A stretch of DNA of 64,000 nt from Micromonospora avicenniae (GTDB lineage Bacteria; Actinomycetota; Actinomycetes; Mycobacteriales; Micromonosporaceae): positions 1-64,000 of the forward strand of contig NZ_FTNF01000014.1 in assembly GCF_900156065.1 (NCBI RefSeq). The letters are read 5' to 3'. The notes beneath the pieces are model-generated. The model was not told where the DNA came from. It saw nothing but the letters and a program-made list of their open reading frames with translations, and ran no database searches. Below, in pieces: positions 1 through 64,000 of the stretch. The position numbers were made by a program, and so were the translations under genes. Each line of letters starts with the position of its first letter. The stretch's first letter is position 1.

Positions 1-171
1 CCGCAGTACGCCACCACCGCGTTCCTGAAGGGTTTGAAGCAGGTCGACGGCTGGCACGACATGCCGCTGACCCAGGCCGCCCAGACCGTGCAGGTGTCGG
101 CCTACCCGGACGCCTACGCCCAGTGGGAACAGCAGGCCGCCGACCTCGTCGCCCACTACTGGAACAGCTGA
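1..171 (+). CDS. C-terminal end of a cell-wall hydrolase-like protein (partial)
   Basis: The window opens inside a reading frame that runs to a TGA at 169-171, leaving 56 residues. The remnant (PQYATTAFLKGL, then VDGWHDMPLTQAAQ, SAYPDAYAQWEQ and a final HYWNS) resembles the end of actinobacterial secreted lysozyme-like proteins, in which a core of the NDHDSVGLFQQR type is followed by YATxAFL..L..V.GW..MPLT.AAQ.VQ.SAYP.AY..WE..A. That family is known to me from Micromonospora and Streptomyces genomes, where it is often mislabelled as a heavy-metal transporter. The catalytic part lies outside the window, so the activity cannot be confirmed. A strong hairpin follows 23 bases after the stop. Confidence 0.6.
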   Translation, partial: PQYATTAFLKGLKQVDGWHDMPLTQAAQTVQVSAYPDAYAQWEQQAADLVAHYWNS

Positions 172-194
172 CAACCACACAGCAATGACATGAC

Positions 195-230
195 CGTTGG
201 CCGGCACCCGAACCCGGGTGCCGGCCAACG
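195..230 (+). terminator. 16-bp perfect hairpin, terminator of the first gene
   Basis: Left arm CGTTGGCCGGCACCCG (195-210) and its exact complement at 215-230 enclose a four-base AACC loop, 23 bases after the stop at 171. There is no T-tract, which is common for actinobacterial terminators. Confidence 0.8.
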
Positions 231-530
231 GCATATCCGAACCCGGCCAACCCCCGGAGCCGAGCTGGCCAACCCCCGGAGCCGAGCCAGACGCGGCCGG
301 CCCCGGGACCGAGCCGGACGCGGCCAGTCCCGGGACCGAGCCAGACAACGGCGCATCCACCCACAGCCCGAGCCGGACCAGCGGCGCACCCACCCGCAGC
401 CCGAGCCGACCCGAGCAGCGGCGCATCCAAACACGGGCCGAGTCAGGCGGCCGCGCAGCCACACGCGGGCGAGCCAGGCGGCCGGTGGCAGCCGCGCTGG
501 CTGGACGACGATCGGTTGGCGCGGCGCTGG
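231..530. repeat. Degenerate GC-rich minisatellite in a gene-free gap
   Basis: This gap holds successive decaying tandem units. A 21-base unit GGCCAACCCCCGGAGCCGAGC occurs exactly at 245-265 and again at 267-287. It grades into units built on CCGGGACCGAGCC (about 299-345) and then into a longer unit starting GGCGCAYCCACCC (about 350-440). The unit length drifts from 22 to about 32 bases. The frames across it translate to Pro/Ser/Glu-rich nonsense without start signals, so I call no gene here. Confidence 0.7.
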
Positions 531-1154
531 CTAGACGCGGAAGCCGGCCGCCCGGGCCGCTTCCAGTTCTCGTCGGCGGTCGGCACGCCGGCGCCGGAAC
601 CAGAACCAGAAGGCGAGCAGCCCGACCAGGAACAGCAGGACGAGCACCGGCAGCAGGATCGCCACCACCGACACCAGCGCGCTGGTCGCGTCCTCGGCGG
701 TGCTCGCCACCGGTGCGCCCACGCCGGCGGTGGTCGCGTTGATGATCGGTCGGGCGGCGGACTTGAGCAGGTGCACGCCGAACGCGATGAGCACGCCGGT
801 CGCCACGGGTACCCACTCGTGGGATCCGAAGAAGCTCCCCGGGTCGCTCACCGTGACCGTCTCGGCTGTCGAGCCCGCGCCGAAGGCGAGCCCGCCTGCG
901 GTGGGGCGTACCACCGTCTGCACCACGTCGTTGACGTGGTCGAGCATCGGCACCTTGTCGGCGACCACCTCGACGGAGAGCAGCGCCGCCAGGATGATGA
1001 GGACCCAGCCGTCGCCCAGCCAGGCCCAGCCGCTCGGCAGGTCGATCAGGTCGGTGTACCGGGCCAGCAGACCCACGGTGAGCAGAGGGATGTAGGCGTT
1101 CAGTCCGGCCGAGGCGGCGAGGCCGGTTCCGGTGAGGAGTTCGAACACGGTCAC
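531..1154 (-). CDS. DUF4126 family membrane protein
   Basis: This 207-residue protein fits the DUF4126 family, small integral membrane proteins of unknown function. It starts with GTG at 1154, preceded by a GGTGGGA Shine-Dalgarno-like element. Visible features are an N-terminal glycine-rich hydrophobic stretch ([18 protein letters not shown], the family hallmark), a second hydrophobic segment ([21 protein letters not shown]), a short helix near residues 115-125, and a strong C-terminal membrane segment (about 158-185) followed by an Arg-rich cytoplasmic tail ([21 protein letters not shown]). It is transcribed divergently from nucS, with only 65 bases between the two starts. The family has no assigned activity and I do not infer one. 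Confidence 0.85.
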
Positions 1155-1207
1155 AGCATCCCACCGGCACGCCAGTGCCGCCCGACGGTGATCGCCGGCT
1201 CCTCCGC

Positions 1208-1213
1208 TACCCT
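1208..1213 (+). promoter_or_regulatory. -10 element TACCCT for leaderless nucS
   Basis: TACCCT lies at -12 to -7 from the GTG at 1220 and no Shine-Dalgarno sequence precedes that GTG. This is the geometry expected for a transcript that begins at the start codon. Confidence 0.5.
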
Positions 1214-1219
1214 CGTCGG

Positions 1220-1879
1220 GTGCGGTTGGTCATTGCGAAGTGCTCGGTGGACTACGTCGGACGGCTCTCGGCGCACCTGCCGCCGGCCACCCGACTGCTC
1301 ATGGTCAAGGCGGACGGGTCGGTCTCCATCCACGCCGACGACCGTGCGTACAAGCCGCTGAACTGGATGAGCCCGCCGTGCCGGCTGGAGGAGGCTCCGG
1401 GCGTGTGGCGGGTGGTCAACAAGGCCGGCGAGGAGCTGCGGATCACCCTCGAGGAGATCTTCCAGGACACCTCGTACGAGCTGGGCGTGGATCCGGGCCT
1501 GCGCAAGGACGGCGTGGAAGCGCACCTGCAGGAGTTGCTCGCCGCCAACCCGGAGACCCTCGGCGAGGGTTTCACCCTGGTCCGGCGTGAGTACATGACG
1601 GCCATCGGGCCGGTGGATCTGCTCTGCCGCGACGCCAACCAGGGCGCGGTAGCGGTCGAGGTGAAGCGGCGCGGGGAGATCGACGGCGTGGAGCAGTTGA
1701 CCCGCTACCTGGAGCTGATGAACCGGGATCCGCTGCTCGCGCCGGTCGCCGGTGTCTTCGCCGCACAGGAGATCAAGCCGCAGGCGCGGGTGCTCGCCAC
1801 CGACCGGGGGATCCGCTGCGTGGTGGTCGACTACGACAAGCTGCGCGGCATCGAGCGCGACGAACTGACGCTCTTCTGA
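1220..1879 (+). CDS. nucS: Mismatch endonuclease NucS/EndoMS
   Basis: NucS is the DNA mismatch-specific endonuclease that replaces MutS/MutL in most actinobacteria. It cleaves both strands at a mismatch and acts with the sliding clamp. The 219-residue product has the typical start ([16 protein letters not shown]), the [17 protein letters not shown] segment of the N-terminal DNA-binding domain, and the RecB-like nuclease core near residues 130-165: Asp in GPVDLL, Glu and Lys in VEVKRRG, Gln in VEQLTRYLE. It ends in DELTLF, a clamp-binding motif. The upstream in-frame GTG at 1175 would add 15 Arg/Pro residues absent from the family, so I use the GTG at 1220, which has a well-placed -10 element and no ribosome binding site. 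Length and motifs look intact. Confidence 0.95.
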
Positions 1880-1958
1880 GCGGGTGTCGGGCCGACGGCT
1901 CGTCCCGTGGTCCTGGCCCGGAGTGAACCATCGCTCCGGACGTCGAAGCGGCTCGCCG

Positions 1959-3458
1959 TCATGACCTGCCGTACATCAATTTGATGGCCTTCACGAGCCG
2001 GGCGACGTCGGCCGGCGTGCGCTCGAAGGTCATCGAGGGCAACAGCGAGCGCGCTCGACGTCGGGTGATCGACTTGGCCCGGCCGAACTCGCGCAGCCCG
2101 TCCGCGCCGTGGATCCGGCCGAAGCCCGAATCGCCCACCCCACCGAAGGGCAGTGTGGACATTCCGGCGAAGGCCAGCGCCGAGTTGACCGAGGCCATGC
2201 CGGAGCGCAGCCGGCGGGCGATCGCCACCGCGCGGCGCCGGCCGAAGACCGAACCGCCCAGGCCGTACGTGAGGGCGTTCGCGCGGGTGACGGCCTCGTC
2301 GACGTCACTGACCCGGTTGATGGTGAGCGTCGGCCCGAAGGTCTCCTCCTGGACGGCGGCGGAGTCCTCCGGCACGTCGACCAGCACCGTCGGCCGCACG
2401 TACGGCGGCTGTACCGCGTCCGCGCCGCCCAGCACGGCGCGCCCGCCCCGGGCGAGCGCGTCGTCGATGTGCCGGCGTATCACGTCCAGTTGGGCGGGCA
2501 TCGTGATCGGGCCGAGGTCCGAGCCGTCGGCGCCCACGGTAAGCCGGCCCGCCCGGTCGACCACCTTCGCCACGAAGGCGTCGAAGACCGGTTCGACGGC
2601 GTAGACGCGCTCGATACCGATGCAGGTCTGCCCGGCGTTGGTCATCGCGCCCCAGACGCAGGCCTCGGCCGCCGCGTCCAGGTCGGCGTCGCTGTCGACG
2701 ATCATCGCGTCCTTGCCGCCCGCTTCGATCAGCACCGGGGTCAACGACTCGGCGCAGGCCGACATCACCTTCCGCGCGGTCGCGCTGGAGCCGGTGAAGG
2801 CGAGCTTGCCCACCCCGGAGCGGCAGAGCGCCGCGCCCACGTCGCCGAGCCCGTGCACCGCGGTGAGGACGGGCTGCTCCGGCACCACCTCGGCGAACGT
2901 GTCGACGAGCCACTGCCCGACCGCGGGCGTGTACTCGCTGGGTTTGAAGACGACCGCGTTACCGGCCGCCAGCGCGTACGCCGTCGAGCCGATGGGGGTG
3001 AGGACCGGGTAGTTCCACGGGCCGATCACACCGACCACCCCGTACGGCTGGTATTCGAGGTGGCCGGAGAATTCGGCGAGGATTAGCCGGGACCGGACCC
3101 GGCGCGCGCCGAGTACCTTTCGAGCGTTGCGTGCGGCCCAGTCGATGTGCTCCACGGCGCTGACGACCTCGACGACGGCGTCGGCGACCGGCTTGCCGCC
3201 TTCGAGATGCATCAGGTCGGTGAGCTGCTCGATCCGCTGGGCGAGCAGTGCCCGCCAGCGCAGCAGTCGCTTCCGGCGGCCGGCGAAGCCGAGCGCCGCC
3301 CACCACTGTCCGGCGGCGCGGGCCCGCGCGACCGCCGCCGTGACGTCGGCCGAGGTGGCGACCGGGAACCGCCCGGCCTCGACGCCGGTGGCCGGGCTGG
3401 TGGAGACCAGCAGGCCGTCTTCGATGACCGGGGCGCCGGGGACATGCACAGCCGTCAT
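1959..3458 (-). CDS. Succinate-semialdehyde dehydrogenase (aldehyde dehydrogenase family)
   Basis: This 499-residue member of the NAD(P)-dependent aldehyde dehydrogenase superfamily most resembles the actinobacterial succinate-semialdehyde dehydrogenase (GabD2 type), which oxidises succinate semialdehyde to succinate in 4-aminobutyrate degradation. Visible motifs: VIGPWNYPVLTP (cofactor site), KPSEYTP, FTGSSATARKV, the general base Glu in VLIEAGGKDA, the nucleophile Cys in NAGQTCIGIERVY, and EETFGPTLTINRV near the end. Substrate choice within this superfamily cannot be read with certainty from sequence. It is convergent with nucS (79 bases apart) and divergent from the FHA gene. The ATG at 3458 has no Shine-Dalgarno element but TAGACT lies at -12 to -7 (3465-3470), so the message is probably leaderless. 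Confidence 0.85.
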   Translation of the reverse strand: MTAVHVPGAPVIEDGLLVSTSPATGVEAGRFPVATSADVTAAVARARAAGQWWAALGFAGRRKRLLRWRALLAQRIEQLTDLMHLEGGKPVADAVVEVVSAVEHIDWAARNARKVLGARRVRSRLILAEFSGHLEYQPYGVVGVIGPWNYPVLTPIGSTAYALAAGNAVVFKPSEYTPAVGQWLVDTFAEVVPEQPVLTAVHGLGDVGAALCRSGVGKLAFTGSSATARKVMSACAESLTPVLIEAGGKDAMIVDSDADLDAAAEACVWGAMTNAGQTCIGIERVYAVEPVFDAFVAKVVDRAGRLTVGADGSDLGPITMPAQLDVIRRHIDDALARGGRAVLGGADAVQPPYVRPTVLVDVPEDSAAVQEETFGPTLTINRVSDVDEAVTRANALTYGLGGSVFGRRRAVAIARRLRSGMASVNSALAFAGMSTLPFGGVGDSGFGRIHGADGLREFGRAKSITRRRARSLLPSMTFERTPADVARLVKAIKLMYGRS

Positions 3459-3698
3459 GGCGGGAGTCTAGACCCGAGCATTACTCGCCGGTAGGGCGAA
3501 TCGACCACCGTGCCCAGGCCTTCGGCGTGCCCTGAACCCTTGTGACCAGCACCGATCAGTCACTTCGCCGCCCGAATCGGGGAGCGGAAGGTGTACGGCC
3601 GGAGGCGCGGAGGTGTCCGCGTGGCCATGGAGGCAACTACCGTCTGGTGGCACGCTGATGCGGGGAGTCACGGTGTGGGGTGGAGGGGCTGACTGTCC

Positions 3699-4112
3699 AT
3701 GGAGGAGCTTGCGGAACTGCTGCCGTTGTTGACGGTCGCCGGTGGTCCGATGCGCGGGGCGAGTTTCCGGTTACGCTCCGAAGCCCAGCTGATCGGCCGA
3801 GCCCCGACGGCTCACGTCTCCGTCGCCGACCCACATCTGAGCCGGCGGCACGCCGAGGTGTGGCTCGCGTCCGAGGGTGCCTGCCTGCGTGACCTCGGCT
3901 CGACCAACGGCACCTGGCTGAACGACCGCCGGATCACCGGCGTGGCGCGGCTCAGCGACGGGGACGTGATCCGGCTCGGACGTACCGAACTCCGCTTCTT
4001 CGACCCGGGCGTGGCCCGCACCGACCCCGTCGGGATCCGCTTCGGCCCGCCCCGGCGTGACCACCGGCCGACGTTGCCCCTGCCGTTGCCGACGCCGCCG
4101 GTGCTGCGCTGA
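3699..4112 (+). CDS. FHA domain protein
   Basis: This 137-residue protein is essentially one forkhead-associated domain, a phosphothreonine-peptide binding module used in Ser/Thr-kinase signalling. The domain runs from about residue 10 to 105 and carries the standard residues: GR in LIGRAPTAHV, SRRHAEV, and LGSTNGTWLNDRRI. The last 30 residues are Pro/Arg-rich and look disordered. Translation most likely starts at the ATG at 3699, with GGAGGGG upstream. No transmembrane segment or catalytic domain is present, so it probably acts as an adaptor. The next gene follows on the same strand after 130 bases without an obvious functional link. Confidence 0.85.
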   Translation: MEELAELLPLLTVAGGPMRGASFRLRSEAQLIGRAPTAHVSVADPHLSRRHAEVWLASEGACLRDLGSTNGTWLNDRRITGVARLSDGDVIRLGRTELRFFDPGVARTDPVGIRFGPPRRDHRPTLPLPLPTPPVLR

Positions 4113-4242
4113 GGCGACGCCTCGCCATTCCGGCCCGACGCGTCGCGGTGGCGACCTGACTGGACCCCGGCGACCGGCCACACCTGCGGACCGGACCGGA
4201 TGGGCGTCGACCACATGGACCGCTGACCGGCGGGGTGGCAGC

Positions 4243-5343
4243 ATGCCGCGGATGGAGAGCGAGCAGCGGGTCGTCACGTCGAACGGCATCAGCCAGTCGG
4301 TACGGGTGGCCGGCCCGCCGGACGGGGTGCCCGTGCTGCTCGTACACGGGAACTGCTCATCCGCGGCCTTCTGGGAGCCCCTGATCCGGCGCCTGCCGGA
4401 GACGCTCCGGATCGTCGCCCCCGACCTGCGTGGCTACGGCGACACGCAGACCGCCCCGGTGGACGCCACCCGTGGTCTACGCGACTTCGCGGACGACGTG
4501 GCCGCCCTGCTCGACGAGGCGACGCTCTTCCCCGCCCCGGACGTACGCCCGCTGGTGGTCGGGCACTCCCTCGGCGGGGGAGTGGCGATGAGCCTGCTGA
4601 TCGACCACCCCGACCGGGTGGCCGGGCTGCTGCTCGCCGCCCCCGTCTCCCCGTACGGCTTCGGTGGCACCCGTGACGTGGCCGGCACCCCGACCACCCC
4701 CGATTTCGCGGGCACCGGCGCGGGCACCGCAAACCTCGACTTCGTGGCCCGCCTCGCCGCGCAGGACCGCGGCGACGACGCCCAGGCCAGCCCGCGCAAC
4801 GTGCTGCGGGCCACCTACGTGTCGGACCCGGCGTCGCTCGGCGTGGACGAGGAGTTGCTGCTGGACAGCGTCCTCTCCACCGCCACGGGGGACGACAACT
4901 ACCCGGGCACCTCGGTCGCCTCGGCGAACTGGCCGGGTATCGCCCCGGGCGAGCGCGGCGTGCTGAACGCCCTCGCGCCGACGTACCTCCGGCTCGCCGA
5001 CGACCTGGTCGCGGTCGCGTCGAAGCCGCCGATCACCTGGATACGCGGCGACGCCGACGTGATCGTGTCGGACTCCTCGCTCTTCGACCTCGCGTACCTC
5101 GGCTCGCTCGGTGCCGTGCCCGGCTGGCCGGGCGAGGCGGAGTGCCCGCCGCAGCCGATGATCGGACAGACCCGGGCGGTGCTGGACCGGTACGCCGCGG
5201 CCGGCGGCGCGTACCGCGAGGTGGTGCTCGCCGGCTGCGGGCACAGCCCGCACCTCGAACGGCCGGCGGAGTTCGTCGCCGAACTGCTGGCGCTGACCGG
5301 CGTCGGATCCGCGACGACGGGCGGGACGCGGGCGGCCGTCTGA
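4243..5343 (+). CDS. Alpha/beta hydrolase
   Basis: This is a 366-residue alpha/beta-hydrolase fold protein of unknown substrate. The oxyanion-side motif VLLVHGNCSS is followed by the nucleophile elbow VVGHSLGG (Ser about 109), the acid Asp in WIRGDADVIV (about 270) and the catalytic His in GCGHSPHLERP (about 334), so the triad is complete. A longer reading from 4057 would overlap the FHA gene in another frame. The ATG at 4243, preceded by GGGGTGG, gives the expected start; a second ATG three codons on is possible. It is somewhat longer than typical members because of a region between about 150 and 250 that presumably forms a lid. No pathway can be assigned from the neighbours. Confidence 0.8.
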   Translation: MPRMESEQRVVTSNGISQSVRVAGPPDGVPVLLVHGNCSSAAFWEPLIRRLPETLRIVAPDLRGYGDTQTAPVDATRGLRDFADDVAALLDEATLFPAPDVRPLVVGHSLGGGVAMSLLIDHPDRVAGLLLAAPVSPYGFGGTRDVAGTPTTPDFAGTGAGTANLDFVARLAAQDRGDDAQASPRNVLRATYVSDPASLGVDEELLLDSVLSTATGDDNYPGTSVASANWPGIAPGERGVLNALAPTYLRLADDLVAVASKPPITWIRGDADVIVSDSSLFDLAYLGSLGAVPGWPGEAECPPQPMIGQTRAVLDRYAAAGGAYREVVLAGCGHSPHLERPAEFVAELLALTGVGSATTGGTRAAV

Positions 5344-5401
5344 CGAAATATGCCACCGAATCTCGACAACCGGGCGGTGCATGGCAGACTCGCGCGCATA
5401 A

Positions 5402-5420
5402 CCTTAGCGGCCGTTCAACC
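5402..5420 (+). promoter_or_regulatory. Operator site A (acyl-CoA regulon palindrome)
   Basis: CCTTAGCGGCCGTTCAACC matches the site in front of icmA (19365-19383) at 15 of 19 positions. Its core TTAGCGGCCGTTCA is an interrupted palindrome. It lies 32 bases before the start of the 3-hydroxyacyl-CoA dehydrogenase gene, a position where a bound repressor would block the promoter. Confidence 0.65.
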
Positions 5421-5451
5421 GGCCGTGCGGAGCGTACTGGGGAGGCCGGTC

Positions 5452-7242
5452 GTGGCACGCGAGTTCACCAGCGTGGGCGTTGTCGGGCTGGGCACCATGG
5501 GTGCCGGCATCGTGGAGGTCTTCGCCCGCAACGGCATCGACGTGGTCGCCGTCGAGATCTCCGCGGCGGCGCTCGAACGCGGCCAGGCCACCCTCACCCG
5601 CTCCACCGATCGGGCGGTCGCCAAGGGCAAGCTCGACCCGGCGGACCGGGACGCGCTGCTCGGCCGGGTCACCTTCGCCGTCGGCCTCGACGCGCTGCAC
5701 GCGGTCGACCTGGTCATCGAGGCGGTCCCGGAGCACCTCGACCTGAAGCAGCGGATCTTCGCGGAGCTGGACCGGGTCTGCAAGCCCGACGCCATCCTGG
5801 CCACCAACACCTCGTCGTTGAGCGTCACCGAGATCTCCGTGGCCACCAGCCGGCCCAACCAGGTCATCGGCATCCACTTCTTCAACCCGGCGCCCGTGAT
5901 GAAGCTCGTCGAGGTGATCCGGACGGTCGTCACCTCGGCCGACGTGGTCGCCGACGTGGAGGCGCTCTGCGCCCGGCTCGGCAAGGTCGACGTCACCATC
6001 AACGACCGCGCTGGATTCATCGCCAACGCGCTGCTCTTCGGCTACCTGAACCACGCGGTGGCCCTGTTCGAGTCGAACTACGCCAGCCGGGAGGACATCG
6101 ACGCCGCGATGAAGCTCGGCTGCGGCCTGCCGATGGGCCCGCTCGCGCTGATGGACCTGATCGGTGTCGACACCGCGTACGAGATCCTGGACACCATGTA
6201 CCGGCGTGGTGGGCGGGACCGCCGGCACGCGCCGGTGCCGCTGATCAAGCAGATGGTCACGGCGGGTCTGCTGGGGCGCAAGTCCGGCCGCGGCTTCTAC
6301 ACCTACGAGCGGCCGGGCTCGCCGGTCGTCGTACCGGACGAGGCGACGCCCGTGGCCGGCCAGGCCGCGCTCGCCGAGGGGGCCCGGGCGACCGCGAAGG
6401 TCGGCGTCGTCGGCTCCGGCACGATGGCCACCGGCATCATCGAGGTCTTCGCCAAGGCCGGTTACGAGGTCGTCTCCGTGACCCGGGGCGCGGAGAAGTC
6501 CGCCACGGTCTGCGAGGCGGTGAAGACCTCGCTCAACAAGGGCGTCGTACGCGGCAAGCTCAGCGAGGAGGAGCGGGACGGCGCGCTCGGCCGGATCACC
6601 TGGTCGGCCACGCTCGACCACCTCGCCGACGTCGACCTGGTGGTCGAGGCGGTCGTCGAGGAGCTGAGCGTGAAGAAGGCGCTCTTCGCCAGCCTCGACG
6701 AGATCTGCAAGCCGGGTGTGGTCCTCGCCACCACCACCTCCTCGCTGCCGGTGATCGAGATGGCGATGGCCACCCAGCGGCCGGCGGACGTGGTCGGGCT
6801 GCACTTCTTCAATCCGGCCCCGATCATGCAGCTGGTCGAGGTGGTACGCACCATCCGCACCTCGCCGGAGACCGTGGCCACGGCCCGCGCCGTCTGCGCC
6901 GCGCTCGGCAAGACCTCGGTCGTCTGTGGCGACCGCTCCGGGTTCGTCGTCAACGCGCTGCTCTTCCCGTACCTCAACGACGCGGTGAAGATGCTGGAGG
7001 CGAGCTACTCGACCGCGGACGACATCGACCACGCCATGAAGCTCGGCTGCGGCTACCCGATGGGCCCGTTCGAGCTGCTCGACGTGGTCGGGCTGGACGT
7101 CGCGCTGGCCATCCAGCGGGAGCTCTACCTGGAGCTGCGGGAGCCGGGCTTCGCTCCCGCGCCGCTGCTGGAGCACCTGGTCACCGCGGGCTACCTCGGC
7201 CGTAAGACCGGCCGGGGATTCCGCGACCACACGCACCGCTGA
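5452..7242 (+). CDS. Tandem (fused) 3-hydroxyacyl-CoA dehydrogenase
   Basis: This 596-residue protein contains two complete 3-hydroxyacyl-CoA dehydrogenase copies, most like short-chain 3-hydroxybutyryl-CoA dehydrogenase. Each half has an NAD-binding Rossmann motif (VGVVGLGTMGAG near residue 8 and VGVVGSGTMATG near 317), a catalytic His in HFFNPAPVMKLVEV or HFFNPAPIMQLVEV, and a C-terminal dimerisation domain (CGLPMGPLALMDLIG and CGYPMGPFELLDVVG). The halves are clearly homologous but diverged. The enzyme interconverts acetoacetyl-CoA and 3-hydroxybutyryl-CoA, feeding crotonyl-CoA to ccrA. I chose the GTG at 5452 because GGGGAGG stands seven bases upstream and the family start follows. Operator A lies just upstream. 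Confidence 0.88.
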   Translation: MAREFTSVGVVGLGTMGAGIVEVFARNGIDVVAVEISAAALERGQATLTRSTDRAVAKGKLDPADRDALLGRVTFAVGLDALHAVDLVIEAVPEHLDLKQRIFAELDRVCKPDAILATNTSSLSVTEISVATSRPNQVIGIHFFNPAPVMKLVEVIRTVVTSADVVADVEALCARLGKVDVTINDRAGFIANALLFGYLNHAVALFESNYASREDIDAAMKLGCGLPMGPLALMDLIGVDTAYEILDTMYRRGGRDRRHAPVPLIKQMVTAGLLGRKSGRGFYTYERPGSPVVVPDEATPVAGQAALAEGARATAKVGVVGSGTMATGIIEVFAKAGYEVVSVTRGAEKSATVCEAVKTSLNKGVVRGKLSEEERDGALGRITWSATLDHLADVDLVVEAVVEELSVKKALFASLDEICKPGVVLATTTSSLPVIEMAMATQRPADVVGLHFFNPAPIMQLVEVVRTIRTSPETVATARAVCAALGKTSVVCGDRSGFVVNALLFPYLNDAVKMLEASYSTADDIDHAMKLGCGYPMGPFELLDVVGLDVALAIQRELYLELREPGFAPAPLLEHLVTAGYLGRKTGRGFRDHTHR

Positions 7243-7279
7243 CCGTGGGGGCCAGTGAGCCGGCCGTACGCTTGATGAC

Positions 7280-7606
7280 GTGAGTCCCCGTCGTAACCGT
7301 CCCCGCCGGGACGAGACCCAGGACCTGGACGTCGAGCGGGCGCGCCAGGGCGTCGGCTCGGTGCAGCAGTGGCGCGACGGCGAGTGGCAGGTACGCGGGA
7401 TCAGCGGGGGCTCCTCGGTCAAGACGTACCGCTGTCCGGGGTGTGATCAGGAGATTCGGCCCGGGGTGCCGCACGTGGTCGCCTGGCCGGCGGACGGCCG
7501 GGGCGATCTGAGCGACCGCCGTCACTGGCACCGCGGTTGCTGGGGTGCGCGGGACCGGCGTGGCCCGGTGATCCAGCGCGGCCGCAGCGCCCCCCGCTAC
7601 GGCTGA
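7280..7606 (+). CDS. Small conserved zinc-ribbon-like protein
   Basis: This 108-residue protein is conserved among actinomycetes, where it is often labelled ATP/GTP-binding protein without support. The N-terminus is Arg/Asp-rich and probably disordered. The C-terminal half has CPGCDQEI followed about 36 residues later by HWHRGCW, which together could coordinate one zinc ion (two Cys, then His and Cys). The GTG at 7280 has TACGCT at -13 to -8 and no Shine-Dalgarno sequence, consistent with a leaderless message. It sits 37 bases after the dehydrogenase gene. I do not recognise a function. Confidence 0.7.
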   Translation: MSPRRNRPRRDETQDLDVERARQGVGSVQQWRDGEWQVRGISGGSSVKTYRCPGCDQEIRPGVPHVVAWPADGRGDLSDRRHWHRGCWGARDRRGPVIQRGRSAPRYG

Positions 7607-7661
7607 GCGATCTGGGTCACGCTGTTTCCTCCCCGGGCGGGCGACGCCGACGCCTTAGCGC

Positions 7662-7667
7662 CAGACT
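7662..7667 (+). promoter_or_regulatory. -10 element CAGACT for a leaderless gene
   Basis: CAGACT occupies -12 to -7 from the GTG at 7674. The same hexamer stands at the same distance before the epimerase gene at 16493. The preceding bases CCTTAGCG (7653-7660) equal the left half of the acyl-CoA operator, but the right half is missing. Confidence 0.45.
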
Positions 7668-7673
7668 TGACCG

Positions 7674-8483
7674 GTGAGCAAACCGATCCGCGCGTCGTCC
7701 GTCCTCCCCGCCAAGCGGGAGGACATCGAGCTGCACACCGCCGATGGGCTGCGCCTGGTCGGCGAGCTGGCTCGCCCGCTGGACCGGGAGCCGGTGGCGA
7801 CCCTGGTCTGCCTGCACCCGCTGCCGACGCACGGCGGGATGATGGACAGCCACGTCTTCCGCAAGGCCGCCTGGCGGCTGCCGGCCCTGGCCGACGTCGC
7901 GGTGCTGCGGTTCAACACCAGGGGCACCAGCAGCCTCCGCGGTACCAGCGAAGGGACGTTCGACAACGCGGTCGGTGAGCGCTACGACGTGGCCGCCGCG
8001 ATCGAGTACGCCGAGTTCAACGAGCTGCCTGACATCTGGCTGCTGGGCTGGTCGTTCGGCACCGACCTGATCCTGAAGTACGGCTGCGACCCCGCCGTCG
8101 CCGGCGCGATCCTGCTCTCCCCGCCGCTGCGCTACTCCAAGCCGGAGGATCTGGCCCAGTGGGCGCAGTCCGGTCGGCCGGTCACGGCGCTGGTGCCCGA
8201 GTTCGACGACTACCTGCGTCCGGAGGAGGCGCGGAAGCGGTTCGCGGCGGTGCCGCAGGCCGAGGTGGTCGGGGTGCCCGGGGCGAAGCATCTCTGGGTC
8301 GGTGACGCGGAACGGGTGCTCGACGCGGTGGTCCACCGGGTCAACCCGGCCGTCGCCGTGCCGCTGCCCACCACCTGGGACGGCCCGATGGAGACCGGCG
8401 ACGTCAGCGCGTACGCCGACCGGACGGTGGCCTCGTTCGCGGACCGGCCGGTGCCGGGCCCGCCGCAGGCCCACGCGGGCTGA
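7674..8483 (+). CDS. Alpha/beta hydrolase
   Basis: This 269-residue serine-hydrolase-fold protein belongs to the group with LVCLHPLPTHGG near the N-terminus and the nucleophile elbow LLGWSFGTD (Ser about 127). A candidate catalytic His lies in VPGAKHLWVGD (about 206) and an acidic residue in PEFDDYLRPEEA. Its substrate is unknown. The last 40 residues look flexible. The start is the GTG at 7674, chosen because the protein begins with the conserved region soon after and a -10 hexamer lies at the leaderless distance. It is convergent with the AI-2E permease gene. Confidence 0.78.
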   Translation: MSKPIRASSVLPAKREDIELHTADGLRLVGELARPLDREPVATLVCLHPLPTHGGMMDSHVFRKAAWRLPALADVAVLRFNTRGTSSLRGTSEGTFDNAVGERYDVAAAIEYAEFNELPDIWLLGWSFGTDLILKYGCDPAVAGAILLSPPLRYSKPEDLAQWAQSGRPVTALVPEFDDYLRPEEARKRFAAVPQAEVVGVPGAKHLWVGDAERVLDAVVHRVNPAVAVPLPTTWDGPMETGDVSAYADRTVASFADRPVPGPPQAHAG

Positions 8484-8541
8484 GCGGGCGAGTCGCGGTA
8501 CGCGCCCCCGTCCGGCCGCCGTGCGCGGCGCCGAGCGGGCG

Positions 8542-9777
8542 TCAGCGTGACTGCTGCCGGGGCAGCACCACCTCGCGCAGGATGATCTGGATGGCGGCCA
8601 CCGTCGGGATGGCGATCACCGCGCCCACCACACCGATCAGGCCGACCCCGAGCAACGCGGCGAGCAGGGCGGCCACCTCGTTGACGTGCACCGAGCGGCG
8701 CATCACCTTCGGGTAGATGAGGTAGTTCTCCACCTGCTGGTAGACGAGGAAGAAGACCACGCAGGCGATGCCCGCGGAGAGGTCGGTGGCGAAGCCGACC
8801 AGGGTCACGATCACCGCGCCGAGGGTCGCCCCGATCTGCGGGATCAGGTCGGTCACCGCGACCACCACGGCCAGCGCCATCGGGTACGCCAGCCCGACGA
8901 TCAGCGCGAAGACGAACGTGCTCAGGCCGGCGAGCACCGCGATGCAGAGCGCGCCCACCATGTAGGCGCCGACCCGGGTGAGGATCTCGTCGCCGATCAG
9001 CTGCACCCGCTCCCGCCGGGACGCGGGCACCAGGGAGTAGCCGAGGGCACGCAACCGGTTGAAGTACGCCAGGAAGTAGATGGTCAGCACCAGCACGGTC
9101 AGGGCGCGGAAGATGGTGCCGAAGATCAGTTGGGCGCCGCCGAGCACGCCACCGAGGGCGCGCCCCACGGTTTCCGCGTTCAACGCGCCCTGCACCTTCT
9201 GCACCAGGTCGTACCGCTCGACCAGTTCGTTGACGGTCTCGCTGCGGCGCAACTGCTCGATGTAGTTCGGTACCTGCTCGATGAACTGGCCGGACTGGGT
9301 GATGATCGGCGGCACGAGCGCGAACACCCCGCCGCAGAGCAGCAGCAGTACGGCGAACGCGACAAGCGCGACGGAGAGGCCGTGCGGCAGGCCCCAGCGG
9401 CGCAGCCGGGCCACCGCCGGGTGGAGGCCGATCGCGAGGAAGAGCGAGATCACCACCAGAACCAGGATGCCGAGGGCGTTGCGCAGGCCGAGATAGAGGG
9501 CGTACGCGGCCAGCGCGCCGAGCCCCCCGGTGAAGCCGACCAGGAAGCTGCTGCGTCGCAGCGGACGGCCGCGCGGCCCGAAGCGTCCCGAGCCGGTGGC
9601 CGGTGCCGGCTCCGTCGGGTCGTCCGGTCCCTCGCCCACCGCCGTGGCGTCGGGTCGCGGCGGCTTCGCGCCCTGGGGTGCGGGGGTACGCCGCCCCCGG
9701 CCACGTTCCGGGGCCTGTTGCTCCGCCTCGGCCCGTTCCGGGTCCGGCCCGTCGGCCCTCGGCCCGTCCTGTGTCAC
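8542..9777 (-). CDS. AI-2E family transporter (PerM/YdiK family)
   Basis: This 411-residue integral membrane protein belongs to the AI-2E exporter/PerM superfamily, whose members include autoinducer-2 exporters and Na+/H+ antiporters. The first 75 residues are Pro/Glu/Arg-rich and probably cytoplasmic and disordered. About eight hydrophobic segments follow, beginning with SFLVGFTGGLGALAAYALYLGL and VLVVISLFLAIGLHPAVARL. The family motif region PLIPQIGATLGAV-like (here DLIPQIGATLGAVIV) and the C-terminal VHVNEVAALLAALLGVGLIG segment are both present. The GTG at 9777 is preceded by GGAGGACTG. The actual substrate cannot be told from sequence. Confidence 0.85.
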   Translation of the reverse strand: MTQDGPRADGPDPERAEAEQQAPERGRGRRTPAPQGAKPPRPDATAVGEGPDDPTEPAPATGSGRFGPRGRPLRRSSFLVGFTGGLGALAAYALYLGLRNALGILVLVVISLFLAIGLHPAVARLRRWGLPHGLSVALVAFAVLLLLCGGVFALVPPIITQSGQFIEQVPNYIEQLRRSETVNELVERYDLVQKVQGALNAETVGRALGGVLGGAQLIFGTIFRALTVLVLTIYFLAYFNRLRALGYSLVPASRRERVQLIGDEILTRVGAYMVGALCIAVLAGLSTFVFALIVGLAYPMALAVVVAVTDLIPQIGATLGAVIVTLVGFATDLSAGIACVVFFLVYQQVENYLIYPKVMRRSVHVNEVAALLAALLGVGLIGVVGAVIAIPTVAAIQIILREVVLPRQQSR

Positions 9778-10212
9778 CAGTCCTCCGGTCAGCTCGGCGA
9801 CTGCGTCGCCTCATCCGCGCAACCGGCGCACTCCTGACACCGGCTCTGCCCGGAGACTACTGGCCCTTCGCGTCCCGCATCAGTCGCTCCTGTCGTCACG
9901 ACGCCTGCCACCCGGCCTGACCGGCTCGGCGCGGCGAGGGGCCTACGCCGACGTGTGCGCGAGCGTGATGACGCAGAGGCATAAATATGACTCAGAGGCA
10001 CCAGTCTCGTGGCGGCAACGGTGCCGGGTGGGCATGCTGCGTCCACAGCTACCGGAGGCGCGGCGATGGCAGCCACCGCGGTTCGCCAGGGCCTCGTCGC
10101 GACTCACGAAAGCCACGGTCCGCCACCGGTCGCGACGCAAGCGCCTGCGACGCGGGTTCAGTAGCGCGGAACGGAACGGTGCTCGTCCGCCGCCCGGGGA
10201 CGGGCCCCCGCA
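9778..10212. other. 435-bp gap with a paired direct repeat
   Basis: Between the AI-2E gene start and the end of the large coiled-coil gene there is no credible coding region. The gap contains the promoter side of the AI-2E gene and, at 9968-10000, two copies of ATGACKCAGAGGCA with a spacing of 19 bases, in the only locally AT-rich stretch. No tRNA-like fold was seen. Confidence 0.6.
9968..10000. repeat. 14-bp direct repeat pair, 19-bp period
   Basis: ATGACGCAGAGGCA (9968-9981) and ATGACTCAGAGGCA (9987-10000) differ at one base and are separated by TAAAT. The 19-base period puts both copies on nearly the same DNA face. The pair lies about 190 bases upstream of the AI-2E gene start, so an activator or repressor site is possible. 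Confidence 0.5.
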
Positions 10213-12507
10213 TCACTCCTTCTCGACGGAGACCGTGTTGGGCTTGGCCGCCCGCTCGTCGGTGGTCGGTTTGCTGGGGCGTTTGCCGTTCTCACCGGTG
10301 CTGGTGATCTTCGTGGGGGTGGCGCCCCGGCCGCCCTCGCCCGGTACCGCGGCGACCGTCGGCTCACCGTCCACGGCCGCACCGGCGGCCCCGTCGTCGA
10401 CCGTCGTGACCGGCTCGGCCACCGGGCGAGCCTTCGGCTGACCGGCAGCCTGCGGTTCACCCTCGTCGGTTGCCGGCTCCGGCTTGGTCCCGGTCGCCGC
10501 GCCCGCTTCGCCGGCGCTGTCGGTTCCGCCCTGCGCGCCACCCGCCCCCTTGGGGGCCGCGCCCGCGGTGGCGGGCCGCGCCGTGGCGTCGGCGGGCTGT
10601 GCGGTCGCGGTGACCGGCTGCGCCTTGCTGTCCGGCTGGGCCTTGCCGGCGACCGGCTCGCTCTTGGCGCCGCCCGTGCGGGACGTGCCCGCCGGCTTCG
10701 CCGTCGGGTCGTCGCCCGCGCCCCGTCCGACGTCGACCGGCCGGGCCGCCACGGCCGGCCCCGCCGCCGGCCTGTTTCCGGCCGCACCCGCGGGTGGAGG
10801 CGAGGTCGGCCCGTCGGAACCAGCCGGCTCCGCGGCGACCTTCTCCCGCAGCTCGGTCAGCTGTCGCTGGAGCTCGTCGGACTCCTGCCGGGAGTTCCAG
10901 GTCTCCTGGCGCAGATCCGCGAGCTGTTGCTGGGCCTGCGCGATCTCCAGCATCACCTGTGCGAGCTGCTGCCGGCCGGACGCGACCTCCTGCTGCGTCG
11001 CCGCGAGGTGCTGCTGGGTGGTGGCCAGGGCCTGCTGGGTCGTCGCCGCGTACTCCTCGAACTGCCGACGGGACGTCGCGACGTGCTCGTCGGCCTTGCG
11101 GCGCTTGTCGTTCGCGTCGGCCTCGGCTCGGCGCAGCAGCTCGGTGGCCTGTTCCTCCGCCTGCCGGCGCAGCGTGGCCGCGTCGCGTTCGGCGGCCTGC
11201 CGGACGCGGTCGGCGCCCTGCTCGATCTCGTTCTTACGGGCCGTGTATTCGGCCTCCAACTGGTCGCGCCGGGCGGTGAACTCGGTCTCGAGTTCCTGCT
11301 GGCGCCGGGTCGAGGTGGTCTCCAACTCCTGCTGGCGGCGGGAGAAGGTCGACTCCAGCTCCTGCTGGCGGGACTTGTGCTGCTTGTCCAGCTCGTCGCG
11401 GCGCTTGGCGAACTCCTGCTCGGCGGCGGCCCGGCGCTGGGCCAGCTCGCGGTCCGCGGTCTCCCGTCGGGAGCTGACCTCCTTCTCCACGCCCGCCCGC
11501 CAGGCGCCCAGCTCCTGCTGGGTCTGCGCCCGGGACTGCTGCACGTACGCCTCGGTCTCGGCGCGCATCCGCTGCACGTACGCCTCGGTCTCGGCGCGGC
11601 CGCGCTTGGCCGCCTCGGACGCCTGCGTGGTCATCCGCTCGGCCTCCTGCTGGGCCTTGGACCGGGTGGCCCGGCCCGCCATGGCGGCGTCGTCGATGAT
11701 CTGCTTGGCCTCCCGCTGCGCCTTGGCATGGGTGGCCCGCCCGGCCTCGGTCGCCTGGTCGACGAGACGCTTCGCCTCCTGCTGCGCCTTGGCGTGCACC
11801 TCCTTGGCGGCGTCCCGTAGTTCGGTGGCCTCCTGCTGCGCCTTCTCCAGCGTCGTCCGAGCGGCCTCGCGCAGCTTGGTGGACTCCTGCTGGGCCCGGG
11901 TGTGGATCTCCTTGGCCGCCTCCCGCAGCTGGCTCGCCTCCTGTTGCGCCCTGGCCAGCTCGTCCTGCGCGTTCCGGCGCAACTTCGCGGATTCCTCCTT
12001 GGCGGTCCGCAGCGCGGCCTCCGACTCGGCCTTGCGCGCGTTGGCCTGCCGCTCCTCCTCGGCACGCCGCGCGGCGAGGGCGATCTCGAAGTCCTTCAAC
12101 GCCTTCTCGGCCTGCGCACGGGCATCCTCGATGATGTGCTCGGCGGCGGCCCGCCGGGAGTCGATCTCATCGTTGGCGACGCGGAGGATCTCCTCCGCCT
12201 GCTCCTCGGCGAGGGTGAGGATGTGCTCGACGCGGGGGCCGAGGTGCCGGAACGAGGCCCGGTCCACCACACCTACCTGTTTGCGCACCTGCGCGAGGTC
12301 CCGCTGGAGCACCTCGACCTGACCGGCGAGCTTGTGGATCTGGGTGTACGCCTGCTCGCGCTCGGCCGCGAGAGCTGTGATCTCGTGCTCCGCCCGCGCG
12401 ACGTATCGGTCGACCTGCTTCTTCTCGTACCCCCGCAGAGCGGTCTCGAAGCTGGGCTCCGTGGCCACGTCCCCGCCGAGAGCGAACAGTTCCTCGCCGT
12501 GCGACAT
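10213..12507 (-). CDS. Large DivIVA-like coiled-coil protein (Scy/FilP type)
   Basis: This 764-residue protein has a DivIVA-like N-terminus (ALRGYEKKQVDRYVARAEHEI, residues about 23-43), then an almost continuous coiled coil to about residue 575 and a Pro/Ala/Thr/Lys-rich, probably disordered tail of about 190 residues. The coil contains recurring blocks such as KAQQEATELRDAA and AKAQQEAKRLVDQA, and a later series RRQQELET. This architecture matches the polarisome and cytoskeletal proteins Scy and FilP of Streptomyces, which organise tip growth with DivIVA. There the pair is adjacent to the epimerase-thiolase-meaB genes, as here. Which of the two genes here equals Scy or FilP is unclear: order and length point in opposite directions. 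ATG at 12507 with GAGGATGAGGG upstream. Confidence 0.8.
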   Translation of the reverse strand: MSHGEELFALGGDVATEPSFETALRGYEKKQVDRYVARAEHEITALAAEREQAYTQIHKLAGQVEVLQRDLAQVRKQVGVVDRASFRHLGPRVEHILTLAEEQAEEILRVANDEIDSRRAAAEHIIEDARAQAEKALKDFEIALAARRAEEERQANARKAESEAALRTAKEESAKLRRNAQDELARAQQEASQLREAAKEIHTRAQQESTKLREAARTTLEKAQQEATELRDAAKEVHAKAQQEAKRLVDQATEAGRATHAKAQREAKQIIDDAAMAGRATRSKAQQEAERMTTQASEAAKRGRAETEAYVQRMRAETEAYVQQSRAQTQQELGAWRAGVEKEVSSRRETADRELAQRRAAAEQEFAKRRDELDKQHKSRQQELESTFSRRQQELETTSTRRQQELETEFTARRDQLEAEYTARKNEIEQGADRVRQAAERDAATLRRQAEEQATELLRRAEADANDKRRKADEHVATSRRQFEEYAATTQQALATTQQHLAATQQEVASGRQQLAQVMLEIAQAQQQLADLRQETWNSRQESDELQRQLTELREKVAAEPAGSDGPTSPPPAGAAGNRPAAGPAVAARPVDVGRGAGDDPTAKPAGTSRTGGAKSEPVAGKAQPDSKAQPVTATAQPADATARPATAGAAPKGAGGAQGGTDSAGEAGAATGTKPEPATDEGEPQAAGQPKARPVAEPVTTVDDGAAGAAVDGEPTVAAVPGEGGRGATPTKITSTGENGKRPSKPTTDERAAKPNTVSVEKE

Positions 12508-12614
12508 GCCCTCATCCTCACACGCAACGGGCCCTGCTGGGGCGATACGGACGCCCTGTCGGCCCTACTTCACTCGAGTCGTACGGGTAGATGACAGCGG
12601 GTGGTGGAAAGCAT

Positions 12615-12654
12615 GCGGCGCGGGCGCACCGGTTGTCCGGTGCGCCCGCGCCGC
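12615..12654 (-). terminator. 18-bp perfect hairpin between the coiled-coil genes
   Basis: GCGGCGCGGGCGCACCGG (12615-12632), loop TTGT, and its exact complement at 12637-12654. It lies 24 bases beyond the stop of the 12679-13941 gene, so the two coiled-coil genes are probably separate transcription units. Confidence 0.8.
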
Positions 12655-12678
12655 GTCATGCCCCGAGCTTGCGGTGCG

Positions 12679-13941
12679 TCAGCCGGCCGACTCCGCGGCC
12701 ACCTTGTCGCCGTCGGCCTTGCCGGCCTCCGGCGTGGCGGCCGCCGCGGCGGCCTGCCCGTTCGGCACACCCGGCACGATGCCGGCGAGACCGGAGAGCA
12801 TCTGACCCAGCTGCGACGTGACAGCGTCCTTCTGACGGGTGAGGTCCTCGACCTCCCGGCGAGCCGCCTGGGTGGTCAGCTCGGCCTCCGTCCGCGCCTC
12901 GCTGAGCAGGCGCTGCGACTCCGCCTTCGCCTCGTTCAGGGTCTTGTCGGCCAGCGCCTTGGCCTTGTCGACCGTCTCGTTCGCCGTGCGCTCCGACTCG
13001 ACGCGGCGGGCCTCCGCCCGCTGCTCGATCTCCTTCGCCCGCTCCTGGGCGGCCCGGGCCCGCTGCTCGGCCTCGCTGACCAGCTTCTGGGTCTGCGCGA
13101 CCTGGGCGGCGTGCCGCTCGGACTCCTCGCGCTCGGCCTTCTCCCGGCGCTCGGCGAGCTGGAGCTCCAGGGCCTGGAGGTCCTTGTCGCGCTTGTCGCG
13201 CGCGTCGGTGAGCAGCTTGGTCGCCTCGGCGCGCTTCTCCTCGGCCTCCCGGGCGGCCTTGGCCCGCTGCTGGGTGATCTCCCGCTCGGCGGTGGCCCGG
13301 AGGGTGGCCACCTCCCGCTCGACGGTGGACTTCAGCTCGGCCACCTCGTGCGCGGTCACCGTGCGCAGCTGCTTGGTCTCGCGGTCGGCGTCCGCGCGCA
13401 GCGTGTCGGCCTCACGGCGGGCCTGGACGCGGACCTCGGCGGCCTCCCGCTCGGCGGCGGTGCGCAGGTTGCCGGCCTCGCGCTCGGCGGTGGCCTTCAT
13501 CGCGGCCGCTTCGGCGCGAGCCTTGTCGGTGATCTCACGCGCCTCGAGGCGGGCGGCGGAGAGGATTCCCTCCGACTCGCGCTTGGCCTCGTTGCGGTGG
13601 TCGTTGGCCTGCTCCTCCGCCAGCCGGAGGATCTGCTCGACGCGGGTGCCCAGGCCGGAGAGCGTCGGCCGGCTGTTCTCCTCGAGCTGCTTGTTGGTGT
13701 CCGCGACCTTCTGCTCCAGCGCGGCCACGCGCTGGTCGGCCTGGCGGAGCCGGCGCTGGGCGTCGTTCATCCGCTGCTCGGCCTCAGCGCGCGCCTGCTC
13801 GGACTGGGTGAGCGCGGCGGTCATCCGGCCGATGAAGTCGTCAACCTGGTGGGTGTTGTATCCGCGCAGGCCAACGGTGAAATCTGGCTGTGAGTTCGCG
13901 TTATCGAAGAACGCGAGAGGGGAGGATTGCTGCTGGGGCAT
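12679..13941 (-). CDS. DivIVA-like coiled-coil protein (Scy/FilP type)
   Basis: This 420-residue protein starts with a short disordered segment, then the DivIVA-like motif [18 protein letters not shown] (residues about 23-40), then coiled coil to about residue 375 rich in AEREAxxLRxxAxRE heptads, ending in an Ala/Gly-rich tail. It resembles the other coiled-coil gene downstream in layout (RGY...QVD start; [15 protein letters not shown] versus GPRVEHILTLAEEQA), so the two are paralogues. Role by family: filament-forming scaffold for polar growth. The ATG at 13941 has no Shine-Dalgarno sequence; CAGTAT at -12 to -7 and a further promoter (TTGACC, 17 bases, AAGGTT) upstream suggest two start points. 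Confidence 0.82.
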
Positions 13942-14306
13942 TGGGACATACTGGCAGACGCCCCAGGGTGCTCCGCAAGAGCGGTACGAACCTTTCGAGT
14001 CCTCTTTACATGGTCAACTTCCGCGCGTCACGGGAGCCGGCCGGGTGGCGATCTTGGCAGGTCCGGGGTGGGTCGGAAGGTGCCGCACCGGTAGGCGGGA
14101 AATGGCTCACGACGGTGCCGGCCGGGCCCTTTGTGCTTACCCCGCGTGAGTGCGCGAATGGGGCGCCGACGGCCCACGGGAAAGGCGGTGGTGCCCGCAT
14201 TGGTCGAGGAGCCAGTGCCTCGGCAGGTGGCCGTGCGAACGGCCGCACCCGTCCCGCTCGCGGTGGCCGGAGCGGGCGGGGGAGGGCCGGGGTGGGACCG
14301 CTGCGG
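13942..14306. other. Gap holding promoters of the coiled-coil gene
   Basis: This 365-base gap between ccrA and the 420-residue coiled-coil gene has no credible gene. On the minus strand it contains CAGTAT at 13953-13948 (leaderless position) and, further upstream, TTGACC (14017-14012) and AAGGTT (13994-13989) separated by 17 bases. The rest is unremarkable. Confidence 0.5.
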
Positions 14307-15662
14307 TCAGTGACCGCGGAACCGGTTGATCGCCTGTTCGTGCCGGGCGCGCAGCTGCGGGTCGCGGACACCGAGGCCGTCGCGCGGCGCGAGGCAGCGG
14401 ACGCCGACCTTGCCCTGGTGGGCGTTGCGGTGCACCTCGTACGCGGCCTGACCGGTCTGCTCCAGCGGGTAGGTACGCGACACCGTCGGGTGCACCTTGC
14501 CGAGCGCGACCAACCGGTTTGCCTGCCACGCCTCGTGGTAGTTGGCGAAATGGCTGCCGACGATGCGCTTGAGGTGCATCCACAGGTAGCGGTTGTCGTA
14601 CTGGTGCTGGAAGCCGCTCGTGGACGCGCAGGTGACGATCGTCCCGCCGCGCCGGGCGACGTAGACGCTCGCGCCGAACGTCTCCCGCCCCGGGTGTTCG
14701 AAGACGATGTCCGGATCCTCGCCGCCGGTCAGCTCGCGGATCCGTTCGCCGAACCGCCGCCACTCGTCCGGATCCTGGGTCTCCTCGTCCTTCCAGAAGC
14801 GGAAACCCTCCGCGGCCCGGTCGATGACCAGCTCCGCGCCCATGCTGCGACACAGCTCGGCCTTCTCCGGCGAGGAGACGACGCAGACCGGGATCGCGCC
14901 GCCGCCCAGCGCCAGCTGGGTGGCGTACCCGCCGAGGCCGCCGGACGCGCCCCAGATCAGCACCACGTCGCCCTGCTTCATGTTCGCGCCGTGGTGCGAG
15001 ACGAGCTGCCGGTACGCGGTCGAGTTGACCAGCCCGGGGCTGGCCGCCTCCTCCCAGCTCAGGTGCCGCGGCTTCGGCATCAGCTGGTTGGCCTTGACCA
15101 CGGCCAGTTCGGCGAGGCCGCCGAAGTTGGTCTCGAAGCCCCAGATCCGCTGCTGCGGGTCGAGCATGGTGTCGTCGTGGCCGGCCGAGTCCTCCAGTTC
15201 CACGGAGAGGCAGTGCGCCACGACCTCGTCGCCGGGCCGCCACCGGGTCACCCCGGGACCGGTGCGCAGCACCACGCCGGCCGCGTCCGAACCGACCACG
15301 TGGTACGGCAGGTCGTGCCGGCGGGTCAGCTCGGAGACCCGGCCGTAGCGGCGGAGGAACGTGAAGGTGGGCAGCGGCTCGAAGATGCTCGTCCAGACCG
15401 TGTTGTAGTTGATGGCGCTGGCCATCACCGCCACCAGCGCCTCACCCGGGCCGAGCTCGGGCGTCGGCACCTCCTGGACGTGCAGCGCCTTGCGCGGGTC
15501 CTTGTCGCGGCTCGCCATCCCGTCGAAGATCCGGGTCTCGGCTGCCCGCACCACGACGCCCCGGTAGCTCTCCGGCACCGGCAGGCCGACGATCCCGGCG
15601 AGTTCCCGCTCCGGCTGGTCGGAGCCCTCAGCGGCCATGATCGCTTCGAGGATGTCCTGCAC
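14307..15662 (-). CDS. ccrA: Crotonyl-CoA carboxylase/reductase
   Basis: Ccr catalyses NADPH-dependent reductive carboxylation of crotonyl-CoA to ethylmalonyl-CoA, the key step of the ethylmalonyl-CoA pathway and the source of ethylmalonyl extender units for polyketides. The 451-residue product matches the family throughout: DKDPRKALHVQEVPTPELGP, INYNTVWTSIFEPLPTF, YHVVGSDAAGVVLRTGPGV, the NADPH motif IWGASGGLGGYATQ, FEHPGRETFGASVYV and the end AINRFRGH. I start at the GTG at 15662 because GGGAGGT lies five bases upstream and the product then begins MQDILEAI, as in characterised Ccr; longer in-frame starts (ATG 15713, 15758) give a non-conserved leader. That leaves a leader of about 100 bases after operator B. 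Confidence 0.95.
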   Translation of the reverse strand: MQDILEAIMAAEGSDQPERELAGIVGLPVPESYRGVVVRAAETRIFDGMASRDKDPRKALHVQEVPTPELGPGEALVAVMASAINYNTVWTSIFEPLPTFTFLRRYGRVSELTRRHDLPYHVVGSDAAGVVLRTGPGVTRWRPGDEVVAHCLSVELEDSAGHDDTMLDPQQRIWGFETNFGGLAELAVVKANQLMPKPRHLSWEEAASPGLVNSTAYRQLVSHHGANMKQGDVVLIWGASGGLGGYATQLALGGGAIPVCVVSSPEKAELCRSMGAELVIDRAAEGFRFWKDEETQDPDEWRRFGERIRELTGGEDPDIVFEHPGRETFGASVYVARRGGTIVTCASTSGFQHQYDNRYLWMHLKRIVGSHFANYHEAWQANRLVALGKVHPTVSRTYPLEQTGQAAYEVHRNAHQGKVGVRCLAPRDGLGVRDPQLRARHEQAINRFRGH

Positions 15663-15791
15663 GGTGACCTCCCGTTCGTCCGCACCCGCACGCGCGGGAC
15701 TGGGTGCTGCCATCGTCGGCACCGGTACGGCCGGCCACCATGTCGGCGTCCGACACATCGTCGACCGGTCGCGCTCCTGTTGGGGGCGGAC

Positions 15792-15811
15792 GTTACTGAA
15801 CGGTAGTTAGG
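15792..15811 (-). promoter_or_regulatory. Operator site B upstream of ccrA (weaker match)
   Basis: Read on the minus strand, CCTAACTACCGTTCAGTAAC shares TA.C.A.CGTTCAG with the icmA site. It is an imperfect inverted repeat, is AT-richer than its surroundings, and lies about 130 bases upstream of the ccrA start where the promoter is expected. Confidence 0.5.
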
Positions 15812-16019
15812 TCGGGAAGTCCCATGTGAACAATTGCATCCACCGATGCGTGAAGGTGTCCGAAAGAGCCGGGCACCGCACATCACCGCACGCCCCGACC
15901 TCGCGCCGGTGGCTCCGCGCCGGCCCGCCGCAGGCCGGTTGATCATGAGTTTGGCGGCGCGACACGCCGCCGTCCCGCGCCGCCAACCTCATGATCGACG
16001 CGCATCTCCGGTGCGTTCC

Positions 16020-16493
16020 TCAGTGCGCGGCGGCGGGCTCGACCAGTTCCACCAGGACGCCGCCGGCATCCTTCGGGTGGACGAAGTTGATGCGGGAGTT
16101 CGCGGTGCCCCGCCGCGGTTCGTCGTAGAGCAGGCGCATGCCCCGCTCGCGCAGCGCCGCGCAGGCCGCGTCGATGTCCGCGACGGTGTAAGCCACCTGT
16201 TGCACCCCGGGACCGTTGCGGTCGAGGAACTTCGCGATGGTGGAATCCGGCGTGAGCGGGGCGAGCAGTTGCACACAGCCCCCTTCGACGTCGGGGCCGA
16301 CGGCCAGCATCGCCTCTCGTACGCCCTGCTCGGCGTTGGTCTCGGTGTGCACGCAACGCATCCCGAACGTCCGCCTGTAGAAGTCGATCGCGGCGTCCAG
16401 GTCGGCGACGGCGATGCCGACGTGATCGATCCGGAGCAGCCCGATGCCTGTGACGTAGTCCGCAGCGGGCTCGACGGGGGAGTTCTCTGCCAT
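16020..16493 (-). CDS. mce: Methylmalonyl/ethylmalonyl-CoA epimerase
   Basis: This 157-residue protein of the vicinal oxygen chelate (glyoxalase) fold interconverts the 2R and 2S forms of methylmalonyl-CoA and ethylmalonyl-CoA. Two beta-alpha-beta-beta-beta modules are visible. Metal-binding positions include His in [13 protein letters not shown], Gln in [13 protein letters not shown]-type context, and Glu in VLVELVEP at the end. It sits directly opposite the thiolase gene, with operator C between them. I choose the ATG at 16493; the longer TTG reading at 16514 would place the start inside the operator. CAGACT at -12 to -7 (16500-16505) and no Shine-Dalgarno element suggest a leaderless message. 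Confidence 0.92.
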
Positions 16494-16504
16494 GACGCTA
16501 GTCT

Positions 16505-16523
16505 GGCCGAACAATCGTTAAGG
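16505..16523 (-). promoter_or_regulatory. Operator site C in the divergent epimerase/thiolase promoter
   Basis: On the minus strand CCTTAACGATTGTTCGGCC matches the icmA site at 15 of 19 positions. It fills the 60-base region between two divergent starts and abuts the epimerase -10 hexamer, so one bound protein could control both genes. Confidence 0.65.
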
Positions 16524-16553
16524 CGTACGGTCGGCACCCCCTCGGAGGCAGGT

Positions 16554-17753
16554 ATGGCTTCGGTGATCGTCAGCGGCGCGCGGACCCCGATGGGGCGCCT
16601 GCTGGGCAACCTCAAGGACCTCCCGGCCACGAAGCTCGGCGGGATCGCCATCAAGGCGGCTCTGGAGCGGGGCGGCGTCAGCCCCGACCAGGTGCAGTAC
16701 GTGATCATGGGACAGGTGCTCCAGGCCGGCGCCGGTCAGATCCCGGCCCGGCAGGCGGCGGTCGAGGCCGGCATCCCGATGTCCGTGCCGGCGCTGACCA
16801 TCAACAAGGTCTGCCTCTCCGGTCTGGATGCGATCGCCCTGGCCGACCAGCTCATCCGGGCCGGCGAGTTCGACATCGTCGTGGCTGGCGGCATGGAGTC
16901 GATGACGAACGCACCGCACCTGCTGATGGGTCAGCGGGTCGGCTACAAGTACGGCGACGTGGTGATCAAGGACCATATGGCGCACGACGGACTCAGCGAC
17001 GCCTGGGACTGCTGCTCCATGGGGGAGTCCACCGAGCGGCTCGGCGTCAAGCTCGGCATCACCCGCGAGGAACAGGACGCCTTCGCCGCGGCGAGCCACC
17101 AGAAGGCCGCCGCCGCGCAGAAGAACGGGCACTTCTCCGACGAGATCACCCCGGTGGTCATCCCGCAGCGCAAGGGTGACCCGGTGGTGATCAGCGAGGA
17201 CGAGGGCATCCGCCCGGACACCACGGTGGAGTCGCTGGCAAAGCTGCGCCCCGCCTTCGCCAAGGACGGCACCATCACCGCCGGCAGCTCCTCGCCGATC
17301 TCCGACGGCGCGGCCGCGGTGATCGTGATGAGCAAGGCCAAGGCGAAGGAGCTGGGGCTGACCTGGATCGCGGAGGTCGGCGCGCACGGCAACGTCGCCG
17401 GCCCGGACAACTCCCTGCACTCCCAGCCGTCGAACGCCATCCGCCACGCGCTGCGCAAGGCCGGGCTGACCGTCGCCGACCTCGACCTCATCGAGATCAA
17501 CGAGGCCTTCGCCCAGGTCGGCGTCCAGTCCGTCCGCGACCTCGGGATCAGCCCGGCGAAGGTCAACGTCAACGGCGGCGCCATCGCGCTCGGCCACCCG
17601 ATCGGCATGTCCGGCGCCCGCCTGGTCCTCACCCTCGCCCTGGAGCTGCAACGGCGCGGCGGTGGCACCGGCGCGGCGGCGCTCTGCGGCGGCGGCGGGC
17701 AGGGCGACGCGCTGATCATCCACGTCCCGGCCCGAGGCGAGAGCGGTCAGTGA
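16554..17753 (+). CDS. atoB: Acetyl-CoA C-acetyltransferase (thiolase)
   Basis: This 399-residue thiolase condenses two acetyl-CoA into acetoacetyl-CoA or runs the reverse thiolysis. All catalytic elements are present: the acylated Cys in [14 protein letters not shown] (about residue 89), NEAFA in the middle of the C-terminal half, His in [16 protein letters not shown], and the second Cys in [12 protein letters not shown]. The short chain-length type is inferred from overall similarity to biosynthetic acetyl-CoA acetyltransferases. ATG at 16554 follows GGAGGCAGGT. Together with the 3-hydroxyacyl-CoA dehydrogenase and ccrA it gives an almost complete route from acetyl-CoA to ethylmalonyl-CoA (the crotonase step is not in the window). 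The next gene, meaB, follows after 54 bases. Confidence 0.93.
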
Positions 17754-17807
17754 GCAAGTTGAGCGGCCGGGCCTGCGGGCCCGCGCTCGCCGGACGAAAG
17801 TAGCCCT

Positions 17808-18812
17808 GTGAGCGGAACCATCGAGAACGTCCCGGCCGCGGCCACCGCTTCGGTGCGTCGCAGCCGGGACGTGCCCATGCTGGTCGAGCGGGCCCGCGCG
17901 GGTGACCACCGCGCGGTAGCTCGCCTGATCACGCTGGTCGAGAACGGCGACGACCTGCTGCGCGACGTCGCGGCGGCGCTCGCCCCGTACGCCGGCCAGG
18001 CCCAGGTGGTGGGGCTGACCGGGTCGCCCGGCGTGGGCAAGTCCACCACCACCAACGAGTTGGTGCGGGCGCTGCGCGCGCGGGGGCACCGGGTCGGCGT
18101 ACTGGCGGTCGACCCGTCCAGCCCGTTCACCGGTGGGGCGATCCTGGGTGACCGGGTCCGGATGCAGGACCACGCCACCGATCCCGGTGTCTACATCCGC
18201 TCGATGTCCAGCCGTGGTCACCTGGGCGGGCTGGCCGCGGCCACCCCGCAGGCGGTGCGGGTGCTGGAGGGCGCCGGCTGCGACGTGGTGCTGGTGGAGA
18301 CGGTCGGGGTCGGGCAGGCCGAGGTGGAGGTCGCCTCGCTGGCCGACACCACGCTGGTGCTGCTCGCCCCCGGCATGGGTGACGCGATCCAGGCGGTGAA
18401 GGCCGGCATCCTGGAGATCGCCGACGTCTTCGTGGTGAACAAGGCAGACCGGGACGGCGCCGACGCGACGTACCGCGACATCCAGGGCATGATCGCGCTC
18501 GGCGAGCGCGCCGCGGGGCAGTGGCGGCCGCAGGTGACCCGCGCGATCGCCGCGCGGGGCGAGGGGATCGACGACATCGCCGCCGCCATCGACAAGCACC
18601 GGAACTGGCTGGTCGAGCACGGCGAGCTGCGCCGCCGGCAGGAGGCGCGGGCCGCCGCCGAGGTCGAGGCGATCGCGCTCGGTGTGCTCCGCGACCGGAT
18701 CGGTTCGCTACGCGACGGTACGGAGCTGCCGTCGCTCGCCGCGAAGGTGGCCGAGGGGGCGATCGACCCGTACGCGGCCGCCGACGAGTTGCTGGCGCAG
18801 CTCGGCACCTGA
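17808..18812 (+). CDS. meaB: Methylmalonyl-CoA mutase-associated GTPase MeaB
   Basis: MeaB is the G3E-family GTPase chaperone that loads and protects adenosylcobalamin in acyl-CoA mutases. The 334-residue protein has the P-loop GLTGSPGVGKSTTTNELV (residues about 66-83), VLAVDPSSPFTGGAILGDRVRM, the DVVLVETVGVGQAEVEV switch region, LLAPGMGDAIQAVKAGILEIADVFVVNKAD (base specificity, NKAD), and a C-terminal helical dimerisation arm. Start GTG at 17808 has GAAAGT at -12 to -7 and no Shine-Dalgarno element, so it probably has its own leaderless transcript. The partner mutase in this window is the icmA gene at 19435. Confidence 0.93.
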   Translation: MSGTIENVPAAATASVRRSRDVPMLVERARAGDHRAVARLITLVENGDDLLRDVAAALAPYAGQAQVVGLTGSPGVGKSTTTNELVRALRARGHRVGVLAVDPSSPFTGGAILGDRVRMQDHATDPGVYIRSMSSRGHLGGLAAATPQAVRVLEGAGCDVVLVETVGVGQAEVEVASLADTTLVLLAPGMGDAIQAVKAGILEIADVFVVNKADRDGADATYRDIQGMIALGERAAGQWRPQVTRAIAARGEGIDDIAAAIDKHRNWLVEHGELRRRQEARAAAEVEAIALGVLRDRIGSLRDGTELPSLAAKVAEGAIDPYAAADELLAQLGT

Positions 18813-18848
18813 CCGGTCCACTGCGGACCCCTCCGCCTTAGTACGCTC

Positions 18849-18878
18849 GCACCGCCCCCGGAACACCGGGGGCGGTGC
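18849..18878 (+). terminator. 13-bp hairpin between meaB and the Asp23/Gls24 gene
   Basis: GCACCGCCCCCGG (18849-18861), loop AACA, exact complement at 18866-18878. It lies 37 bases after the meaB stop and 17 before the next start, so it may terminate meaB or form a structured leader for the following gene. Confidence 0.6.
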
Positions 18879-18894
18879 GACGTTTGGGGAGACC

Positions 18895-19311
18895 ATGGCT
18901 GAGGACGCGACACAGGGGCAGTCGGTGACGCCGGCCGCGGCGGCGGGCGGGACGACCTCCGTCGACGACGACGTGCTGGAGAAGATCGCGGTGGCCGCCG
19001 CCCGGTCGGTGCCCGGCGTGACCGACCTGGGTGGCGACGCGGAGCGGATGCTCAACTCGGTGCTCGACAAGATCGGCCTCGACCAGGTCGGCGACGCCAC
19101 CCGGGGCGCGTCAGCGAAGGTCGTGAACGGTGGCGCGGTGATCGACCTGAACATCGTCATCGAGGCCGGCAAGACGGTGCCCGAGGTGACCGAGGCGGTC
19201 CGGGCGAAGGTGACCGGGGCGGTCGAGGCGTACGGGCTGCGCGTCGACCAGGTGAACATCCGGGTCGACGACGTGGCCCTGACCGACCCGGCCGCGCCGC
19301 CGACGGCCTGA
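18895..19311 (+). CDS. Asp23/Gls24 family envelope stress protein
   Basis: This 138-residue protein belongs to the Asp23/Gls24 family, small proteins linked to envelope stress and membrane-associated assemblies. After a Thr/Ala/Gly-rich N-terminus of about 25 residues comes the domain: VLEKIAVAAARSVPGVTDLGG, then GASAKVVNGGAVIDLNIVIEAG and VPEVTEAVRAKVTGAVEAYGLRVDQVNIRVDDVAL. No membrane segment is present. ATG at 18895 with GGGGAGA upstream. It stands between meaB and icmA on the same strand, but a hairpin before it and an operator plus promoter after it separate it from both. Confidence 0.85.
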   Translation: MAEDATQGQSVTPAAAAGGTTSVDDDVLEKIAVAAARSVPGVTDLGGDAERMLNSVLDKIGLDQVGDATRGASAKVVNGGAVIDLNIVIEAGKTVPEVTEAVRAKVTGAVEAYGLRVDQVNIRVDDVALTDPAAPPTA

Positions 19312-19364
19312 CCTGCGGCGTCCCGGCGTGCCGGGCCGGCCACGTTACCCGCCGGTACGACTAG

Positions 19365-19383
19365 CCTTAGCGATCGTTCAGGC
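19365..19383 (+). promoter_or_regulatory. Operator site D upstream of icmA (best copy)
   Basis: CCTTAGCGATCGTTCAGGC; the 18-base core reads the same as its complement at 14 of 18 positions. It lies immediately upstream of a TACACT -10 element (19392-19397) and covers the -35 region, so a bound protein would be expected to repress. Confidence 0.7.
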
Positions 19384-19391
19384 AGGGGTTC

Positions 19392-19397
19392 TACACT
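19392..19397 (+). promoter_or_regulatory. -10 element of the icmA promoter
   Basis: TACACT, 38 bases upstream of the icmA start, with operator D overlapping the expected -35 position 17 bases further up. No good -35 consensus is visible. Confidence 0.5.
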
Positions 19398-19434
19398 CGA
19401 TGTGCAGTCCAGGACTCGAGGAGGAGCCCCGCGC

Positions 19435-21123
19435 ATGAACGCCGACGAGATCGCCGCCGGTCGGGCCCGCTGGCAGGCCCGGTACGACGCCGCGCGCAAG
19501 CGGGACGCAGACTTCACCACCCTCTCCGGGATGTCCGTCGACCCGGTCTACGGGCCACCGCAGGGCGCCGACTACCCGGGCTTCGAGCGGATCGGCTGGC
19601 CGGGCGAGTACCCGTACACCCGGGGGCTCTACCCGACCGGCTACCGGGGCCGGACCTGGACCATCCGCCAGTTCGCCGGCTTCGGCAACGCCCAGCAGAC
19701 CAACGAGCGCTACAAGATGATCCTCGGCGCCGGCGGTGGCGGCCTCTCGGTCGCCTTCGACATGCCGACCCTGATGGGCCGCGACTCGGACGACCCGCAG
19801 GCGCTCGGCGAGGTCGGCCACTGTGGCGTGGCCATCGACACCGCCACCGACATGCAGGCGCTCTTCGACGGCATCGACCTGGCCGGCGTCACCACCTCGA
19901 TGACCATCTCCGGCCCGGCCGTGCCGGTGTTCTGCATGTACCTGGTCGCCGCCGAGCGGCAGGGCGCCGACCTGTCCACGCTGGACGGCACCCTGCAGAC
20001 CGACATCTTCAAGGAGTACATCGCGCAGAAGGAGTGGCTCTTCGACCCGGAGCCGCACCTGCGCCTGATCGGTGACCTGATGGAGTACTGCGCCCGGGAG
20101 ATCCCGCGCTACAAGCCGCTCTCGGTCTCCGGCTACCACATCCGCGAGGCCGGGTCGACCGCCGCGCAGGAGTTGGCGTACACGCTCGCCGACGGCTTCG
20201 GCTACGTCGAGCTGGGGCTCTCCCGCGGACTGGACGTGAACGTCTTCGCGCCGGGGCTGAGCTTCTTCTTCGATTCGCACGTCGACTTCTTCGAGGAGAT
20301 CGCCAAGTTCCGGGCCGCCCGGCGGATCTGGGCCCGCTGGCTGCGCGACGTGTACGGCGCCACCAGCGAAAAGGCCCTCTGGCTGCGGTTCCACACCCAG
20401 ACCGCCGGGGTGTCGCTGACCGCCCAGCAGCCGGTGAACAACGTGGTACGCACCGCCGTCGAGGCCCTCGCCGCCGTACTCGGCGGCACGAACTCGCTGC
20501 ACACCAACGCGCTGGACGAGACCCTGGCGCTGCCGACCGACGAGTCCGCCGAGATCGCGCTGCGTACCCAGCAGGTGCTGATGGAGGAGACCGGGGTCAC
20601 CAACGTGGCGGACCCGCTCGGCGGCTCCTGGTACGTCGAGGCGCTCACCGACAAGATCGAGGCCGAGGCGGAGGAGATCTTCGCCCGGATCCGTCAACTC
20701 GGTGGTGAGGGTCCGCACCAGATCGGTCCGATGACCTCCGGCATCCTGCGCGGCATCGAGGACGGCTGGTTCACCAGCCAGATCGCCGAGGCCGCGTTCG
20801 TCTACCAGCAGGCGCTGGAGAAGGGCGAGAAGCGGATCGTCGGGGTCAACTGCCACACCAACACGGTCGCCAAGGACCTGGAGATCCTGCGCATCTCGCA
20901 CGAGGTCGAGTTGGAGCAGCGCCGGGTGCTGGCCGAGCGGAAGGTCGCCCGGGACGACGCCGCGGTCAAGGCCGCGGTGAGCCGGATGGTCGAGATCAGC
21001 CGCACCGGGGAGAACATGATCCCGGCGATGCTCGACGCGGTCCGGGCCGAGGCCACGCTCGGCGAGATCTGCGACGCCCTGCGGGCGGAGTGGGGCACCT
21101 ACCGCGAACCCGCCCGCTTCTGA
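19435..21123 (+). CDS. icmA: Isobutyryl-CoA mutase large subunit
   Basis: This 562-residue protein belongs to the adenosylcobalamin-dependent acyl-CoA mutase family but lacks the C-terminal B12-binding domain, as expected of an IcmA subunit that works with a separate small IcmB. In methylmalonyl-CoA mutase two residues contact the substrate carboxylate (Tyr89 and Arg207 in the Propionibacterium enzyme); in isobutyryl-CoA mutase they are Phe80 and Gln198. Here RQFAGF puts Phe at residue 80 and EYIAQKEW puts Gln at 198, so the sequence reads as icmA and not mutB. It interconverts isobutyryl-CoA and n-butyryl-CoA. ATG at 19435 follows GAGGAG. No icmB is in the window. Downstream is a strong terminator. 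Confidence 0.85.
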   Translation: MNADEIAAGRARWQARYDAARKRDADFTTLSGMSVDPVYGPPQGADYPGFERIGWPGEYPYTRGLYPTGYRGRTWTIRQFAGFGNAQQTNERYKMILGAGGGGLSVAFDMPTLMGRDSDDPQALGEVGHCGVAIDTATDMQALFDGIDLAGVTTSMTISGPAVPVFCMYLVAAERQGADLSTLDGTLQTDIFKEYIAQKEWLFDPEPHLRLIGDLMEYCAREIPRYKPLSVSGYHIREAGSTAAQELAYTLADGFGYVELGLSRGLDVNVFAPGLSFFFDSHVDFFEEIAKFRAARRIWARWLRDVYGATSEKALWLRFHTQTAGVSLTAQQPVNNVVRTAVEALAAVLGGTNSLHTNALDETLALPTDESAEIALRTQQVLMEETGVTNVADPLGGSWYVEALTDKIEAEAEEIFARIRQLGGEGPHQIGPMTSGILRGIEDGWFTSQIAEAAFVYQQALEKGEKRIVGVNCHTNTVAKDLEILRISHEVELEQRRVLAERKVARDDAAVKAAVSRMVEISRTGENMIPAMLDAVRAEATLGEICDALRAEWGTYREPARF

Positions 21124-21148
21124 CCCCTTCGGCGGACCACACCGCACT

Positions 21149-21187
21149 GCACCGCGCCGCGCGTCCGCGCGGCGCGGTGCGGTCTTT
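21149..21187 (+). terminator. 15-bp hairpin terminator after icmA
   Basis: GCACCGCGCCGCGCG (21149-21163) pairs exactly with 21166-21180, followed by GGTCTTT. It is 25 bases after the icmA stop. Confidence 0.85.
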
Positions 21188-21280
21188 GCCCGTACGGGTG
21201 GGATGAGCAGGGTGAGAACTGCAACTGTCGCCGTCGCGGTTGATCTGAGTTCGGCGACGGCCGTGCGAAACTAGATAACC

Positions 21281-22183
21281 ATGAGCGACCCACGGATCAC
21301 CTCGTCGATCTTCACTCGCGGCGCGGTCGACCTCAGCGCCCTCCGCGCCCCCGCCCCCACCTCCACGCCGGCCCAGGCCGGTCCGCCTGCCGGCGCGCCC
21401 GGTGGCGCCGTCGGCGGCGTCACCGTCATCGACGTGACGGAGGCGACGTTCCAGTCCGAGGTGCTGGAGCGCTCGCTCAACACACCCGTGGTGATCGACT
21501 TCTGGGCCGAGTGGTGCGAGCCGTGCAAGCAGCTCTCGCCGGTGCTGGAACGGCTCGCGGTCGAGGGCGGCGGGGCCTGGGTGCTCGCCAAGATCGACGT
21601 GGATGCCAACCCGCGCCTCGCCCAGATGTTCCGGGTGCAGGGCATCCCGATGGTCTACGCCGTCGTCGGCGGTCAGCCGGTCGACGCCTTCTCCGGGGTG
21701 GTGCCGGAGGCGCAGCTGAAGCAGTGGATCCAGGCGGTGCTCAAGGCCGGTGGCGTGGCGCTCACCGAGCCGGCCGACCCGCGCCTCGACGAGGCCGACG
21801 ACGCCCTGATGGCCGGCGACCTGGACGCCGCCGAGCGGGCGTACCGCAAGATCCTGGCGGACGCCCCCGCGGACGCCGCGGCCGAGGCCGGCCTGGCCCA
21901 GGTGGGCCTGGCCCGCCGGGTCGCCGGCGCCGACCCGCAGAGCGCGCTCGCCGCGGCGGCCAACCCCGACGACGTCGACGCGCAGCTGCTCGCCGCCGAC
22001 ATCGAGGTGCTCAGCGGGTTGGCCGAGCAGGCCTACAAGCGCCTGGTGGACACGGTCCGCCGCACCGCCGGCGACGACCGGGAGAAGGTACGCCAGCACC
22101 TGATCGGCCTCTTCACCATCGCTGGTCCGGACGACCCGGCGGTCGCCTCCGCCCGGCGGGCCCTGGCCAGCGCCCTGTTCTGA
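21281..22183 (+). CDS. Thioredoxin-domain co-chaperone (YbbN/CnoX-like)
   Basis: This 300-residue cytoplasmic protein has a Pro/Ala-rich leader, a thioredoxin fold (about residues 50-150) and a C-terminal helical repeat region of TPR type (about 165-300). The active site is DFWAEWCEPCKQL, an intact CxxC, unlike Escherichia coli YbbN/CnoX where the first Cys is replaced. YbbN-like proteins guard clients against oxidation and hand them to chaperones. The TPR part is recognisable by repeats such as DDALMAGDLDAAERAYRKIL and AEAGLAQVGLARRV. ATG at 21281 has no Shine-Dalgarno element; GAAACT at -13 to -8 may be its -10 element. Confidence 0.88.
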   Translation: MSDPRITSSIFTRGAVDLSALRAPAPTSTPAQAGPPAGAPGGAVGGVTVIDVTEATFQSEVLERSLNTPVVIDFWAEWCEPCKQLSPVLERLAVEGGGAWVLAKIDVDANPRLAQMFRVQGIPMVYAVVGGQPVDAFSGVVPEAQLKQWIQAVLKAGGVALTEPADPRLDEADDALMAGDLDAAERAYRKILADAPADAAAEAGLAQVGLARRVAGADPQSALAAAANPDDVDAQLLAADIEVLSGLAEQAYKRLVDTVRRTAGDDREKVRQHLIGLFTIAGPDDPAVASARRALASALF

Positions 22184-22218
22184 GCAGCGGAACGGTTCCG
22201 AGCACGTAGCAGACCAGT

Positions 22219-22244
22219 GCGGGCCGGCACACCGGCCGGCCCGC
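22219..22244 (+). terminator. 10-bp hairpin after the co-chaperone gene
   Basis: GCGGGCCGGC (22219-22228), loop ACACCG, exact complement at 22235-22244. It lies 35 bases after the stop at 22183. A smaller palindrome CGGAACGGTTCCG (22188-22200) precedes it. Confidence 0.65.
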
Positions 22245-22267
22245 CCGACCGCCGAGGACGGGAGCTC

Positions 22268-23422
22268 ATGATGCGCCGGATCGCCGTCCTCGACGCACCG
22301 ACGAACCTGGGGCTGCGCCCGCCCACGCCCAGCTCGGTCCCGGGCTGCGCCAAGGCGCCGGGCGCGCTACGCGACCAGGGCCTGCTGGCCCGGCTGCGGG
22401 CGCGGGACGCCGGTCACCTCACCCCACCCCGGTACGACCCGGGTGACTGGCGTCCCGGTGACGGCGTCTGCCACGCCCGGGAGATCTCTGCGTACTCGGT
22501 GGCGCTCGCCGACCGGATCGGTGCGATCATCGACCGCAGCGAGTTCCCCCTGGTGCTGGGCGGTGACTGCTCCGTGCTGCTGGGATCCGCGCTCGCCATG
22601 CACCGCCTCGGTGAGGCGGTCGGCGGGCGGATCGGGCTCGCCTTCGTCGACGGTCACTCGGACTTCCGGCACCCCGGCAACGCCTCGTACGTCGGCGCCG
22701 CGGCCGGCGAGGACCTCGCCCTGGTCACCGGCCGGGGGCAGGCCGACCTGGCCGCCATCGAGGGGCGCCGGCCGTACTTCCGTGACATCGACGTGGTGGT
22801 GCTGGGCATCCGCGCCCAGGACGAGTACCGCCTCGACCTGCAGGCCGCCGGGATCCTGACCCGGCCCGTGCCGGCGCTGCGCGCCGAGGGCGCCGCGCGG
22901 ACCGCCCAGTGGGCCCACGAGCAGCTCGCCGAGTGCGTCGGCTACTGGGTGCACATCGACGTCGACGTCCTCGACCCCGCCGTGATGCCGGCGGTGGACG
23001 CGCCCGACCCGGGCGGAATCGCCTTCGCGGAACTGGAGATCCTGCTCGCCGGCCTGGTGGACACCCCGCACTGCCTGGGCGTGGAGCTGACCGTCTTCGA
23101 TCCCGACTACGACCCCGACGGCGCGTACGCCGCCGAGATCGTGAACACCGTCGTGGCCGGGCTCACCCCGGTTACCTCTCCGGGAGCCGTGCCGCCCCGG
23201 TTGCTTCCCGGCCCGGCGGACGCGCCGGCCCCCGCCCCGCGCCGTGGCAACGGAAGGCCGCCGGTCGACGCGACGAGGGCGTCGGCTGCTTCGGGCACTG
23301 CCCCGTCGGCGGGCAGGTCGCCCGGTCCGGTGTCGCCCGGGCCCGTGTCGGCCGACCCGCTGTCCGGCGGCCCGGTGTCGGCCGTTCCCGGGCCGCCCGC
23401 GCCGGCGGCCGACTCCGCCTGA
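22268..23422 (+). CDS. Arginase/agmatinase-family ureohydrolase
   Basis: This 384-residue protein has the binuclear-manganese ureohydrolase fold up to about residue 300. Metal-binding motifs are visible as LVLGGDCSVLLG, FVDGHSDFRHP and HIDVDVLDP. The first motif has Cys where arginases and agmatinases have His (GGDH), a change known from some actinobacterial homologues and from the hydroxyarginine hydrolase DcsB. The substrate is therefore unclear. The last 80 residues are a Pro/Ser/Gly/Ala-rich tail with SPGPVS-type repeats and are probably disordered, an unusual extension for the family. ATG at 22268 is preceded by GGACGGGAG. A second ATG follows immediately. Confidence 0.82.
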   Translation: MMRRIAVLDAPTNLGLRPPTPSSVPGCAKAPGALRDQGLLARLRARDAGHLTPPRYDPGDWRPGDGVCHAREISAYSVALADRIGAIIDRSEFPLVLGGDCSVLLGSALAMHRLGEAVGGRIGLAFVDGHSDFRHPGNASYVGAAAGEDLALVTGRGQADLAAIEGRRPYFRDIDVVVLGIRAQDEYRLDLQAAGILTRPVPALRAEGAARTAQWAHEQLAECVGYWVHIDVDVLDPAVMPAVDAPDPGGIAFAELEILLAGLVDTPHCLGVELTVFDPDYDPDGAYAAEIVNTVVAGLTPVTSPGAVPPRLLPGPADAPAPAPRRGNGRPPVDATRASAASGTAPSAGRSPGPVSPGPVSADPLSGGPVSAVPGPPAPAADSA

Positions 23423-23554
23423 TCCGCGCAGCAGGTTGATCGACTCTGTCTACGGCGAGGTCGGGGCAGCCGGCTGAGCGGGACACCCGACTTCCTTGCA
23501 GCCGAGTCGATCGCGGGTGCGCGGCCTCGACGTCGGCCGGCCCGAGGTGGATCG

Positions 23555-25519
23555 TCAGCGCGGTAGGGCGCGGAGGAAGCGTTCGGCGATCGGCACGGCG
23601 GAGGCGGTGCTGGCACCACCCTTCTCCACGAAGACGGCGAAGGCGACGTCCCCCTGCCAGCCGACGAACCAGGCGTGGGTGTGCGCCGGGTTGTTGTCGT
23701 ACTCGGCGGTGCCGGTCTTGCCGTACACCGGCTGCCCCGGCACGTCCTTGAGCGTGCTGCCGGTGCCGCTGGTCACCACTTCACGCATCATGGCCCGTAC
23801 CGCCTGCACCGAGTCGGCCTTCAGCGGCTGCCCGGCGGCGGCCGGTTTCGCGGGGGCCGGGTCCAGCAGCAGCTTCGGCTGCTCGAAGTGGCCCCGCGCG
23901 ACAGCCGCGGTGGCGGCCGCCATGGCGAGTGGGCTGACCAGCGTGGTCCCCTGGCCGAAGGCGGCCGCGGCCTGCTCGGCCGGAGACCCGTTCGCCGACA
24001 CCTTGCCGGTGAACGTGTCGACGCCGAGGTCCCACTGCCCCTCCAGGCCGAGCGATCGGCCGGCGACGGCCAGGCCGTCGCCGCCCAGCTTCGGCGCCAA
24101 CGCCGCGAACGCGGTGTTGCAGGACTTCGCGAAGTCGGTGCGGAAGGGCACCGCGCCCAACGCGAAGTTGTCCGAGTTCTTGAACGACCGGCCGTCCACG
24201 GTGAACGTCTTGTCGCAGTCGACGGTCGTGTCCGGCTTGACCGCCCCCCGGTCCAGCAGGCCGAGGGCACTGACCATCTTGAACGTCGAGCCGGGCGGGA
24301 CCTGGGCGTTGAACGCGAGGTTCTCGCCCGCCGGACCCGGGCCGTTCGCCGCCGCGAGCACCGCGCCGTCGCTGATCCGTACGGCGACCAGGGCGGAGCG
24401 TTGCTTCTCCGCCCGCAGTGCCGTGTCGGCCGCGTTCTGCACGGCCACGTCGAGCGTCGTCTTCAGCGGCTGGCCCGGCTGCGGATCGCGGTGGAACACC
24501 TCGGTGCCGGTCGGTACGAGCCTGCCGTCCTCGCCGGGACGCTTGACGATCACGGTGAGGCCGGGTTGGCCGCGCAGCCGATCGTCGTACCGGCCCTGCA
24601 ACCCGCCGTGGCCGACGAGGTCGCCGGCCAGGTACTTCTCCGGGTGGGCGGTCAGGTCGTCGGCCTGCGCGGGGTCCACCGAACCGAGCAGCGCCCGGGC
24701 GAACTCGCGGGTTGGCGCGAGGTCCAGCTTGTCGGACTGGAACTTCGTGCCCGGCAGGTCGTAGATGCGTGGCTTGATCTGTCGGTACGCCTCGTCCCGC
24801 AGCGTCACCACCTCGACGAACGCGCCGTCGTCCGCCTCCGCGAGGCGCTTGGGCAGATCCGACAGGTCGATGGCCGGTACGATCGCCGGCCGGATCGCCC
24901 GGAACGCGGCGTCGAGCTTCTTGACGAGCCCCGGCACGTCGCTGACCTGCTCGGGCTGCACGCCGACCCGTACGACCGGACGTGGCTCCACGATCGGCTT
25001 ACCGGCGGCGTCCAGCACGCCCGCCCGCGGACCCGGGTCCCGGCGCAGCCCGAGCCGGTCCCCGGGGGTGAGCTGCTCCTGGACCAGCTGCGGCTCCCAG
25101 ATCACCTGCCACTGGCCGTCGTCGGCGTGGGCCAGCCGGACCTGGCGGTCGTACGCCCAGCGGGTGTTGCCCGGAAGGGTCCACTCGACCTGGAACCCGG
25201 CGGTCGCGGTGTCGGCGGTGATCTTCGCGTCGCCCTGCCGGCGCAAGGTCGGCGGCGTGGCCGCCAGCTCGCCGGAGAGCTCCTTGATCTCCTTGAGCAC
25301 CTCGTCCGCCGGCATTTTGGCGCCGGTGGCGTCCACGAAGCCGACCGCCTGCAGGTTGCCGGAGCGCCAGCCGGACAGGAACGCCTCGACGGTGCGCTCC
25401 GGGCCGTCCTCGTCGGAGCACGCGGTGAGCGCGCCGGCGGCGAGCAGCGTCGCGGTGAGAGCGACGAGACGGCGGCTGGGACGGGTGCGGCCAGGATGGC
25501 GCGGGTACGACAGATGCAT
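23555..25519 (-). CDS. Lipoprotein penicillin-binding transpeptidase with MecA_N-like domain
   Basis: This 654-residue class B-like penicillin-binding protein forms peptide cross-links in the wall. A lipoprotein signal ends at LTAC (Cys about 34). Next come an NTF2-like MecA_N domain (about 38-150), a PBP dimerisation region (about 165-310) and the transpeptidase domain (about 345-654). Active-site motifs are complete: SxxK in PGSTFKMVSA (Ser about 411), SCN in KSCNTAFAAL (about 466), and KTGTAEY (about 601). I use the ATG at 25519, which starts directly with the signal peptide; the longer frame to 25804 adds a non-signal leader. GGAGGG lies 11 bases upstream. It is divergent from the glutamate dehydrogenase gene. 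Confidence 0.92.
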   Translation of the reverse strand: MHLSYPRHPGRTRPSRRLVALTATLLAAGALTACSDEDGPERTVEAFLSGWRSGNLQAVGFVDATGAKMPADEVLKEIKELSGELAATPPTLRRQGDAKITADTATAGFQVEWTLPGNTRWAYDRQVRLAHADDGQWQVIWEPQLVQEQLTPGDRLGLRRDPGPRAGVLDAAGKPIVEPRPVVRVGVQPEQVSDVPGLVKKLDAAFRAIRPAIVPAIDLSDLPKRLAEADDGAFVEVVTLRDEAYRQIKPRIYDLPGTKFQSDKLDLAPTREFARALLGSVDPAQADDLTAHPEKYLAGDLVGHGGLQGRYDDRLRGQPGLTVIVKRPGEDGRLVPTGTEVFHRDPQPGQPLKTTLDVAVQNAADTALRAEKQRSALVAVRISDGAVLAAANGPGPAGENLAFNAQVPPGSTFKMVSALGLLDRGAVKPDTTVDCDKTFTVDGRSFKNSDNFALGAVPFRTDFAKSCNTAFAALAPKLGGDGLAVAGRSLGLEGQWDLGVDTFTGKVSANGSPAEQAAAAFGQGTTLVSPLAMAAATAAVARGHFEQPKLLLDPAPAKPAAAGQPLKADSVQAVRAMMREVVTSGTGSTLKDVPGQPVYGKTGTAEYDNNPAHTHAWFVGWQGDVAFAVFVEKGGASTASAVPIAERFLRALPR

Positions 25520-25806
25520 GTAGCAGGGCCCTCCGCAATCGGTCGCCTCACCGTAGTACGGCAGCGGCGTGCCCACCGCCCGGGTGGGCTGCGACGTGGT
25601 GAAAGACGGCTCGGGGCGGTGTGATGAACATCGCGCGACGGGGTACTCGGCAGGCGGCGAACCTCGGACCCGCCAGGGGCGAATGAACAGAGTCCCGATT
25701 CGGACGTCCGGCACATGGTCCGCCCGCGAAGGGGTGGACCGGTAGGGCCTAGGCTGGGCGGCAGAGTGACCCACAATGCGGTGGGTCGTCGAGGGGAGTG
25801 GCACCG

Positions 25807-28800
25807 ATGGACCGGCGTCCGGCGATCAAACCGGAACCCGACCTCCGGCCGAACGACAGTGGCCGGAACGACGACAGCTTCGATTCGGCGACCGACGGGG
25901 ACGGCTACGGCCGGCTCGACACGGGCGTTACCGGGTTGACCGGGTCGAGCATCGACACCATCTACGAACTCGGCCTGCCGACGGAGGCGTTGGCCGAGGA
26001 CGTGGAGGACGCCGAGCTCGACGAACCCGTGCCCAACGCGGAGCGCCTGGTGGCCCAGGCCGTCGCGCTCGCCGGGGACGACCAGGACGCGGCGACCCTG
26101 GTCAGCCGTTTCTGGCGGTTCGCCCCGGACGAGGAGCTGATCGGCTTCACCGCCGAGGAGATGCTCGACGCGGCCCGCGCGCACCGGGACCTGGCGCAGC
26201 AGCGGGTGCCCGGCGAGCTGAAGCTGCGCATCCACGAGCCCGACGCCGAGCAGCACCACACGGTTGTCGAAATCGTCGCGGACGACATGCCCTTCCTCGT
26301 CGACTCGGTGACGGCGCTGCTCAACTCGCACCATCTCGACGTACATCTGCTGGTCCACCCGCTGGTGGTGGTGCGCCGGGAGCCGCTGGGCCGGCTGGCC
26401 GAGGTGGCCGCGGACGTCGAACCGGACGACGCGATCGCCGGTGACCTGGTGGAAAGCTGGATGCGGATCGAGATAGATCCGGTCCGCGACGCCGAGGAGC
26501 GGGATCGGATCCGCCGGGAGTTGCAGCGGGTCCTCACCGACGTCCGTGAGGCGGTGGAGGACTGGCCCAAGATGCGCCAGCGGGCCCTGTCGCTCGCTGA
26601 CGAGCTGGCCGCTGCCCGGACCAGCGACAACCGCCCTCCGGTGCCGGAGAAGGACATCACGGACTCGGTCGAGCTGCTCCGTTGGCTCGCCCACGATCAC
26701 TTCACGTTCCTCGGCTACCGCGAGTACCGGCTGGTCGAGACCCCGCAGGGTGGCCAGGCGCTGGAAGCGGTGCTCGGCACCGGGCTCGGCATCCTGCGGC
26801 AGGACGCGCCGGAGGCGCGGGCGCTGTCGTCGATGACGCCCGAAGCCCATGAGAAGGTGCTGGAGAAGCGCCTGCTGATCATCACGAAGGCCAACTCGCG
26901 GGCCACCGTGCACCGCTCGGCCTACCTGGACTACATCGGCTTCAAGGTGTTCGACGAGGCGGGCGAGGTCATCGGGGAGCGGCGCTTCCTGGGCCTGTTC
27001 TCGACGGCCGCGTACCGCACCAGCGTGCGCGAGCTGCCGGTGGTGCGCCGCAAGGTCGCCGAGGTGCTGGAACGCTCCGGCCTCAGCCGGCGCAGCCACT
27101 CCGGCAAGGACCTGCTCCAGATCCTGGAGACCTACCCGCGCGACGAGCTCTTCCAGATCAAGACCGACGACCTCTACCACGCGGTGATCGGTGTCCTGCG
27201 CATGGCCGGGCGTCGCCAGCTGCGAGTGTTCCTGCGCAAGGACGCGTACGGGCGGTTCATCTCCTGCCTGATCTACCTGCCGCGGGACCGGTTCACCACG
27301 CAGAATCGGCTGCGCATGCAGGACATCCTGCTGCGCGAGCTGAACGGCGTCGGGGTGGACTACACCACCCGGGTCACCGAGTCGATGCTCGCCCGGGTGC
27401 ACTTCATCGTCCGTACCGACCCGACGAACCCGCCCGGCGACATCGACGCCGACCTGCTCGCCGAGGAGTTGGCCGACGCGACCCGGCTCTGGGACGACGA
27501 CTACCGGCTGGTGCTCGAACGCAAGCTCGGCGACGAGCAGGCCAAGCATCTCTTCGCCCGGTACGCCGACGCGTTCCCGGAGGGCTACAAGGACGGGCAC
27601 ACGCCGTACGAGGCGATGAAGGACCTGGCCAAGCTGGAGCTGCTGGAGGAGCCCGGCCAGCTGGAGATGCACCTGTTCCGCAAGCAGTCCGCCCCCCGGC
27701 TGGGCACGCGGGCGACCGGCGCGGACCAGGACGAGCCGATGGACGTACGGTTCAAGGTCTACCGGTACGGCGAGCCGATGATGCTCTCCGCCGTGCTGCC
27801 GGTGCTGCACTCGCTGGGCGTACGCGTGATCGACGAGCACCCGTACGAGGTGGACCGGATCGACGGCCGGATCTGGCTGTACGACTTCGGGTTGCAGCTG
27901 CCCGAGGCGCACCAGGAACTGGCCGAGGTACGCCCGCACGTGGAGAACGCCTTCGCGGCGGCGTGGCGGGGCGAGGCCGAGGTCGACCGCTTCAACGAGC
28001 TGGTGCTGCGCGCCGGGTTGACCTGGCGGCAGGTGGTGGTGCTCCGGGCCTACGCGAAGTACCTGCGGCAGGCCGGCACGGTCTTCTCCCAGGACTACAT
28101 GGAGCAGACCTTCATCGCGTACCCGCGGATCGCCGAGCTGCTGGTCCAGCTCTTCGAGTCCCGCTTCGCACCCGGTGACACGGACACCGAGCAACGGCAG
28201 CGGAACAGCGCCGAACTGGTGGAGAGCATCCGCACGGCGCTGGACGAGGTGGCCAGCCTCGACCAGGACCGGATCCTGCGCTCGTACCTGACGCTGATCC
28301 AGGCGACCCTGCGTACCAGCTTCTACCAGCGGCGCTCCGACGGCCGGCCCAAGCTCTACGTGGCCTTCAAGCTCGACCCGCAGGCCATTCCGGACCTGCC
28401 GGCGCCCCGGCCGAAGTTCGAGATCTTCGTGTACTCGCCCCGGTTCGAGGGCGTCCACCTCCGCTTCGGGCCGGTGGCCCGCGGTGGTCTGCGTTGGTCG
28501 GACCGGCGGGAGGACTTCCGCACCGAGGTGCTGGGCCTGGTCAAGGCGCAGATGGTGAAGAACACCGTCATCGTGCCGGTCGGCGCCAAGGGCGGCTTCG
28601 TGCTCAAGCAGAAGCCGGGGGACAGGGACGAGGCGGTCGCCTGCTACAAGGAGTTCGTCTCCGGGCTGCTCGACGTGACGGACAACATCGTCGGTGGGCA
28701 GATCGTGCCGCCCGAGGACGTGGTCCGGCACGACGGCGACGACCCGTACATGGTGGTCGCGGCGGACAAGGGCACCGCCACCTTCTCCGACATCGCCAAC

Positions 28801-30867
28801 GAGGTCTCCGCGGCGCACAACTTCTGGCTCGGCGACGCGTTCGCCTCCGGCGGCTCCGCGGGGTACGACCACAAGAAGATGGGCATCACCGCCCGTGGCG
28901 CCTGGGAGTCCGTCAAGCGGCACTTCCGGGAGCTGGGGCACGACACCCAGACCGAGGACTTCACGGTGGTCGGCGTCGGCGACATGTCGGGCGATGTGTT
29001 CGGAAATGGGATGCTTCTCTCCGAGCACATCCGGTTGGTGGCCGCGTTCGACCACCGGCACATCATTCTCGACCCCGATCCGGACGCCGCCACCTCGTAC
29101 GCCGAGCGGAAGCGGCTGTTCGATCTGCCCCGGTCGTCGTGGGAGGACTACAACCCGGAGCTGATCTCGGCCGGCGGCGGCATCTACCCGCGTACCGCCA
29201 AGTCCATCCCGGTCTCGCCGCAGGTCCGGGCCCGGCTCGGCCTGGACGACGACGTGGATCAGATCTCGCCGCAGGAGCTCATGCGGGCGATCCTGACCGC
29301 GCCGGTGGACCTGCTGTGGAACGGCGGTATCGGCACCTACGTCAAGGCGTCCAGCCAGACGGACGCGGAGGTGGGCGACAAGTCCAACGACGCGATCCGG
29401 GTGGACGGCAAGAACCTGCGCTGCCGGGTCGTCGGTGAGGGCGGCAACCTGGGCTTCACCCAGCTCGGCCGGATCGAGTACGCCCTGACCGGCGGTCGCA
29501 TCTACACCGACTTCATCGACAACGCGGCGGGGGTGGACACCTCCGACCACGAGGTGAACATCAAGATCCTGCTCAACACCGCGGTCGCCGACGGCGAACT
29601 CACCACGGCGGAGCGGGACGAGCTGCTCGCCGGGATGACCGACGAGGTCAGCAAGCTGGTGCTGCGGGACAACTACGACCAGGCCCGGGCGATCAACAAC
29701 GCCCAAGCGCAGGCCGCGTCGCTGCTTCCGGTGCACCGGCGGATGATCAACGAGCTGGAGCGCTCCGGCGGGCTCGACCGGGCGCTCGAGGCGCTGCCGC
29801 CGGACGAGGAGCTCGCGGTCCGGGTCGAGTCCGGGCTGACCGCGCCGGAGTTCGCGGTGCTGCTCGCGTACGTCAAGATCGTCCTTGAACGGGACATCCT
29901 GGCTGACGGGCTGGCCGACGAGGAGTGGACGACCGACGTCCTGGTCAACTACTTCCCGACTCCCATGCGGGAGCGTTTCGCCGACCGGATGGCCCGGCAC
30001 CGGCTCCGCCGGGAGATCGTCACCACGGTGCTGGTCAACGAGTCGATCAACCGGGGCGGCATCTCGTTCGTGTTCCGGGTGATGGAGGAGACGGCGGCCT
30101 CCCCGGCAGACGTGATCCGGGCGTACGTGGTGGTCCGCGAGGTGTTCGGGCTGCGTGAGCTGTGGGACGCGATCGAGGCCCTGGACAACAAGGTCTCGCC
30201 GGAGCTGCAGACCAGCGTCTACCTGGACACCCGCCGACTGCTCGATCGGGCCGTCCGGTGGTTGGTGACCAACCGTCGCTCGCCGATCGACGTGCCGGCA
30301 GAGATCCGCCGCCTTCGCGACGGCGTGGCTCGGCTGCTGCCCGGGCTCGAGGGCCTCTTCTACGGCAGCGAGCGGGAGGCCATCACGGCCCACATCGACT
30401 CGATGACCGAGCGGGGTCTGCCGCGCGAGCTCGCCGAGCAGGCGACTCGGTTGATGTACAGCTTCGGCCTGCTGGACGTGGTGGAGACGGCGGCGAACCG
30501 GGGACGGGACGTCGGCGAGGTGGCGCCGGTCTACTTCGTGCTTTCCGACCTCTTCCGGGTGGACGCGCTGCTGTCGAAGATCTCCCTGCTGCCGCGCGAG
30601 GACCGGTGGCAGACGCTCGCCCGGATGGCGCTGCGCTACGACCTTTACGCCGCGCTGGCCGCGCTCACCGCCGAGGTGCTCGACTCCACGCCCGACGACA
30701 TGTCGCCACAGGAGCGGGTCCAACGGTGGGAGAAGTCGAACTCGACCTCCATCCACCGGACCCGGCGGGCGATGGGCGAGTTCGACGAGTCGCGAGCGGA
30801 TCTCGCCGCGCTGTCGGTGCTGCTGCGTCAGATCCGCACCCTGGTGCGGACCTCCGCCGCGGCCTGA
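25807..30867 (+). CDS. gdhB: NAD-specific glutamate dehydrogenase, 180-kDa class
   Basis: This 1686-residue protein belongs to the large NAD-dependent glutamate dehydrogenases first described in Streptomyces clavuligerus. It deaminates glutamate to 2-oxoglutarate and is mainly catabolic. N-terminal ACT-like and regulatory regions (about 1-700) precede the catalytic domain (about 850-1350), where the substrate-binding Lys lies in VGAKGGFVLKQKP and the Rossmann-region motifs are GDMSGDVFGNGMLLS and RVVGEGGNLGFTQLGRIEYAL. The C-terminal helical domain is complete. I chose the ATG at 25807, nine bases after GAGGGGAG; the GTG at 25798 would overlap that sequence. A 19-bp terminator follows. Confidence 0.95.
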   Translation: MDRRPAIKPEPDLRPNDSGRNDDSFDSATDGDGYGRLDTGVTGLTGSSIDTIYELGLPTEALAEDVEDAELDEPVPNAERLVAQAVALAGDDQDAATLVSRFWRFAPDEELIGFTAEEMLDAARAHRDLAQQRVPGELKLRIHEPDAEQHHTVVEIVADDMPFLVDSVTALLNSHHLDVHLLVHPLVVVRREPLGRLAEVAADVEPDDAIAGDLVESWMRIEIDPVRDAEERDRIRRELQRVLTDVREAVEDWPKMRQRALSLADELAAARTSDNRPPVPEKDITDSVELLRWLAHDHFTFLGYREYRLVETPQGGQALEAVLGTGLGILRQDAPEARALSSMTPEAHEKVLEKRLLIITKANSRATVHRSAYLDYIGFKVFDEAGEVIGERRFLGLFSTAAYRTSVRELPVVRRKVAEVLERSGLSRRSHSGKDLLQILETYPRDELFQIKTDDLYHAVIGVLRMAGRRQLRVFLRKDAYGRFISCLIYLPRDRFTTQNRLRMQDILLRELNGVGVDYTTRVTESMLARVHFIVRTDPTNPPGDIDADLLAEELADATRLWDDDYRLVLERKLGDEQAKHLFARYADAFPEGYKDGHTPYEAMKDLAKLELLEEPGQLEMHLFRKQSAPRLGTRATGADQDEPMDVRFKVYRYGEPMMLSAVLPVLHSLGVRVIDEHPYEVDRIDGRIWLYDFGLQLPEAHQELAEVRPHVENAFAAAWRGEAEVDRFNELVLRAGLTWRQVVVLRAYAKYLRQAGTVFSQDYMEQTFIAYPRIAELLVQLFESRFAPGDTDTEQRQRNSAELVESIRTALDEVASLDQDRILRSYLTLIQATLRTSFYQRRSDGRPKLYVAFKLDPQAIPDLPAPRPKFEIFVYSPRFEGVHLRFGPVARGGLRWSDRREDFRTEVLGLVKAQMVKNTVIVPVGAKGGFVLKQKPGDRDEAVACYKEFVSGLLDVTDNIVGGQIVPPEDVVRHDGDDPYMVVAADKGTATFSDIANEVSAAHNFWLGDAFASGGSAGYDHKKMGITARGAWESVKRHFRELGHDTQTEDFTVVGVGDMSGDVFGNGMLLSEHIRLVAAFDHRHIILDPDPDAATSYAERKRLFDLPRSSWEDYNPELISAGGGIYPRTAKSIPVSPQVRARLGLDDDVDQISPQELMRAILTAPVDLLWNGGIGTYVKASSQTDAEVGDKSNDAIRVDGKNLRCRVVGEGGNLGFTQLGRIEYALTGGRIYTDFIDNAAGVDTSDHEVNIKILLNTAVADGELTTAERDELLAGMTDEVSKLVLRDNYDQARAINNAQAQAASLLPVHRRMINELERSGGLDRALEALPPDEELAVRVESGLTAPEFAVLLAYVKIVLERDILADGLADEEWTTDVLVNYFPTPMRERFADRMARHRLRREIVTTVLVNESINRGGISFVFRVMEETAASPADVIRAYVVVREVFGLRELWDAIEALDNKVSPELQTSVYLDTRRLLDRAVRWLVTNRRSPIDVPAEIRRLRDGVARLLPGLEGLFYGSEREAITAHIDSMTERGLPRELAEQATRLMYSFGLLDVVETAANRGRDVGEVAPVYFVLSDLFRVDALLSKISLLPREDRWQTLARMALRYDLYAALAALTAEVLDSTPDDMSPQERVQRWEKSNSTSIHRTRRAMGEFDESRADLAALSVLLRQIRTLVRTSAAA

Positions 30868-30878
30868 CCGATGCCGGA

Positions 30879-30920
30879 CGCGGTCCGGCGGGTCGGGATT
30901 CCCCGACCCGCCGGACCGCG
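30879..30920. terminator. 19-bp bidirectional terminator
   Basis: CGCGGTCCGGCGGGTCGGG (30879-30897), loop ATTC, exact complement at 30902-30920. It lies between the converging glutamate dehydrogenase stop (30867) and the sortase stop (30929) and can serve both. Confidence 0.9.
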
Positions 30921-30928
30921 CCGTCTTC

Positions 30929-31648
30929 TCAGGTGACCAGACTGGCAAAGACGATCACGTTGTTCAGGTAGCTGCGTGCCGTCTCGTCGAACTGGCCACC
31001 GCAGGTGACCACCCGCAGGCCGGGTTCCTCGCTCGGCCCGTAGACCAACTCGGTGGGGAACTCGTCCTTCGGGTACGACTTGACCGAGTCGACCCGGAAG
31101 GTGGCCGGCTGGCCGTCCGATCGTCTGACCGTGACGGTGTCGCCGGGTTGCAGGGCACCCAGCTCGAAGAAGACCGCCGGGCCGATCTTGGCCGAGTCCA
31201 CGTGGCCGACGATGACGGCGTTGCCGACCTCGCCGGGGCTCGGTCCCGGCTCGTACCAGCCCGCCAGTTCGGCCTGGTCCAGTGGAGGCACCTCGACCGT
31301 CCCGTCTTGCTTGGTCCCGAGCGACATGATCTTCGCGTTCACCCCGATCCGGGGGATCTCGATGGTGGTGGGCGTGGCGCGTGGAAGCCCGGCCGGCGCC
31401 GCTTCCCCTGCCTGCGCCGATTGGTCTCCCTCGGCCGGCTGATCCGCCTCGGCGAGCTGGCTGGACTCGGGGGCGGCCTGGGCCAGGGGCTGGGGCGGAC
31501 GGGGCGCGGGCGTGGTCTTCAGGGAGGCGCCGATCATCCCCGCGCCGAGCACTGCGAGCAGGGCGACAACGGCGGTGCCGGCGGCACGCCACGGTTTCCC
31601 GTGACGGCCGCCGGCCCGTGTCGCCGTCGCGTCAGGCGACCGACTCAT
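30929..31648 (-). CDS. Class F-like sortase
   Basis: This 239-residue transpeptidase probably attaches the protein encoded just upstream to the cell wall or stabilises it. It has one N-terminal membrane segment (about 24-42), a Pro/Ala/Gln-rich linker (about 45-90) and the sortase barrel (about 95-239). Catalytic residues are visible: His149 in VGHVDS, Cys216 in VVTCGG, Arg225 in ETARSYLNN. The short barrel fits the actinobacterial class E/F group; F is my preference. Its start overlaps the end of the surface protein gene by 17 bases, so the two are translated as a pair. The strong terminator at 30879-30920 follows. Confidence 0.88.
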   Translation of the reverse strand: MSRSPDATATRAGGRHGKPWRAAGTAVVALLAVLGAGMIGASLKTTPAPRPPQPLAQAAPESSQLAEADQPAEGDQSAQAGEAAPAGLPRATPTTIEIPRIGVNAKIMSLGTKQDGTVEVPPLDQAELAGWYEPGPSPGEVGNAVIVGHVDSAKIGPAVFFELGALQPGDTVTVRRSDGQPATFRVDSVKSYPKDEFPTELVYGPSEEPGLRVVTCGGQFDETARSYLNNVIVFASLVT

Positions 31649-32834
31649 CGGTCCGCCGACGACGCATCAGTACGATCCCGCCCAGGGCGGCAGCGCCGAC
31701 GAGGCTGGCGCCACCCGCGGCCAGGTTCATGTCGGTGCCGCCGGTCGTGCCGCCGTCACCACCGTCGACCCCACCGTGCGGCAGGACGATCAACTTGCCC
31801 TCGCCGCAGGAGCCCTTCAGCTCGTAGTGGCCCGGCTTGGCGTGCTTGTCGACCTTGGCCTCGCCGTAGTAGACGAAGTCACGCTTGTGCTCCCAGCTGT
31901 CCTCGCGGCCGTAGTCGCCCGACTCCTCGCCCTTGCGGCTGTCCTCGCGGCCGTAGTCGTGCGACTCCTCGCCCTTGCGGCTGTCCTCGCGGCCGTAGTC
32001 GTGCGACTCCTCGCCCTTGCGGCTGTCCTCGCGGCCGTAGTCGCCCGACTTCTCGCCGTCCCAGCCGTTCTCGTGGTCCTTCTTGTCGCCGTTCTCGTGG
32101 TCCTTCTTGTCGCCGTTGTCGCCGTAGTCCCCACGGCCCTCGGCGTCCTGGCCGGTTTCGTAGCCGTTCCAGTCCTTGTTGTCCTCGTGCTTGCGGTCCT
32201 CTTCCTTCTTGCGGTCTTCCTCCTTCTTGCGGTCCTCTTCCTTCTTGCGGTCCTCTTCCTTCTTGTGGTCGTCGGCGGAGTCCGCGGCGCCGGCACCCTG
32301 GCCGCCCGACCAACCGTTCTCGTAGTCGCCGCCGTTGTCGTAGCGGCCTTCCTGCTCACGGCCCGAGTCCTCGCGGCCCTTGTCGTCCTTGCCGTGCTCG
32401 TCCTTGCCCTTGTCGTCCTTGCCGTGCTCGTCCTTGCCGTCGTGGTCGCGGCCCTTGTCGTCCTTGCCGTGCTCGTCCTTGCCCTTGTCGTCCTTGCCGT
32501 GCTCGTCCTTGCCGTCGTGGTCGCGGCCCTTGTCGTCCTCGCGGCCCCAGTCGCCCCGGTCGTCCTTCTTCACGGGCTTGAGGTCGACCTTGCCGGTGAC
32601 CTTCGACCACACGAAGGCGTGCTCCTGCTTCTCGGAGCAGATCTCGAGAAGCTTGACCTCTTCGCCGGCCTTCACGGCGTGGGGCTTGGCCAGGACCTTG
32701 CCGTCCCGGTCCTTGCCGTCGTGGTGCCCGTCCGCGAGCGCGATTCCGGGGGTGAACACGAGGAGGGACGCCCCACCGAGGGCGGCGCCCGCGACGACCT
32801 TCCCGAGCATCTTCTTAGCCATGACCTGCGTCAC
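31632..32834 (-). CDS. Repeat-rich sortase-associated surface protein
   Basis: This 400-residue secreted protein has a signal peptide (about 5-35, ending ALADG), a short segment with strands and Cys66 (LLEICSEKQEHAFVWSKVTG), about 230 residues of Lys/Asp/Glu/Gly/His repeats (about 89-318), then further strands with Cys343 (VYYGEAKVDKHAKPGHYELK, GSCGEGKLIVL), a Gly-rich linker, DMNLAAGG, a hydrophobic helix and RRRR. The two strand segments together look like one Ig-like domain, of a type common in actinomycete wall proteins, interrupted by the repeats. No LPXTG occurs; LAAGG stands where the sorting motif is expected. GTG at 32834 follows AGGGATGGA; the ATG at 32822 is an alternative. The sortase gene follows directly. 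Confidence 0.8.
   Translation of the reverse strand: MTQVMAKKMLGKVVAGAALGGASLLVFTPGIALADGHHDGKDRDGKVLAKPHAVKAGEEVKLLEICSEKQEHAFVWSKVTGKVDLKPVKKDDRGDWGREDDKGRDHDGKDEHGKDDKGKDEHGKDDKGRDHDGKDEHGKDDKGKDEHGKDDKGREDSGREQEGRYDNGGDYENGWSGGQGAGAADSADDHKKEEDRKKEEDRKKEEDRKKEEDRKHEDNKDWNGYETGQDAEGRGDYGDNGDKKDHENGDKKDHENGWDGEKSGDYGREDSRKGEESHDYGREDSRKGEESHDYGREDSRKGEESGDYGREDSWEHKRDFVYYGEAKVDKHAKPGHYELKGSCGEGKLIVLPHGGVDGGDGGTTGGTDMNLAAGGASLVGAAALGGIVLMRRRRTDESVA
31897..32050 (-). repeat. 42-bp tandem repeat inside the surface protein gene
   Basis: Units begin at 31897, 31939, 31981 and 32023 (last one partial) and encode DYGREDSRKGEES plus H or G. The middle copies are nearly identical at DNA level, so the array is young or kept homogeneous. 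Confidence 0.9.
32379..32528 (-). repeat. Two 75-bp tandem repeats inside the surface protein gene
   Basis: Two copies of a 25-residue unit, GRDHDGKDEH followed by GKDDKGKDEHGKDDK, at residues 103-127 and 128-152. A KKEEDR hexapeptide is repeated four times at residues 191-214 (about 32193-32264). Confidence 0.88.
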
Positions 32835-32879
32835 TCCATCCCTGTTGTCCTGAACTCGGCTGCGCCCGAGCTAAGACCG

Positions 32880-32936
32880 ACGTTAGACCGTTTCATGACT
32901 TATCAAGGGAAAGATTCGTGTTCCTACGTACATAGG
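32880..32936 (-). promoter_or_regulatory. Promoter region of the surface protein-sortase operon
   Basis: On the minus strand TTGATA (32906-32901) and TAACGT (32885-32880) are 15 bases apart, in the most AT-rich stretch nearby. Upstream at 32923-32936 CCTACGTACATAGG is a near-palindrome (12 of 14) that could bind a regulator. Confidence 0.4.
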
Positions 32937-33087
32937 GTGTAAGCCCTAAGCGACTGTTAAGCGGCTTTCCGCCCTGCCGGTGCCCCTAGGGCTCTTTGCT
33001 GGCTCGGTGTCCGGCATGCGAGGTCACCACGATGACGAGGAGTTTGGGGCGGACCATCAGCTCAGAGGGCGGGGACCGCACACGAAG

Positions 33088-33127
33088 AGGCCCCCACCCG
33101 ACCGGTCCTACGGTCAGGTGGGGGCCT
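33088..33127 (-). terminator. Hairpin terminator after the small acidic gene
   Basis: AGGCCCCCACC (33088-33098) pairs with 33117-33127; after one mismatch GACC/GGTC extends the stem. It lies 15 bases beyond the stop of the gene at 33142-33525. Confidence 0.8.
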
Positions 33128-33141
33128 GGGCAGCCGACGGG

Positions 33142-33525
33142 TCAGGGCACGGTGCGCTCCACTGCGGCCTGGCCCAGCTCGTCGAGGTCCCGGCGGGCAC
33201 GTTCGAGGTTCTCCGGCGTGAGGTCCTGACCCCGGGCCATTACCAGGTCCTCCGGATCCCACGGCTGTTCAACCCCGGTGCGGATGTTGTCTCCCCCCGC
33301 GCCGGTGCCGGTGCCGGTGGCTCCGGTGCCCGCCGCGTACGGATCGCCGAGCAGATCTTCGGTCGGCGCTCCCTGGTCCGTGGAGTCCCCCGGCTGGGCG
33401 AAGGCCGGATTGTCCCGGTCGCCACCGCCCCCGGTCCGGAGCTGCGGGACGGTGCTGTCGTCGTCCACCGCCGCGGCCATCTCCGGGCTCTCCTCCAGCG
33501 GCGGTTGGCGGTCACGGTCGCTCAT
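33142..33525 (-). CDS. Small acidic, probably disordered hypothetical protein
   Basis: This 127-residue protein is rich in Asp, Glu, Gly, Pro and Thr, with no membrane segment or known domain. The middle contains an almost pure Gly/Thr/Ala stretch (AAGTGATGTGTGAGGDN). The end is more ordered: QPWDPEDLVMARGQDLT and PENLERARRDLDELG could form two helices. I start at the ATG at 33525, which has AGGAGGG seven bases upstream; the longer frame to 33600 lacks a ribosome binding site. I do not recognise a function. Confidence 0.65.
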   Translation of the reverse strand: MSDRDRQPPLEESPEMAAAVDDDSTVPQLRTGGGGDRDNPAFAQPGDSTDQGAPTEDLLGDPYAAGTGATGTGTGAGGDNIRTGVEQPWDPEDLVMARGQDLTPENLERARRDLDELGQAAVERTVP

Positions 33526-33631
33526 GCTGCTGCCCTCCTGTCCCGTGGCCCCTTCCGAACGTTCCTGATCCGATCGCGTACCCCGTGGGTGGCCTGTCAT
33601 GCCTGGGGTGTGGCGGGGTGTTCGCGCCGGC

Positions 33632-33979
33632 TCAGGAACCTTCCGGGTAGGCGGATCCTGTGTCGTCCGGCTGACCGATCACCCCGTCCTGCTCGGCGGC
33701 GGGCGGCTCGGCGGGGCGGACCCACTGCCAGAAGAGCATGAGCAGGCCGAACGCGAGCATCGCGAGGCCGGCCCAGAGGTTGATCCGAACACCCTCCGCC
33801 TTGTCGATCTCGGCCTGGCTGTCGAAGACCCCCATCAGGGTGACGACGATCCCGTACACCGCGAAGAGGCCACCGATCACCCGGCGGATGTCGAACAGGC
33901 GTGCCGCGGCCGAGCGGCGCTCGTCCGCTTCGGCCCCGTCGACCAGCGGATCGCGGGCCGGCTCGCTGTGGTTGTCCAT
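33632..33979 (-). CDS. Small membrane protein beside the symporter
   Basis: This 115-residue protein has two membrane segments (about 35-52, VIGGLFAVYGIVVTLMGV, and 68-88, LWAGLAMLAFGLLMLFWQWV), with an acidic N-terminus and a Pro/Asp/Gly tail. Its start (ATG 33979, GGAAAGGTG upstream) lies 16 bases after the end of the sodium:solute symporter gene on the same strand, so both are probably one operon. Small two-helix partners next to such symporters recur in actinobacteria, but I know of no defined role. Confidence 0.75.
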   Translation of the reverse strand: MDNHSEPARDPLVDGAEADERRSAAARLFDIRRVIGGLFAVYGIVVTLMGVFDSQAEIDKAEGVRINLWAGLAMLAFGLLMLFWQWVRPAEPPAAEQDGVIGQPDDTGSAYPEGS

Positions 33980-33995
33980 CTCGCGAACACCTTTC

Positions 33996-35654
33996 CTAGA
34001 AGACCGGGATGTAGAGGACGACGGCGAGCGCCAGGGCGATCACACCGAGCAGCACCGGGGAGCGGTACCAGGCGGCGTCCCCGGCCAGCACGCCGGCCTT
34101 CAGGTCGATGCCGCCCGTGCCGTAGACCAGCCCGCGCAGATCCTCGCCGCGTTTCGGCGCGGTCAGCGGGGTGAGGATCGCGGCGACCACGGCCACCGTG
34201 ACGAACGCGATGCCGGCACCCCAGAAGCTCTCTTCCAGGTCGGAGTTGAAGTGGATCATGCCGCTTTTGTAGAGCAGGTAGGTGGCGAGCGCCGCCAGCG
34301 TGCCGAGCAGCAGCGACCAGAACCCGGCCAGCGCGCTCATCCGCTTCCAGAACATGCCGATGATGAAGGTGGCGAACAGCGGGGCGTTGAACAGCGAGAA
34401 CAGCGCCTGGATGTAGTTCATGATGTTGCTGAAGCCGGCGGCGATGAACGCGGTGCCGATGCCGATCACCACGGCCGCGATCGTGGCGTACCGGCCGATC
34501 CGCAGGTAGTAGTCGTCCGGCCGATCGCGACGGACGTACGCCTGCCAGATGTCGTAGGTGAACACGGTGTTGAATCCGCTCACGTTGGCCGCCATGCCGG
34601 CCATGAACGAGGCGAGCAGGCCGGTGACGGCCACTCCCAGCACGCCGTTGGGGAGCAGGTCCCGCATCAACAACGGGATCGCGTTGTTGTACTGGAGGTC
34701 ACCGCTCGGCGCACCCAGACCCTTGACGGTCACCAGGGCGATCAGGCCGGGGATGACGGTGACGACCGGAATGAGCAGCTTCGGGTACGCGGCGATGATC
34801 GGAGTACGCCGCGCCGCGCTCATGTTCTTCGCCGACAGGGCCCGCTGCACCTCGGCGAAGTTGGTCGTCCAGTAGCCGAACGAGAGCACGAAGCCCAGGC
34901 CGAAGACGATGCCGAGCCAGTGCGCCCCGAGCGGGTTGGCCGTCGTGCCGGTGTCTTGCCAGGCGTGCAGTCCCGCCTCGCCGAGCTTCGAGTCGCGGAC
35001 CGCGTCCATCAGCCCTGAGACACCGCCCACCTTCACCAGGCCGATCACGGTGACCGGGATCAGACCGGCCAGGATCACGAAGAACTGGAGCACCTCGTTG
35101 TAGATCGCGCCGGAGAGGCCGCCGATGGTGATGTACGCCAGCACGATCGCCGCGCCCACGATGATGGCCACCCAGAGCGGCCAACCGAGCAGCGCCTGCA
35201 TCACCAGCGCCAGCGCGTAGAGGTTCACCCCGGCGATGAGCACCTGGGCGACCGCGAAGCTGATCGCGTTCAGCAGGTGGGTCGGGCGGTTGAACCGTAG
35301 CCGCAGATACTCCGGCACGCTGCGGACCTTGGAGCCGTAGTAGAAGGGCATCATCACGATGCCGAGGAAGACCATCGCCGGCACGGCGCCGATCCAGTAG
35401 TAGTGGACCGTCATCACACCGTACTGGGCGCCGTTGGCAGCCATCCCGATGATCTCCAGCGCCCCCAGGTTGGCCGAGACGAAGGCCAGGCCGGTCACCC
35501 AGGCGGGCAGCGAACGGCCGGAGAGGAAGAAGTCGACGCTCGTGCGGATCGCGCGGCGGGCGGCGAAGCCCACACCGAGCACTGTGACGAAGTAGAGCCC
35601 CAGCAGGACGTAGTCCAGGGCATTCAGGTCGAGCCGAAGTCCGCCGCCGTCCAT
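33996..35654 (-). CDS. Sodium:solute symporter (SSS family)
   Basis: This 552-residue transporter of the sodium/solute symporter family imports a small organic solute with Na+. About 14 membrane segments are visible. Family features include GRSLPAWVTGLAFVSANLGALEIIGMAANG near segment 2, GLSGAIYNEVLQFFVILAG in the middle, and SGFNTVFTYDIW in the later half. The overall pattern is closest to the sugar (SglT-like) and related transporters; the actual solute cannot be told. The ATG at 35654, with AGAGGTG upstream, is preferred to a longer Arg-rich reading starting at 35768. A small membrane protein gene follows. Confidence 0.88.
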   Translation of the reverse strand: MDGGGLRLDLNALDYVLLGLYFVTVLGVGFAARRAIRTSVDFFLSGRSLPAWVTGLAFVSANLGALEIIGMAANGAQYGVMTVHYYWIGAVPAMVFLGIVMMPFYYGSKVRSVPEYLRLRFNRPTHLLNAISFAVAQVLIAGVNLYALALVMQALLGWPLWVAIIVGAAIVLAYITIGGLSGAIYNEVLQFFVILAGLIPVTVIGLVKVGGVSGLMDAVRDSKLGEAGLHAWQDTGTTANPLGAHWLGIVFGLGFVLSFGYWTTNFAEVQRALSAKNMSAARRTPIIAAYPKLLIPVVTVIPGLIALVTVKGLGAPSGDLQYNNAIPLLMRDLLPNGVLGVAVTGLLASFMAGMAANVSGFNTVFTYDIWQAYVRRDRPDDYYLRIGRYATIAAVVIGIGTAFIAAGFSNIMNYIQALFSLFNAPLFATFIIGMFWKRMSALAGFWSLLLGTLAALATYLLYKSGMIHFNSDLEESFWGAGIAFVTVAVVAAILTPLTAPKRGEDLRGLVYGTGGIDLKAGVLAGDAAWYRSPVLLGVIALALAVVLYIPVF

Positions 35655-35769
35655 CCACGTCACCTCTCGTCCGCGGGTCGTGTCTCGCGGGCGGCCTAGT
35701 ACCCGAGCTCGCCGAAATCCACTCCTGCGGCGGATCGCCCATCGCTCACCATGGACGGACCCGGACACG

Positions 35770-35800
35770 AGGGCGCCCCGGCCGGTGGCCGGGGCGCCCT
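35770..35800 (-). terminator. 14-bp hairpin terminator
   Basis: AGGGCGCCCCGGCC (35770-35783), loop GGT, complement at 35787-35800. It lies 10 bases after the stop of the 35811-36665 gene. Confidence 0.85.
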
Positions 35801-35810
35801 TCGAGAACGG

Positions 35811-36665
35811 TCAGCGACCGAGCACGCGGTCCAGGAAGTCCCGGTACCGGCGGACCGCCATCCGCAGCTCCTCCGTGTCCGCGGAACTGGCCTTCTGCCA
35901 GCCACCGAGGGTGCTCTTCTGCGCCGCCAGCGCCGCGGAGAGGGCCTCGATGGCCTCCTCGACGAGCGCCTCGGCGTCGCCTGCCGCCGCCCGCGGGTCG
36001 TCCACGAAGCGCAGCTGGACGTCCCGCCAGCGGTCGCGGAACCCCTGCGCGGTCAGCGAGTCGAAGAGGCTCGCCGGTTCGGCGGCCACTGTGGAGCCGG
36101 CCGGTCGGGCGGTTCCCGCCGAGGTGAGGGTGCCGGGCTGACCGGCCGTGGCGGGGCCGGCAACTCCGGCCGCCGACGGATCCGTCCGGACAGCCCCGGG
36201 CGCGGCGGCCGCAGCGGTGACGGCGGTGCCCCGGCGGTGCAGTTCGGCGGTCGGATCGGCCCGCAGACCCTCGCGATCGCCCTCTTCGGCGCCGTCGCCC
36301 GGGCTGGCCGTCCGCTCCTCCCGGGCGTCCGGCTCGTCCTCGGCCCGTGGGCTGGCCAGCGCCGACGCGGCGACCGCGCCGGCCACCGTGGGGGCGCCGA
36401 GCGCGGTCGGCACCGGCCCCGGCTCGTGGAAGCCGCCCTCACCGGCGTCCCGTTCCGCCGTGCGGGCGACTCGGGTGTCGTCGTCGGCGTCGGTGCGCCC
36501 GGTTCGGTGGCCGTCGCCGGCGACCGACGGGTCGTCGAAGGTGCCCCGGTCGTCCAGCGCGTCCTCCGGCACCTCCGTCCGGCCGCCGTTGGGCGACACG
36601 GGTACCGGGGTGGACCGGACGGCCTCGGCGTGGTCGTTGCTCACCTGCTGCTTGTCCTGGCGCAT
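35811..36665 (-). CDS. Hypothetical protein with a C-terminal paralogous helical domain
   Basis: This 284-residue protein has a long, charged, low-complexity N-terminal part (about 1-200, rich in Asp, Arg, Ala, Thr, Pro) and an ordered C-terminal domain (about 205-284) beginning FRDRWRDVQLRFVDDP and ending ELRMAVRRYRDFLDRVLG. The same pattern (W..#Q.RF#D.P, GDA..LV, TEELR.AV..YR) occurs in the gene upstream, so the two share a domain. No membrane segment. ATG at 36665 follows GAGGAGG, 12 bases after the neighbour's stop, implying one operon. I do not recognise a function. Confidence 0.7.
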   Translation of the reverse strand: MRQDKQQVSNDHAEAVRSTPVPVSPNGGRTEVPEDALDDRGTFDDPSVAGDGHRTGRTDADDDTRVARTAERDAGEGGFHEPGPVPTALGAPTVAGAVAASALASPRAEDEPDAREERTASPGDGAEEGDREGLRADPTAELHRRGTAVTAAAAAPGAVRTDPSAAGVAGPATAGQPGTLTSAGTARPAGSTVAAEPASLFDSLTAQGFRDRWRDVQLRFVDDPRAAAGDAEALVEEAIEALSAALAAQKSTLGGWQKASSADTEELRMAVRRYRDFLDRVLGR

Positions 36666-36677
36666 CGCGGTGCCTCC

Positions 36678-37385
36678 TCAACGGTTGGTGGCGTCGTGGG
36701 ACTGCTCCAGCCGGCGTCCGCCCGGGTCCTTCCCCTCCGGCCCGCGCGGCTCCAGGTCCTGCGGCTCGCGCGGCTCCAGGTGGGCTTCCTGCGGCTCGCG
36801 CGGCTCGGGGTGCGCCTCCTCCGGCCGGCGCTGTTCCGGTAGCCGGGGGCGCACCGGCTCCTCGCCGAGCAGGTCGGCGAAGAGCGCGCGGTAGTGCACG
36901 ACGGCCTGCCGCAGCTCCTCGGTGCCGGCCTCGCCCCGCGCGTTGCGCAGGTGGATCTCGTGCGCGTCGCGGTAGTGGGTCAGCGTCCGGGCATGCTCGA
37001 CGGAGAGATGGGCGATCTGGTCGGAGAAGTCACCGGTGGGGTACCCACGCTCGGCGATCAGCCGGGTGACCAGTTCGTCCGCGTCCCCGACCGTGTCGGC
37101 CGGGGAGTCGATGAAGCGGGCCTGGAGTTCCTCCCAGGCAGCGGCGTACCGGGCCCGGGAATCCGGGGAGAGCGGGGTGAGTGACAGCTCCGAGTGCCGG
37201 CGTTCCCGCTCCCGCAGTTCCCGCTCGGCGGCGGCACGACTGTCCCGTTCGGCGACCATCCGGTCGTACTCCGGCCCGAACCGGTTCCGCAGCGAACGGC
37301 GACGGGCCATTGACCGGACGGCGACGGCCACCGCCACGACCACCAGTACGACGATGACGATGACGATTATCTGCGTGGGCGACAT
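36678..37385 (-). CDS. Membrane-anchored hypothetical protein, paralogous domain
   Basis: This 235-residue protein starts with a single Val/Ile-rich membrane anchor (residues 5-24), then an Arg/Glu-rich helix (about 27-68), then the domain shared with the next gene (about 78-178, from RYAAAWEELQARFIDSP to EELRQAVVHYRALFADLLGE) and a tail with repeats of EPREPQE. The domain faces the cytoplasm if the anchor is oriented by its C-terminal Arg cluster. ATG at 37385 with AGGAGGAG upstream. First gene of a two-gene operon. Function unknown. Confidence 0.72.
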   Translation of the reverse strand: MSPTQIIVIVIVVLVVVAVAVAVRSMARRRSLRNRFGPEYDRMVAERDSRAAAERELRERERRHSELSLTPLSPDSRARYAAAWEELQARFIDSPADTVGDADELVTRLIAERGYPTGDFSDQIAHLSVEHARTLTHYRDAHEIHLRNARGEAGTEELRQAVVHYRALFADLLGEEPVRPRLPEQRRPEEAHPEPREPQEAHLEPREPQDLEPRGPEGKDPGGRRLEQSHDATNR

Positions 37386-37839
37386 GGCTCCTCCTTCGTC
37401 ACCCGGTATTCCCTCGGCTCACTGATCGCCAATCCCGATCCGCCGCACTTTTCCTGGGCGATCCTTCGACCGCCGCACGTCGGTACGGCGTCATCGCGCT
37501 GCTTGTCCGGTTTCCGCCCGGACAGGCGATCGGTGCGGGCGGCCCGAAGGTAGAGACAGAAATTTGACTCGTTCCAAGAAGGTCGCCGGACCGGGTTCCA
37601 AGGACCGTCGCCTGGGTGAGGTCCCTTCGGCCACCTCGGGCTGCGGATCGGTCGGGCCCGGATCCACATCGGAGCGTTGTGGTGACCGCAACGGGCGGTA
37701 GTGCATCTCGTCTTGATTACGTATCCTGCCCAAGGCGCCCGTGCCGGTGCCCGGCGCCGGTTGCCGGGAGGCTGCCCGGTGAGAGCGCTGCCCGGCCGTC
37801 GCCGGCGCTCCTCCTGCCATACCGCCCGGGCGAGGTCCG
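37386..37839. other. 454-bp gap upstream of the conservon
   Basis: This divergent region holds the promoter of the two paralogous genes and that of the conservon. A candidate conservon -10 is TATCCT at 37722-37727, in a locally AT-rich stretch (TTGATTACGTATCCT). No -35 stands at the right distance. I see no gene and no strong hairpin other than GC-rich short repeats near 37740-37790. Confidence 0.4.
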
Positions 37840-40203
37840 ATGAGAACGCGCGACTGGCCGATCCGCTCGAAGCTGACGGCGCTGGTTGTCGTGCCGGTGA
37901 CCGCTCTGCTGGCGCTCTGGATCTTCGCGACCACGCTCACCTTCGGACCGGCCCTCGACCTGCTCGCCGCCCGTACGTTCCTCTACGACCTGGGTCGCCC
38001 CGGCGAGGCGGTCGTGGCCGAGCTGCAACGGGAGCGCCGACTCACCGTCGTGCAGTTGGCCGGCACCGAGCCGCTGGCCGCCCTCGCCGAGCAGCGGGAG
38101 CGGACCGACCGGGCGCTCGCCGAGCTGCGCCGCCGGGTCGCGGGCGAGGAACTGCGGGACGCCGCCGATGCGTCGCTGGAGGCGCGCATCGAGCAACTGG
38201 TCACCGCGCTCGACGCGCTCCCCGCCGGTCGCGGCTTCATCGACCAGCGGAAACTGGACCGGGCCGGTGCCTTCGGCCTCTACAACGGAATGATCGCCTC
38301 CGCGTTCCAGGCGTTCTCCGCCACCGCGACGCTACCCGAGCCGGATCTCAACCGGGAGGCGCGCGCACTGACCGCGCTCGGCCGGTCCCGGGAACTTCTG
38401 GCCCAGGCCGACGCCCTGCTGAGCGGGGTCGTGACCGCGGGACGGTTCGCCGAGGGGGAACACCCCCGGCTGGTACAGATCATCGGCAACCAGCGCTTCC
38501 TCATCGAGGACGCGGTGGCCGACCTGCCCGCCGCCGAGCGGGCCGCCTACCAGCGCCTCACCGAGCAGGCCGACTTCGCGCGCCTGCGGGCGATGCAGGA
38601 CAGCCTGGTCGCTGCTGATCCTCGGGCAGTGCCCACCGTGGACCCCGCCCGCTGGCAGGCCAGCTACGACGAGGTCCAGCGGCAGCTGCGGGAGTACGAG
38701 CTCGACGCCTCCGACGGGCTCGCCGACCGGTCGGTGCCGACCGCCGTCCGGATCCTCGTCCGGCTCGCCGTCGCCGGAGTGCTCGGGCTGGTCGCCGTCG
38801 TCGCGTCCGTGCTGGTCGCGGTACGGGTCGGCCGCACGCTGGCACGCCGGCTCAGCGGCGTACGGACCGCCGCCCTGGAACTCGCCGAACAGCGGTTGCC
38901 GGAGGTGGTCACGCGGCTGCGCCGCGGCGAGCAGGTGGACGTCGGCCGCGAGGCGCCCCCCTTGGAGTACGGCGACGACGAGATCGGCCAGGTCGGTCGC
39001 GCGTTCAACGAGGTGCAGCGCACCGCGATCCGGGCGGCGGTCGACGAGGTCAGCCTGCGGCGAGGGCTCAACGAGGTCTTCCTGAACATCGCCCGGCGCA
39101 GCCAGAGCCTGGTGCACCGGCAGCTCGCCCTGCTCGACCGGATGGAGCGGGGTACCGAGGATCCGGACGAGCTGGCCGAGCTGTTCCAGGTGGACCACCT
39201 CGCCACCCGGCTGCGCCGGCACGCCGAGGACCTGGTCATCCTGGCCGGTGCCGCCCCCGGCCGGGGCTGGCGCAATCCGGTCGCGGTCGTCGACCTCGTC
39301 CGCGGGGCGATCTCCGAGGTCGAGGCGTACGACCGGGTGGACATCGTCGACGTGCAGCCGGCCGGCGTGCTCGGGCGGGCGGTCGGCGACGTGATCCACC
39401 TGCTCGCCGAACTGGTCGAGAACGCCACCGCCTTCTCACCGCCGGCCACCCGGGTCAGCGTCAACGGTCAGCGGGTGGCCAACGGGTACGCCCTGGAGGT
39501 CACCGACCACGGCCTGGGCATGTCCGACGCCGCTCTGGAGGAGGCGAACCGGCGGCTCTCCCGATCGCCCGAGTTCGACCCGGCCGAGAGCGCCCGGCTC
39601 GGGTTGTTCGTGGTCGCGCGGCTCGCCGCACGGCACGCCGTACGGGTGAACCTGCTCCGGTCGGAGGCGGGCGGGATCACGGCCGTGGTGCTCGTCCCGA
39701 CCGACCTGATCACCGAGGAGCCGGCCCCGGGCGTCGGGGACGTCGTGGGCCGTGCGCCGGACCGCCGCACCGTCGCGCGGAGCCGCGCGACGCCCCGCCC
39801 CCGGGCGGCTGCGAGCCGCCGCCGCGACCCGGGGCCGGATTCCGTGGCGACGGCCGTCGGGCCCGCCGCCGTGACGGCAGAGGTTCCTCGGACACATGCG
39901 GCGGCGCCGGCCCGGGCCACCGAGGCACCGCCGCCGGGGGCCCCGGGGGAGGTGGACGGTCTGCCCAGGCGGGTCCGCCGACGGCCCCCGTCCGCCCGCG
40001 CCCCGCACCCGGCCGACGACCCGCCGACGCCGCGCGCACCCGAGGAGGTACGCCGGGTGATGTCGGCGCTGCAGGCGGGTACGGCCCGGGGACGGGCCGC
40101 CGGAGCGACCCGCCCCGCACCTCGTACCAGCCCCGACCCGGCCCCGTCGTCCGGCACTCCGGCGGCTGGCGGAGAACCGACCGAGACTGAGAGGAATGCC
40201 TAG
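37840..40203 (+). CDS. cvnA: Conservon sensor kinase-like protein CvnA
   Basis: CvnA is the membrane sensor of the actinobacterial conservon, a four-gene signalling module. The 787-residue product has an N-terminal membrane segment (about 10-32), an extracytoplasmic nitrate/sulfonate-sensing-like helical domain (about 40-295), a second membrane segment (about 305-328), a HAMP-like linker, a phosphoacceptor-like region (IARRSQSLVHRQLALLDRME), and a GHKL ATPase domain (N-box ELVENATAFSPP, G-box DHGLGMSD, SARLGLFVVARLA). From about residue 630 an Arg/Ala/Pro-rich tail follows. ATG at 37840 with GCGAGGT upstream. Its TAG shares a base with the GTG of cvnB. Confidence 0.93.
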   Translation: MRTRDWPIRSKLTALVVVPVTALLALWIFATTLTFGPALDLLAARTFLYDLGRPGEAVVAELQRERRLTVVQLAGTEPLAALAEQRERTDRALAELRRRVAGEELRDAADASLEARIEQLVTALDALPAGRGFIDQRKLDRAGAFGLYNGMIASAFQAFSATATLPEPDLNREARALTALGRSRELLAQADALLSGVVTAGRFAEGEHPRLVQIIGNQRFLIEDAVADLPAAERAAYQRLTEQADFARLRAMQDSLVAADPRAVPTVDPARWQASYDEVQRQLREYELDASDGLADRSVPTAVRILVRLAVAGVLGLVAVVASVLVAVRVGRTLARRLSGVRTAALELAEQRLPEVVTRLRRGEQVDVGREAPPLEYGDDEIGQVGRAFNEVQRTAIRAAVDEVSLRRGLNEVFLNIARRSQSLVHRQLALLDRMERGTEDPDELAELFQVDHLATRLRRHAEDLVILAGAAPGRGWRNPVAVVDLVRGAISEVEAYDRVDIVDVQPAGVLGRAVGDVIHLLAELVENATAFSPPATRVSVNGQRVANGYALEVTDHGLGMSDAALEEANRRLSRSPEFDPAESARLGLFVVARLAARHAVRVNLLRSEAGGITAVVLVPTDLITEEPAPGVGDVVGRAPDRRTVARSRATPRPRAAASRRRDPGPDSVATAVGPAAVTAEVPRTHAAAPARATEAPPPGAPGEVDGLPRRVRRRPPSARAPHPADDPPTPRAPEEVRRVMSALQAGTARGRAAGATRPAPRTSPDPAPSSGTPAAGGEPTETERNA

Positions 40204-40625
40204 TGCGGCAATCGACGAAGCAGAGCGCCGATCTCGACTGGCTGCTCGACGATCTGGTGCAACGGGTACCGGATGCCCGCGAGGCGGTGGTGCTGTCCGC
40301 GGACGGGCTGCTCCTCGGGGCCAGCGCCGACCTGGATCGCGCGGATGCCGAGCACCTGTGCGCCCTGGCCTCGGGTTTCGCCAGCCTGGCGCGCGGCGCG
40401 AGCCGCCACGTCGACGGCGGACCGGTGCGTCAGACCGTGGTGGAGATGGAGTCGGCGTACCTCTTCGTCACCGCCGCCGGGCAGGGCGCCTGCCTCGCCG
40501 TCGTCAGCGAGGCGGAGGCGGACCTGGGCCTGGTGGCGTACGAGATGGCGATGCTGGTCATCCGGGTGGGCGAGTATCTGACAGCCCCGGCCCGGCCGAC
40601 CGCGGGTGCCGTCGATGCTGACTGA
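40203..40625 (+). CDS. cvnB: Conservon roadblock/LC7 protein CvnB
   Basis: CvnB is a small roadblock/LC7 fold protein thought to modulate the GTPase of the module. It is 140 residues long. The fold is recognisable from DLDWLLDDLVQRVPDAREAVVLSADGLLLGAS at the start and TVVEMESAYLFVTAAGQGACLAVV in the middle, ending with a short disordered tail. The GTG start at 40203 uses the last base of the cvnA stop, a one-base overlap that couples the two genes. Confidence 0.93.
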   Translation: MRQSTKQSADLDWLLDDLVQRVPDAREAVVLSADGLLLGASADLDRADAEHLCALASGFASLARGASRHVDGGPVRQTVVEMESAYLFVTAAGQGACLAVVSEAEADLGLVAYEMAMLVIRVGEYLTAPARPTAGAVDAD

Positions 40626-41001
40626 GCCGCCCGGGCCGCAGCACGAGTGGCTGGACGACGCCGCCGGCCCGGTCGTCCGTCCGTACACCCTCACCGGTGG
40701 CCGGGTCCGTTCCGCCGCTGACGGGTTCGACCTGGTCGCCTTCATCCTGGCCGGGCCGCACGCGAACGCGGCCGATCCGCAGCTCGCGCCGGAGCATCGG
40801 CGACTCGTCGAGCTGACCCATCGGCCGGTGCCGGTGGCGGAGCTGGCGGCCGAGTTGGATCTCGCGGTCGGCGTCGTCCGGGTACTGCTCGGTGACCTCC
40901 TCGCACGCGGCCTGATCGCGGTGCACGAGCCGCTGTCCATGTCCTCCATCCCCGGCGACGACATCCTCAAGGCGGTGGTCAGTGGACTCCGTGCGCTATG
41001 A
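40615..41001 (+). CDS. cvnC: Conservon DUF742 protein CvnC
   Basis: CvnC is a DUF742 protein, a winged-helix-like domain of the conservon. The 128-residue product contains PYTLTGGRVRS at its start, the helical region HRRLVELTHRPVPVAELAAELDLAVGVVRVLLGDL and the end LSMSSIPGDDILKAVVSGLRAL, all typical. I use the ATG at 40615, which overlaps the cvnB stop by 11 bases; the GTG at 40606 is less likely. Its biochemical role is not established. Confidence 0.92.
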   Translation: MLTEPPGPQHEWLDDAAGPVVRPYTLTGGRVRSAADGFDLVAFILAGPHANAADPQLAPEHRRLVELTHRPVPVAELAAELDLAVGVVRVLLGDLLARGLIAVHEPLSMSSIPGDDILKAVVSGLRAL

Positions 41002-41584
41002 CCGGACGGGCACCGGCACCCGGGTCCCCCTGGCGTTGAAGATCCTCGTCGCTGGCGGGTTCGGTGCCGGCAAGACGACGTTGGTCAGCGCGTTGAGCGA
41101 GGTCCGGCCGTTGCAGACCGAGGAGATCCTCACCGGCGCGGGGGCCGACACCGACGATCTCTCCGGGGTGGAGGGCAAGTCGACGACCACTGTCGCGATG
41201 GACTTCGGCCGGATCACCATCAACGACGACCTGCAGCTGTACCTGTTCGGCACCCCGGGGCAGGACCGCTTCTGGTTCCTCTGGGACGAGTTGGCCTTCG
41301 GAGCGCTCGGTGCGGTGGTGCTCGCCGACACCCGCCGCCTGGCGGACTGCTTTCCCTCGATCGACTACTTCGAGCAGCGTGGCATTCCGTTCGTGGTGGG
41401 GGTGAACTGCTTCGACGACTCCCGCCGTTTCGACCTGCCGACCGTACGCAGCGCGCTGGACCTCGATCCGGAGGTGCCGCTGGTGCTCTGTGACGCGCGC
41501 GATCGGCAGTCCGGGAAGCTGGTGCTGATCAGCCTGGTCGAGCACGTGGCCCGGCAGCGGGGTGAGCCGGTGCCCGCGGCCTGA
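40982..41584 (+). CDS. cvnD: Conservon small GTPase CvnD
   Basis: CvnD is the Ras-like/MglA-related GTPase of the module. The 200-residue product has the P-loop ILVAGGFGAGKTTLV (about 21-35), the switch Thr in KSTTTVAMDFGRI, the G3 motif LFGTPGQDRF and, in place of a strict NKxD, VGVNCFDDS, which is usual in conservon GTPases. The last motif, SGKLVLISLVEHVA, is a typical end. GTG at 40982 lies inside the end of cvnC (20-base overlap), so all four genes are translationally coupled. The module ends here; no cytochrome P450 gene follows as in some conservons. Confidence 0.93.
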   Translation: MDSVRYDRTGTGTRVPLALKILVAGGFGAGKTTLVSALSEVRPLQTEEILTGAGADTDDLSGVEGKSTTTVAMDFGRITINDDLQLYLFGTPGQDRFWFLWDELAFGALGAVVLADTRRLADCFPSIDYFEQRGIPFVVGVNCFDDSRRFDLPTVRSALDLDPEVPLVLCDARDRQSGKLVLISLVEHVARQRGEPVPAA

Positions 41585-41721
41585 GCGTGCCGGTGCGCGC
41601 CGCCGCCGTCGAAGCCCCCGGTTCGCCCGGGAAGAAGTCACCGCCTGATGGCTGACCCGGCCGGCGACGGGGAAAGTCTCTGGTTGGATTTGACGACAGG
41701 CGTCGGCGAAGGGCGGGATCG

Positions 41722-42759
41722 GTGAACGGTCGGGGTGAGGTGGTCCACATCGGCTGCTACACGGCGGAGAGCGGCGGGCGCGGCACCGGGATCATGACGG
41801 CCCGCCGCGATCCGGCGTCCGGCGCGTTGACGCTGCTGGACACCGTCGCGCCGACCGCCTCCCCGTCCTTCCTCGCCCGCCACCCCAGCCTGCCCGTGCT
41901 GTACGCCGTGAACGAACTGCCGGACGGCGCGGTCAGTGCCTGGCGGGTCGGGCCCGCGGGTGAGCTGACGGCCTTGGCCACTCGGGCCACGGGTGGTGGT
42001 GAGCCGTGCCACCTGGCCGTGCTCCCCGGCGGTGGGCACCTCGTGGCCGCCAACTACGGAGGCGGCAGCGTGACCGTCTTCCCGCTCGACTCCTCGGGGG
42101 TTCCCGGCGAGCGCAGTGACCTGGTGGTGCACGAGGGGCACGGCCCCGATCCGGAGCGCCAGGACCGGGCGCACACGCACATGGTCTCCCCGGATCCGAC
42201 GGACGGTCCGCTGTTCGCGGTCGACCTCGGAACCGACTCGGTCTACCGGTACGACCTGGACGGGGCCACCGGCCGGCTGGTGCCCCGGGCGCCGCGGGTG
42301 CACGCGGCGGCCGGATCGGGCCCGCGACATCTGGCCCGCCACCCGGACGGGCGGCGCTGTTACCTGGTGGGCGAGTTGGACGGGACGGTCACCGCGTACG
42401 AGTCGACCGCCGACGGTTCGCTGCACCGGCGCAGCCGGGTCGAGGCGAGCGGACGGCCCGGGCACGTGCAGCCGTCGGAGATCGCGGTGCGGCCGGACGG
42501 GGCTTTCCTCTACGTCGCCAACCGGGGCGTCGGCACCATCGCCGTCTTCGACCTGCGGGGCGACCGACCGGAACTGGTGGGCGAGGTGGACACCGGTGGG
42601 GAATGGCCCCGGCACTTCGCGTTGCTCGGTGAGCACCTCTACGTCGCAGACGAGCGGGCGCACATGGTCCGCGCGTTCTCAATGGACGGATCGACGGGCG
42701 TACTCGAGCCGGTTGGTGAGCCGCTGTCGGTGCCGAGCCCGACGTGCGTGCTGCCCTGA
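41722..42759 (+). CDS. Lactonase family beta-propeller protein (6-phosphogluconolactonase-like)
   Basis: This 345-residue protein has the seven-bladed propeller of the YbhE-type lactonase family, some members of which hydrolyse 6-phosphogluconolactone. Repeated blade sequences are visible: HIGCYTAESGGRGTGI, PSFLARHPSLPVLYAVNE, PCHLAVLPGGGHLVAANYGGGSV, HTHMVSPDPTDGPLFAVDLGTD, GPRHLARHPDGRRCYLVGEL, and WPRHFALLGEHLYVADE. These contain the conserved Glu, His and Arg of the family. No signal peptide is present, so it should be cytoplasmic. GTG at 41722 is preceded by AGGGCGGGA. The real substrate is uncertain. Confidence 0.85.
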   Translation: MNGRGEVVHIGCYTAESGGRGTGIMTARRDPASGALTLLDTVAPTASPSFLARHPSLPVLYAVNELPDGAVSAWRVGPAGELTALATRATGGGEPCHLAVLPGGGHLVAANYGGGSVTVFPLDSSGVPGERSDLVVHEGHGPDPERQDRAHTHMVSPDPTDGPLFAVDLGTDSVYRYDLDGATGRLVPRAPRVHAAAGSGPRHLARHPDGRRCYLVGELDGTVTAYESTADGSLHRRSRVEASGRPGHVQPSEIAVRPDGAFLYVANRGVGTIAVFDLRGDRPELVGEVDTGGEWPRHFALLGEHLYVADERAHMVRAFSMDGSTGVLEPVGEPLSVPSPTCVLP

Positions 42760-42808
42760 GCCGGGCGCGAAATCGATCATCCAGCCACAACGCGGGTCCG
42801 GTCGGTCA

Positions 42809-42862
42809 CGTTCTGTTGCTGAACGTTGATCAACTGTTTCTCCTGGGTAACTTTCGTACGAA
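42809..42862. promoter_or_regulatory. Cluster of three palindromes upstream of the VWA gene
   Basis: CGTTC-7-GAACG (42809-42825), the perfect palindrome GTTGATCAAC (42825-42834) and the perfect palindrome TTCGTACGAA (42853-42862) stand within 54 AT-rich bases, followed 30 bases later by the leaderless -10 element AAGATT (42893-42898). This is likely the control region of the VWA gene. Confidence 0.5.
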
Positions 42863-42904
42863 CGGTTATGGCAGTTCAGGGAATGGGTACGCAAGATTGT
42901 CTGC

Positions 42905-44656
42905 GTGTCTGCAGGCCGCCATCGCATGCGTTCGAAGATTCCCGGAGCCGCCGCCGCCGCATCGGCGACGGCGCTCGTCGTTGTTGCGGCGGGTGCGTGG
43001 TTTGGTTACCGAGAGTTGATACAGCCCTCCTGTTCGGGGCAGATCCAGCTCTCGGTGGCGGTGTCCGCCGAGCTGGCCCCCGCAGTCGACGCCGCCGCCG
43101 GACAGTGGGTGAAGGACGGGGCGGCGGTGGGGGGCACCTGCATCGCGGTCAACGTCAGCGCCAGTGAGCCGGTCGACGTCGCCGCGGTGGTGGCCGGCAA
43201 GCACGGCGCGGTCCTGGCCGGTGTGGGTCAGGCCAGCGGCACGGCCGTCGCGCCGGACGTCTGGATCCCGGACTCGTCGACCTGGCTGGTGCGACTCAAG
43301 AAGGAGGCGACGGCGTTCGCGCCGACCAATGGCGCCTCGGTCGCGCGCAGCCCGGTGGTCGTCGCGATGCCCCAACCGATCGCCAGCCGGTTGGGCTGGC
43401 CGAACGCGAAGCTGAAGTGGACCGACCTGCTCAAGCAGGTGAACAGCAGTAAGCCGCTCTCGACGGGCATCGTCGAACCCACGCGCGACGCCGCCGGACT
43501 CTCCGGACTGATGTCGTTGACCGCCGCGGCGGGCGGTGCGAGCGGCGACCAGCAGACCACGGTAGGTGCGTTGCGCGCCCTGGCGACAGGTCGGTCCGCC
43601 CTGCGGAACGACCTGCTCGAGCGGTTCCCGAAGTCGACCGACCCGACGGCGATCGCGAGCGGGCTCGGCGCGGCGGCCCTCTCCGAAGAAGACGTCATCG
43701 CGTACAACAAGACGAAGCCTCCGGTCCCGCTGGCCGCGCTCTACCTGGAGCCGGCGCCGGCTCCGCTGGACTACCCGTTCGCCGTGCTGCCCGGCATCGA
43801 GCCGGACAAGGCTTCGGCCGCACGGGGGCTCTTCGAGCTCCTGACCACCGCGAGCTTCCGGGACCGGCTGGCCGCGCAGGGCCTGCGGGCACCGGACGGC
43901 AACTTCGGCGCCGGGTTCGAGGCGCCGGAGGGCGCCCCCGGCCCCGCCGGGTCGCCGGCCGTGCCGGCCGGCGGCGGAACGGCGGCCGGCGGGCTGGACG
44001 GCGACTCGATCGACCGCGTCGTCTCCAGCTGGTCGATCGCCACCCAGACCGGCCGGATGCTCGCCGTCATCGACGTCTCCGGCTCGATGAAGGCGGCAGT
44101 CCCGGCCGCCAACAACCGCAGCCGGGAAGAGGTCACGGTCGAGGCGGCCCGCCGCGGACTCGGTCTCTTCGACGACTCGTGGTCGATCGGTCTCTGGACC
44201 TTCTCCACCAACCTGGTAGGCAGCCGGGACTACAAGGAACTGGTGGGCATAGCGCCACTCTCCGGAAACCGGGGCAAGTTGGAATCGGCGCTGAGCAACA
44301 TCCGGCCCTCGAGCGGTGACACCGGCCTCTACGACACCATCCTCGCGGCCTACAAGACGGTGCAAGGCGACTGGCAGGCCGGCCGGGTGAACTCGGTGGT
44401 GCTCTTCACCGACGGCAAGAACGACGACAAGTCCGGCATCTCCCAGGCGAAGCTGCTCGCGGAACTGAAGCGGCTGGCCGATCCGGAGCGACCGGTGCAG
44501 GTCATCCTGATCGGTATCGGGGACGGCGTCAGCAAGGCGGAGCTGGACTCGATCACGAAGCAGACCGGTGGCGGAAGCTTCGTTGCCAAGAACCCGACCG
44601 AGATCGGGGGCATCTTCCTGAAGGCCATCGCGTTGCGCCCACCGGCGCCGCGCTGA
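42905..44656 (+). CDS. Substrate-binding and VWA domain protein, membrane-anchored
   Basis: This 583-residue exported protein has an N-terminal signal or anchor (about 13-34), a type 2 periplasmic solute-binding-like domain (about 44-330, IQLSVAVSAELAPAVDAAAG, DVWIPDSSTW, FAVLPGIEPDKASAA), a Pro/Gly/Ala linker (about 340-365) and a C-terminal VWA domain (about 375-583). The VWA part has the MIDAS motif DVSGSM, then Thr in SGDTGLYD and Asp in VVLFTDGKNDD. The combination binds a ligand and a metal-dependent partner, but no process is known. The GTG at 42905 is chosen because AAGATT sits at -12 to -7 and no ribosome binding site exists. A terminator follows. Confidence 0.86.
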   Translation: MSAGRHRMRSKIPGAAAAASATALVVVAAGAWFGYRELIQPSCSGQIQLSVAVSAELAPAVDAAAGQWVKDGAAVGGTCIAVNVSASEPVDVAAVVAGKHGAVLAGVGQASGTAVAPDVWIPDSSTWLVRLKKEATAFAPTNGASVARSPVVVAMPQPIASRLGWPNAKLKWTDLLKQVNSSKPLSTGIVEPTRDAAGLSGLMSLTAAAGGASGDQQTTVGALRALATGRSALRNDLLERFPKSTDPTAIASGLGAAALSEEDVIAYNKTKPPVPLAALYLEPAPAPLDYPFAVLPGIEPDKASAARGLFELLTTASFRDRLAAQGLRAPDGNFGAGFEAPEGAPGPAGSPAVPAGGGTAAGGLDGDSIDRVVSSWSIATQTGRMLAVIDVSGSMKAAVPAANNRSREEVTVEAARRGLGLFDDSWSIGLWTFSTNLVGSRDYKELVGIAPLSGNRGKLESALSNIRPSSGDTGLYDTILAAYKTVQGDWQAGRVNSVVLFTDGKNDDKSGISQAKLLAELKRLADPERPVQVILIGIGDGVSKAELDSITKQTGGGSFVAKNPTEIGGIFLKAIALRPPAPR

Positions 44657-44677
44657 CCGGCCGGTCAGCAGACCCAG

Positions 44678-44722
44678 GGGCCCGTCGTACCGCGAATCCG
44701 GTGTACGGCGGGCCCTCTTTCG
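44678..44722 (+). terminator. 13-bp hairpin terminator after the VWA gene
   Basis: GGGCCCGTCGTAC (44678-44690) pairs with GTACGGCGGGCCC (44703-44715) with one G-T wobble, then TCTTTCG follows. It is 22 bases beyond the stop. Confidence 0.8.
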
Positions 44723-44875
44723 TCGGTACCCGCGGCCAGGAAAAGTGACGGCAATACGTCGAAAGCAATCGGCCGCCATGGTTGTCAGGCAGGATGTCGA
44801 CGTGCCCTGGCGCCGTCGGCCCCTGCCCGGCCCGATCGTCGACCCGGGGCCGTCCTGAGCGAAGTGGGAGGGCTG

Positions 44876-46360
44876 GTGACCTCGGCTACGCTGTCGACCC
44901 CTGCCAGGACGCCGTGGACCCCGGAGGGCACCCCGTCCGGAGCCGCGACCCGCATCGACGAACGGGCCTACATCCGAGCCCTCGTCGTGCTGGACAGCGT
45001 CGTTCTGACCATCGCCCTGCTGGTCGGCTACCTCGCCCGTTTCGGCGACGAGGAGCCGAGCGGCTCGAAGGTTCCCTACGTGCTGGTGGCCCCCGGGCTG
45101 GTGCTCCTCTGGCTGGTCTCGCTCAAGGCGCTGGGCTGCTACGACGACCGCGTGATCGGCTACGGAGCGGACGAGTACCGCCGGGTGAGCACCGCGAGTC
45201 TGCGTCTGGCCGGCGGGATCGCCATCGTCGGCTACGTGGCCGACGTGGGCGTGTCCCGGGGCTTCCTGGCGATCTCGTTCGCCGTCGGCACCCTCGGCCT
45301 GGAAGCAGCCCGGTTCGCCGCCCGGAAGCGGCTGCACCGGGCGCGCTCGCGCGGTGGTGGCTGGTCGCGGAAGGTCCTGGTGGTCGGCGACACCGCCCAC
45401 GTGCTGGAGCTGGTGCAGACCTTGCGGCGTGAGCCGTACGCCGGCTACCACGTGGTCGGGGCCTGCATCCCGGACGCGTTGCTCGCCCCGGTGCCCCAGC
45501 GGCTCGGTGACGTGCCGGTGGTCGGATCCTTCCGGGGCATCCCCGAGGCGGCCACCGAGATCGGTGCGGACACGGTCGCCGTCACCGCGTCCGGCGAGCT
45601 GACCGCCACGCGGCTGCGCCGGCTCGGCTGGCAGCTCGAGGGCACCGGGGTCGACCTGGTCGTCGCTCCGGCGCTGACCGACGTCGCCGGTCCCCGTATC
45701 CACACCCGTCCGGTCGCCGGCCTGCCACTGATCCACGTCGAGGCGCCGGAGTTCCGGGGCACGCGCAAGCTGGTCAAGGGTTTCGTCGACCGATCCGCCG
45801 CCCTGGTCGCGTTGACCCTGCTGCTGCCGATACTGGCGGTCATCGCGCTGGCCATCCGGCTGGACAGCCGCGGCCCGGTGCTGTTCCGCCAGACCCGGGT
45901 CGGCCGGGGTGGTGGCGAGTTCGGGGTGTGGAAGTTCCGCACGATGGTGGTGAACGCCGACGACCTGCTGGCTGAGCTGACCGCCCGCAACGAGACCGAC
46001 GGCCTGATGTTCAAGATGCGCGACGACCCGCGGGTGACCCGGGTCGGCCGGCTGCTGCGCAAGTGGTCGCTGGACGAGCTGCCACAGCTGGTCAACGTCC
46101 TGCTCGGCCAGATGAGTCTGGTCGGTCCCCGGCCGCCGTTGCCGTCCGAGGTGGCCCGTTACGACGGAGACGTGGCCCGTCGGCTGCTGGTCAAGCCGGG
46201 AATGACCGGGCTCTGGCAGGTCAGCGGCCGGTCCGACCTGAGCTGGGAGGACGGCATCCGCCTCGATCTCTACTACGTGGAGAACTGGTCGCTCGCGGCC
46301 GACCTCACCATCCTCTGGAAGACCTTCGGCGCGGTGGTCAACGGCCGGGGCGCCTACTGA
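44876..46360 (+). CDS. Exopolysaccharide-initiating sugar phosphotransferase (WcaJ/WbaP type)
   Basis: This polyprenyl-phosphate hexose-1-phosphate transferase starts assembly of a repeat unit on the lipid carrier. The 494-residue product has four N-terminal membrane helices (about 30-145), a CoA-binding-like Rossmann region (KVLVVGDTAHVLELVQTL), a fifth membrane segment (AALVALTLLLPILAVIALAI) and the catalytic C-terminal domain: RTMVVNADDLL, KWSLDELPQLVNVLLGQMSLVGPRPPLPSEV, KPGMTGLWQVSGRSDLSWE and LDLYYVENWS. GTG at 44876 follows GGGAGGG; the GTG at 44864 overlaps that signal. No other polysaccharide genes are adjacent, so the initiating enzyme stands alone here. Confidence 0.9.
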   Translation: MTSATLSTPARTPWTPEGTPSGAATRIDERAYIRALVVLDSVVLTIALLVGYLARFGDEEPSGSKVPYVLVAPGLVLLWLVSLKALGCYDDRVIGYGADEYRRVSTASLRLAGGIAIVGYVADVGVSRGFLAISFAVGTLGLEAARFAARKRLHRARSRGGGWSRKVLVVGDTAHVLELVQTLRREPYAGYHVVGACIPDALLAPVPQRLGDVPVVGSFRGIPEAATEIGADTVAVTASGELTATRLRRLGWQLEGTGVDLVVAPALTDVAGPRIHTRPVAGLPLIHVEAPEFRGTRKLVKGFVDRSAALVALTLLLPILAVIALAIRLDSRGPVLFRQTRVGRGGGEFGVWKFRTMVVNADDLLAELTARNETDGLMFKMRDDPRVTRVGRLLRKWSLDELPQLVNVLLGQMSLVGPRPPLPSEVARYDGDVARRLLVKPGMTGLWQVSGRSDLSWEDGIRLDLYYVENWSLAADLTILWKTFGAVVNGRGAY

Positions 46361-46369
46361 ACGGGCGGG

Positions 46370-47500
46370 TCAGGGCTGCGGGCCGGTCCAGTCCACGCAG
46401 ACGACGACGGCGTCGTCGACCAGGTCGCCGGCCACGAACGCGCGCAGGTCGCCGAGGAGTGAACGGACCGCGTTCAGCGGCTCCATGCTCCCGGTATGAC
46501 GGAGGAAACGCTCCATCGCCAGCTCGCCGTAGCGGCCGTGCTGCCCGACCGCGTCGATCACCCCGTCGCTGAGCACGAAGAGTCGCTCCCCCCGGTGCAG
46601 CGGGAAGCGCTGCGCCCGGTAGTCGGTCGCCTCGAACATGCCGAGCGGGAACTGGGCCTCCAGCTCCTGGCCGGTGACCTCGCCGTCGCGGACGCGTACC
46701 AGCCGGGGGGATCCGGCGTCGACGGCCGTCATCACGCCACTGCTCAGATCGAGCTCCAGCAGCAGCGCGGAGAGGTACTGGTCGCCCCGGTGCAGGTCGT
46801 AGATCGCCTGATCGGCCAGGGCGGCCTGGTCGGCCAGGGCGAGCCGGGCCCGGCGGGCGTTGCGCAGCGCGCTGGTGGCCAGCGCGGTCAGCATCGACGC
46901 CGCGACGCCTTCACCCATCCCGTTGATGACGGCGATCCAGAGCTGCTCCCCGTCGTCCGACCAGTCGAAGCTGTCGCCCCGCACCGCGTACGCCGGCTCC
47001 AGCTGCCCGGCCAGACCGAACGCGGATCGGGTCCGGCTGCGCCCGGGCAGCAGCTCCCACTGCATCTCCGCGGCGAGCGTCAGGCGTCGGCTGCGGCGCG
47101 CGGTGCGGTAGACGTCGGTGCCGGCGGCGACGGCGGCCAGTTCGTGCGCGAGGGTGGTGGCGATATCGGCCAGCTCGTTCCGTACGGCCGGTTCGTCGGA
47201 CACCGGGGCCAGGCGCAGGACGCCACGCCGCTCGCCGCGCATGGTCACCGGGAAGTATCCGGTCGTGCCGTCCAGCACCGCCTCCTGATGATCGAAGCAG
47301 CGCCAGGCGGGATGCCCCGGAGCGGTGATCCCCGTGCCCTCGCCGAGCGGGAGCAGGACCGCGAGCCGGTAGTCGACCTGGAACAGTTCGGTGGCGGTGA
47401 TCCCGTACCGCTCGGCGAGGACGTCGGCGACCGCGTCGACCAGCCGGTGCGCCGGCGCGACGATAAGGGCCTCTCGTGCCTGATCGGCTGGTTCGTTCAC
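46370..47500 (-). CDS. SpoIIE/PP2C-type serine phosphatase
   Basis: This 376-residue PP2C-like (SpoIIE/RsbU) phosphatase probably controls an anti-sigma-factor antagonist. The N-terminal half (about 1-150) has no membrane segment and resembles a small sensory region. The phosphatase domain (about 165-376) contains RGDSFDWSDDGEQLWIAVINGMGEG (metal-binding Asp positions, although the second motif has N instead of the usual D in DGxGHG), SPRLVRVRDGEV, FVLSDGVIDA and DDAVVVCVDW. GTG at 47500 has GAGGAG five bases before; the GTG at 47506 overlaps that signal. It is divergent from the MarR gene (57 bases between the starts) and ends nine bases from the transferase stop. Confidence 0.82.
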   Translation of the reverse strand: MNEPADQAREALIVAPAHRLVDAVADVLAERYGITATELFQVDYRLAVLLPLGEGTGITAPGHPAWRCFDHQEAVLDGTTGYFPVTMRGERRGVLRLAPVSDEPAVRNELADIATTLAHELAAVAAGTDVYRTARRSRRLTLAAEMQWELLPGRSRTRSAFGLAGQLEPAYAVRGDSFDWSDDGEQLWIAVINGMGEGVAASMLTALATSALRNARRARLALADQAALADQAIYDLHRGDQYLSALLLELDLSSGVMTAVDAGSPRLVRVRDGEVTGQELEAQFPLGMFEATDYRAQRFPLHRGERLFVLSDGVIDAVGQHGRYGELAMERFLRHTGSMEPLNAVRSLLGDLRAFVAGDLVDDAVVVCVDWTGPQP

Positions 47501-47557
47501 TACCACTCCTCGCTCAGCGGCTCATTCGCCGGGTCTGCGGAGTACTCTCGGGCCACC

Positions 47558-48130
47558 ATGGCCGAACTGCACGATCCACGGGACCCCGCGCTGAGCACCG
47601 CCGCCGCACTGGACGCGGCGGCGGGTGCACTACTCACCGTATGGGAAGCGGCGCGGGAGCGGACGACCAGCCGCGTCTCGGGCGCCCAGTTGCGCGCGGT
47701 GATGGTGGTCGAACAGCATGACGGGATCAACCTGCGCCGGCTGGCCAGCCGGCTCGACATGCTGCTCAGCTCGGCCAGCCGGCTCTGCGACCGCCTCGTG
47801 GCCGCCGGGATGCTGGAGCGCGAGCCGGGACGGCTCGATCGTCGGGAGATCGCGCTGCATCTCACCCCGGAAGCCCGCCGCCTCCTCACCGAGCTGCGGG
47901 AGGATCGGCGTGAGCAACTGGCCCGCATTCTTTCCGGTATGACCGCGCAGGGGCGGGAGGCGCTGCTGCACGGCATGCGCGAGTTCGACGAGACCGCTCG
48001 CCGGCAGGAGGCGGAGTCCGCCCCGGTGGAGCCGGTGCCGGTCCGGCCGGAGGGGTTCGACGGCGACGAGGCGATTCTGCCCGCACCCCGCGACTGGTCG
48101 GACGGGTCACCGGTGGCGCGCACCGCCTGA
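47558..48130 (+). CDS. MarR family transcriptional regulator
   Basis: This 190-residue winged-helix repressor-type protein has the MarR fold in about residues 20-140: VSGAQLRAVMVVEQHDGINLRRLASRLDMLLSSASRLCDRLVAAGMLEREPGRLDRREIALHLTPEARRLL, split by the usual wing DRREI. The C-terminal 45 residues are Glu/Pro-rich. It is divergent from the SpoIIE-type phosphatase gene and may regulate it. ATG at 47558; TACTCT lies at -15 to -10 and no Shine-Dalgarno sequence is present, so its message is nearly leaderless. Confidence 0.85.
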   Translation: MAELHDPRDPALSTAAALDAAAGALLTVWEAARERTTSRVSGAQLRAVMVVEQHDGINLRRLASRLDMLLSSASRLCDRLVAAGMLEREPGRLDRREIALHLTPEARRLLTELREDRREQLARILSGMTAQGREALLHGMREFDETARRQEAESAPVEPVPVRPEGFDGDEAILPAPRDWSDGSPVARTA

Positions 48131-48133
48131 CCG

Positions 48134-48150
48134 GCCACCCGCCGGGTGGC
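48134..48150. terminator. 7-bp hairpin between converging genes
   Basis: GCCACCC (48134-48140), loop GCC, complement at 48144-48150, just after the MarR stop and before the end of the ROK gene. Confidence 0.45.
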
Positions 48151-48180
48151 TGCCCGCCCGGGCTCGCCGGGTCGGGCCGC

Positions 48181-49419
48181 TCAGCCGGTGCGCGCGAGCC
48201 AGCCCGCCGGCCGCGCGATGATCCGGCGGACCACCGAGCCGGCCGCTCCCACCGCGGCGGCGTCGGCGCCGAGGGCCGCCGGTCGTACGGTGACCGGTGA
48301 CCAGGCGGCGGTGAGCACCCGGCGGGAGATCTCGTCGAGCACCGGTGGGCGCAGCCACGGGGTGAGCGGGGCGTAGCCGCCGCCCAGTACCACGGTGTCC
48401 AGGTCGAGCAGGTTCACCACGGAGGCGACCGCGATGCCGAGCGCGGTGCCGGCCTCGTGCAGCGCGCGCAGCGCGTCCACCGAGCCGGTCTCGGCGAGTT
48501 CGGTCAGCCGGACGGGGGCCGTGTCGGCCGGCAGGTCGGCCCGGTCCAGCCCGGCGGCGGCCAGGATCGCCTCCTGCCCGGCGTACTGCTCCAGGCAGCC
48601 GCGTCCACCGCAGCGGCAGGGCCGCCCCGCGGAGTGGACCGGGATGTGCCCGATCTCGCCGCTCCATCCTCGGGCGCCGCGGAAGAGGTCGCCGTCCAGC
48701 ACGATGCCGGCGCCGATGCCGACCTCCCCGGAGATGTGCAGGAAACTGGCCGGCCCGTCGGAACCGGCGTGCAGCTCGCCGAGCGCGGAAAGGTTCGCTT
48801 CGTTGTCGACCACGATCGGGGGCACGCCGTCGACCCGTTCGGTCAGCGGGGGCAGTCCGGCGAGCAGCGCGGGCACCGGAACGTCCCGCCAGCCGAGGTT
48901 GGGCGCGAGTCGGACCGTGCCGGCGTCGTCGACCAGCCCGGGCACGCCGAGCGCCGCTCCGGCCAGGGTGAGTCCCTGCGACGCGGCCTCGGCCCGGGCC
49001 TGGCCGGCCAGCTCGACCAGCCGGCTGAGCGCGTCGGCGGGGGAGACCGGCCGCAGGTCGGCACGGTGCACGGTGTGGTGCCGTACCCGGCCGGCGAGGT
49101 CGACCACGCAGACGGCCAGGTAGTCGACGTTGATCTCCAGGCCGAGACCGGCCGGCCCGTTGCCGGCGAGCACCAGCCCGCGGGCCGGGCGTCCCGCCCC
49201 GGAACGCGGCGCCGGTTCGGCCTCGGTGACCAGCCGGCCGGTGATCAGGTCCTCGACGACCGCGGAGACGGTGGCCCGGGTGAGGCCGGTCTCGGTGGCG
49301 AGGACGGCCCGGGACGGCGGGCGGTCGGCGGCGGCGATCCGGCCGAGCACCACGGCGAGGTTGAGCTCACGCAGGCTGCCCTGGCGGACCGCGCCGACGG
49401 GACCGGGGGTAGGGGTCAC
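48181..49419 (-). CDS. ROK family xylose repressor (XylR type)
   Basis: This 412-residue ROK regulator has an N-terminal winged helix (about 12-75, NLAVVLGRIAAADRPPSRAVLATETGLTRATVSAVVEDLI) and a sugar kinase-like ROK domain. The zinc motif is CRCGGRGCLEQY, and the ATP/sugar site motifs LGLEINVDYLAV and HISGEVGIGAGIVLDG are visible. Its place directly opposite xylA and xylB indicates a xylose-responsive repressor. The GTG at 49419 lies in the divergent promoter; CACTGT at -12 to -7 (49426-49431) and no ribosome binding site suggest a leaderless message. A longer reading from 49815 would cross into xylA in another frame and is rejected. Confidence 0.88.
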   Translation of the reverse strand: MTPTPGPVGAVRQGSLRELNLAVVLGRIAAADRPPSRAVLATETGLTRATVSAVVEDLITGRLVTEAEPAPRSGAGRPARGLVLAGNGPAGLGLEINVDYLAVCVVDLAGRVRHHTVHRADLRPVSPADALSRLVELAGQARAEAASQGLTLAGAALGVPGLVDDAGTVRLAPNLGWRDVPVPALLAGLPPLTERVDGVPPIVVDNEANLSALGELHAGSDGPASFLHISGEVGIGAGIVLDGDLFRGARGWSGEIGHIPVHSAGRPCRCGGRGCLEQYAGQEAILAAAGLDRADLPADTAPVRLTELAETGSVDALRALHEAGTALGIAVASVVNLLDLDTVVLGGGYAPLTPWLRPPVLDEISRRVLTAAWSPVTVRPAALGADAAAVGAAGSVVRRIIARPAGWLARTG

Positions 49420-49450
49420 CTCTTGACAGTGCCACAGGTCAGCCAAATAA

Positions 49451-49463
49451 TTCAATCGCTGAA
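49451..49463. promoter_or_regulatory. Inverted repeat in the divergent xyl promoter
   Basis: TTCAATCGCTGAA (arms TTCA and TGAA, five-base spacer), inside an AT-rich stretch AATAATTCAATCGCTGAACAA, at the middle of the 76-base ROK-xylA interval. Probable XylR operator. Confidence 0.6.
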
Positions 49464-49495
49464 CAAATAGCCGACCCCACCCCTCGGAGGCTGCC

Positions 49496-50683
49496 ATGGC
49501 ACCCCGTCCCACTCCCGCCGACAAGTTCTCCTTCGGGCTCTGGACCGTGGGCTGGCCGGCCCGTGATCCGTTCGGCGACGCCACCCGCCCCGAGCTGGAC
49601 GCGGTCGAGGCGGTGCACCGGCTCGCGGAGCTCGGCGCGTACGGCATCACGTTCCACGACGACGACCTCATCCCGTTCGGCGCCGACGCCGCCACCCGCG
49701 ACCAGCACATCGCGCGGTTCCGCAAGGCCCTCGACGAGACCGGCATGGTCGTTCCGATGGTCACCACCAACCTCTTCACCCACCCGGTGTTCAAGGACGG
49801 CGGCTTCACCAGCAACGACCGCGACGTCCGCCGCTACGCCTTGCGCAAGGTGCTGCGCAACGTCGACCTCGCCGCCGAACTCGGCGCCAAGACCTTCGTG
49901 ATGTGGGGCGGCCGCGAGGGCTCCGAGTACGACGTCGCCAAGGACGTCCAGGCCGCGCTGGAGCGCTACCGCGAGGCCGTCGACCTGCTCACCCAGTACG
50001 TCATCGACCGCGGGTACGACCTGCGCTTCGCGCTCGAGCCCAAGCCGAACGAGCCGCGCGGTGACATCCTGCTGCCCACCGTCGGGCACGCACTCGCCTT
50101 CATCTCCACCCTGGCCCACCCGGAGCTGGTCGGCCTCAATCCGGAGGTCGGCCACGAGCAGATGGCCGGGCTGAACTACGCCCACGGCATCGCCCAGGCG
50201 CTCTGGCAGGGCAAGCTGTTCCACCTCGACCTCAACGGCCAGCGCGGCATCAAGTACGACCAGGATCTGGTCTTCGGCCACGGTGACCTGATGAACGCGT
50301 TCGCCCTGGTCGACCTGCTGGAGAACGGTGGTCCCGGGGGTGGGCCCGCCTACGACGGCCCCCGGCACTTCGACTACAAGCCCTCCCGCACCGAGGACAT
50401 CGCCGGGGTCTGGGCGTCGGCCGAGGCGAACATGGCGACCTACCTGTTGCTCAGGGAGCGGGCCGCGGCGTTCCGCGCCGACCCGGAGGTGGCCGAGGCG
50501 CTGGCCGTCAGCAAGGTGGGGGAGCTGGCCACCCCGACCGTGGGCGACGGGGAGAGCTACGCCGAGCTGCTGAAGGACCGCTCCGCCTTCGAGGAGTTCG
50601 ACGTGGACGCGGCCGCCGCTCGTGGCTTCGGTTTCGTCCGGCTCAACCAGCTCGCCGTCGAGCACCTGCTCGGCGCGCGCTGA
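49496..50683 (+). CDS. xylA: Xylose isomerase
   Basis: Xylose isomerase converts D-xylose to D-xylulose with two divalent metal ions. The 395-residue protein matches the actinobacterial class I enzymes: [11 protein letters not shown] start, [12 protein letters not shown] with the catalytic His, [33 protein letters not shown] (metal-binding Glu), [31 protein letters not shown] (Asp ligands) and [14 protein letters not shown] at 49496 with CTCGGAGG upstream. It is the first gene of xylAB. Confidence 0.97.
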
Positions 50684-50693
50684 GGCGGTCGGC

Positions 50694-52145
50694 ATGCCGC
50701 TCGTAGCGGGGGTGGACTCGTCCACCCAGTCGTGCAAGGTCGTGATCCGGGACGCGGAGACGGGAGCGCTGGTCCGTCAGGGCCGCGCCCCGCACCCGGA
50801 CGGGACCGAGGTCGACCCGGCCGCGTGGTGGACGGCGCTGCGGGCGGCGGTGGACGCCGCCGGCGGGCTGGCCGACGTGGCAGCCGTCTCCATCGGCGGC
50901 CAGCAGCACGGCATGGTCGCCCTGGACGAGGCCGGTCAGGTGGTCCGGCCGGCGCTGCTGTGGAACGACACCCGCTCGGCCGACGCGGCCGAGGACCTGA
51001 TCGCCGAGGCCGGCGACGGCGAGATTGGCCGGCGGTTCTGGGCGGACGCGGTGGGCAGCGCGCCGGTGGCCAGCTTCACCGCCACGAAGCTGCGCTGGCT
51101 GGCCCGGCACGAGCCGGAGAACGCCGCCCGGGTCGCCGCGGTCTGCCTGCCGCACGACTGGCTCACCTGGCGGCTGGCCGGGGCGCCCGGTCTCGCCGGG
51201 CTACGCACCGACCGCGGTGACGCCAGCGGCACCGGCTACTGGTCGCCGGCCACCGGCGAATACCGGTTCGACCTGCTGGAGCGGGCCTTCGGCCGGCGCC
51301 TCGCGGTGCCGGCGGTGCTCGGCCCGACCGAGGTGGCCGGTGAGCTGCACCCGGGCGCGCTGGCCACCGACGGGCTGCCGGCGGGACCTGCCGGCAGCGG
51401 AGTGCTGCTCGGCCCGGGCACCGGCGACAACGCCGCGGCAGCGCTCGGTGTGGGCGCCGGTCCCGGCGACGTGGTGGTCTCGATCGGCACCTCGGGCACC
51501 GTGTTCAGCGTCGCCTCGGGACCGTCCGCCGATCCCACCGGCATCGTGGCCGGCTTCGCCGACGCCACCGGGCGGTTCCTGCCGCTGGTCTGCACCCTCA
51601 ACGCGGCTCGGGTGCTGGACGCCGCCGCGTCGATGCTCCGGGTCGACCTGGACGAGCTGGCCGACCTGGCGCTGTCCGCGCCGGCCGGCGCGGACGGGCT
51701 GGTCATGGTCCCGTACCTCGAGGGGGAGCGGACCCCGAACCGCCCCACCGCCACCGGTGCCGTGCACGGGCTGACGCTGCGCAACTCGACTCCGGCCCAC
51801 CTCGCCCGGGCCGCCGTGGAAGGGATGCTTTCCGCGCTCGCCGACGGGCTCGACGCGCTCGTCGCCCAGGGCGCCGAGGTCCGCCGGGTGATCCTCGTCG
51901 GTGGTGGGGCCCGCTCGATCGCTGTGCGGCGCATCGCGCCGCAGGTGTTCGGCTGCCGCGTGGTCGTGCCGCCGCCCGGCGAGTACGTCGCCGACGGCGC
52001 CGCACGCCAGGCCGCGTGGGTCGCCCTGGGTGGTGACCGGCCACCCGCGTGGCAGCTCGACGGCACCGAGGAGTACGCCGCCGAGCCGGTCCCCGCGATC
52101 CGGGAGCGGTACGCCGCCGCCCGGGACCACGTGATCGAGCGCTGA
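50694..52145 (+). CDS. xylB: Xylulokinase
   Basis: Xylulokinase phosphorylates xylulose to xylulose-5-phosphate for the pentose phosphate pathway. The 483-residue FGGY-family protein shows [15 protein letters not shown] (phosphate binding), [51 protein letters not shown] and [20 protein letters not shown]. The ATG at 50694 stands ten bases after the xylA stop, so the genes form an operon. A terminator hairpin follows directly. Confidence 0.95.
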
Positions 52146-52150
52146 CCGGT

Positions 52151-52178
52151 TCCCGGGGCGGCGTCGTCCGCCCCGGGA
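52151..52178 (+). terminator. 11-bp hairpin terminator of xylAB
   Basis: TCCCGGGGCGG (52151-52161), loop CGTCGT, complement at 52168-52178, five bases after the xylB stop. Confidence 0.8.
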
Positions 52179-52279
52179 GCCGTGGGGCTCACCCCCCCCG
52201 GCCGGCCGCGTTCCCCGGCCGGGCCGGTCGGCGACCTAACCGGTTGTCCGCATGTCCCGCCGTCGGGGATGATCTTCAC

Positions 52280-53395
52280 GTGCCTTCCCCGTCCCTGCCG
52301 CCGGCCACGCCGACCGGACCCGCTCCGCTGCCGGTCATGCAGTTCGACGACTTCGACAGTCCGTGCGACGTGGTCGATGCCCTGCTGCTCGACGAGTTCG
52401 TGAGCGGCCGGCACACCTGGGCCAGGACGGAGCAGCTGGCCCGGCCCCGGCCGGGGACCGATCTCCTGCCGCAGCAGGCTCGGCTCATCCGTACCGCCAT
52501 CGAGCGCAACCGGGTGTCCCGTCTCGCCGCCGGCGACGGCTGGTTGGCCCGCATCGTGAAAGGGCGGGGACGGGGTGTGGAGGTGACCGTCACCGCGGTC
52601 GACGCCGAGACCGGGACGCGCGTGCTCGACGAGATCGTCGAGCAGAGCGCCGAGCCGCTGGATGCCGGCCGCGTGTCGATGGGCTTCTGGCACCGGGACC
52701 AGCAGGGCGGTGGCCAGCGGGACACGCGCGGGATCGAGGCCCCGACCTGGGCGGAACTCCGATCCAACTATCCGGCCGACGCCGCCGCGGCACTGACCGA
52801 CCTGATGGGCCTGGTCCCCGAGGCGGTGTCGGGCCGGTTGTTGCTGCTGCACGGACCGCCGGGCACGGGCAAGACCACGGCGCTGCGCGCGCTGGCCCGG
52901 CAGTGGCGGGAGTGGTGCCAGGCCGACTGCGTCCTCGATCCCGAGGAGCTCTTCGCCGACCCGGCGTACCTGATGGAGGTCGCGGTCGGCGAGGAGGAGG
53001 ACGAGAAGGAGGGCGGCGCGGAGCGGTCCTGGCGGCTGCTGATCCTGGAGGACTGCGACGACCTGATCCGGGGGGAGGCTCGGCAGACGGCCGGGCAGGC
53101 GCTCTCCCGGCTGCTCAACCTGACCGACGGGCTGCTCGGTCAGGGGCGCAACGTGCTCGTCGCGATCACCACGAACGAGGACCTGTCGAGGCTGCATCCG
53201 GCGGTCGTGCGGCCCGGCCGGTGTCTGGCCCGGATCGAGGTCGGCCCGCTGTCGTACGCCGAGGCGACCGCGTGGCTGGGCGACGACACCTCCGGACTGC
53301 CGGCCGGCGGCGCCACTCTCGCCCAGCTGTACGCGCTCCGCGCCGGTGCGCCGGTCGTGACCGAGGCGCCGGTGACGATCGGCGGTTACCTGTGA
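52280..53395 (+). CDS. DUF5925-type AAA ATPase
   Basis: This 371-residue protein has an N-terminal region (about 1-150) seen in DUF5925 proteins and a C-terminal AAA ATPase domain (about 160-371). The Walker A motif is LLLHGPPGTGKTTALRAL, Walker B is RLLILEDCDDLI, and sensor-like NVLVAITTNEDL and HPAVVRPGRCLARIEVGPL follow, as in Cdc48/FtsH-like AAA proteins that lack a protease domain. The GTG at 52280 has GATGAT at -12 to -7 and no ribosome binding site. It follows xylAB but is separated by a terminator. Its process is unknown. Confidence 0.82.
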   Translation: MPSPSLPPATPTGPAPLPVMQFDDFDSPCDVVDALLLDEFVSGRHTWARTEQLARPRPGTDLLPQQARLIRTAIERNRVSRLAAGDGWLARIVKGRGRGVEVTVTAVDAETGTRVLDEIVEQSAEPLDAGRVSMGFWHRDQQGGGQRDTRGIEAPTWAELRSNYPADAAAALTDLMGLVPEAVSGRLLLLHGPPGTGKTTALRALARQWREWCQADCVLDPEELFADPAYLMEVAVGEEEDEKEGGAERSWRLLILEDCDDLIRGEARQTAGQALSRLLNLTDGLLGQGRNVLVAITTNEDLSRLHPAVVRPGRCLARIEVGPLSYAEATAWLGDDTSGLPAGGATLAQLYALRAGAPVVTEAPVTIGGYL

Positions 53396-53457
53396 ACCCG
53401 CACCCACTACGGCGGGCCGTCACCCGCTCGTGACCTCGGGCTGCTTGGCTGCCACGC

Positions 53458-54885
53458 ATGACCATGAGCCGCGGCGGGATGACGCGTGCCTGGGGCGGCA
53501 CAGCCGGGCACCGCGGTTACAGCGTGGTCGTCTTCGTGCTGCTCGCCTCGCTGGACAACGTGGCGATCGGGCTGGTCCCACCGCTGTACGGCCCGATCGC
53601 CGACGCGTTCGAGGTGCCCCAGCGGCTGCTCGGCCTGGTCACCGCCGCGACGTTCGTGGTGAGCGCGGCGGCGGCCGTCGGCTGGGCGTACGTCGGCGAC
53701 CGGGCGAACCGTAAGCCGCTGCTCATGGCCGGCACCCTGATCTGGGCGGTGGGCACCGGGGGCGGCGCCCTGGCCGGGAACTACCTGACGTTCCTGGTCG
53801 CGCAGGTGGTCGCGGCGGTCGGCCTCGGCGCGGTCGGCTCGGTCGGGTTCTCCGTGGTCACCGACCTGATCTCGCCTCGCCGCAGGGGTCTGGTGATGAG
53901 CTTCTGGGGGCTCTCCCAGGGGGTCGGCACGCTGGCCGGAACGCTGGTCGCCGGCCTGCTCGGGAGCGTGGACTGGCGTCGGCCGTTCCTGGTGCTCGCC
54001 GTCGTCGGCCTGGCGGCCACGGTGGCGTACCTGTTCACCTACGACATCCGGCGCGGCCAGAGCGAGCCGGAGCTGGTCGACGCGCTCGCCGCCGGGGCCG
54101 ACTACGACTACCGGATCAGCCGGGCCGACCTGCCGCGGATTCTCGCCCGGCGGACCAACCGCTGGCTCGTCCTGCAGGGGTTGACCGCGCAGGCCGCGTT
54201 CGGTTCGCTGGTCTGGCTGCCGGTGCTCTTCACCCAGCGGGCCGAGGCCCAGGGCCTCTCGACCGCCACCGCCGTGCTGGTGGGCAGCGTCTTCGCCACG
54301 CTGTTCCAGCTCGGCGGGGTCTTCTCCATCGTGGGCGGGCTGGTCGGCGACGCGGTGCAGCGCCGTACGCCACGGGGGCGGGGTCTGGTCGCGGCGGTGG
54401 GCGTCCTCGCCGCGGTGCCGCTCTACCTGGTGTTGTTCTTCGTGCCGATGCGTATCGACGTGCCGGACGGGGCGAGCGCCGGCGCGGTGATCGCGGCCGT
54501 GCTGGCCAGCGTGGTGACCGAGCCGACGGTCGGGTTCGGCCTGCTGACCGCCGTGGTCGCGCTCGCCCTCACCTCCGCCAACTCGCCGAACTGGTTCGCG
54601 CTCATCGCCGACGTCAATCCGCCGGAGCACCGCGGCACCGTCTACAGCCTCGGCAACCTCGTCAACGGTGTCGGCCGGGCGTCGGGCAACGGGCTGGTCG
54701 GCGTGGCCTTCCCGGTGCTGCAGACGGCCTTCCCGCCGCCGCTGAACTACGCCGTCGGGCTGGCCGCGTTCCAGCTCTTCTTCGTGCCCACCGGTGTCAT
54801 GTACTGGCTCGCCGCGCGCCACTCACCGGCCGACATCGCGGCGGTGCGAAGGCTGTTGCACGAACGCGCCGAGCGCCTGGAGTGA
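53458..54885 (+). CDS. Major facilitator superfamily transporter
   Basis: This 475-residue MFS permease has about 12 membrane segments. The MFS loop 2-3 signature is modified to GWAYVGDRANRKPLLMAGTLIWAVGTG, and the second-half motif RRGLVMSFWGLSQGVGTLAGTLVAGLLG fits sugar-phosphate/organic-anion type MFS (spinster-like) proteins. The loop in the middle is charged and cytoplasmic. ATG at 53458 lacks a clear ribosome binding site; a second ATG is two codons on. Substrate unknown. It converges with the alpha-glucosidase gene. Confidence 0.83.
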   Translation: MTMSRGGMTRAWGGTAGHRGYSVVVFVLLASLDNVAIGLVPPLYGPIADAFEVPQRLLGLVTAATFVVSAAAAVGWAYVGDRANRKPLLMAGTLIWAVGTGGGALAGNYLTFLVAQVVAAVGLGAVGSVGFSVVTDLISPRRRGLVMSFWGLSQGVGTLAGTLVAGLLGSVDWRRPFLVLAVVGLAATVAYLFTYDIRRGQSEPELVDALAAGADYDYRISRADLPRILARRTNRWLVLQGLTAQAAFGSLVWLPVLFTQRAEAQGLSTATAVLVGSVFATLFQLGGVFSIVGGLVGDAVQRRTPRGRGLVAAVGVLAAVPLYLVLFFVPMRIDVPDGASAGAVIAAVLASVVTEPTVGFGLLTAVVALALTSANSPNWFALIADVNPPEHRGTVYSLGNLVNGVGRASGNGLVGVAFPVLQTAFPPPLNYAVGLAAFQLFFVPTGVMYWLAARHSPADIAAVRRLLHERAERLE

Positions 54886-54889
54886 ACGA

Positions 54890-54924
54890 GGGCCCCGGTC
54901 GACGCCGAACGCCGGCCGGGGCCC
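54890..54924. terminator. Bidirectional hairpin between converging genes
   Basis: GGGCCCCGG (54890-54898) pairs with CCGGGGCCC (54916-54924) across a 17-base loop, between the MFS stop (54885) and the glucosidase stop (54936). Confidence 0.65.
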
Positions 54925-54935
54925 AGGTCGACGGG

Positions 54936-56657
54936 TCAGGCGCGGAACCAGACCGTCACGTCGGTCGGCACCGCCCCGTCGTCGGTCAGCGGCTCGCTCG
55001 CGTGCAGCACCTCGGCACCCGCTGGCAGGGCGACCGCCGCCTCGCCGAAGTTGGTGAGCACGGTCAGGTCGCCGTTGTCGAAGGTCAGCACCGTGTCGCC
55101 GGACTCCCGCCAGCGCAGCGTGCCCTGGCCCAGCGCGTACTCCCGGCGCAGCCGCAGCGCGGCCCGGTACATCTCGTACGTCGAGCCGGGCACCTCCCGC
55201 TGCCGGTCCAGGGCGTACTCGGCCCAGACTTCCGGCTGCGGCAGCCAGCTCGCGTCGGTCGGGCCGAAGCCGTACGACGGCGCGTCGGCCTCCCACGGGA
55301 TCGGCACCCGGCAGCCGTCGCGACCTCGCTGGGTGTGCCCGCTACGGGCCCAGGTCGGGTCCTGGCGCGCCTCGTCGGGCATCGTGGTGTGCTCCGGCAG
55401 TCCCAGTTCCTCACCCTGGTACAGGTAGGCCGAGCCGGGTAGGGCGAGCATCAACAGGGTGGCCGCCCGGGCCCGGCGCAGGCCGAGCGCGGCGTCCGGC
55501 TGCGGGTCGCCGATGCCGATGCCGTTCGGGCGCGGCGTGCCGATCGGCAGGCCGAGGCGGGAGGCGTGCCGCACCACGTCGTGGTTGGAGAGCACCCAGG
55601 TCGTCGGCGCTCCGACCGAGTCGGTCGCCTCCAGCGAGCGGGTGATCACCGCGTACTGGGCGGGTGCGGTCCAGGCGGCGAGGAGGTACTCGAAGTTGAA
55701 CGCCTGGTGCATCTCGTCGGGCCGCACGTAGCGGGCGAGCCGCTCGGCCGGCTCCACCCACGCCTCGGCGACCAGGATCCGCTCACCCGGGTAGCCGTCC
55801 AGCACCCGGCGCCAGTCGCGGTAGATCTCGTGCACCCCGTCCTGGTCCCACATGGGCGGTCGGGGCCGGTCCGCCTCGTTGCCGGAGAGGATCTCCTGTG
55901 GCTCCTGCCAGTCGGCCAGGTCGGCCTGCTTGATGAGGCCGTGCGCCACGTCGACCCGGAAGCCGTCCACTCCCCGGTCGAGCCAGAACCGCAGGACGTC
56001 GAGGAACTCCGTGCGCACCTCGGGGTTGTCCCAGTTCAGGTCCGGCTGGCCGGTGTCGAACAGGTGCAGGTACCACTGGCCGGGCCGACCGTCGGGTTCG
56101 ACGACGCGGGTCCACGCCGGTCCGCCGAAGACGCTCTGCCAGTCGTTCGGCGGCTGCGCGCCGTCGGGGCCCCGGCCGTCCCGGAAGACGTACCGGCTCC
56201 GTTCGAGGCTGCCCGGCGCGGTGGCCAGGGCGGCGGTGAACCACTGGTGCGCCGACGAGGTGTGGTTGGGCACGAGGTCGACGATCACCCGCAGGCCACG
56301 GGAGTGCGCCTCGGCGATCAGTTCGTCCGCGTCCGGCAACCGGCCGAAGAGCGGGTCGACGTCGCGGTAGTCGGCCACGTCGTACCCGGCGTCCGCCTGC
56401 GGCGAGGGGTAGAAGGGGGAGAGCCACACCGCGTCCACGCCCAGCTCGACGAGGTGGTCGAGGCGGGCGGTGATGCCGGGCAGGTCCCCGATCCCGTCCC
56501 CGTTCGAGTCGGCGAACGAGCGCGGGTAGATCTGGTAGATGACCGCTTCGGTCCACCAGCCGGCGATCGGGCCGCCGGACCGGTCTTCCTTGCTCACGTT
56601 GGTGTTCAGGGCCTTCTCCCGTGTGTCGTGCGTGTGGTGCGGGGTGGCCGCCGGCAT
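54936..56657 (-). CDS. GH13 alpha-glucosidase (oligo-1,6-glucosidase type)
   Basis: This 573-residue family 13 glycoside hydrolase cleaves alpha-glucosides from the non-reducing end. The (beta/alpha)8 barrel starts at WWTEAVIYQIYPRSFADSNGDGIGDLPGI; the nucleophile Asp is in VDGFRVDVAHG, the acid/base Glu in ILVAEAWVEP and the third acid in WVLSNHDVVRH. DLVPNHTS and the short C-terminal beta domain are typical. No signal peptide, so it acts in the cytoplasm on sugars brought in by the ABC system of the same operon. It is the last gene of that operon. The ATG at 56657 has no good ribosome binding site; a later GTG near residue 21 is possible. Confidence 0.9.
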   Translation of the reverse strand: MPAATPHHTHDTREKALNTNVSKEDRSGGPIAGWWTEAVIYQIYPRSFADSNGDGIGDLPGITARLDHLVELGVDAVWLSPFYPSPQADAGYDVADYRDVDPLFGRLPDADELIAEAHSRGLRVIVDLVPNHTSSAHQWFTAALATAPGSLERSRYVFRDGRGPDGAQPPNDWQSVFGGPAWTRVVEPDGRPGQWYLHLFDTGQPDLNWDNPEVRTEFLDVLRFWLDRGVDGFRVDVAHGLIKQADLADWQEPQEILSGNEADRPRPPMWDQDGVHEIYRDWRRVLDGYPGERILVAEAWVEPAERLARYVRPDEMHQAFNFEYLLAAWTAPAQYAVITRSLEATDSVGAPTTWVLSNHDVVRHASRLGLPIGTPRPNGIGIGDPQPDAALGLRRARAATLLMLALPGSAYLYQGEELGLPEHTTMPDEARQDPTWARSGHTQRGRDGCRVPIPWEADAPSYGFGPTDASWLPQPEVWAEYALDRQREVPGSTYEMYRAALRLRREYALGQGTLRWRESGDTVLTFDNGDLTVLTNFGEAAVALPAGAEVLHASEPLTDDGAVPTDVTVWFRA

Positions 56658-56675
56658 CGCCGGCGGGCGGTCCGT

Positions 56676-57746
56676 TCAGTGTGCCCGGGGCGGTGCGGTC
56701 GACTCGCGTACGACCAGCCGAGTGGGCAGGATCACCGGCGGGTTCTGCGTGTCCGACCGGGATGGGCCGGACGCGGTGAGCGGCCGGCCGTCGACCGTGT
56801 CGAGGGCGTGCCCGCCGAGCGGGTCGAGCAGGATGCGCGCGGCCAGCCGGCCCTGCTCCGCCGCCGGCTGGGCCACGGTGCTGAGGCCGAGCACGCCGGC
56901 CAGGTCGTGGTCGTCGATGCCGATCACGCTGACGTCGTCGGGTACCCGCAGCCCCGCGTCACGCAGTGCCGCCATCGCGCCCATCGCCATCTCGTCGCAG
57001 GCCGCGACGATGGCCGTCGGGGGTTCGCCCCGAGCCAACAGTTCGGCGGTGGCCCGGGTGCCGCCCGCGATCGTGAACTGGGACTCCACGTCCAGGCTCG
57101 GGTCCGGCCGCAGCCCGGCCGCCCGTAGGGCCGCCTGGTAGCCGCGCCGCCGTTCGGCGTGCGCGGTGAAGGCCAGCTCGTCGTGGGGGTAGCCGGAGAT
57201 GTGCGCGATCCGGCGGTGCCCGAGGTCGAGCAGGTGCCGGGTGGCCGTCCGAGCGGTGTTCAGGTCGTCGATCCGTACGCAGGGCCAGCCCGGTACCGGA
57301 GTGCCCGAGCTGATCGTCACGCCGGGCACGTCCAGCGCGGTGAGCGTGCTGACGTCGGCGGGGAAGAGCGGGGTGGCCACCAGCATGATGGCGTCCGCGC
57401 GTTTGTGGAGGTTGGCCGTCCGGAGCACCCGCTGCCGGGACTGCTCACGGCCGCCGAGGTTGTAGAGCAGCAGGTCGTACCCGGACTCGTGGAGGAACTT
57501 CTCGACCGCTTCCACGACGGTGGCGAAGAACCAGCGGGTGATCTGCGGGACCACCACCGCGATGGTGCCGGTCCGGCCGCCGGCCAGGCGCGACGCGCTC
57601 GGCGAGACGGCGTACTGCAGCTTCTCGGCTGCGGACAGCACCCGGTGCCGCGTCGCGGGCGAGACCGTCGGGAGCCCGCGCAGCGCCCGGGAGACGGTCG
57701 CCGTGGAGACCCCGGCCAGCCGGGCTACATCATCGATCGTGGTCAC
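56676..57746 (-). CDS. LacI family transcriptional regulator of the alpha-glucoside operon
   Basis: This 356-residue LacI/GalR repressor has a helix-turn-helix at the N-terminus (TIDDVARLAGVSTATVSRALRG), the hinge (LQYAVSPSASRLAGG), and a periplasmic-binding-protein-like ligand domain (TGTIAVVVPQITRWFF, HISGYPHDELAF, AIVAACDEMAMGAMAAL, DDVSVIGIDDHDLA). GTG at 57746 follows GGGGGGAA. It stands between the permease and glucosidase genes, and a perfect-type LacI operator lies in front of the operon's first gene (61312-61325), so it most likely autoregulates the operon and responds to an alpha-glucoside. Confidence 0.92.
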   Translation of the reverse strand: MTTIDDVARLAGVSTATVSRALRGLPTVSPATRHRVLSAAEKLQYAVSPSASRLAGGRTGTIAVVVPQITRWFFATVVEAVEKFLHESGYDLLLYNLGGREQSRQRVLRTANLHKRADAIMLVATPLFPADVSTLTALDVPGVTISSGTPVPGWPCVRIDDLNTARTATRHLLDLGHRRIAHISGYPHDELAFTAHAERRRGYQAALRAAGLRPDPSLDVESQFTIAGGTRATAELLARGEPPTAIVAACDEMAMGAMAALRDAGLRVPDDVSVIGIDDHDLAGVLGLSTVAQPAAEQGRLAARILLDPLGGHALDTVDGRPLTASGPSRSDTQNPPVILPTRLVVRESTAPPRAH

Positions 57747-57816
57747 GGTTCCCCCCAGCTCCGTGGCCGCGTCCGCCGCCGCCCGCCGGATCGCGGGCGG
57801 CGGCGGACGACGTGCC

Positions 57817-58782
57817 TCAGCCCTTCACGCTCCCGGCGAGGAGCCCGCGCACGAAGTAGCGCTGCAGGGACAGGAACACGATCAGTGGTACGACGATCGA
57901 CACGAACGCGCCGGCGGTGAGTCGCTGCCACTCGTTGCCGCGGGTACCGGCCATCTCGGCCAGCCGGACGGTGAGCGGCGCCGTCTCGTCCCCGCCGCCG
58001 GCGAAGATGAGCGCGACCAGCAGATCGTTCCAGACCCAGAGGAACTGGAAGATGCCCAACGCGGCGAGCGCCGGGGTGATCAGCGGCAGCACGATGGTGC
58101 GGAAGATCTTCGGGTGGCTGGCCCCGTCGACCCGGGCCGCCTCCATCAGGTCGCCCGGCAGCTGCGAGATGAAGTTGTGCAGCAGGAAGACCGCGAACGG
58201 GAGCGCGAAGCAGGTGTGGGCGAACCACACCTGGGCGAACTTCTGTTCGTCGACCAGGTCCCAGGCCGGCAGCACCTGGATGCCGGCGACGGTGACGCCG
58301 GTGGAGAAGAACTTCAGCAGCGGCACCAGGGCCATCTGCAGCGGCACGATCTGCAGCGCGAAGATCGCGATGTAGACCCATTCCCGGCCTCGGAAGTTGA
58401 TCCAGGCCAGCGCGTACGCGGCCAGGGCCGCGAAGGCGATCGGGAAGAGCACCGACGGGATGGTGATCGCCAACGAGTTGATGAAGTAGCTGGCGAGCTG
58501 CCCGGAGGACGAGGACCGGCCGAACAGCACCTGCTGGTAGTTCTCCAGGGTGAACTGCGGGTCGGTGAAGAACGTCCACCAGCCGGTGGTTTTGATCTGG
58601 TCCTCCGGGCGGAAGGAGGAGATGAACAGGCCGAAGGTGGGGACGGTCCAGAAGAGCGCGATGATGATCGACACCAAGGTGGCCGTGCGGCTGTTCAGCC
58701 GCTTGCGGACCCGGCCGGCGACGGTCTTCGGAGCGTCGGTCCGCGTGGTGCCGACGGCGACAGTGGGCGTGGCGGTGGTCAT
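57817..58782 (-). CDS. Sugar ABC transporter permease (MalG-like)
   Basis: This 321-residue inner-membrane permease has six membrane segments and the ABC permease EAA loop EAARVDGASHPKIFRTIVLPL (about 212-232). It pairs with the MalF-like gene directly upstream, one base apart, to import alpha-glucosides with the lipoprotein at 59902. The ATPase is not in the operon; actinomycetes usually use a shared MsiK-type ATPase. The ATG at 58782 has AAGGG upstream inside the preceding gene's end. Confidence 0.92.
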   Translation of the reverse strand: MTTATPTVAVGTTRTDAPKTVAGRVRKRLNSRTATLVSIIIALFWTVPTFGLFISSFRPEDQIKTTGWWTFFTDPQFTLENYQQVLFGRSSSSGQLASYFINSLAITIPSVLFPIAFAALAAYALAWINFRGREWVYIAIFALQIVPLQMALVPLLKFFSTGVTVAGIQVLPAWDLVDEQKFAQVWFAHTCFALPFAVFLLHNFISQLPGDLMEAARVDGASHPKIFRTIVLPLITPALAALGIFQFLWVWNDLLVALIFAGGGDETAPLTVRLAEMAGTRGNEWQRLTAGAFVSIVVPLIVFLSLQRYFVRGLLAGSVKG

Positions 58783-58783
58783 C

Positions 58784-59833
58784 TCAGCCCTTCCGCTGCT
58801 GACGGAGGTTGCGGATCTGGTAGATCACGACCGGGATCACCAGGATGAAGAGGAAGACCGCGAGCGCGGAGCCCTGCCCGTTCTCGCCGTAGCGGAACGC
58901 CTGGTTGTACATCTCGTTGGCGATCACACTGGTCTCGTAGTTGCCGTTGGTCGAGGTCCGGACGATGTCGAAGACCTTGAGCGTGGCGATGGTGATGGTC
59001 ACCACGACGACGATCAGCGCGGGGCGGATGCTCGGCATGGTGATCTGCCAGAACATCTGCCACGGGCTGACCCCGTCGAGCCGGGCCGCCTCGATGATGT
59101 CGGCCGGGATGGCCTTGATGGCGGCGGAGAGCACCACCATGGCGAAGCCGGCCTGGATCCAGACCATGATGACGATCAGCAGCAGCGTGTTCAGCGGTGA
59201 CTCGAGCAGCCACTGCTTGGGCTCGCCGCCCAGGCTGACCACGATCTGGTTGAGCAGACCGATCTGCTCCTGGCCGTCGCCCCGGTACGCGTAGACGAAC
59301 TTCCAGATGATGCTGGCGCCGACGAAGGAGATCGCCATCGGCAGGAAGATGAGGGACTTTGCGAACGCCTCGAACCGGACCCGGTCCACCAGGACGGCGT
59401 AGATGAGCCCGAAGGCGGTGGCCATGAGCGGTACCAGGATCACCCAGACCAGACTGTTGATCAGCACCCGGACGATCGCGCCGTCGGAGAACATCCAGCC
59501 GTAGTTGTGCAGCCCCACCCAGTTGGTGCTGTTCGAATCCATCAGGGAGAGCAACACGGTGCGGATGGCCGGGACCACCAGCCCGATGGTGAGCAGCAGC
59601 AGCGCCGGCAGCAGGAAGAAGAGGGCGAAGAAACCCTCCCGCTGTTTCGGCCTGCGGGGGAGCGGGGCGCCGCTGGCGGAGGCGGCGACGAGCCGCGCCT
59701 CCCGGCGGCGGGCGAACCAGGCCGGCACGACGTCGAGAAGCAGGAGCAGACCACCCACCACCGCGACGAAAGCGATCAGCCCGTACATCAGCATGAGGAA
59801 CTTCGGTTGTTCCTCCGCGAAGTCGAACTCCAT
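58784..59833 (-). CDS. Sugar ABC transporter permease (MalF-like)
   Basis: This 349-residue permease has an extra N-terminal membrane segment (about 10-35), an Arg/Pro-rich loop and six core helices. The EAA loop is EAARLDGVSPWQMFWQITMPS (about 246-266). ATG at 59833 follows GGGAGGGTCG. It lies 68 bases after the solute-binding protein gene in one operon and overlaps nothing at its end, where the MalG-like gene starts immediately. Confidence 0.92.
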   Translation of the reverse strand: MEFDFAEEQPKFLMLMYGLIAFVAVVGGLLLLLDVVPAWFARRREARLVAASASGAPLPRRPKQREGFFALFFLLPALLLLTIGLVVPAIRTVLLSLMDSNSTNWVGLHNYGWMFSDGAIVRVLINSLVWVILVPLMATAFGLIYAVLVDRVRFEAFAKSLIFLPMAISFVGASIIWKFVYAYRGDGQEQIGLLNQIVVSLGGEPKQWLLESPLNTLLLIVIMVWIQAGFAMVVLSAAIKAIPADIIEAARLDGVSPWQMFWQITMPSIRPALIVVVVTITIATLKVFDIVRTSTNGNYETSVIANEMYNQAFRYGENGQGSALAVFLFILVIPVVIYQIRNLRQQRKG

Positions 59834-59901
59834 CGACCCTCCCAGGTCCTTGTTGGCCGGTGGGCCGGCCCGCGTTCCGCGAGCCGGCCCACCGGTTCAG
59901 A

Positions 59902-61245
59902 TCACTTCCAGCTGCTCTCGATGCCTTGGAGCACCGATGCGGTGTCCTTGCCGTTGATCCAGTCGACCATGCCCTTCCAGAACGTCCCCGCGCCGACGGC
60001 GGCCGGCATCAGGTCGGAACCGTCGAAGCGGAAGACCGTCTTCGGGTCCTGCAGGATCTGGACGGAGAGCTTGTCCACCGGGTTCGGCACGTTGTTGATG
60101 TCGAGCTTGTTGTTCGCCGACAGCCAGTCACCGATCTTGGCGCGGCTGTTGACGTACTCGCCGGAGGCCAGGTAGGTCTGGACCGCCTGGACCTCGGGAC
60201 GGTCGGCGAAGGCGGTGACGAACTCGCCGGCACCCAGCACCGGCTTGCCCTTGGCCGGGTCGACGGCCGGGAAGTAGAACGCGAAGACGTCGCCGTCCTC
60301 GGCCACCTTGGTGCCCTCGGGCCACTGGTTGGCGTAGAAGGACGCCTGCCGGTGCAGCGCGCACTTGCCGGTGGTGATCGGCAGGCCGGCCTCGCCGAAG
60401 GCGGTGGTGGCGATGCTCTTCACGTTGCCGAAGCCGCCGTTGACGTACTTCTCGTTCTTGAGGATCTGGCCGGCGCGGTCGACCGCCTCGGCGACCCGCG
60501 GGTCGTTGAACGGGATGCCGTGGGTGGTCCACTGGTCGTAGACCTCGGGGGTCTGCGTCCGCAGCATCAGGTCCTCGATCCAGTCCGTGGCCGGCCAGCC
60601 GGTGGCCTCACCGGACTCGATGCCGGCGCACCACGGCTTGATGCCGCTGGCCGCGATCGTGTCGCTGAGCTTGATCAGGTCGTCCCACGTGGTCGGCGGG
60701 GTCCAGCCCTTCTCCTTGAACATCTTGGGGGAGTACCAGACGAAGGACTTCACGTTCGAGCCGAGCGGGACGCCGTAGAGCTTGCCGTCCACGGTGCTGT
60801 ACTTCAGCCAGTCGGGGGTGAAGTTCTGCTCGGCCAGCGCCTTGGTGTCGGCGCTGACCGTCTTGACCTTGCCCGCGTCGACGAACCGCTTGAGCAGACC
60901 CGGCTGCGGGATGAAGGCCAGGTCGGGGGCGTTGCCGCCGTCCACCCGCACGGGGAGCTGAGCCTCGAACTCGGGGCTGCCCTCGTGGTCGATGTCGATC
61001 CCGGTGCAGTCCTCGAACGTCTTCCAGGACTCGTCGAGCCGATCGGCCTCGAGGTCACGGATCGACGAGTAGATCGTGACCTTCTTGCCGTCGTGGCCCT
61101 GGTACTTGTCGTATGCGGCACACTCCGCGGAGTCCGCGTTGCTGCTTCCCTTGTCGTTGCCGGTGCCGCAGGCGGTGGCGCTGAGCGCCAGCCCCAGTAC
61201 GCCGGCGATCACGAAGGCCTGGCGTGGTCTGGTGAAGACCGCCAT
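59902..61245 (-). CDS. ABC transporter solute-binding lipoprotein (alpha-glucoside type)
   Basis: This 447-residue family 1 solute-binding protein has a lipoprotein signal ending at SATAC (Cys 26) and a mature domain with the hallmarks WPATDWIEDLMLR, PEGTKVAEDGDVFAFYFPAVDP and GIKPWCAGIESGEATGWPATD. Such proteins deliver maltose, trehalose or related glucosides to the MalFG pair. I start at the ATG at 61245, which has AGGAGG nine bases upstream and a proper signal; the longer frame from 61449 overlaps the operator and has no signal. It is the first gene of the operon. Confidence 0.92.
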   Translation of the reverse strand: MAVFTRPRQAFVIAGVLGLALSATACGTGNDKGSSNADSAECAAYDKYQGHDGKKVTIYSSIRDLEADRLDESWKTFEDCTGIDIDHEGSPEFEAQLPVRVDGGNAPDLAFIPQPGLLKRFVDAGKVKTVSADTKALAEQNFTPDWLKYSTVDGKLYGVPLGSNVKSFVWYSPKMFKEKGWTPPTTWDDLIKLSDTIAASGIKPWCAGIESGEATGWPATDWIEDLMLRTQTPEVYDQWTTHGIPFNDPRVAEAVDRAGQILKNEKYVNGGFGNVKSIATTAFGEAGLPITTGKCALHRQASFYANQWPEGTKVAEDGDVFAFYFPAVDPAKGKPVLGAGEFVTAFADRPEVQAVQTYLASGEYVNSRAKIGDWLSANNKLDINNVPNPVDKLSVQILQDPKTVFRFDGSDLMPAAVGAGTFWKGMVDWINGKDTASVLQGIESSWK

Positions 61246-61311
61246 GCCGTCCTCCTTTCTTGCCGGCGCGGTCGTAGTAGAACCGGCGCCGGTCCGATGG
61301 GCGTCCCAACA

Positions 61312-61325
61312 TGTAAGCGCTTGCA
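61312..61325 (-). promoter_or_regulatory. LacI-type operator of the alpha-glucoside operon
   Basis: TGTAAGCGCTTGCA on the plus strand, a near-perfect 14-base palindrome with the central CG and AAGCGCTT core typical of LacI/CcpA-type sites. It stands about 65 bases upstream of the lipoprotein gene. Confidence 0.85.
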
Positions 61326-61428
61326 TCGCGCGCGGTCCAGCCCCTGTCAGACACGACCGAGTAACAATCCGGAAACCTCCAGGTAGCGGAGTGGGCGCGC
61401 TCCCACCGCAGAGACACGCCCTCTTTCG

Positions 61429-61448
61429 ATATCCGTCAATATCTGTCA
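61429..61448 (+). repeat. 10-bp tandem repeat upstream of the M23 peptidase gene
   Basis: ATATCCGTCA (61429-61438) and ATATCTGTCA (61439-61448) are directly adjacent and differ at one base, 45 bases upstream of the start. The region is AT-rich for this genome and likely part of the promoter. Confidence 0.6.
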
Positions 61449-61493
61449 AGCTGTATGTAATCCATTGAAGGATTTCGACATAGGAGGAGCTGG

Positions 61494-62270
61494 ATGCGTA
61501 AGCGGTGGTTCAGCCTGGTGGCGGCCGGCCTGCTCGTCGTGGGAACTCTGGTGCCGGCGACGCCGGCAATGGCCGCACCGACCTTCAAGGTGCCCTTCCC
61601 CTGCGGCCAGGTCTGGTCCGGCCAGACGCGGACCAACCACAGCCCGGCGAACGCGGTCGACTTCAACCGCACCGACGATTCGGGCGATCCGGTGGTCGCC
61701 AGCGCGCCGGGCACCGTCGACCGGGTGACCGACCTCGGCGGCACGAGCTACGGCAAGTACGTCCGGATCAGCCACGCCGGCGGCTACCACACCTACTACG
61801 CGCACCTGAGCGGTTTCAACGTCTCCGTCGGCCAGGCGGTGGGCTACGGAAAGGTGATCGGCTGGGTCGGCAGCACCGGCGGCTCGACCGGCCCGCACCT
61901 GCACTACGAGCAGCGCCTCAACGGCGGCGACATCCAGGTCCGGTTCAACGGCACGCTCGCCCTCTACTGGGGGACGAAGAACTACACCAGTGACAACGGG
62001 TGCTCGTCCGGCGGCACCGCCACCGGCACGGTCAACACCAGCGGCACCCCGCTCACCGTTCGCTCCGGGCCCGGCACCGGCTACGCCTCGGTCGGCACGG
62101 TCGCGGACGGTGCCCAGGTGACCATCCACTGCCAGACCACGGGCACCACGGTCACCGGCACCTACGGCACCAGCTCGATCTGGGACCGGATCGGCTCCGG
62201 ACGGTTCATCTCCGACGCGTACGTGTACACCGGGTACGACGGGTTCATCCCGGGCGTGCCACGGTGCTGA
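61494..62270 (+). CDS. Secreted M23 peptidase with SH3-like domain
   Basis: This 258-residue secreted protein has a signal peptide (about 1-27), a LytM/M23 zinc metallopeptidase domain (about 30-155) and a C-terminal SH3b-like domain (about 170-258). Zinc-site elements are NHSPANAVDFNRT (His and Asp), HTYYAHLSGF and GPHLHYEQRL (His x His). Such enzymes cut peptide cross-links in peptidoglycan or the peptide of other bacteria. ATG at 61494 is preceded by a strong AGGAGGAG. A terminator shared with the tspO gene follows. Divergent regulation from the neighbouring operon is likely. Confidence 0.9.
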   Translation: MRKRWFSLVAAGLLVVGTLVPATPAMAAPTFKVPFPCGQVWSGQTRTNHSPANAVDFNRTDDSGDPVVASAPGTVDRVTDLGGTSYGKYVRISHAGGYHTYYAHLSGFNVSVGQAVGYGKVIGWVGSTGGSTGPHLHYEQRLNGGDIQVRFNGTLALYWGTKNYTSDNGCSSGGTATGTVNTSGTPLTVRSGPGTGYASVGTVADGAQVTIHCQTTGTTVTGTYGTSSIWDRIGSGRFISDAYVYTGYDGFIPGVPRC

Positions 62271-62279
62271 CCTGACCGG

Positions 62280-62307
62280 TGGGCCCGGCCGGACCCGGCC
62301 GGGCCCA
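62280..62307. terminator. 11-bp bidirectional terminator
   Basis: TGGGCCCGGCC (62280-62290), loop GGACCC, complement at 62297-62307, between the converging M23 (62270) and TspO (62379) stops. Confidence 0.8.
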
Positions 62308-62378
62308 ACCGGCGCGGACCAGCGCCGGCAGCCGTACGACCAGCGGTGCCGAGACCCGGGGGCGACGCCCGGCGTCGG

Positions 62379-62870
62379 TCAGGGGTTGAGCCGCCAGATG
62401 GCGAAGTTGAGGGCCGCCGCGAAGGTGACCCAGGCCAGGTAGGGCAGCATGAGCGACGCCGCCGTGCGGGACACGCGAGCGAACAGCAGGACGGTGAGCG
62501 CGATCGCCAGCCACAGCACGACGATCTCGGCGAAGGCCGCCCCGTAACGGCGGGCGCCGAAGAAGAGCGGCGTCCAGGCCGCGTTGAGCACGAGCTGGGC
62601 GACCCACGCCCAGACGGCGGCACCGAACCCGACGCGCCGCCAGACCAACCAGCCGGCCAGCGCGATCAGCACGTAGAGCAGGGTCCACACCGGGCCGAAG
62701 AGCCACCCGGGCGGGGCCCACGACGGACGATCCAGCGCCGCGTACTCGGCGGAGGTGCCCCGTACACCGACCACGCCGACGGTGGCGGCCAGCGCGACCG
62801 CCGCGCCGAAGCCGAGCAGCGCCCATTTCGCTCGGGCCCCGATGCGCCGTGCCAGACGTGATGTGTTCAT
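62379..62870 (-). CDS. TspO/MBR family protein
   Basis: This 163-residue protein belongs to the tryptophan-rich sensory/translocator (TspO) family, five-helix membrane proteins that bind tetrapyrroles and take part in stress responses. The five segments are visible, with SWAPPGWLFGPVWTLLYVLIALAGWLVW, WVAQLVLNAAWTPLFFGARRYG and MLPYLAWVTFAAALNFAIWRLNP as the hallmark stretches (WAPP, NxxW and the end). ATG at 62870 follows GAGGGG; two codons further up another ATG is too close to it. It converges with the M23 gene. Confidence 0.92.
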   Translation of the reverse strand: MNTSRLARRIGARAKWALLGFGAAVALAATVGVVGVRGTSAEYAALDRPSWAPPGWLFGPVWTLLYVLIALAGWLVWRRVGFGAAVWAWVAQLVLNAAWTPLFFGARRYGAAFAEIVVLWLAIALTVLLFARVSRTAASLMLPYLAWVTFAAALNFAIWRLNP

Positions 62871-63015
62871 GCTCATCCCCTCGGTGATAGGCCGCCGGTG
62901 GGCGGGCCCGGATGTTACGGCGCCGGGGTCGCCGGGACCGGTGCTCCTGTCGGGAGGACGGAGTGGCCGGCCACGACGACCCCGGCGGGTCCAGTGGCGA
63001 GGGGGTGTGGCGGCG

Positions 63016-63159
63016 TCAATTGAAGATGCTGACGCCTCCCGGGCCCACGAGCAGTCCGACGATGATGAGGACGATGCCCCACAGGATCTGCCGGCGGAAC
63101 AGCGCCAGGATGCCGGCGACGACCAGTACGACCGCGAGAATCCAAAGAATCAGCTCCAT
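63016..63159 (-). CDS. GPGG-motif small membrane protein
   Basis: This 47-residue protein has two hydrophobic stretches (LILWILAVVLVVAGILALF and LWGIVLIIVGLLVGPGG) with an Arg-rich turn between them and ends GPGGVSIFN. The GPGG motif and length match a small actinobacterial family of that name with no known function. It lies five bases from the end of the metallophosphoesterase gene on the same strand and probably shares its operon. The ATG at 63159 has no Shine-Dalgarno sequence. Confidence 0.75.
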   Translation of the reverse strand: MELILWILAVVLVVAGILALFRRQILWGIVLIIVGLLVGPGGVSIFN

Positions 63160-63164
63160 GTCGA

Positions 63165-63926
63165 TCAAGTACCCGACGCGCTCAAACGCGAAACCTCTCC
63201 TTGATCAAGGTGATCGCCCAGGTGAAAGACGCTGTACGCCTGCTTGATCACCGGGTGCGCGACGTTGCGGACACGTACCCCGCCCGGGGTGGTGCCCCGC
63301 GAACTGCCCCTGTGCGCGTGCCCGTGCACGGCGAGCGCGGTCGGCGCGGAGTCGATCGCCTGGCCGAGCTGGTACGCGCCGAGGAACGGGTAGATCTCCA
63401 GCGGCTCGCCGGCGAGCGTGTCCGGCACCGGTGCGTAGTGGGTGAGCGCCACCAGCAGGTCGCAGTCCAGGCTGAGCAGCGCCTCGGCCAGCCGGTCCGC
63501 GCTCTCGGTGGTGGTGTGGACGAACGCCTTCATCTCCGGCTCGCCGAAATCGCTGGCGCAGCGCCCGGCGAAGCCGCCCCCGAAGCCCTTCACCCCCGCG
63601 ACGCCGAGTCGGCCACCGGTGCACTCCAGCACCACGCCGTTGCCCTCCAGCACGGTGATGCCCACGTCCTCCAGCACCTTGACCACCTGGGGCACCTGGT
63701 TGCACTGATGGTCGTGGTTGCCCAGCACGGTGATCACCGGCACGTCCAGCCCGCCGAACTCCTGCGCCACGCAGCGCGCCTCCGCCTCGGTCCCGTGCCG
63801 GGTCAGGTCACCGGCGAGCAGGAGCACGTCCGCGCAGTCGGACAGTTCCTCCAGGGCCGGCCGGAAGCGGCCCACCACGTCCTCGTCGAGGTGCACGTCG
63901 CCGACGGCAGCGATCCTTATCACCAT
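63165..63926 (-). CDS. Metallophosphoesterase
   Basis: This 253-residue calcineurin-like metallophosphoesterase has all five family motifs: VGDVHLDE, AGDLTRHG, LGNHDHQ, ALTHYAPV and VHGHAHRG. These bind two metals and hydrolyse phosphate ester bonds of an unknown substrate. ATG at 63926 with GAGGAGG seven bases before it, in the end region of the previous gene (10 bases from that stop), so it is the second gene of an operon. The small GPGG gene follows. Confidence 0.9.
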   Translation of the reverse strand: MVIRIAAVGDVHLDEDVVGRFRPALEELSDCADVLLLAGDLTRHGTEAEARCVAQEFGGLDVPVITVLGNHDHQCNQVPQVVKVLEDVGITVLEGNGVVLECTGGRLGVAGVKGFGGGFAGRCASDFGEPEMKAFVHTTTESADRLAEALLSLDCDLLVALTHYAPVPDTLAGEPLEIYPFLGAYQLGQAIDSAPTALAVHGHAHRGSSRGTTPGGVRVRNVAHPVIKQAYSVFHLGDHLDQGEVSRLSASGT

Positions 63927-63935
63927 GGAACCTCC

Positions 63936-64000
63936 TCAGGGCAGTTGCTCGATCTGCGTCGGCGCCTCGGTGCGGACCACCCCGATCTCACTGGTGACCG
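63936..64000 (-). CDS. C-terminal end of an unrecognised gene (partial)
   Basis: Only the last 20 residues are in the window (VTSEIGVVRTEAPTQIEQLP), ending at the TGA at 63938-63936. The metallophosphoesterase starts 10 bases later, so the two form an operon. Too little is present to name the product. Confidence 0.6.
   Translation of the reverse strand, partial: VTSEIGVVRTEAPTQIEQLP

Follow-up and report, generated by a model that had tools for sequence, protein, structure and literature searches.

In the available part of the text of PMC13251363, which deals with Actinoplanes missouriensis, the functions of class F sortases are said to be unknown. According to the same part of that source, this bacterium possesses four class F sortases and a quadruple deletion gave no phenotypic change. 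The class F role may thus be minor in laboratory conditions. The genes adjoining srtF1 and srtF4 were suggested there as substrate genes, and no pentapeptide motif was found in them, as far as that part of the text goes. SspA of the same species is anchored by a class E sortase, as stated in the available part of PMC13251363. Among the matches listed in searches of the open-licence literature, no title or abstract dealt with a sortase substrate that has a split Ig-like domain. On bacterial surface proteins with single charged helices the matches listed contained nothing relevant, and the word 'GVDTG' appeared only in an allergen context.

In this study we analysed 64,000 nucleotides of Micromonospora avicenniae (contig NZ_FTNF01000014.1, positions 1 to 64,000; this whole stretch is referred to as the window), which contain a gene for a predicted surface protein whose 3' end is overlapped by 17 bases by a class F sortase gene (Table 1). 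We hold with considerable confidence that the locus encodes a secreted, probably wall-anchored, split Ig-like protein with an expanded charged loop, together with a class F sortase. The first-pass annotation of this DNA had proposed that strands on both sides of a long run of charged repeats form one Ig-like domain; the pairing of a sorting signal with a class F sortase is an addition to that observation.

Table 1. Features of the predicted wall-protein locus, with positions in the window.
Feature	Position	Strand	Basis
Class F sortase	30929..31648	-	NCBIfam NF033748, 209.4 bits, cut-off 166; Pfam PF04203
ORF of the putative wall protein, 400 aa	31632..32834	-	ORF list
GVDTG-type sorting signal, residues 352-393: GGVDGGDGG, hydrophobic stretch, RRRR	31656..31781	-	NCBIfam NF058571, 30.3 bits, cut-off 29
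Ig-like domain, second part, residues 319-352, three strands, Cys343	31779..31880	-	Profile A1 columns 45-80; AlphaFold2
Cys343 codon	31806..31808	-	Kept in 95/95 genus split, 20/20 outside split, 25/25 unsplit
Charged insert, residues 89-318, within one domain loop	31881..32570	-	pLDDT mostly <50; D/E 36%, K/R 23%, zero Cys
14-residue repeat DYGREDSRKGEESH, 3.9 copies	31896..32057	-	Tandem Repeats Finder, 42-nt unit, 95% match
8-residue repeat GDKKDHEN, 2.4 copies	32064..32121	-	Tandem Repeats Finder, 24-nt unit, 97% match
Island GAGAAD...DWNGYETGQDAE, residues 178-232	32139..32303	-	Island profile, 25.6 bits
KKEEDR 6-residue repeats, predicted single charged helix, residues 187-217	32184..32276	-	Tandem Repeats Finder; AlphaFold2
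25-residue repeat, 2.3 copies	32371..32539	-	Tandem Repeats Finder, 75-nt unit, 100% match
Ig-like domain, first part, residues 45-88, five strands, Cys66	32571..32702	-	Profile A1 columns 1-44; AlphaFold2
Cys66 codon, end of strand 59-66	32637..32639	-	Kept in 95/95 genus split, 20/20 outside split, 23/25 unsplit
Signal peptide, residues 1-34	32733..32834	-	Read from sequence: KKMLGK, hydrophobic stretch, ALA/D
Conserved 5' leader with short hairpin (GCTCGG..CCGAGT)	32823..32925	-	Alignment of 91 genus loci

From its N-terminus the encoded protein consists of a signal peptide, a conserved stretch containing Cys66, charged repeats over about 230 residues, a conserved stretch containing Cys343, a hydrophobic C-terminal stretch and RRRR. 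Translation probably begins at the ATG of residue 5 (32822), since the upstream GTG is out of frame in two relatives (L113, L114) and absent in five (L098, L101, L107-L109), and the ATG is retained.

The approximately 100 bases 5' of the gene show strong conservation across 91 Micromonospora loci, and this leader is probably the promoter plus the 5' UTR. It is present in a single copy in its own genome, all other matches having E values of 4 or worse, and it matched no Rfam family. The closing pair of its six-pair hairpin is standard in 86 of the 87 loci that could be parsed out of 91 (G-C in 65, A-T in 19). Consensus folding of 45 of the 91 sequences, left after near-copies had been removed, gave -3.3 versus a column-shuffle mean of -2.4 (sd 2.2), which indicates no global structure; the short hairpin alone stands.

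In the AlphaFold2 model of the window protein, built on an alignment of 43 sequences, five strands (46-50, 53-55, 59-66, 73-77 and 81-87) precede the insert and three (320-327, 335-341 and 345-351) follow it. An Ig-like beta-sandwich is made of two facing sheets with seven or so strands; this is the arrangement of the model, its eight strands being contributed by the two halves. The pLDDT reaches about 90-96 in the blocks of ten residues that span 51-90 and 321-350 and is mostly below 50 in the insert, except for a charged helix of KKEEDR repeats at 187-217. The pTM values of the two AlphaFold2 models are low (0.35 for the window protein, and 0.40), for much of which the disorder of the insert accounts. 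The same fold was predicted by AlphaFold2 for a natural short-insert orthologue (L259, 292 aa).

VIA-align fitted model residues 40..353 to single Ig-like domains as one unit, the best being 5ldy_B (Z 7.7, 81 aligned, rmsd 2.7); 2cxk_B, an 85-residue TIG domain, gave Z 6.7 with 77 aligned. With Z values up to 7.7, none reaching 8, and with the top rows tied, the Ig-like strand arrangement is clear and no single family is singled out. In the PDB, Foldseek had no match at E<=0.001, the best value being 0.31 for KIR Ig domains. Pfam matched no family with the whole protein at E<=1, nor with the joined core at E<=10, hence no Ig family, and no named Ig family of NCBIfam was matched. The missing Pfam Ig match weakens the membership of a named family, not the fold.

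With the C half alone as the query, matches at E 2.3e-30 or better were found in 106 of 121 same-genus genomes (Micromonospora sensu GTDB, with nearly all titles reading Micromonospora and some Salinispora or Verrucosispora). The remaining 15 genomes had weaker matches only (best E from 1.9e-14 to 2.4e-4), which were excluded as orthologues. At 95 of the 106 loci both halves lie in a single open frame, with an insert between them in every case. The other 11 loci stand outside the insert statistics, six being truncated by contig ends and five having the halves in different frames. In these five (L032, L059, L067, L088 and L091) the two frames overlap within the repeats, which may be read either as length or phase variation of the repeats or as assembly error.

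A joined profile of 80 columns, made from ten genus proteins minus the insert, had matches at E<=0.01 in 93 of 200 family genomes and 7 of 197 class genomes (same-genus genomes included). These matches are of two kinds: split proteins align in two pieces, and in unsplit ones the junction is spanned by a single alignment of about 66-76 residues. Beyond the genus we found 20 split genes in 14 genomes of other genera of the family (L165-L178), with the insert at the identical position; a locus with the C half only (L158) was not counted, and two single halves at contig ends (L164 and one L165 ORF) were not counted as split. One outside genus (g32; L165-L168, L170, L171, L173) has tandem substrate-sortase-substrate-sortase pairs, and its second substrate carries a short Pro/Gln-rich insert of 71-93 residues in place of charge.

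The unsplit set comprises 25 natural proteins: 21 of at least 47 junction-crossing family rows (20 plus a paralogue from the genome of the window) and four more from the class search. The joined profile scored all 25 higher than did the N half, the C half or an order-swapped control. The values for L179 were 34.9 bits joined, 19.7 N, 9.4 C and 17.6 swapped; for the own-genome paralogue (L121) 32.4, 19.0, 7.8 and 18.2, respectively; and for the weakest, L198, 16.2, 12.5, none and 10.5. As the 25 proteins align across the junction, relatives devoid of repeats possess a complete domain, and it is in one loop of this domain that the insert lies. A weak match of a paralogue to a phospholipase C C-terminal domain, below the cut-off, was set aside.

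The first-pass annotation had regarded two findings as fatal to its one-domain proposal, namely halves that fold separately and repeat-free homologues devoid of an Ig domain. Neither was seen: both halves lie in one confident predicted sandwich, and the 25 unsplit proteins carry the whole domain. The proposal is thus upheld by the AlphaFold2 sandwich, the VIA-align fit over 40..353 and the joined profile.

The ORF translation agrees with the earlier placement of Cys66 before and Cys343 after the repeats, and the window protein has no further cysteine. Of the 91 genus proteins whose start could be recognised, 87 contain two cysteines and no more; four genus proteins that lack such a start are left out of this count. 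The first cysteine is missing from two of the 25 unsplit relatives. In the usual Ig pattern the cysteines stand on the B and F strands. Considering this pattern and the conserved pair, a cross-sheet Cys66-Cys343 disulfide very probably joins the two halves: the secreted protein would close into one sandwich, and the bond would staple the base of the loop.

We suggest that the loop between the fifth strand (81-87) and the sixth (320-327) has been expanded into disordered, negatively biased polyampholyte repeats. Repeats of 25, 14 and 6 residues with nearly identical DNA had been noticed before, and Tandem Repeats Finder recovered all three (100%, 95% and 92% match) and added a fourth, 8-residue (24-nt) type. 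The scores of the 75-, 42-, 18- and 24-nt arrays were 338, 289, 141 and 109 (threshold 50), the 18-nt unit of KKEEDR being repeated 4.5 times at 32190-32270. Two 25-residue copies are base-for-base identical, as are the first two of the three listed 14-residue copies. The KKEEDR helix has block pLDDT values of 87 and 93 over residues 191-210. In another part of the window (11287-12003) there are tandem repeats of 33, 66 and 108 bases, possibly within a gene for a coiled-coil protein.

The insert is hypervariable. In the 95 genus proteins its length is 61-652 aa (median 218), a range that holds between species, with one genome per species searched. Identity to the seven nearest relatives is 91-98% over the first domain part and 44-55% over the insert; the sequence DYGREDSR is found in the window strain and in none of six relatives (L008-L013). 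The 95 genus inserts have a mean charged fraction of 0.49 and a mean net charge per residue of -0.15 (-0.24 to -0.06), so a negative bias is retained. None of the 115 split proteins has lost the insert, the minimum being 61 aa in the genus and 71 aa outside. The near-identical DNA repeats would permit changes of loop length by recombination, with the domain and the anchor remaining constant.

The insert might be regarded as a neutral repeat expansion that is tolerated in a surface loop of a protein in which only the domain and the anchor matter. Its length, composition and repeat units do vary freely among species, and the second copy found outside the genus has a short Pro/Gln-rich insert. 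However, not one split protein lacks the insert, all 95 genus inserts keep their negative bias and 57 of them contain a conserved island (see below), which makes this explanation, in our opinion, rather unlikely.

The island, of consensus GxGGGAAD...DWKGxEHGQDAE, scores above 10 bits in 57 of the 95 genus inserts, in none of the 20 outside and in none of 575 shuffles, and it begins 0.23-0.71 of the way along the genus inserts. Because 30 of these inserts (25 once copies are removed) went into its profile, the count demonstrates recurrence and cannot serve as an independent test. A GxGG motif, more loosely defined, occurs in 72 of 95 genus inserts (14% of shuffles) and 8 of 20 outside (3% of shuffles), and the W..E..GQDA part in 65 of 95 genus inserts (5% of shuffles) and none of the 20 outside. 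In the window protein the middle of the island is pulled apart by the KKEEDR expansion. A search of its own genome with the island stretch gave nothing better than E 0.24.

Such a recurring element could mean that the stapled loop is a display scaffold, which presents the island (DWKGxEHGQDAE) to a partner and uses the repeats to set its distance from the wall. Its presence in 57 genus inserts and in no shuffle agrees with this idea, as does the looser GxGG..D motif in 8 of the 20 outside inserts. On the other hand, 38 of the 95 genus inserts do not rise above 10 bits, the profile was derived from the very inserts it scores and finds nothing outside the genus, the W..E..GQDA part is likewise missing from all 20 outside inserts, and in the window protein the island is itself split by KKEEDR repeats. 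We therefore consider a display function an unlikely one.

In the explanation that we prefer, the loop expanded from the split Ig-like domain acts as a hydrated charged brush or spacer, which in many species bears the conserved island. This is the least certain step of the whole explanation, and we offer the brush or spacer role tentatively, as something that the loop perhaps does.

At the C-terminus of the window protein, the signal matched by the GVDTG-type model reads GVDGG, a G replacing the T. There is no LPXTG-like pentapeptide, the sequence reading LPHGGVDGGDGG, and no LPXTG anchor model of Pfam or NCBIfam was found at E<=1. An adjoining or overlapping same-strand ORF for a sortase of class F type accompanies 94 of the 95 genus split genes, all 20 outside split genes and all 25 unsplit ones; the sole miss (139 of 140 loci are linked) lies at a contig end.

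The neighbouring class F sortase is likely to be the enzyme that anchors the wall protein. It would very probably cut the GVDGGDGG signal and join the protein to peptidoglycan, and the loop would then project from the wall. The relation between the enzyme and its substrate rests on genetic linkage, and from it we infer cleavage and anchoring. As class F sortase roles are described as unknown (PMC13251363, available part), this enzyme-substrate pair is worth testing.

In the genome of the window all six sortases over the class F cut-off have an upstream gene that ends in a sorting-type signal. The upstream partners of the other five (L269, L271, L272, L273, L274) have motifs such as GVETGAGG, GPATGGGG and GAPAGSGG. 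The Ig-like profile picks out three of these six partners (the window protein and those of L269 and L273); of the other three, one is a DUF4397 protein and two have no family over the cut-off. The GVDTG_CTERM cut-off of 29 is passed by the window protein and the DUF4397 partner (40.7 bits) only; the L269 and L273 partners reach 19.5 and 15.0 bits. A likely substrate can thus be named for each of the six class F sortases of one genome.

The survey was extended to 36 sortase loci, i.e. seven from the own genome and the best match of each of 29 further genomes, among the matches listed. An upstream ORF with the motif was found at 21 of them by a strict pattern, which was written after the partners had been seen, and at 5 more by eye, one of which (L303) has no hydrophobic tail; 10 loci had none. 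As a control, the strict pattern ends 3 of 351 opposite-strand ORFs. Among the ten partnerless loci are L275, which is below the class F cut-off, and L295 and L300, which begin near a contig end. Seven class F sortases (L284, L285, L288, L291, L293, L294, L296) have no recognisable upstream partner in 1,500 bases, and their substrates may be encoded elsewhere.

In a tree of 57 sortases, for which every eighth genus locus was taken (12 of 95), the sortases with split partners and those with unsplit partners are separated by one branch. Its support is 82/75, which is not strong; it appears in 84% of 200 bootstrap trees, and none of 500 label shuffles gave a value as low. This pattern would fit a split that arose once, along with a sortase lineage of its own. 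L177, the first-branching split relative in the drawn tree, has an insert of HHDDKKW/F repeats, in which the usual units are absent.

It seems improbable that the C-terminal helix keeps the protein in the membrane and that the neighbouring sortase serves another target. The absence of an LPXTG motif would fit this, and so would the proteins adjoining srtF1 and srtF4, in which no pentapeptide was reported in the available part of PMC13251363. However, the GVDTG_CTERM match is over its cut-off, the sortase is linked to 139 of 140 split and unsplit loci, and a like motif stands upstream at 26 of the 36 class F loci (5 of them by eye), compared with 3 of 351 opposite-strand ORFs. The halves are 230 residues apart and each is well conserved alone, as would be expected if two small domains or motifs, independent of each other, were connected by a disordered charged linker, but such an arrangement is highly improbable and largely refuted already, given that unsplit proteins score higher with the joined profile than with the halves or the swapped order, that both halves are required to fill single Ig-like domains in VIA-align, and that the Cys pair is co-conserved.

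A single Ig-like domain with an expanded, probably stapled loop therefore remains our preferred reading. It would be a natural example of how a small, probably disulfide-bonded domain can hold, in one loop, a disordered insert several times its own size. The split gene is found in 106 of 121 same-genus genomes while the sequence of the insert changes freely. Going further, we hypothesize, with somewhat less than even confidence, that Micromonospora maintains a constant, disulfide-stapled Ig-like display frame for a hypervariable island loop, with a private class F sortase for each frame, and that one sortase with one upstream G-V-x-T/G-G-x-G-G substrate is the rule for many actinobacteria.

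Among the described surface proteins, Periscope proteins resemble the window protein in being wall-attached (which is predicted here), in having near-identical coding repeats and in their variable length (PMC9704523, available part). According to the same part of that source, their repeats are folded domains of about 50-165 residues that form a rod-like stalk, whereas the repeats of the window protein are units of 6-25 residues, mostly disordered and located inside a domain loop. Periscope repeats are longer than 50 residues and fold into a rod; those described here, one helix apart, are predicted to be disordered. SspA of A. missouriensis is a disordered, sortase-dependent wall protein from the same bacterial family, features that are predicted in part for the window protein too. 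It differs in being 191 aa long, with a mature part predicted to be wholly disordered and no other domain found (PMC13293333, available part).

Counterparts in the family Micromonosporaceae are AMIS_11010 and AMIS_36440, which have a signal peptide, a C-terminal membrane stretch and a basic tail, as the window protein does, and adjoin the SrtF1 and SrtF4 genes, as the window gene adjoins a class F sortase (PMC13251363, available part). This comparison was made by description only: the main text has no occurrence of 'Ig-like', and its available part, in which the authors carry the two proteins no further, names no charged insert. The pair formed by GVDTG sorting domain proteins (NF058571) and class F sortases (NF033748) is represented in the window by two products, each over the cut-off of its own model, with a G for the T in the former; the NF058571 model covers 44 C-terminal positions only and is silent on an Ig-like domain or an insert. 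A sorted Ig-like wall protein is a known kind of protein, and the interest here lies mainly in the hypervariable, probably stapled loop and in the tie to class F sortases.
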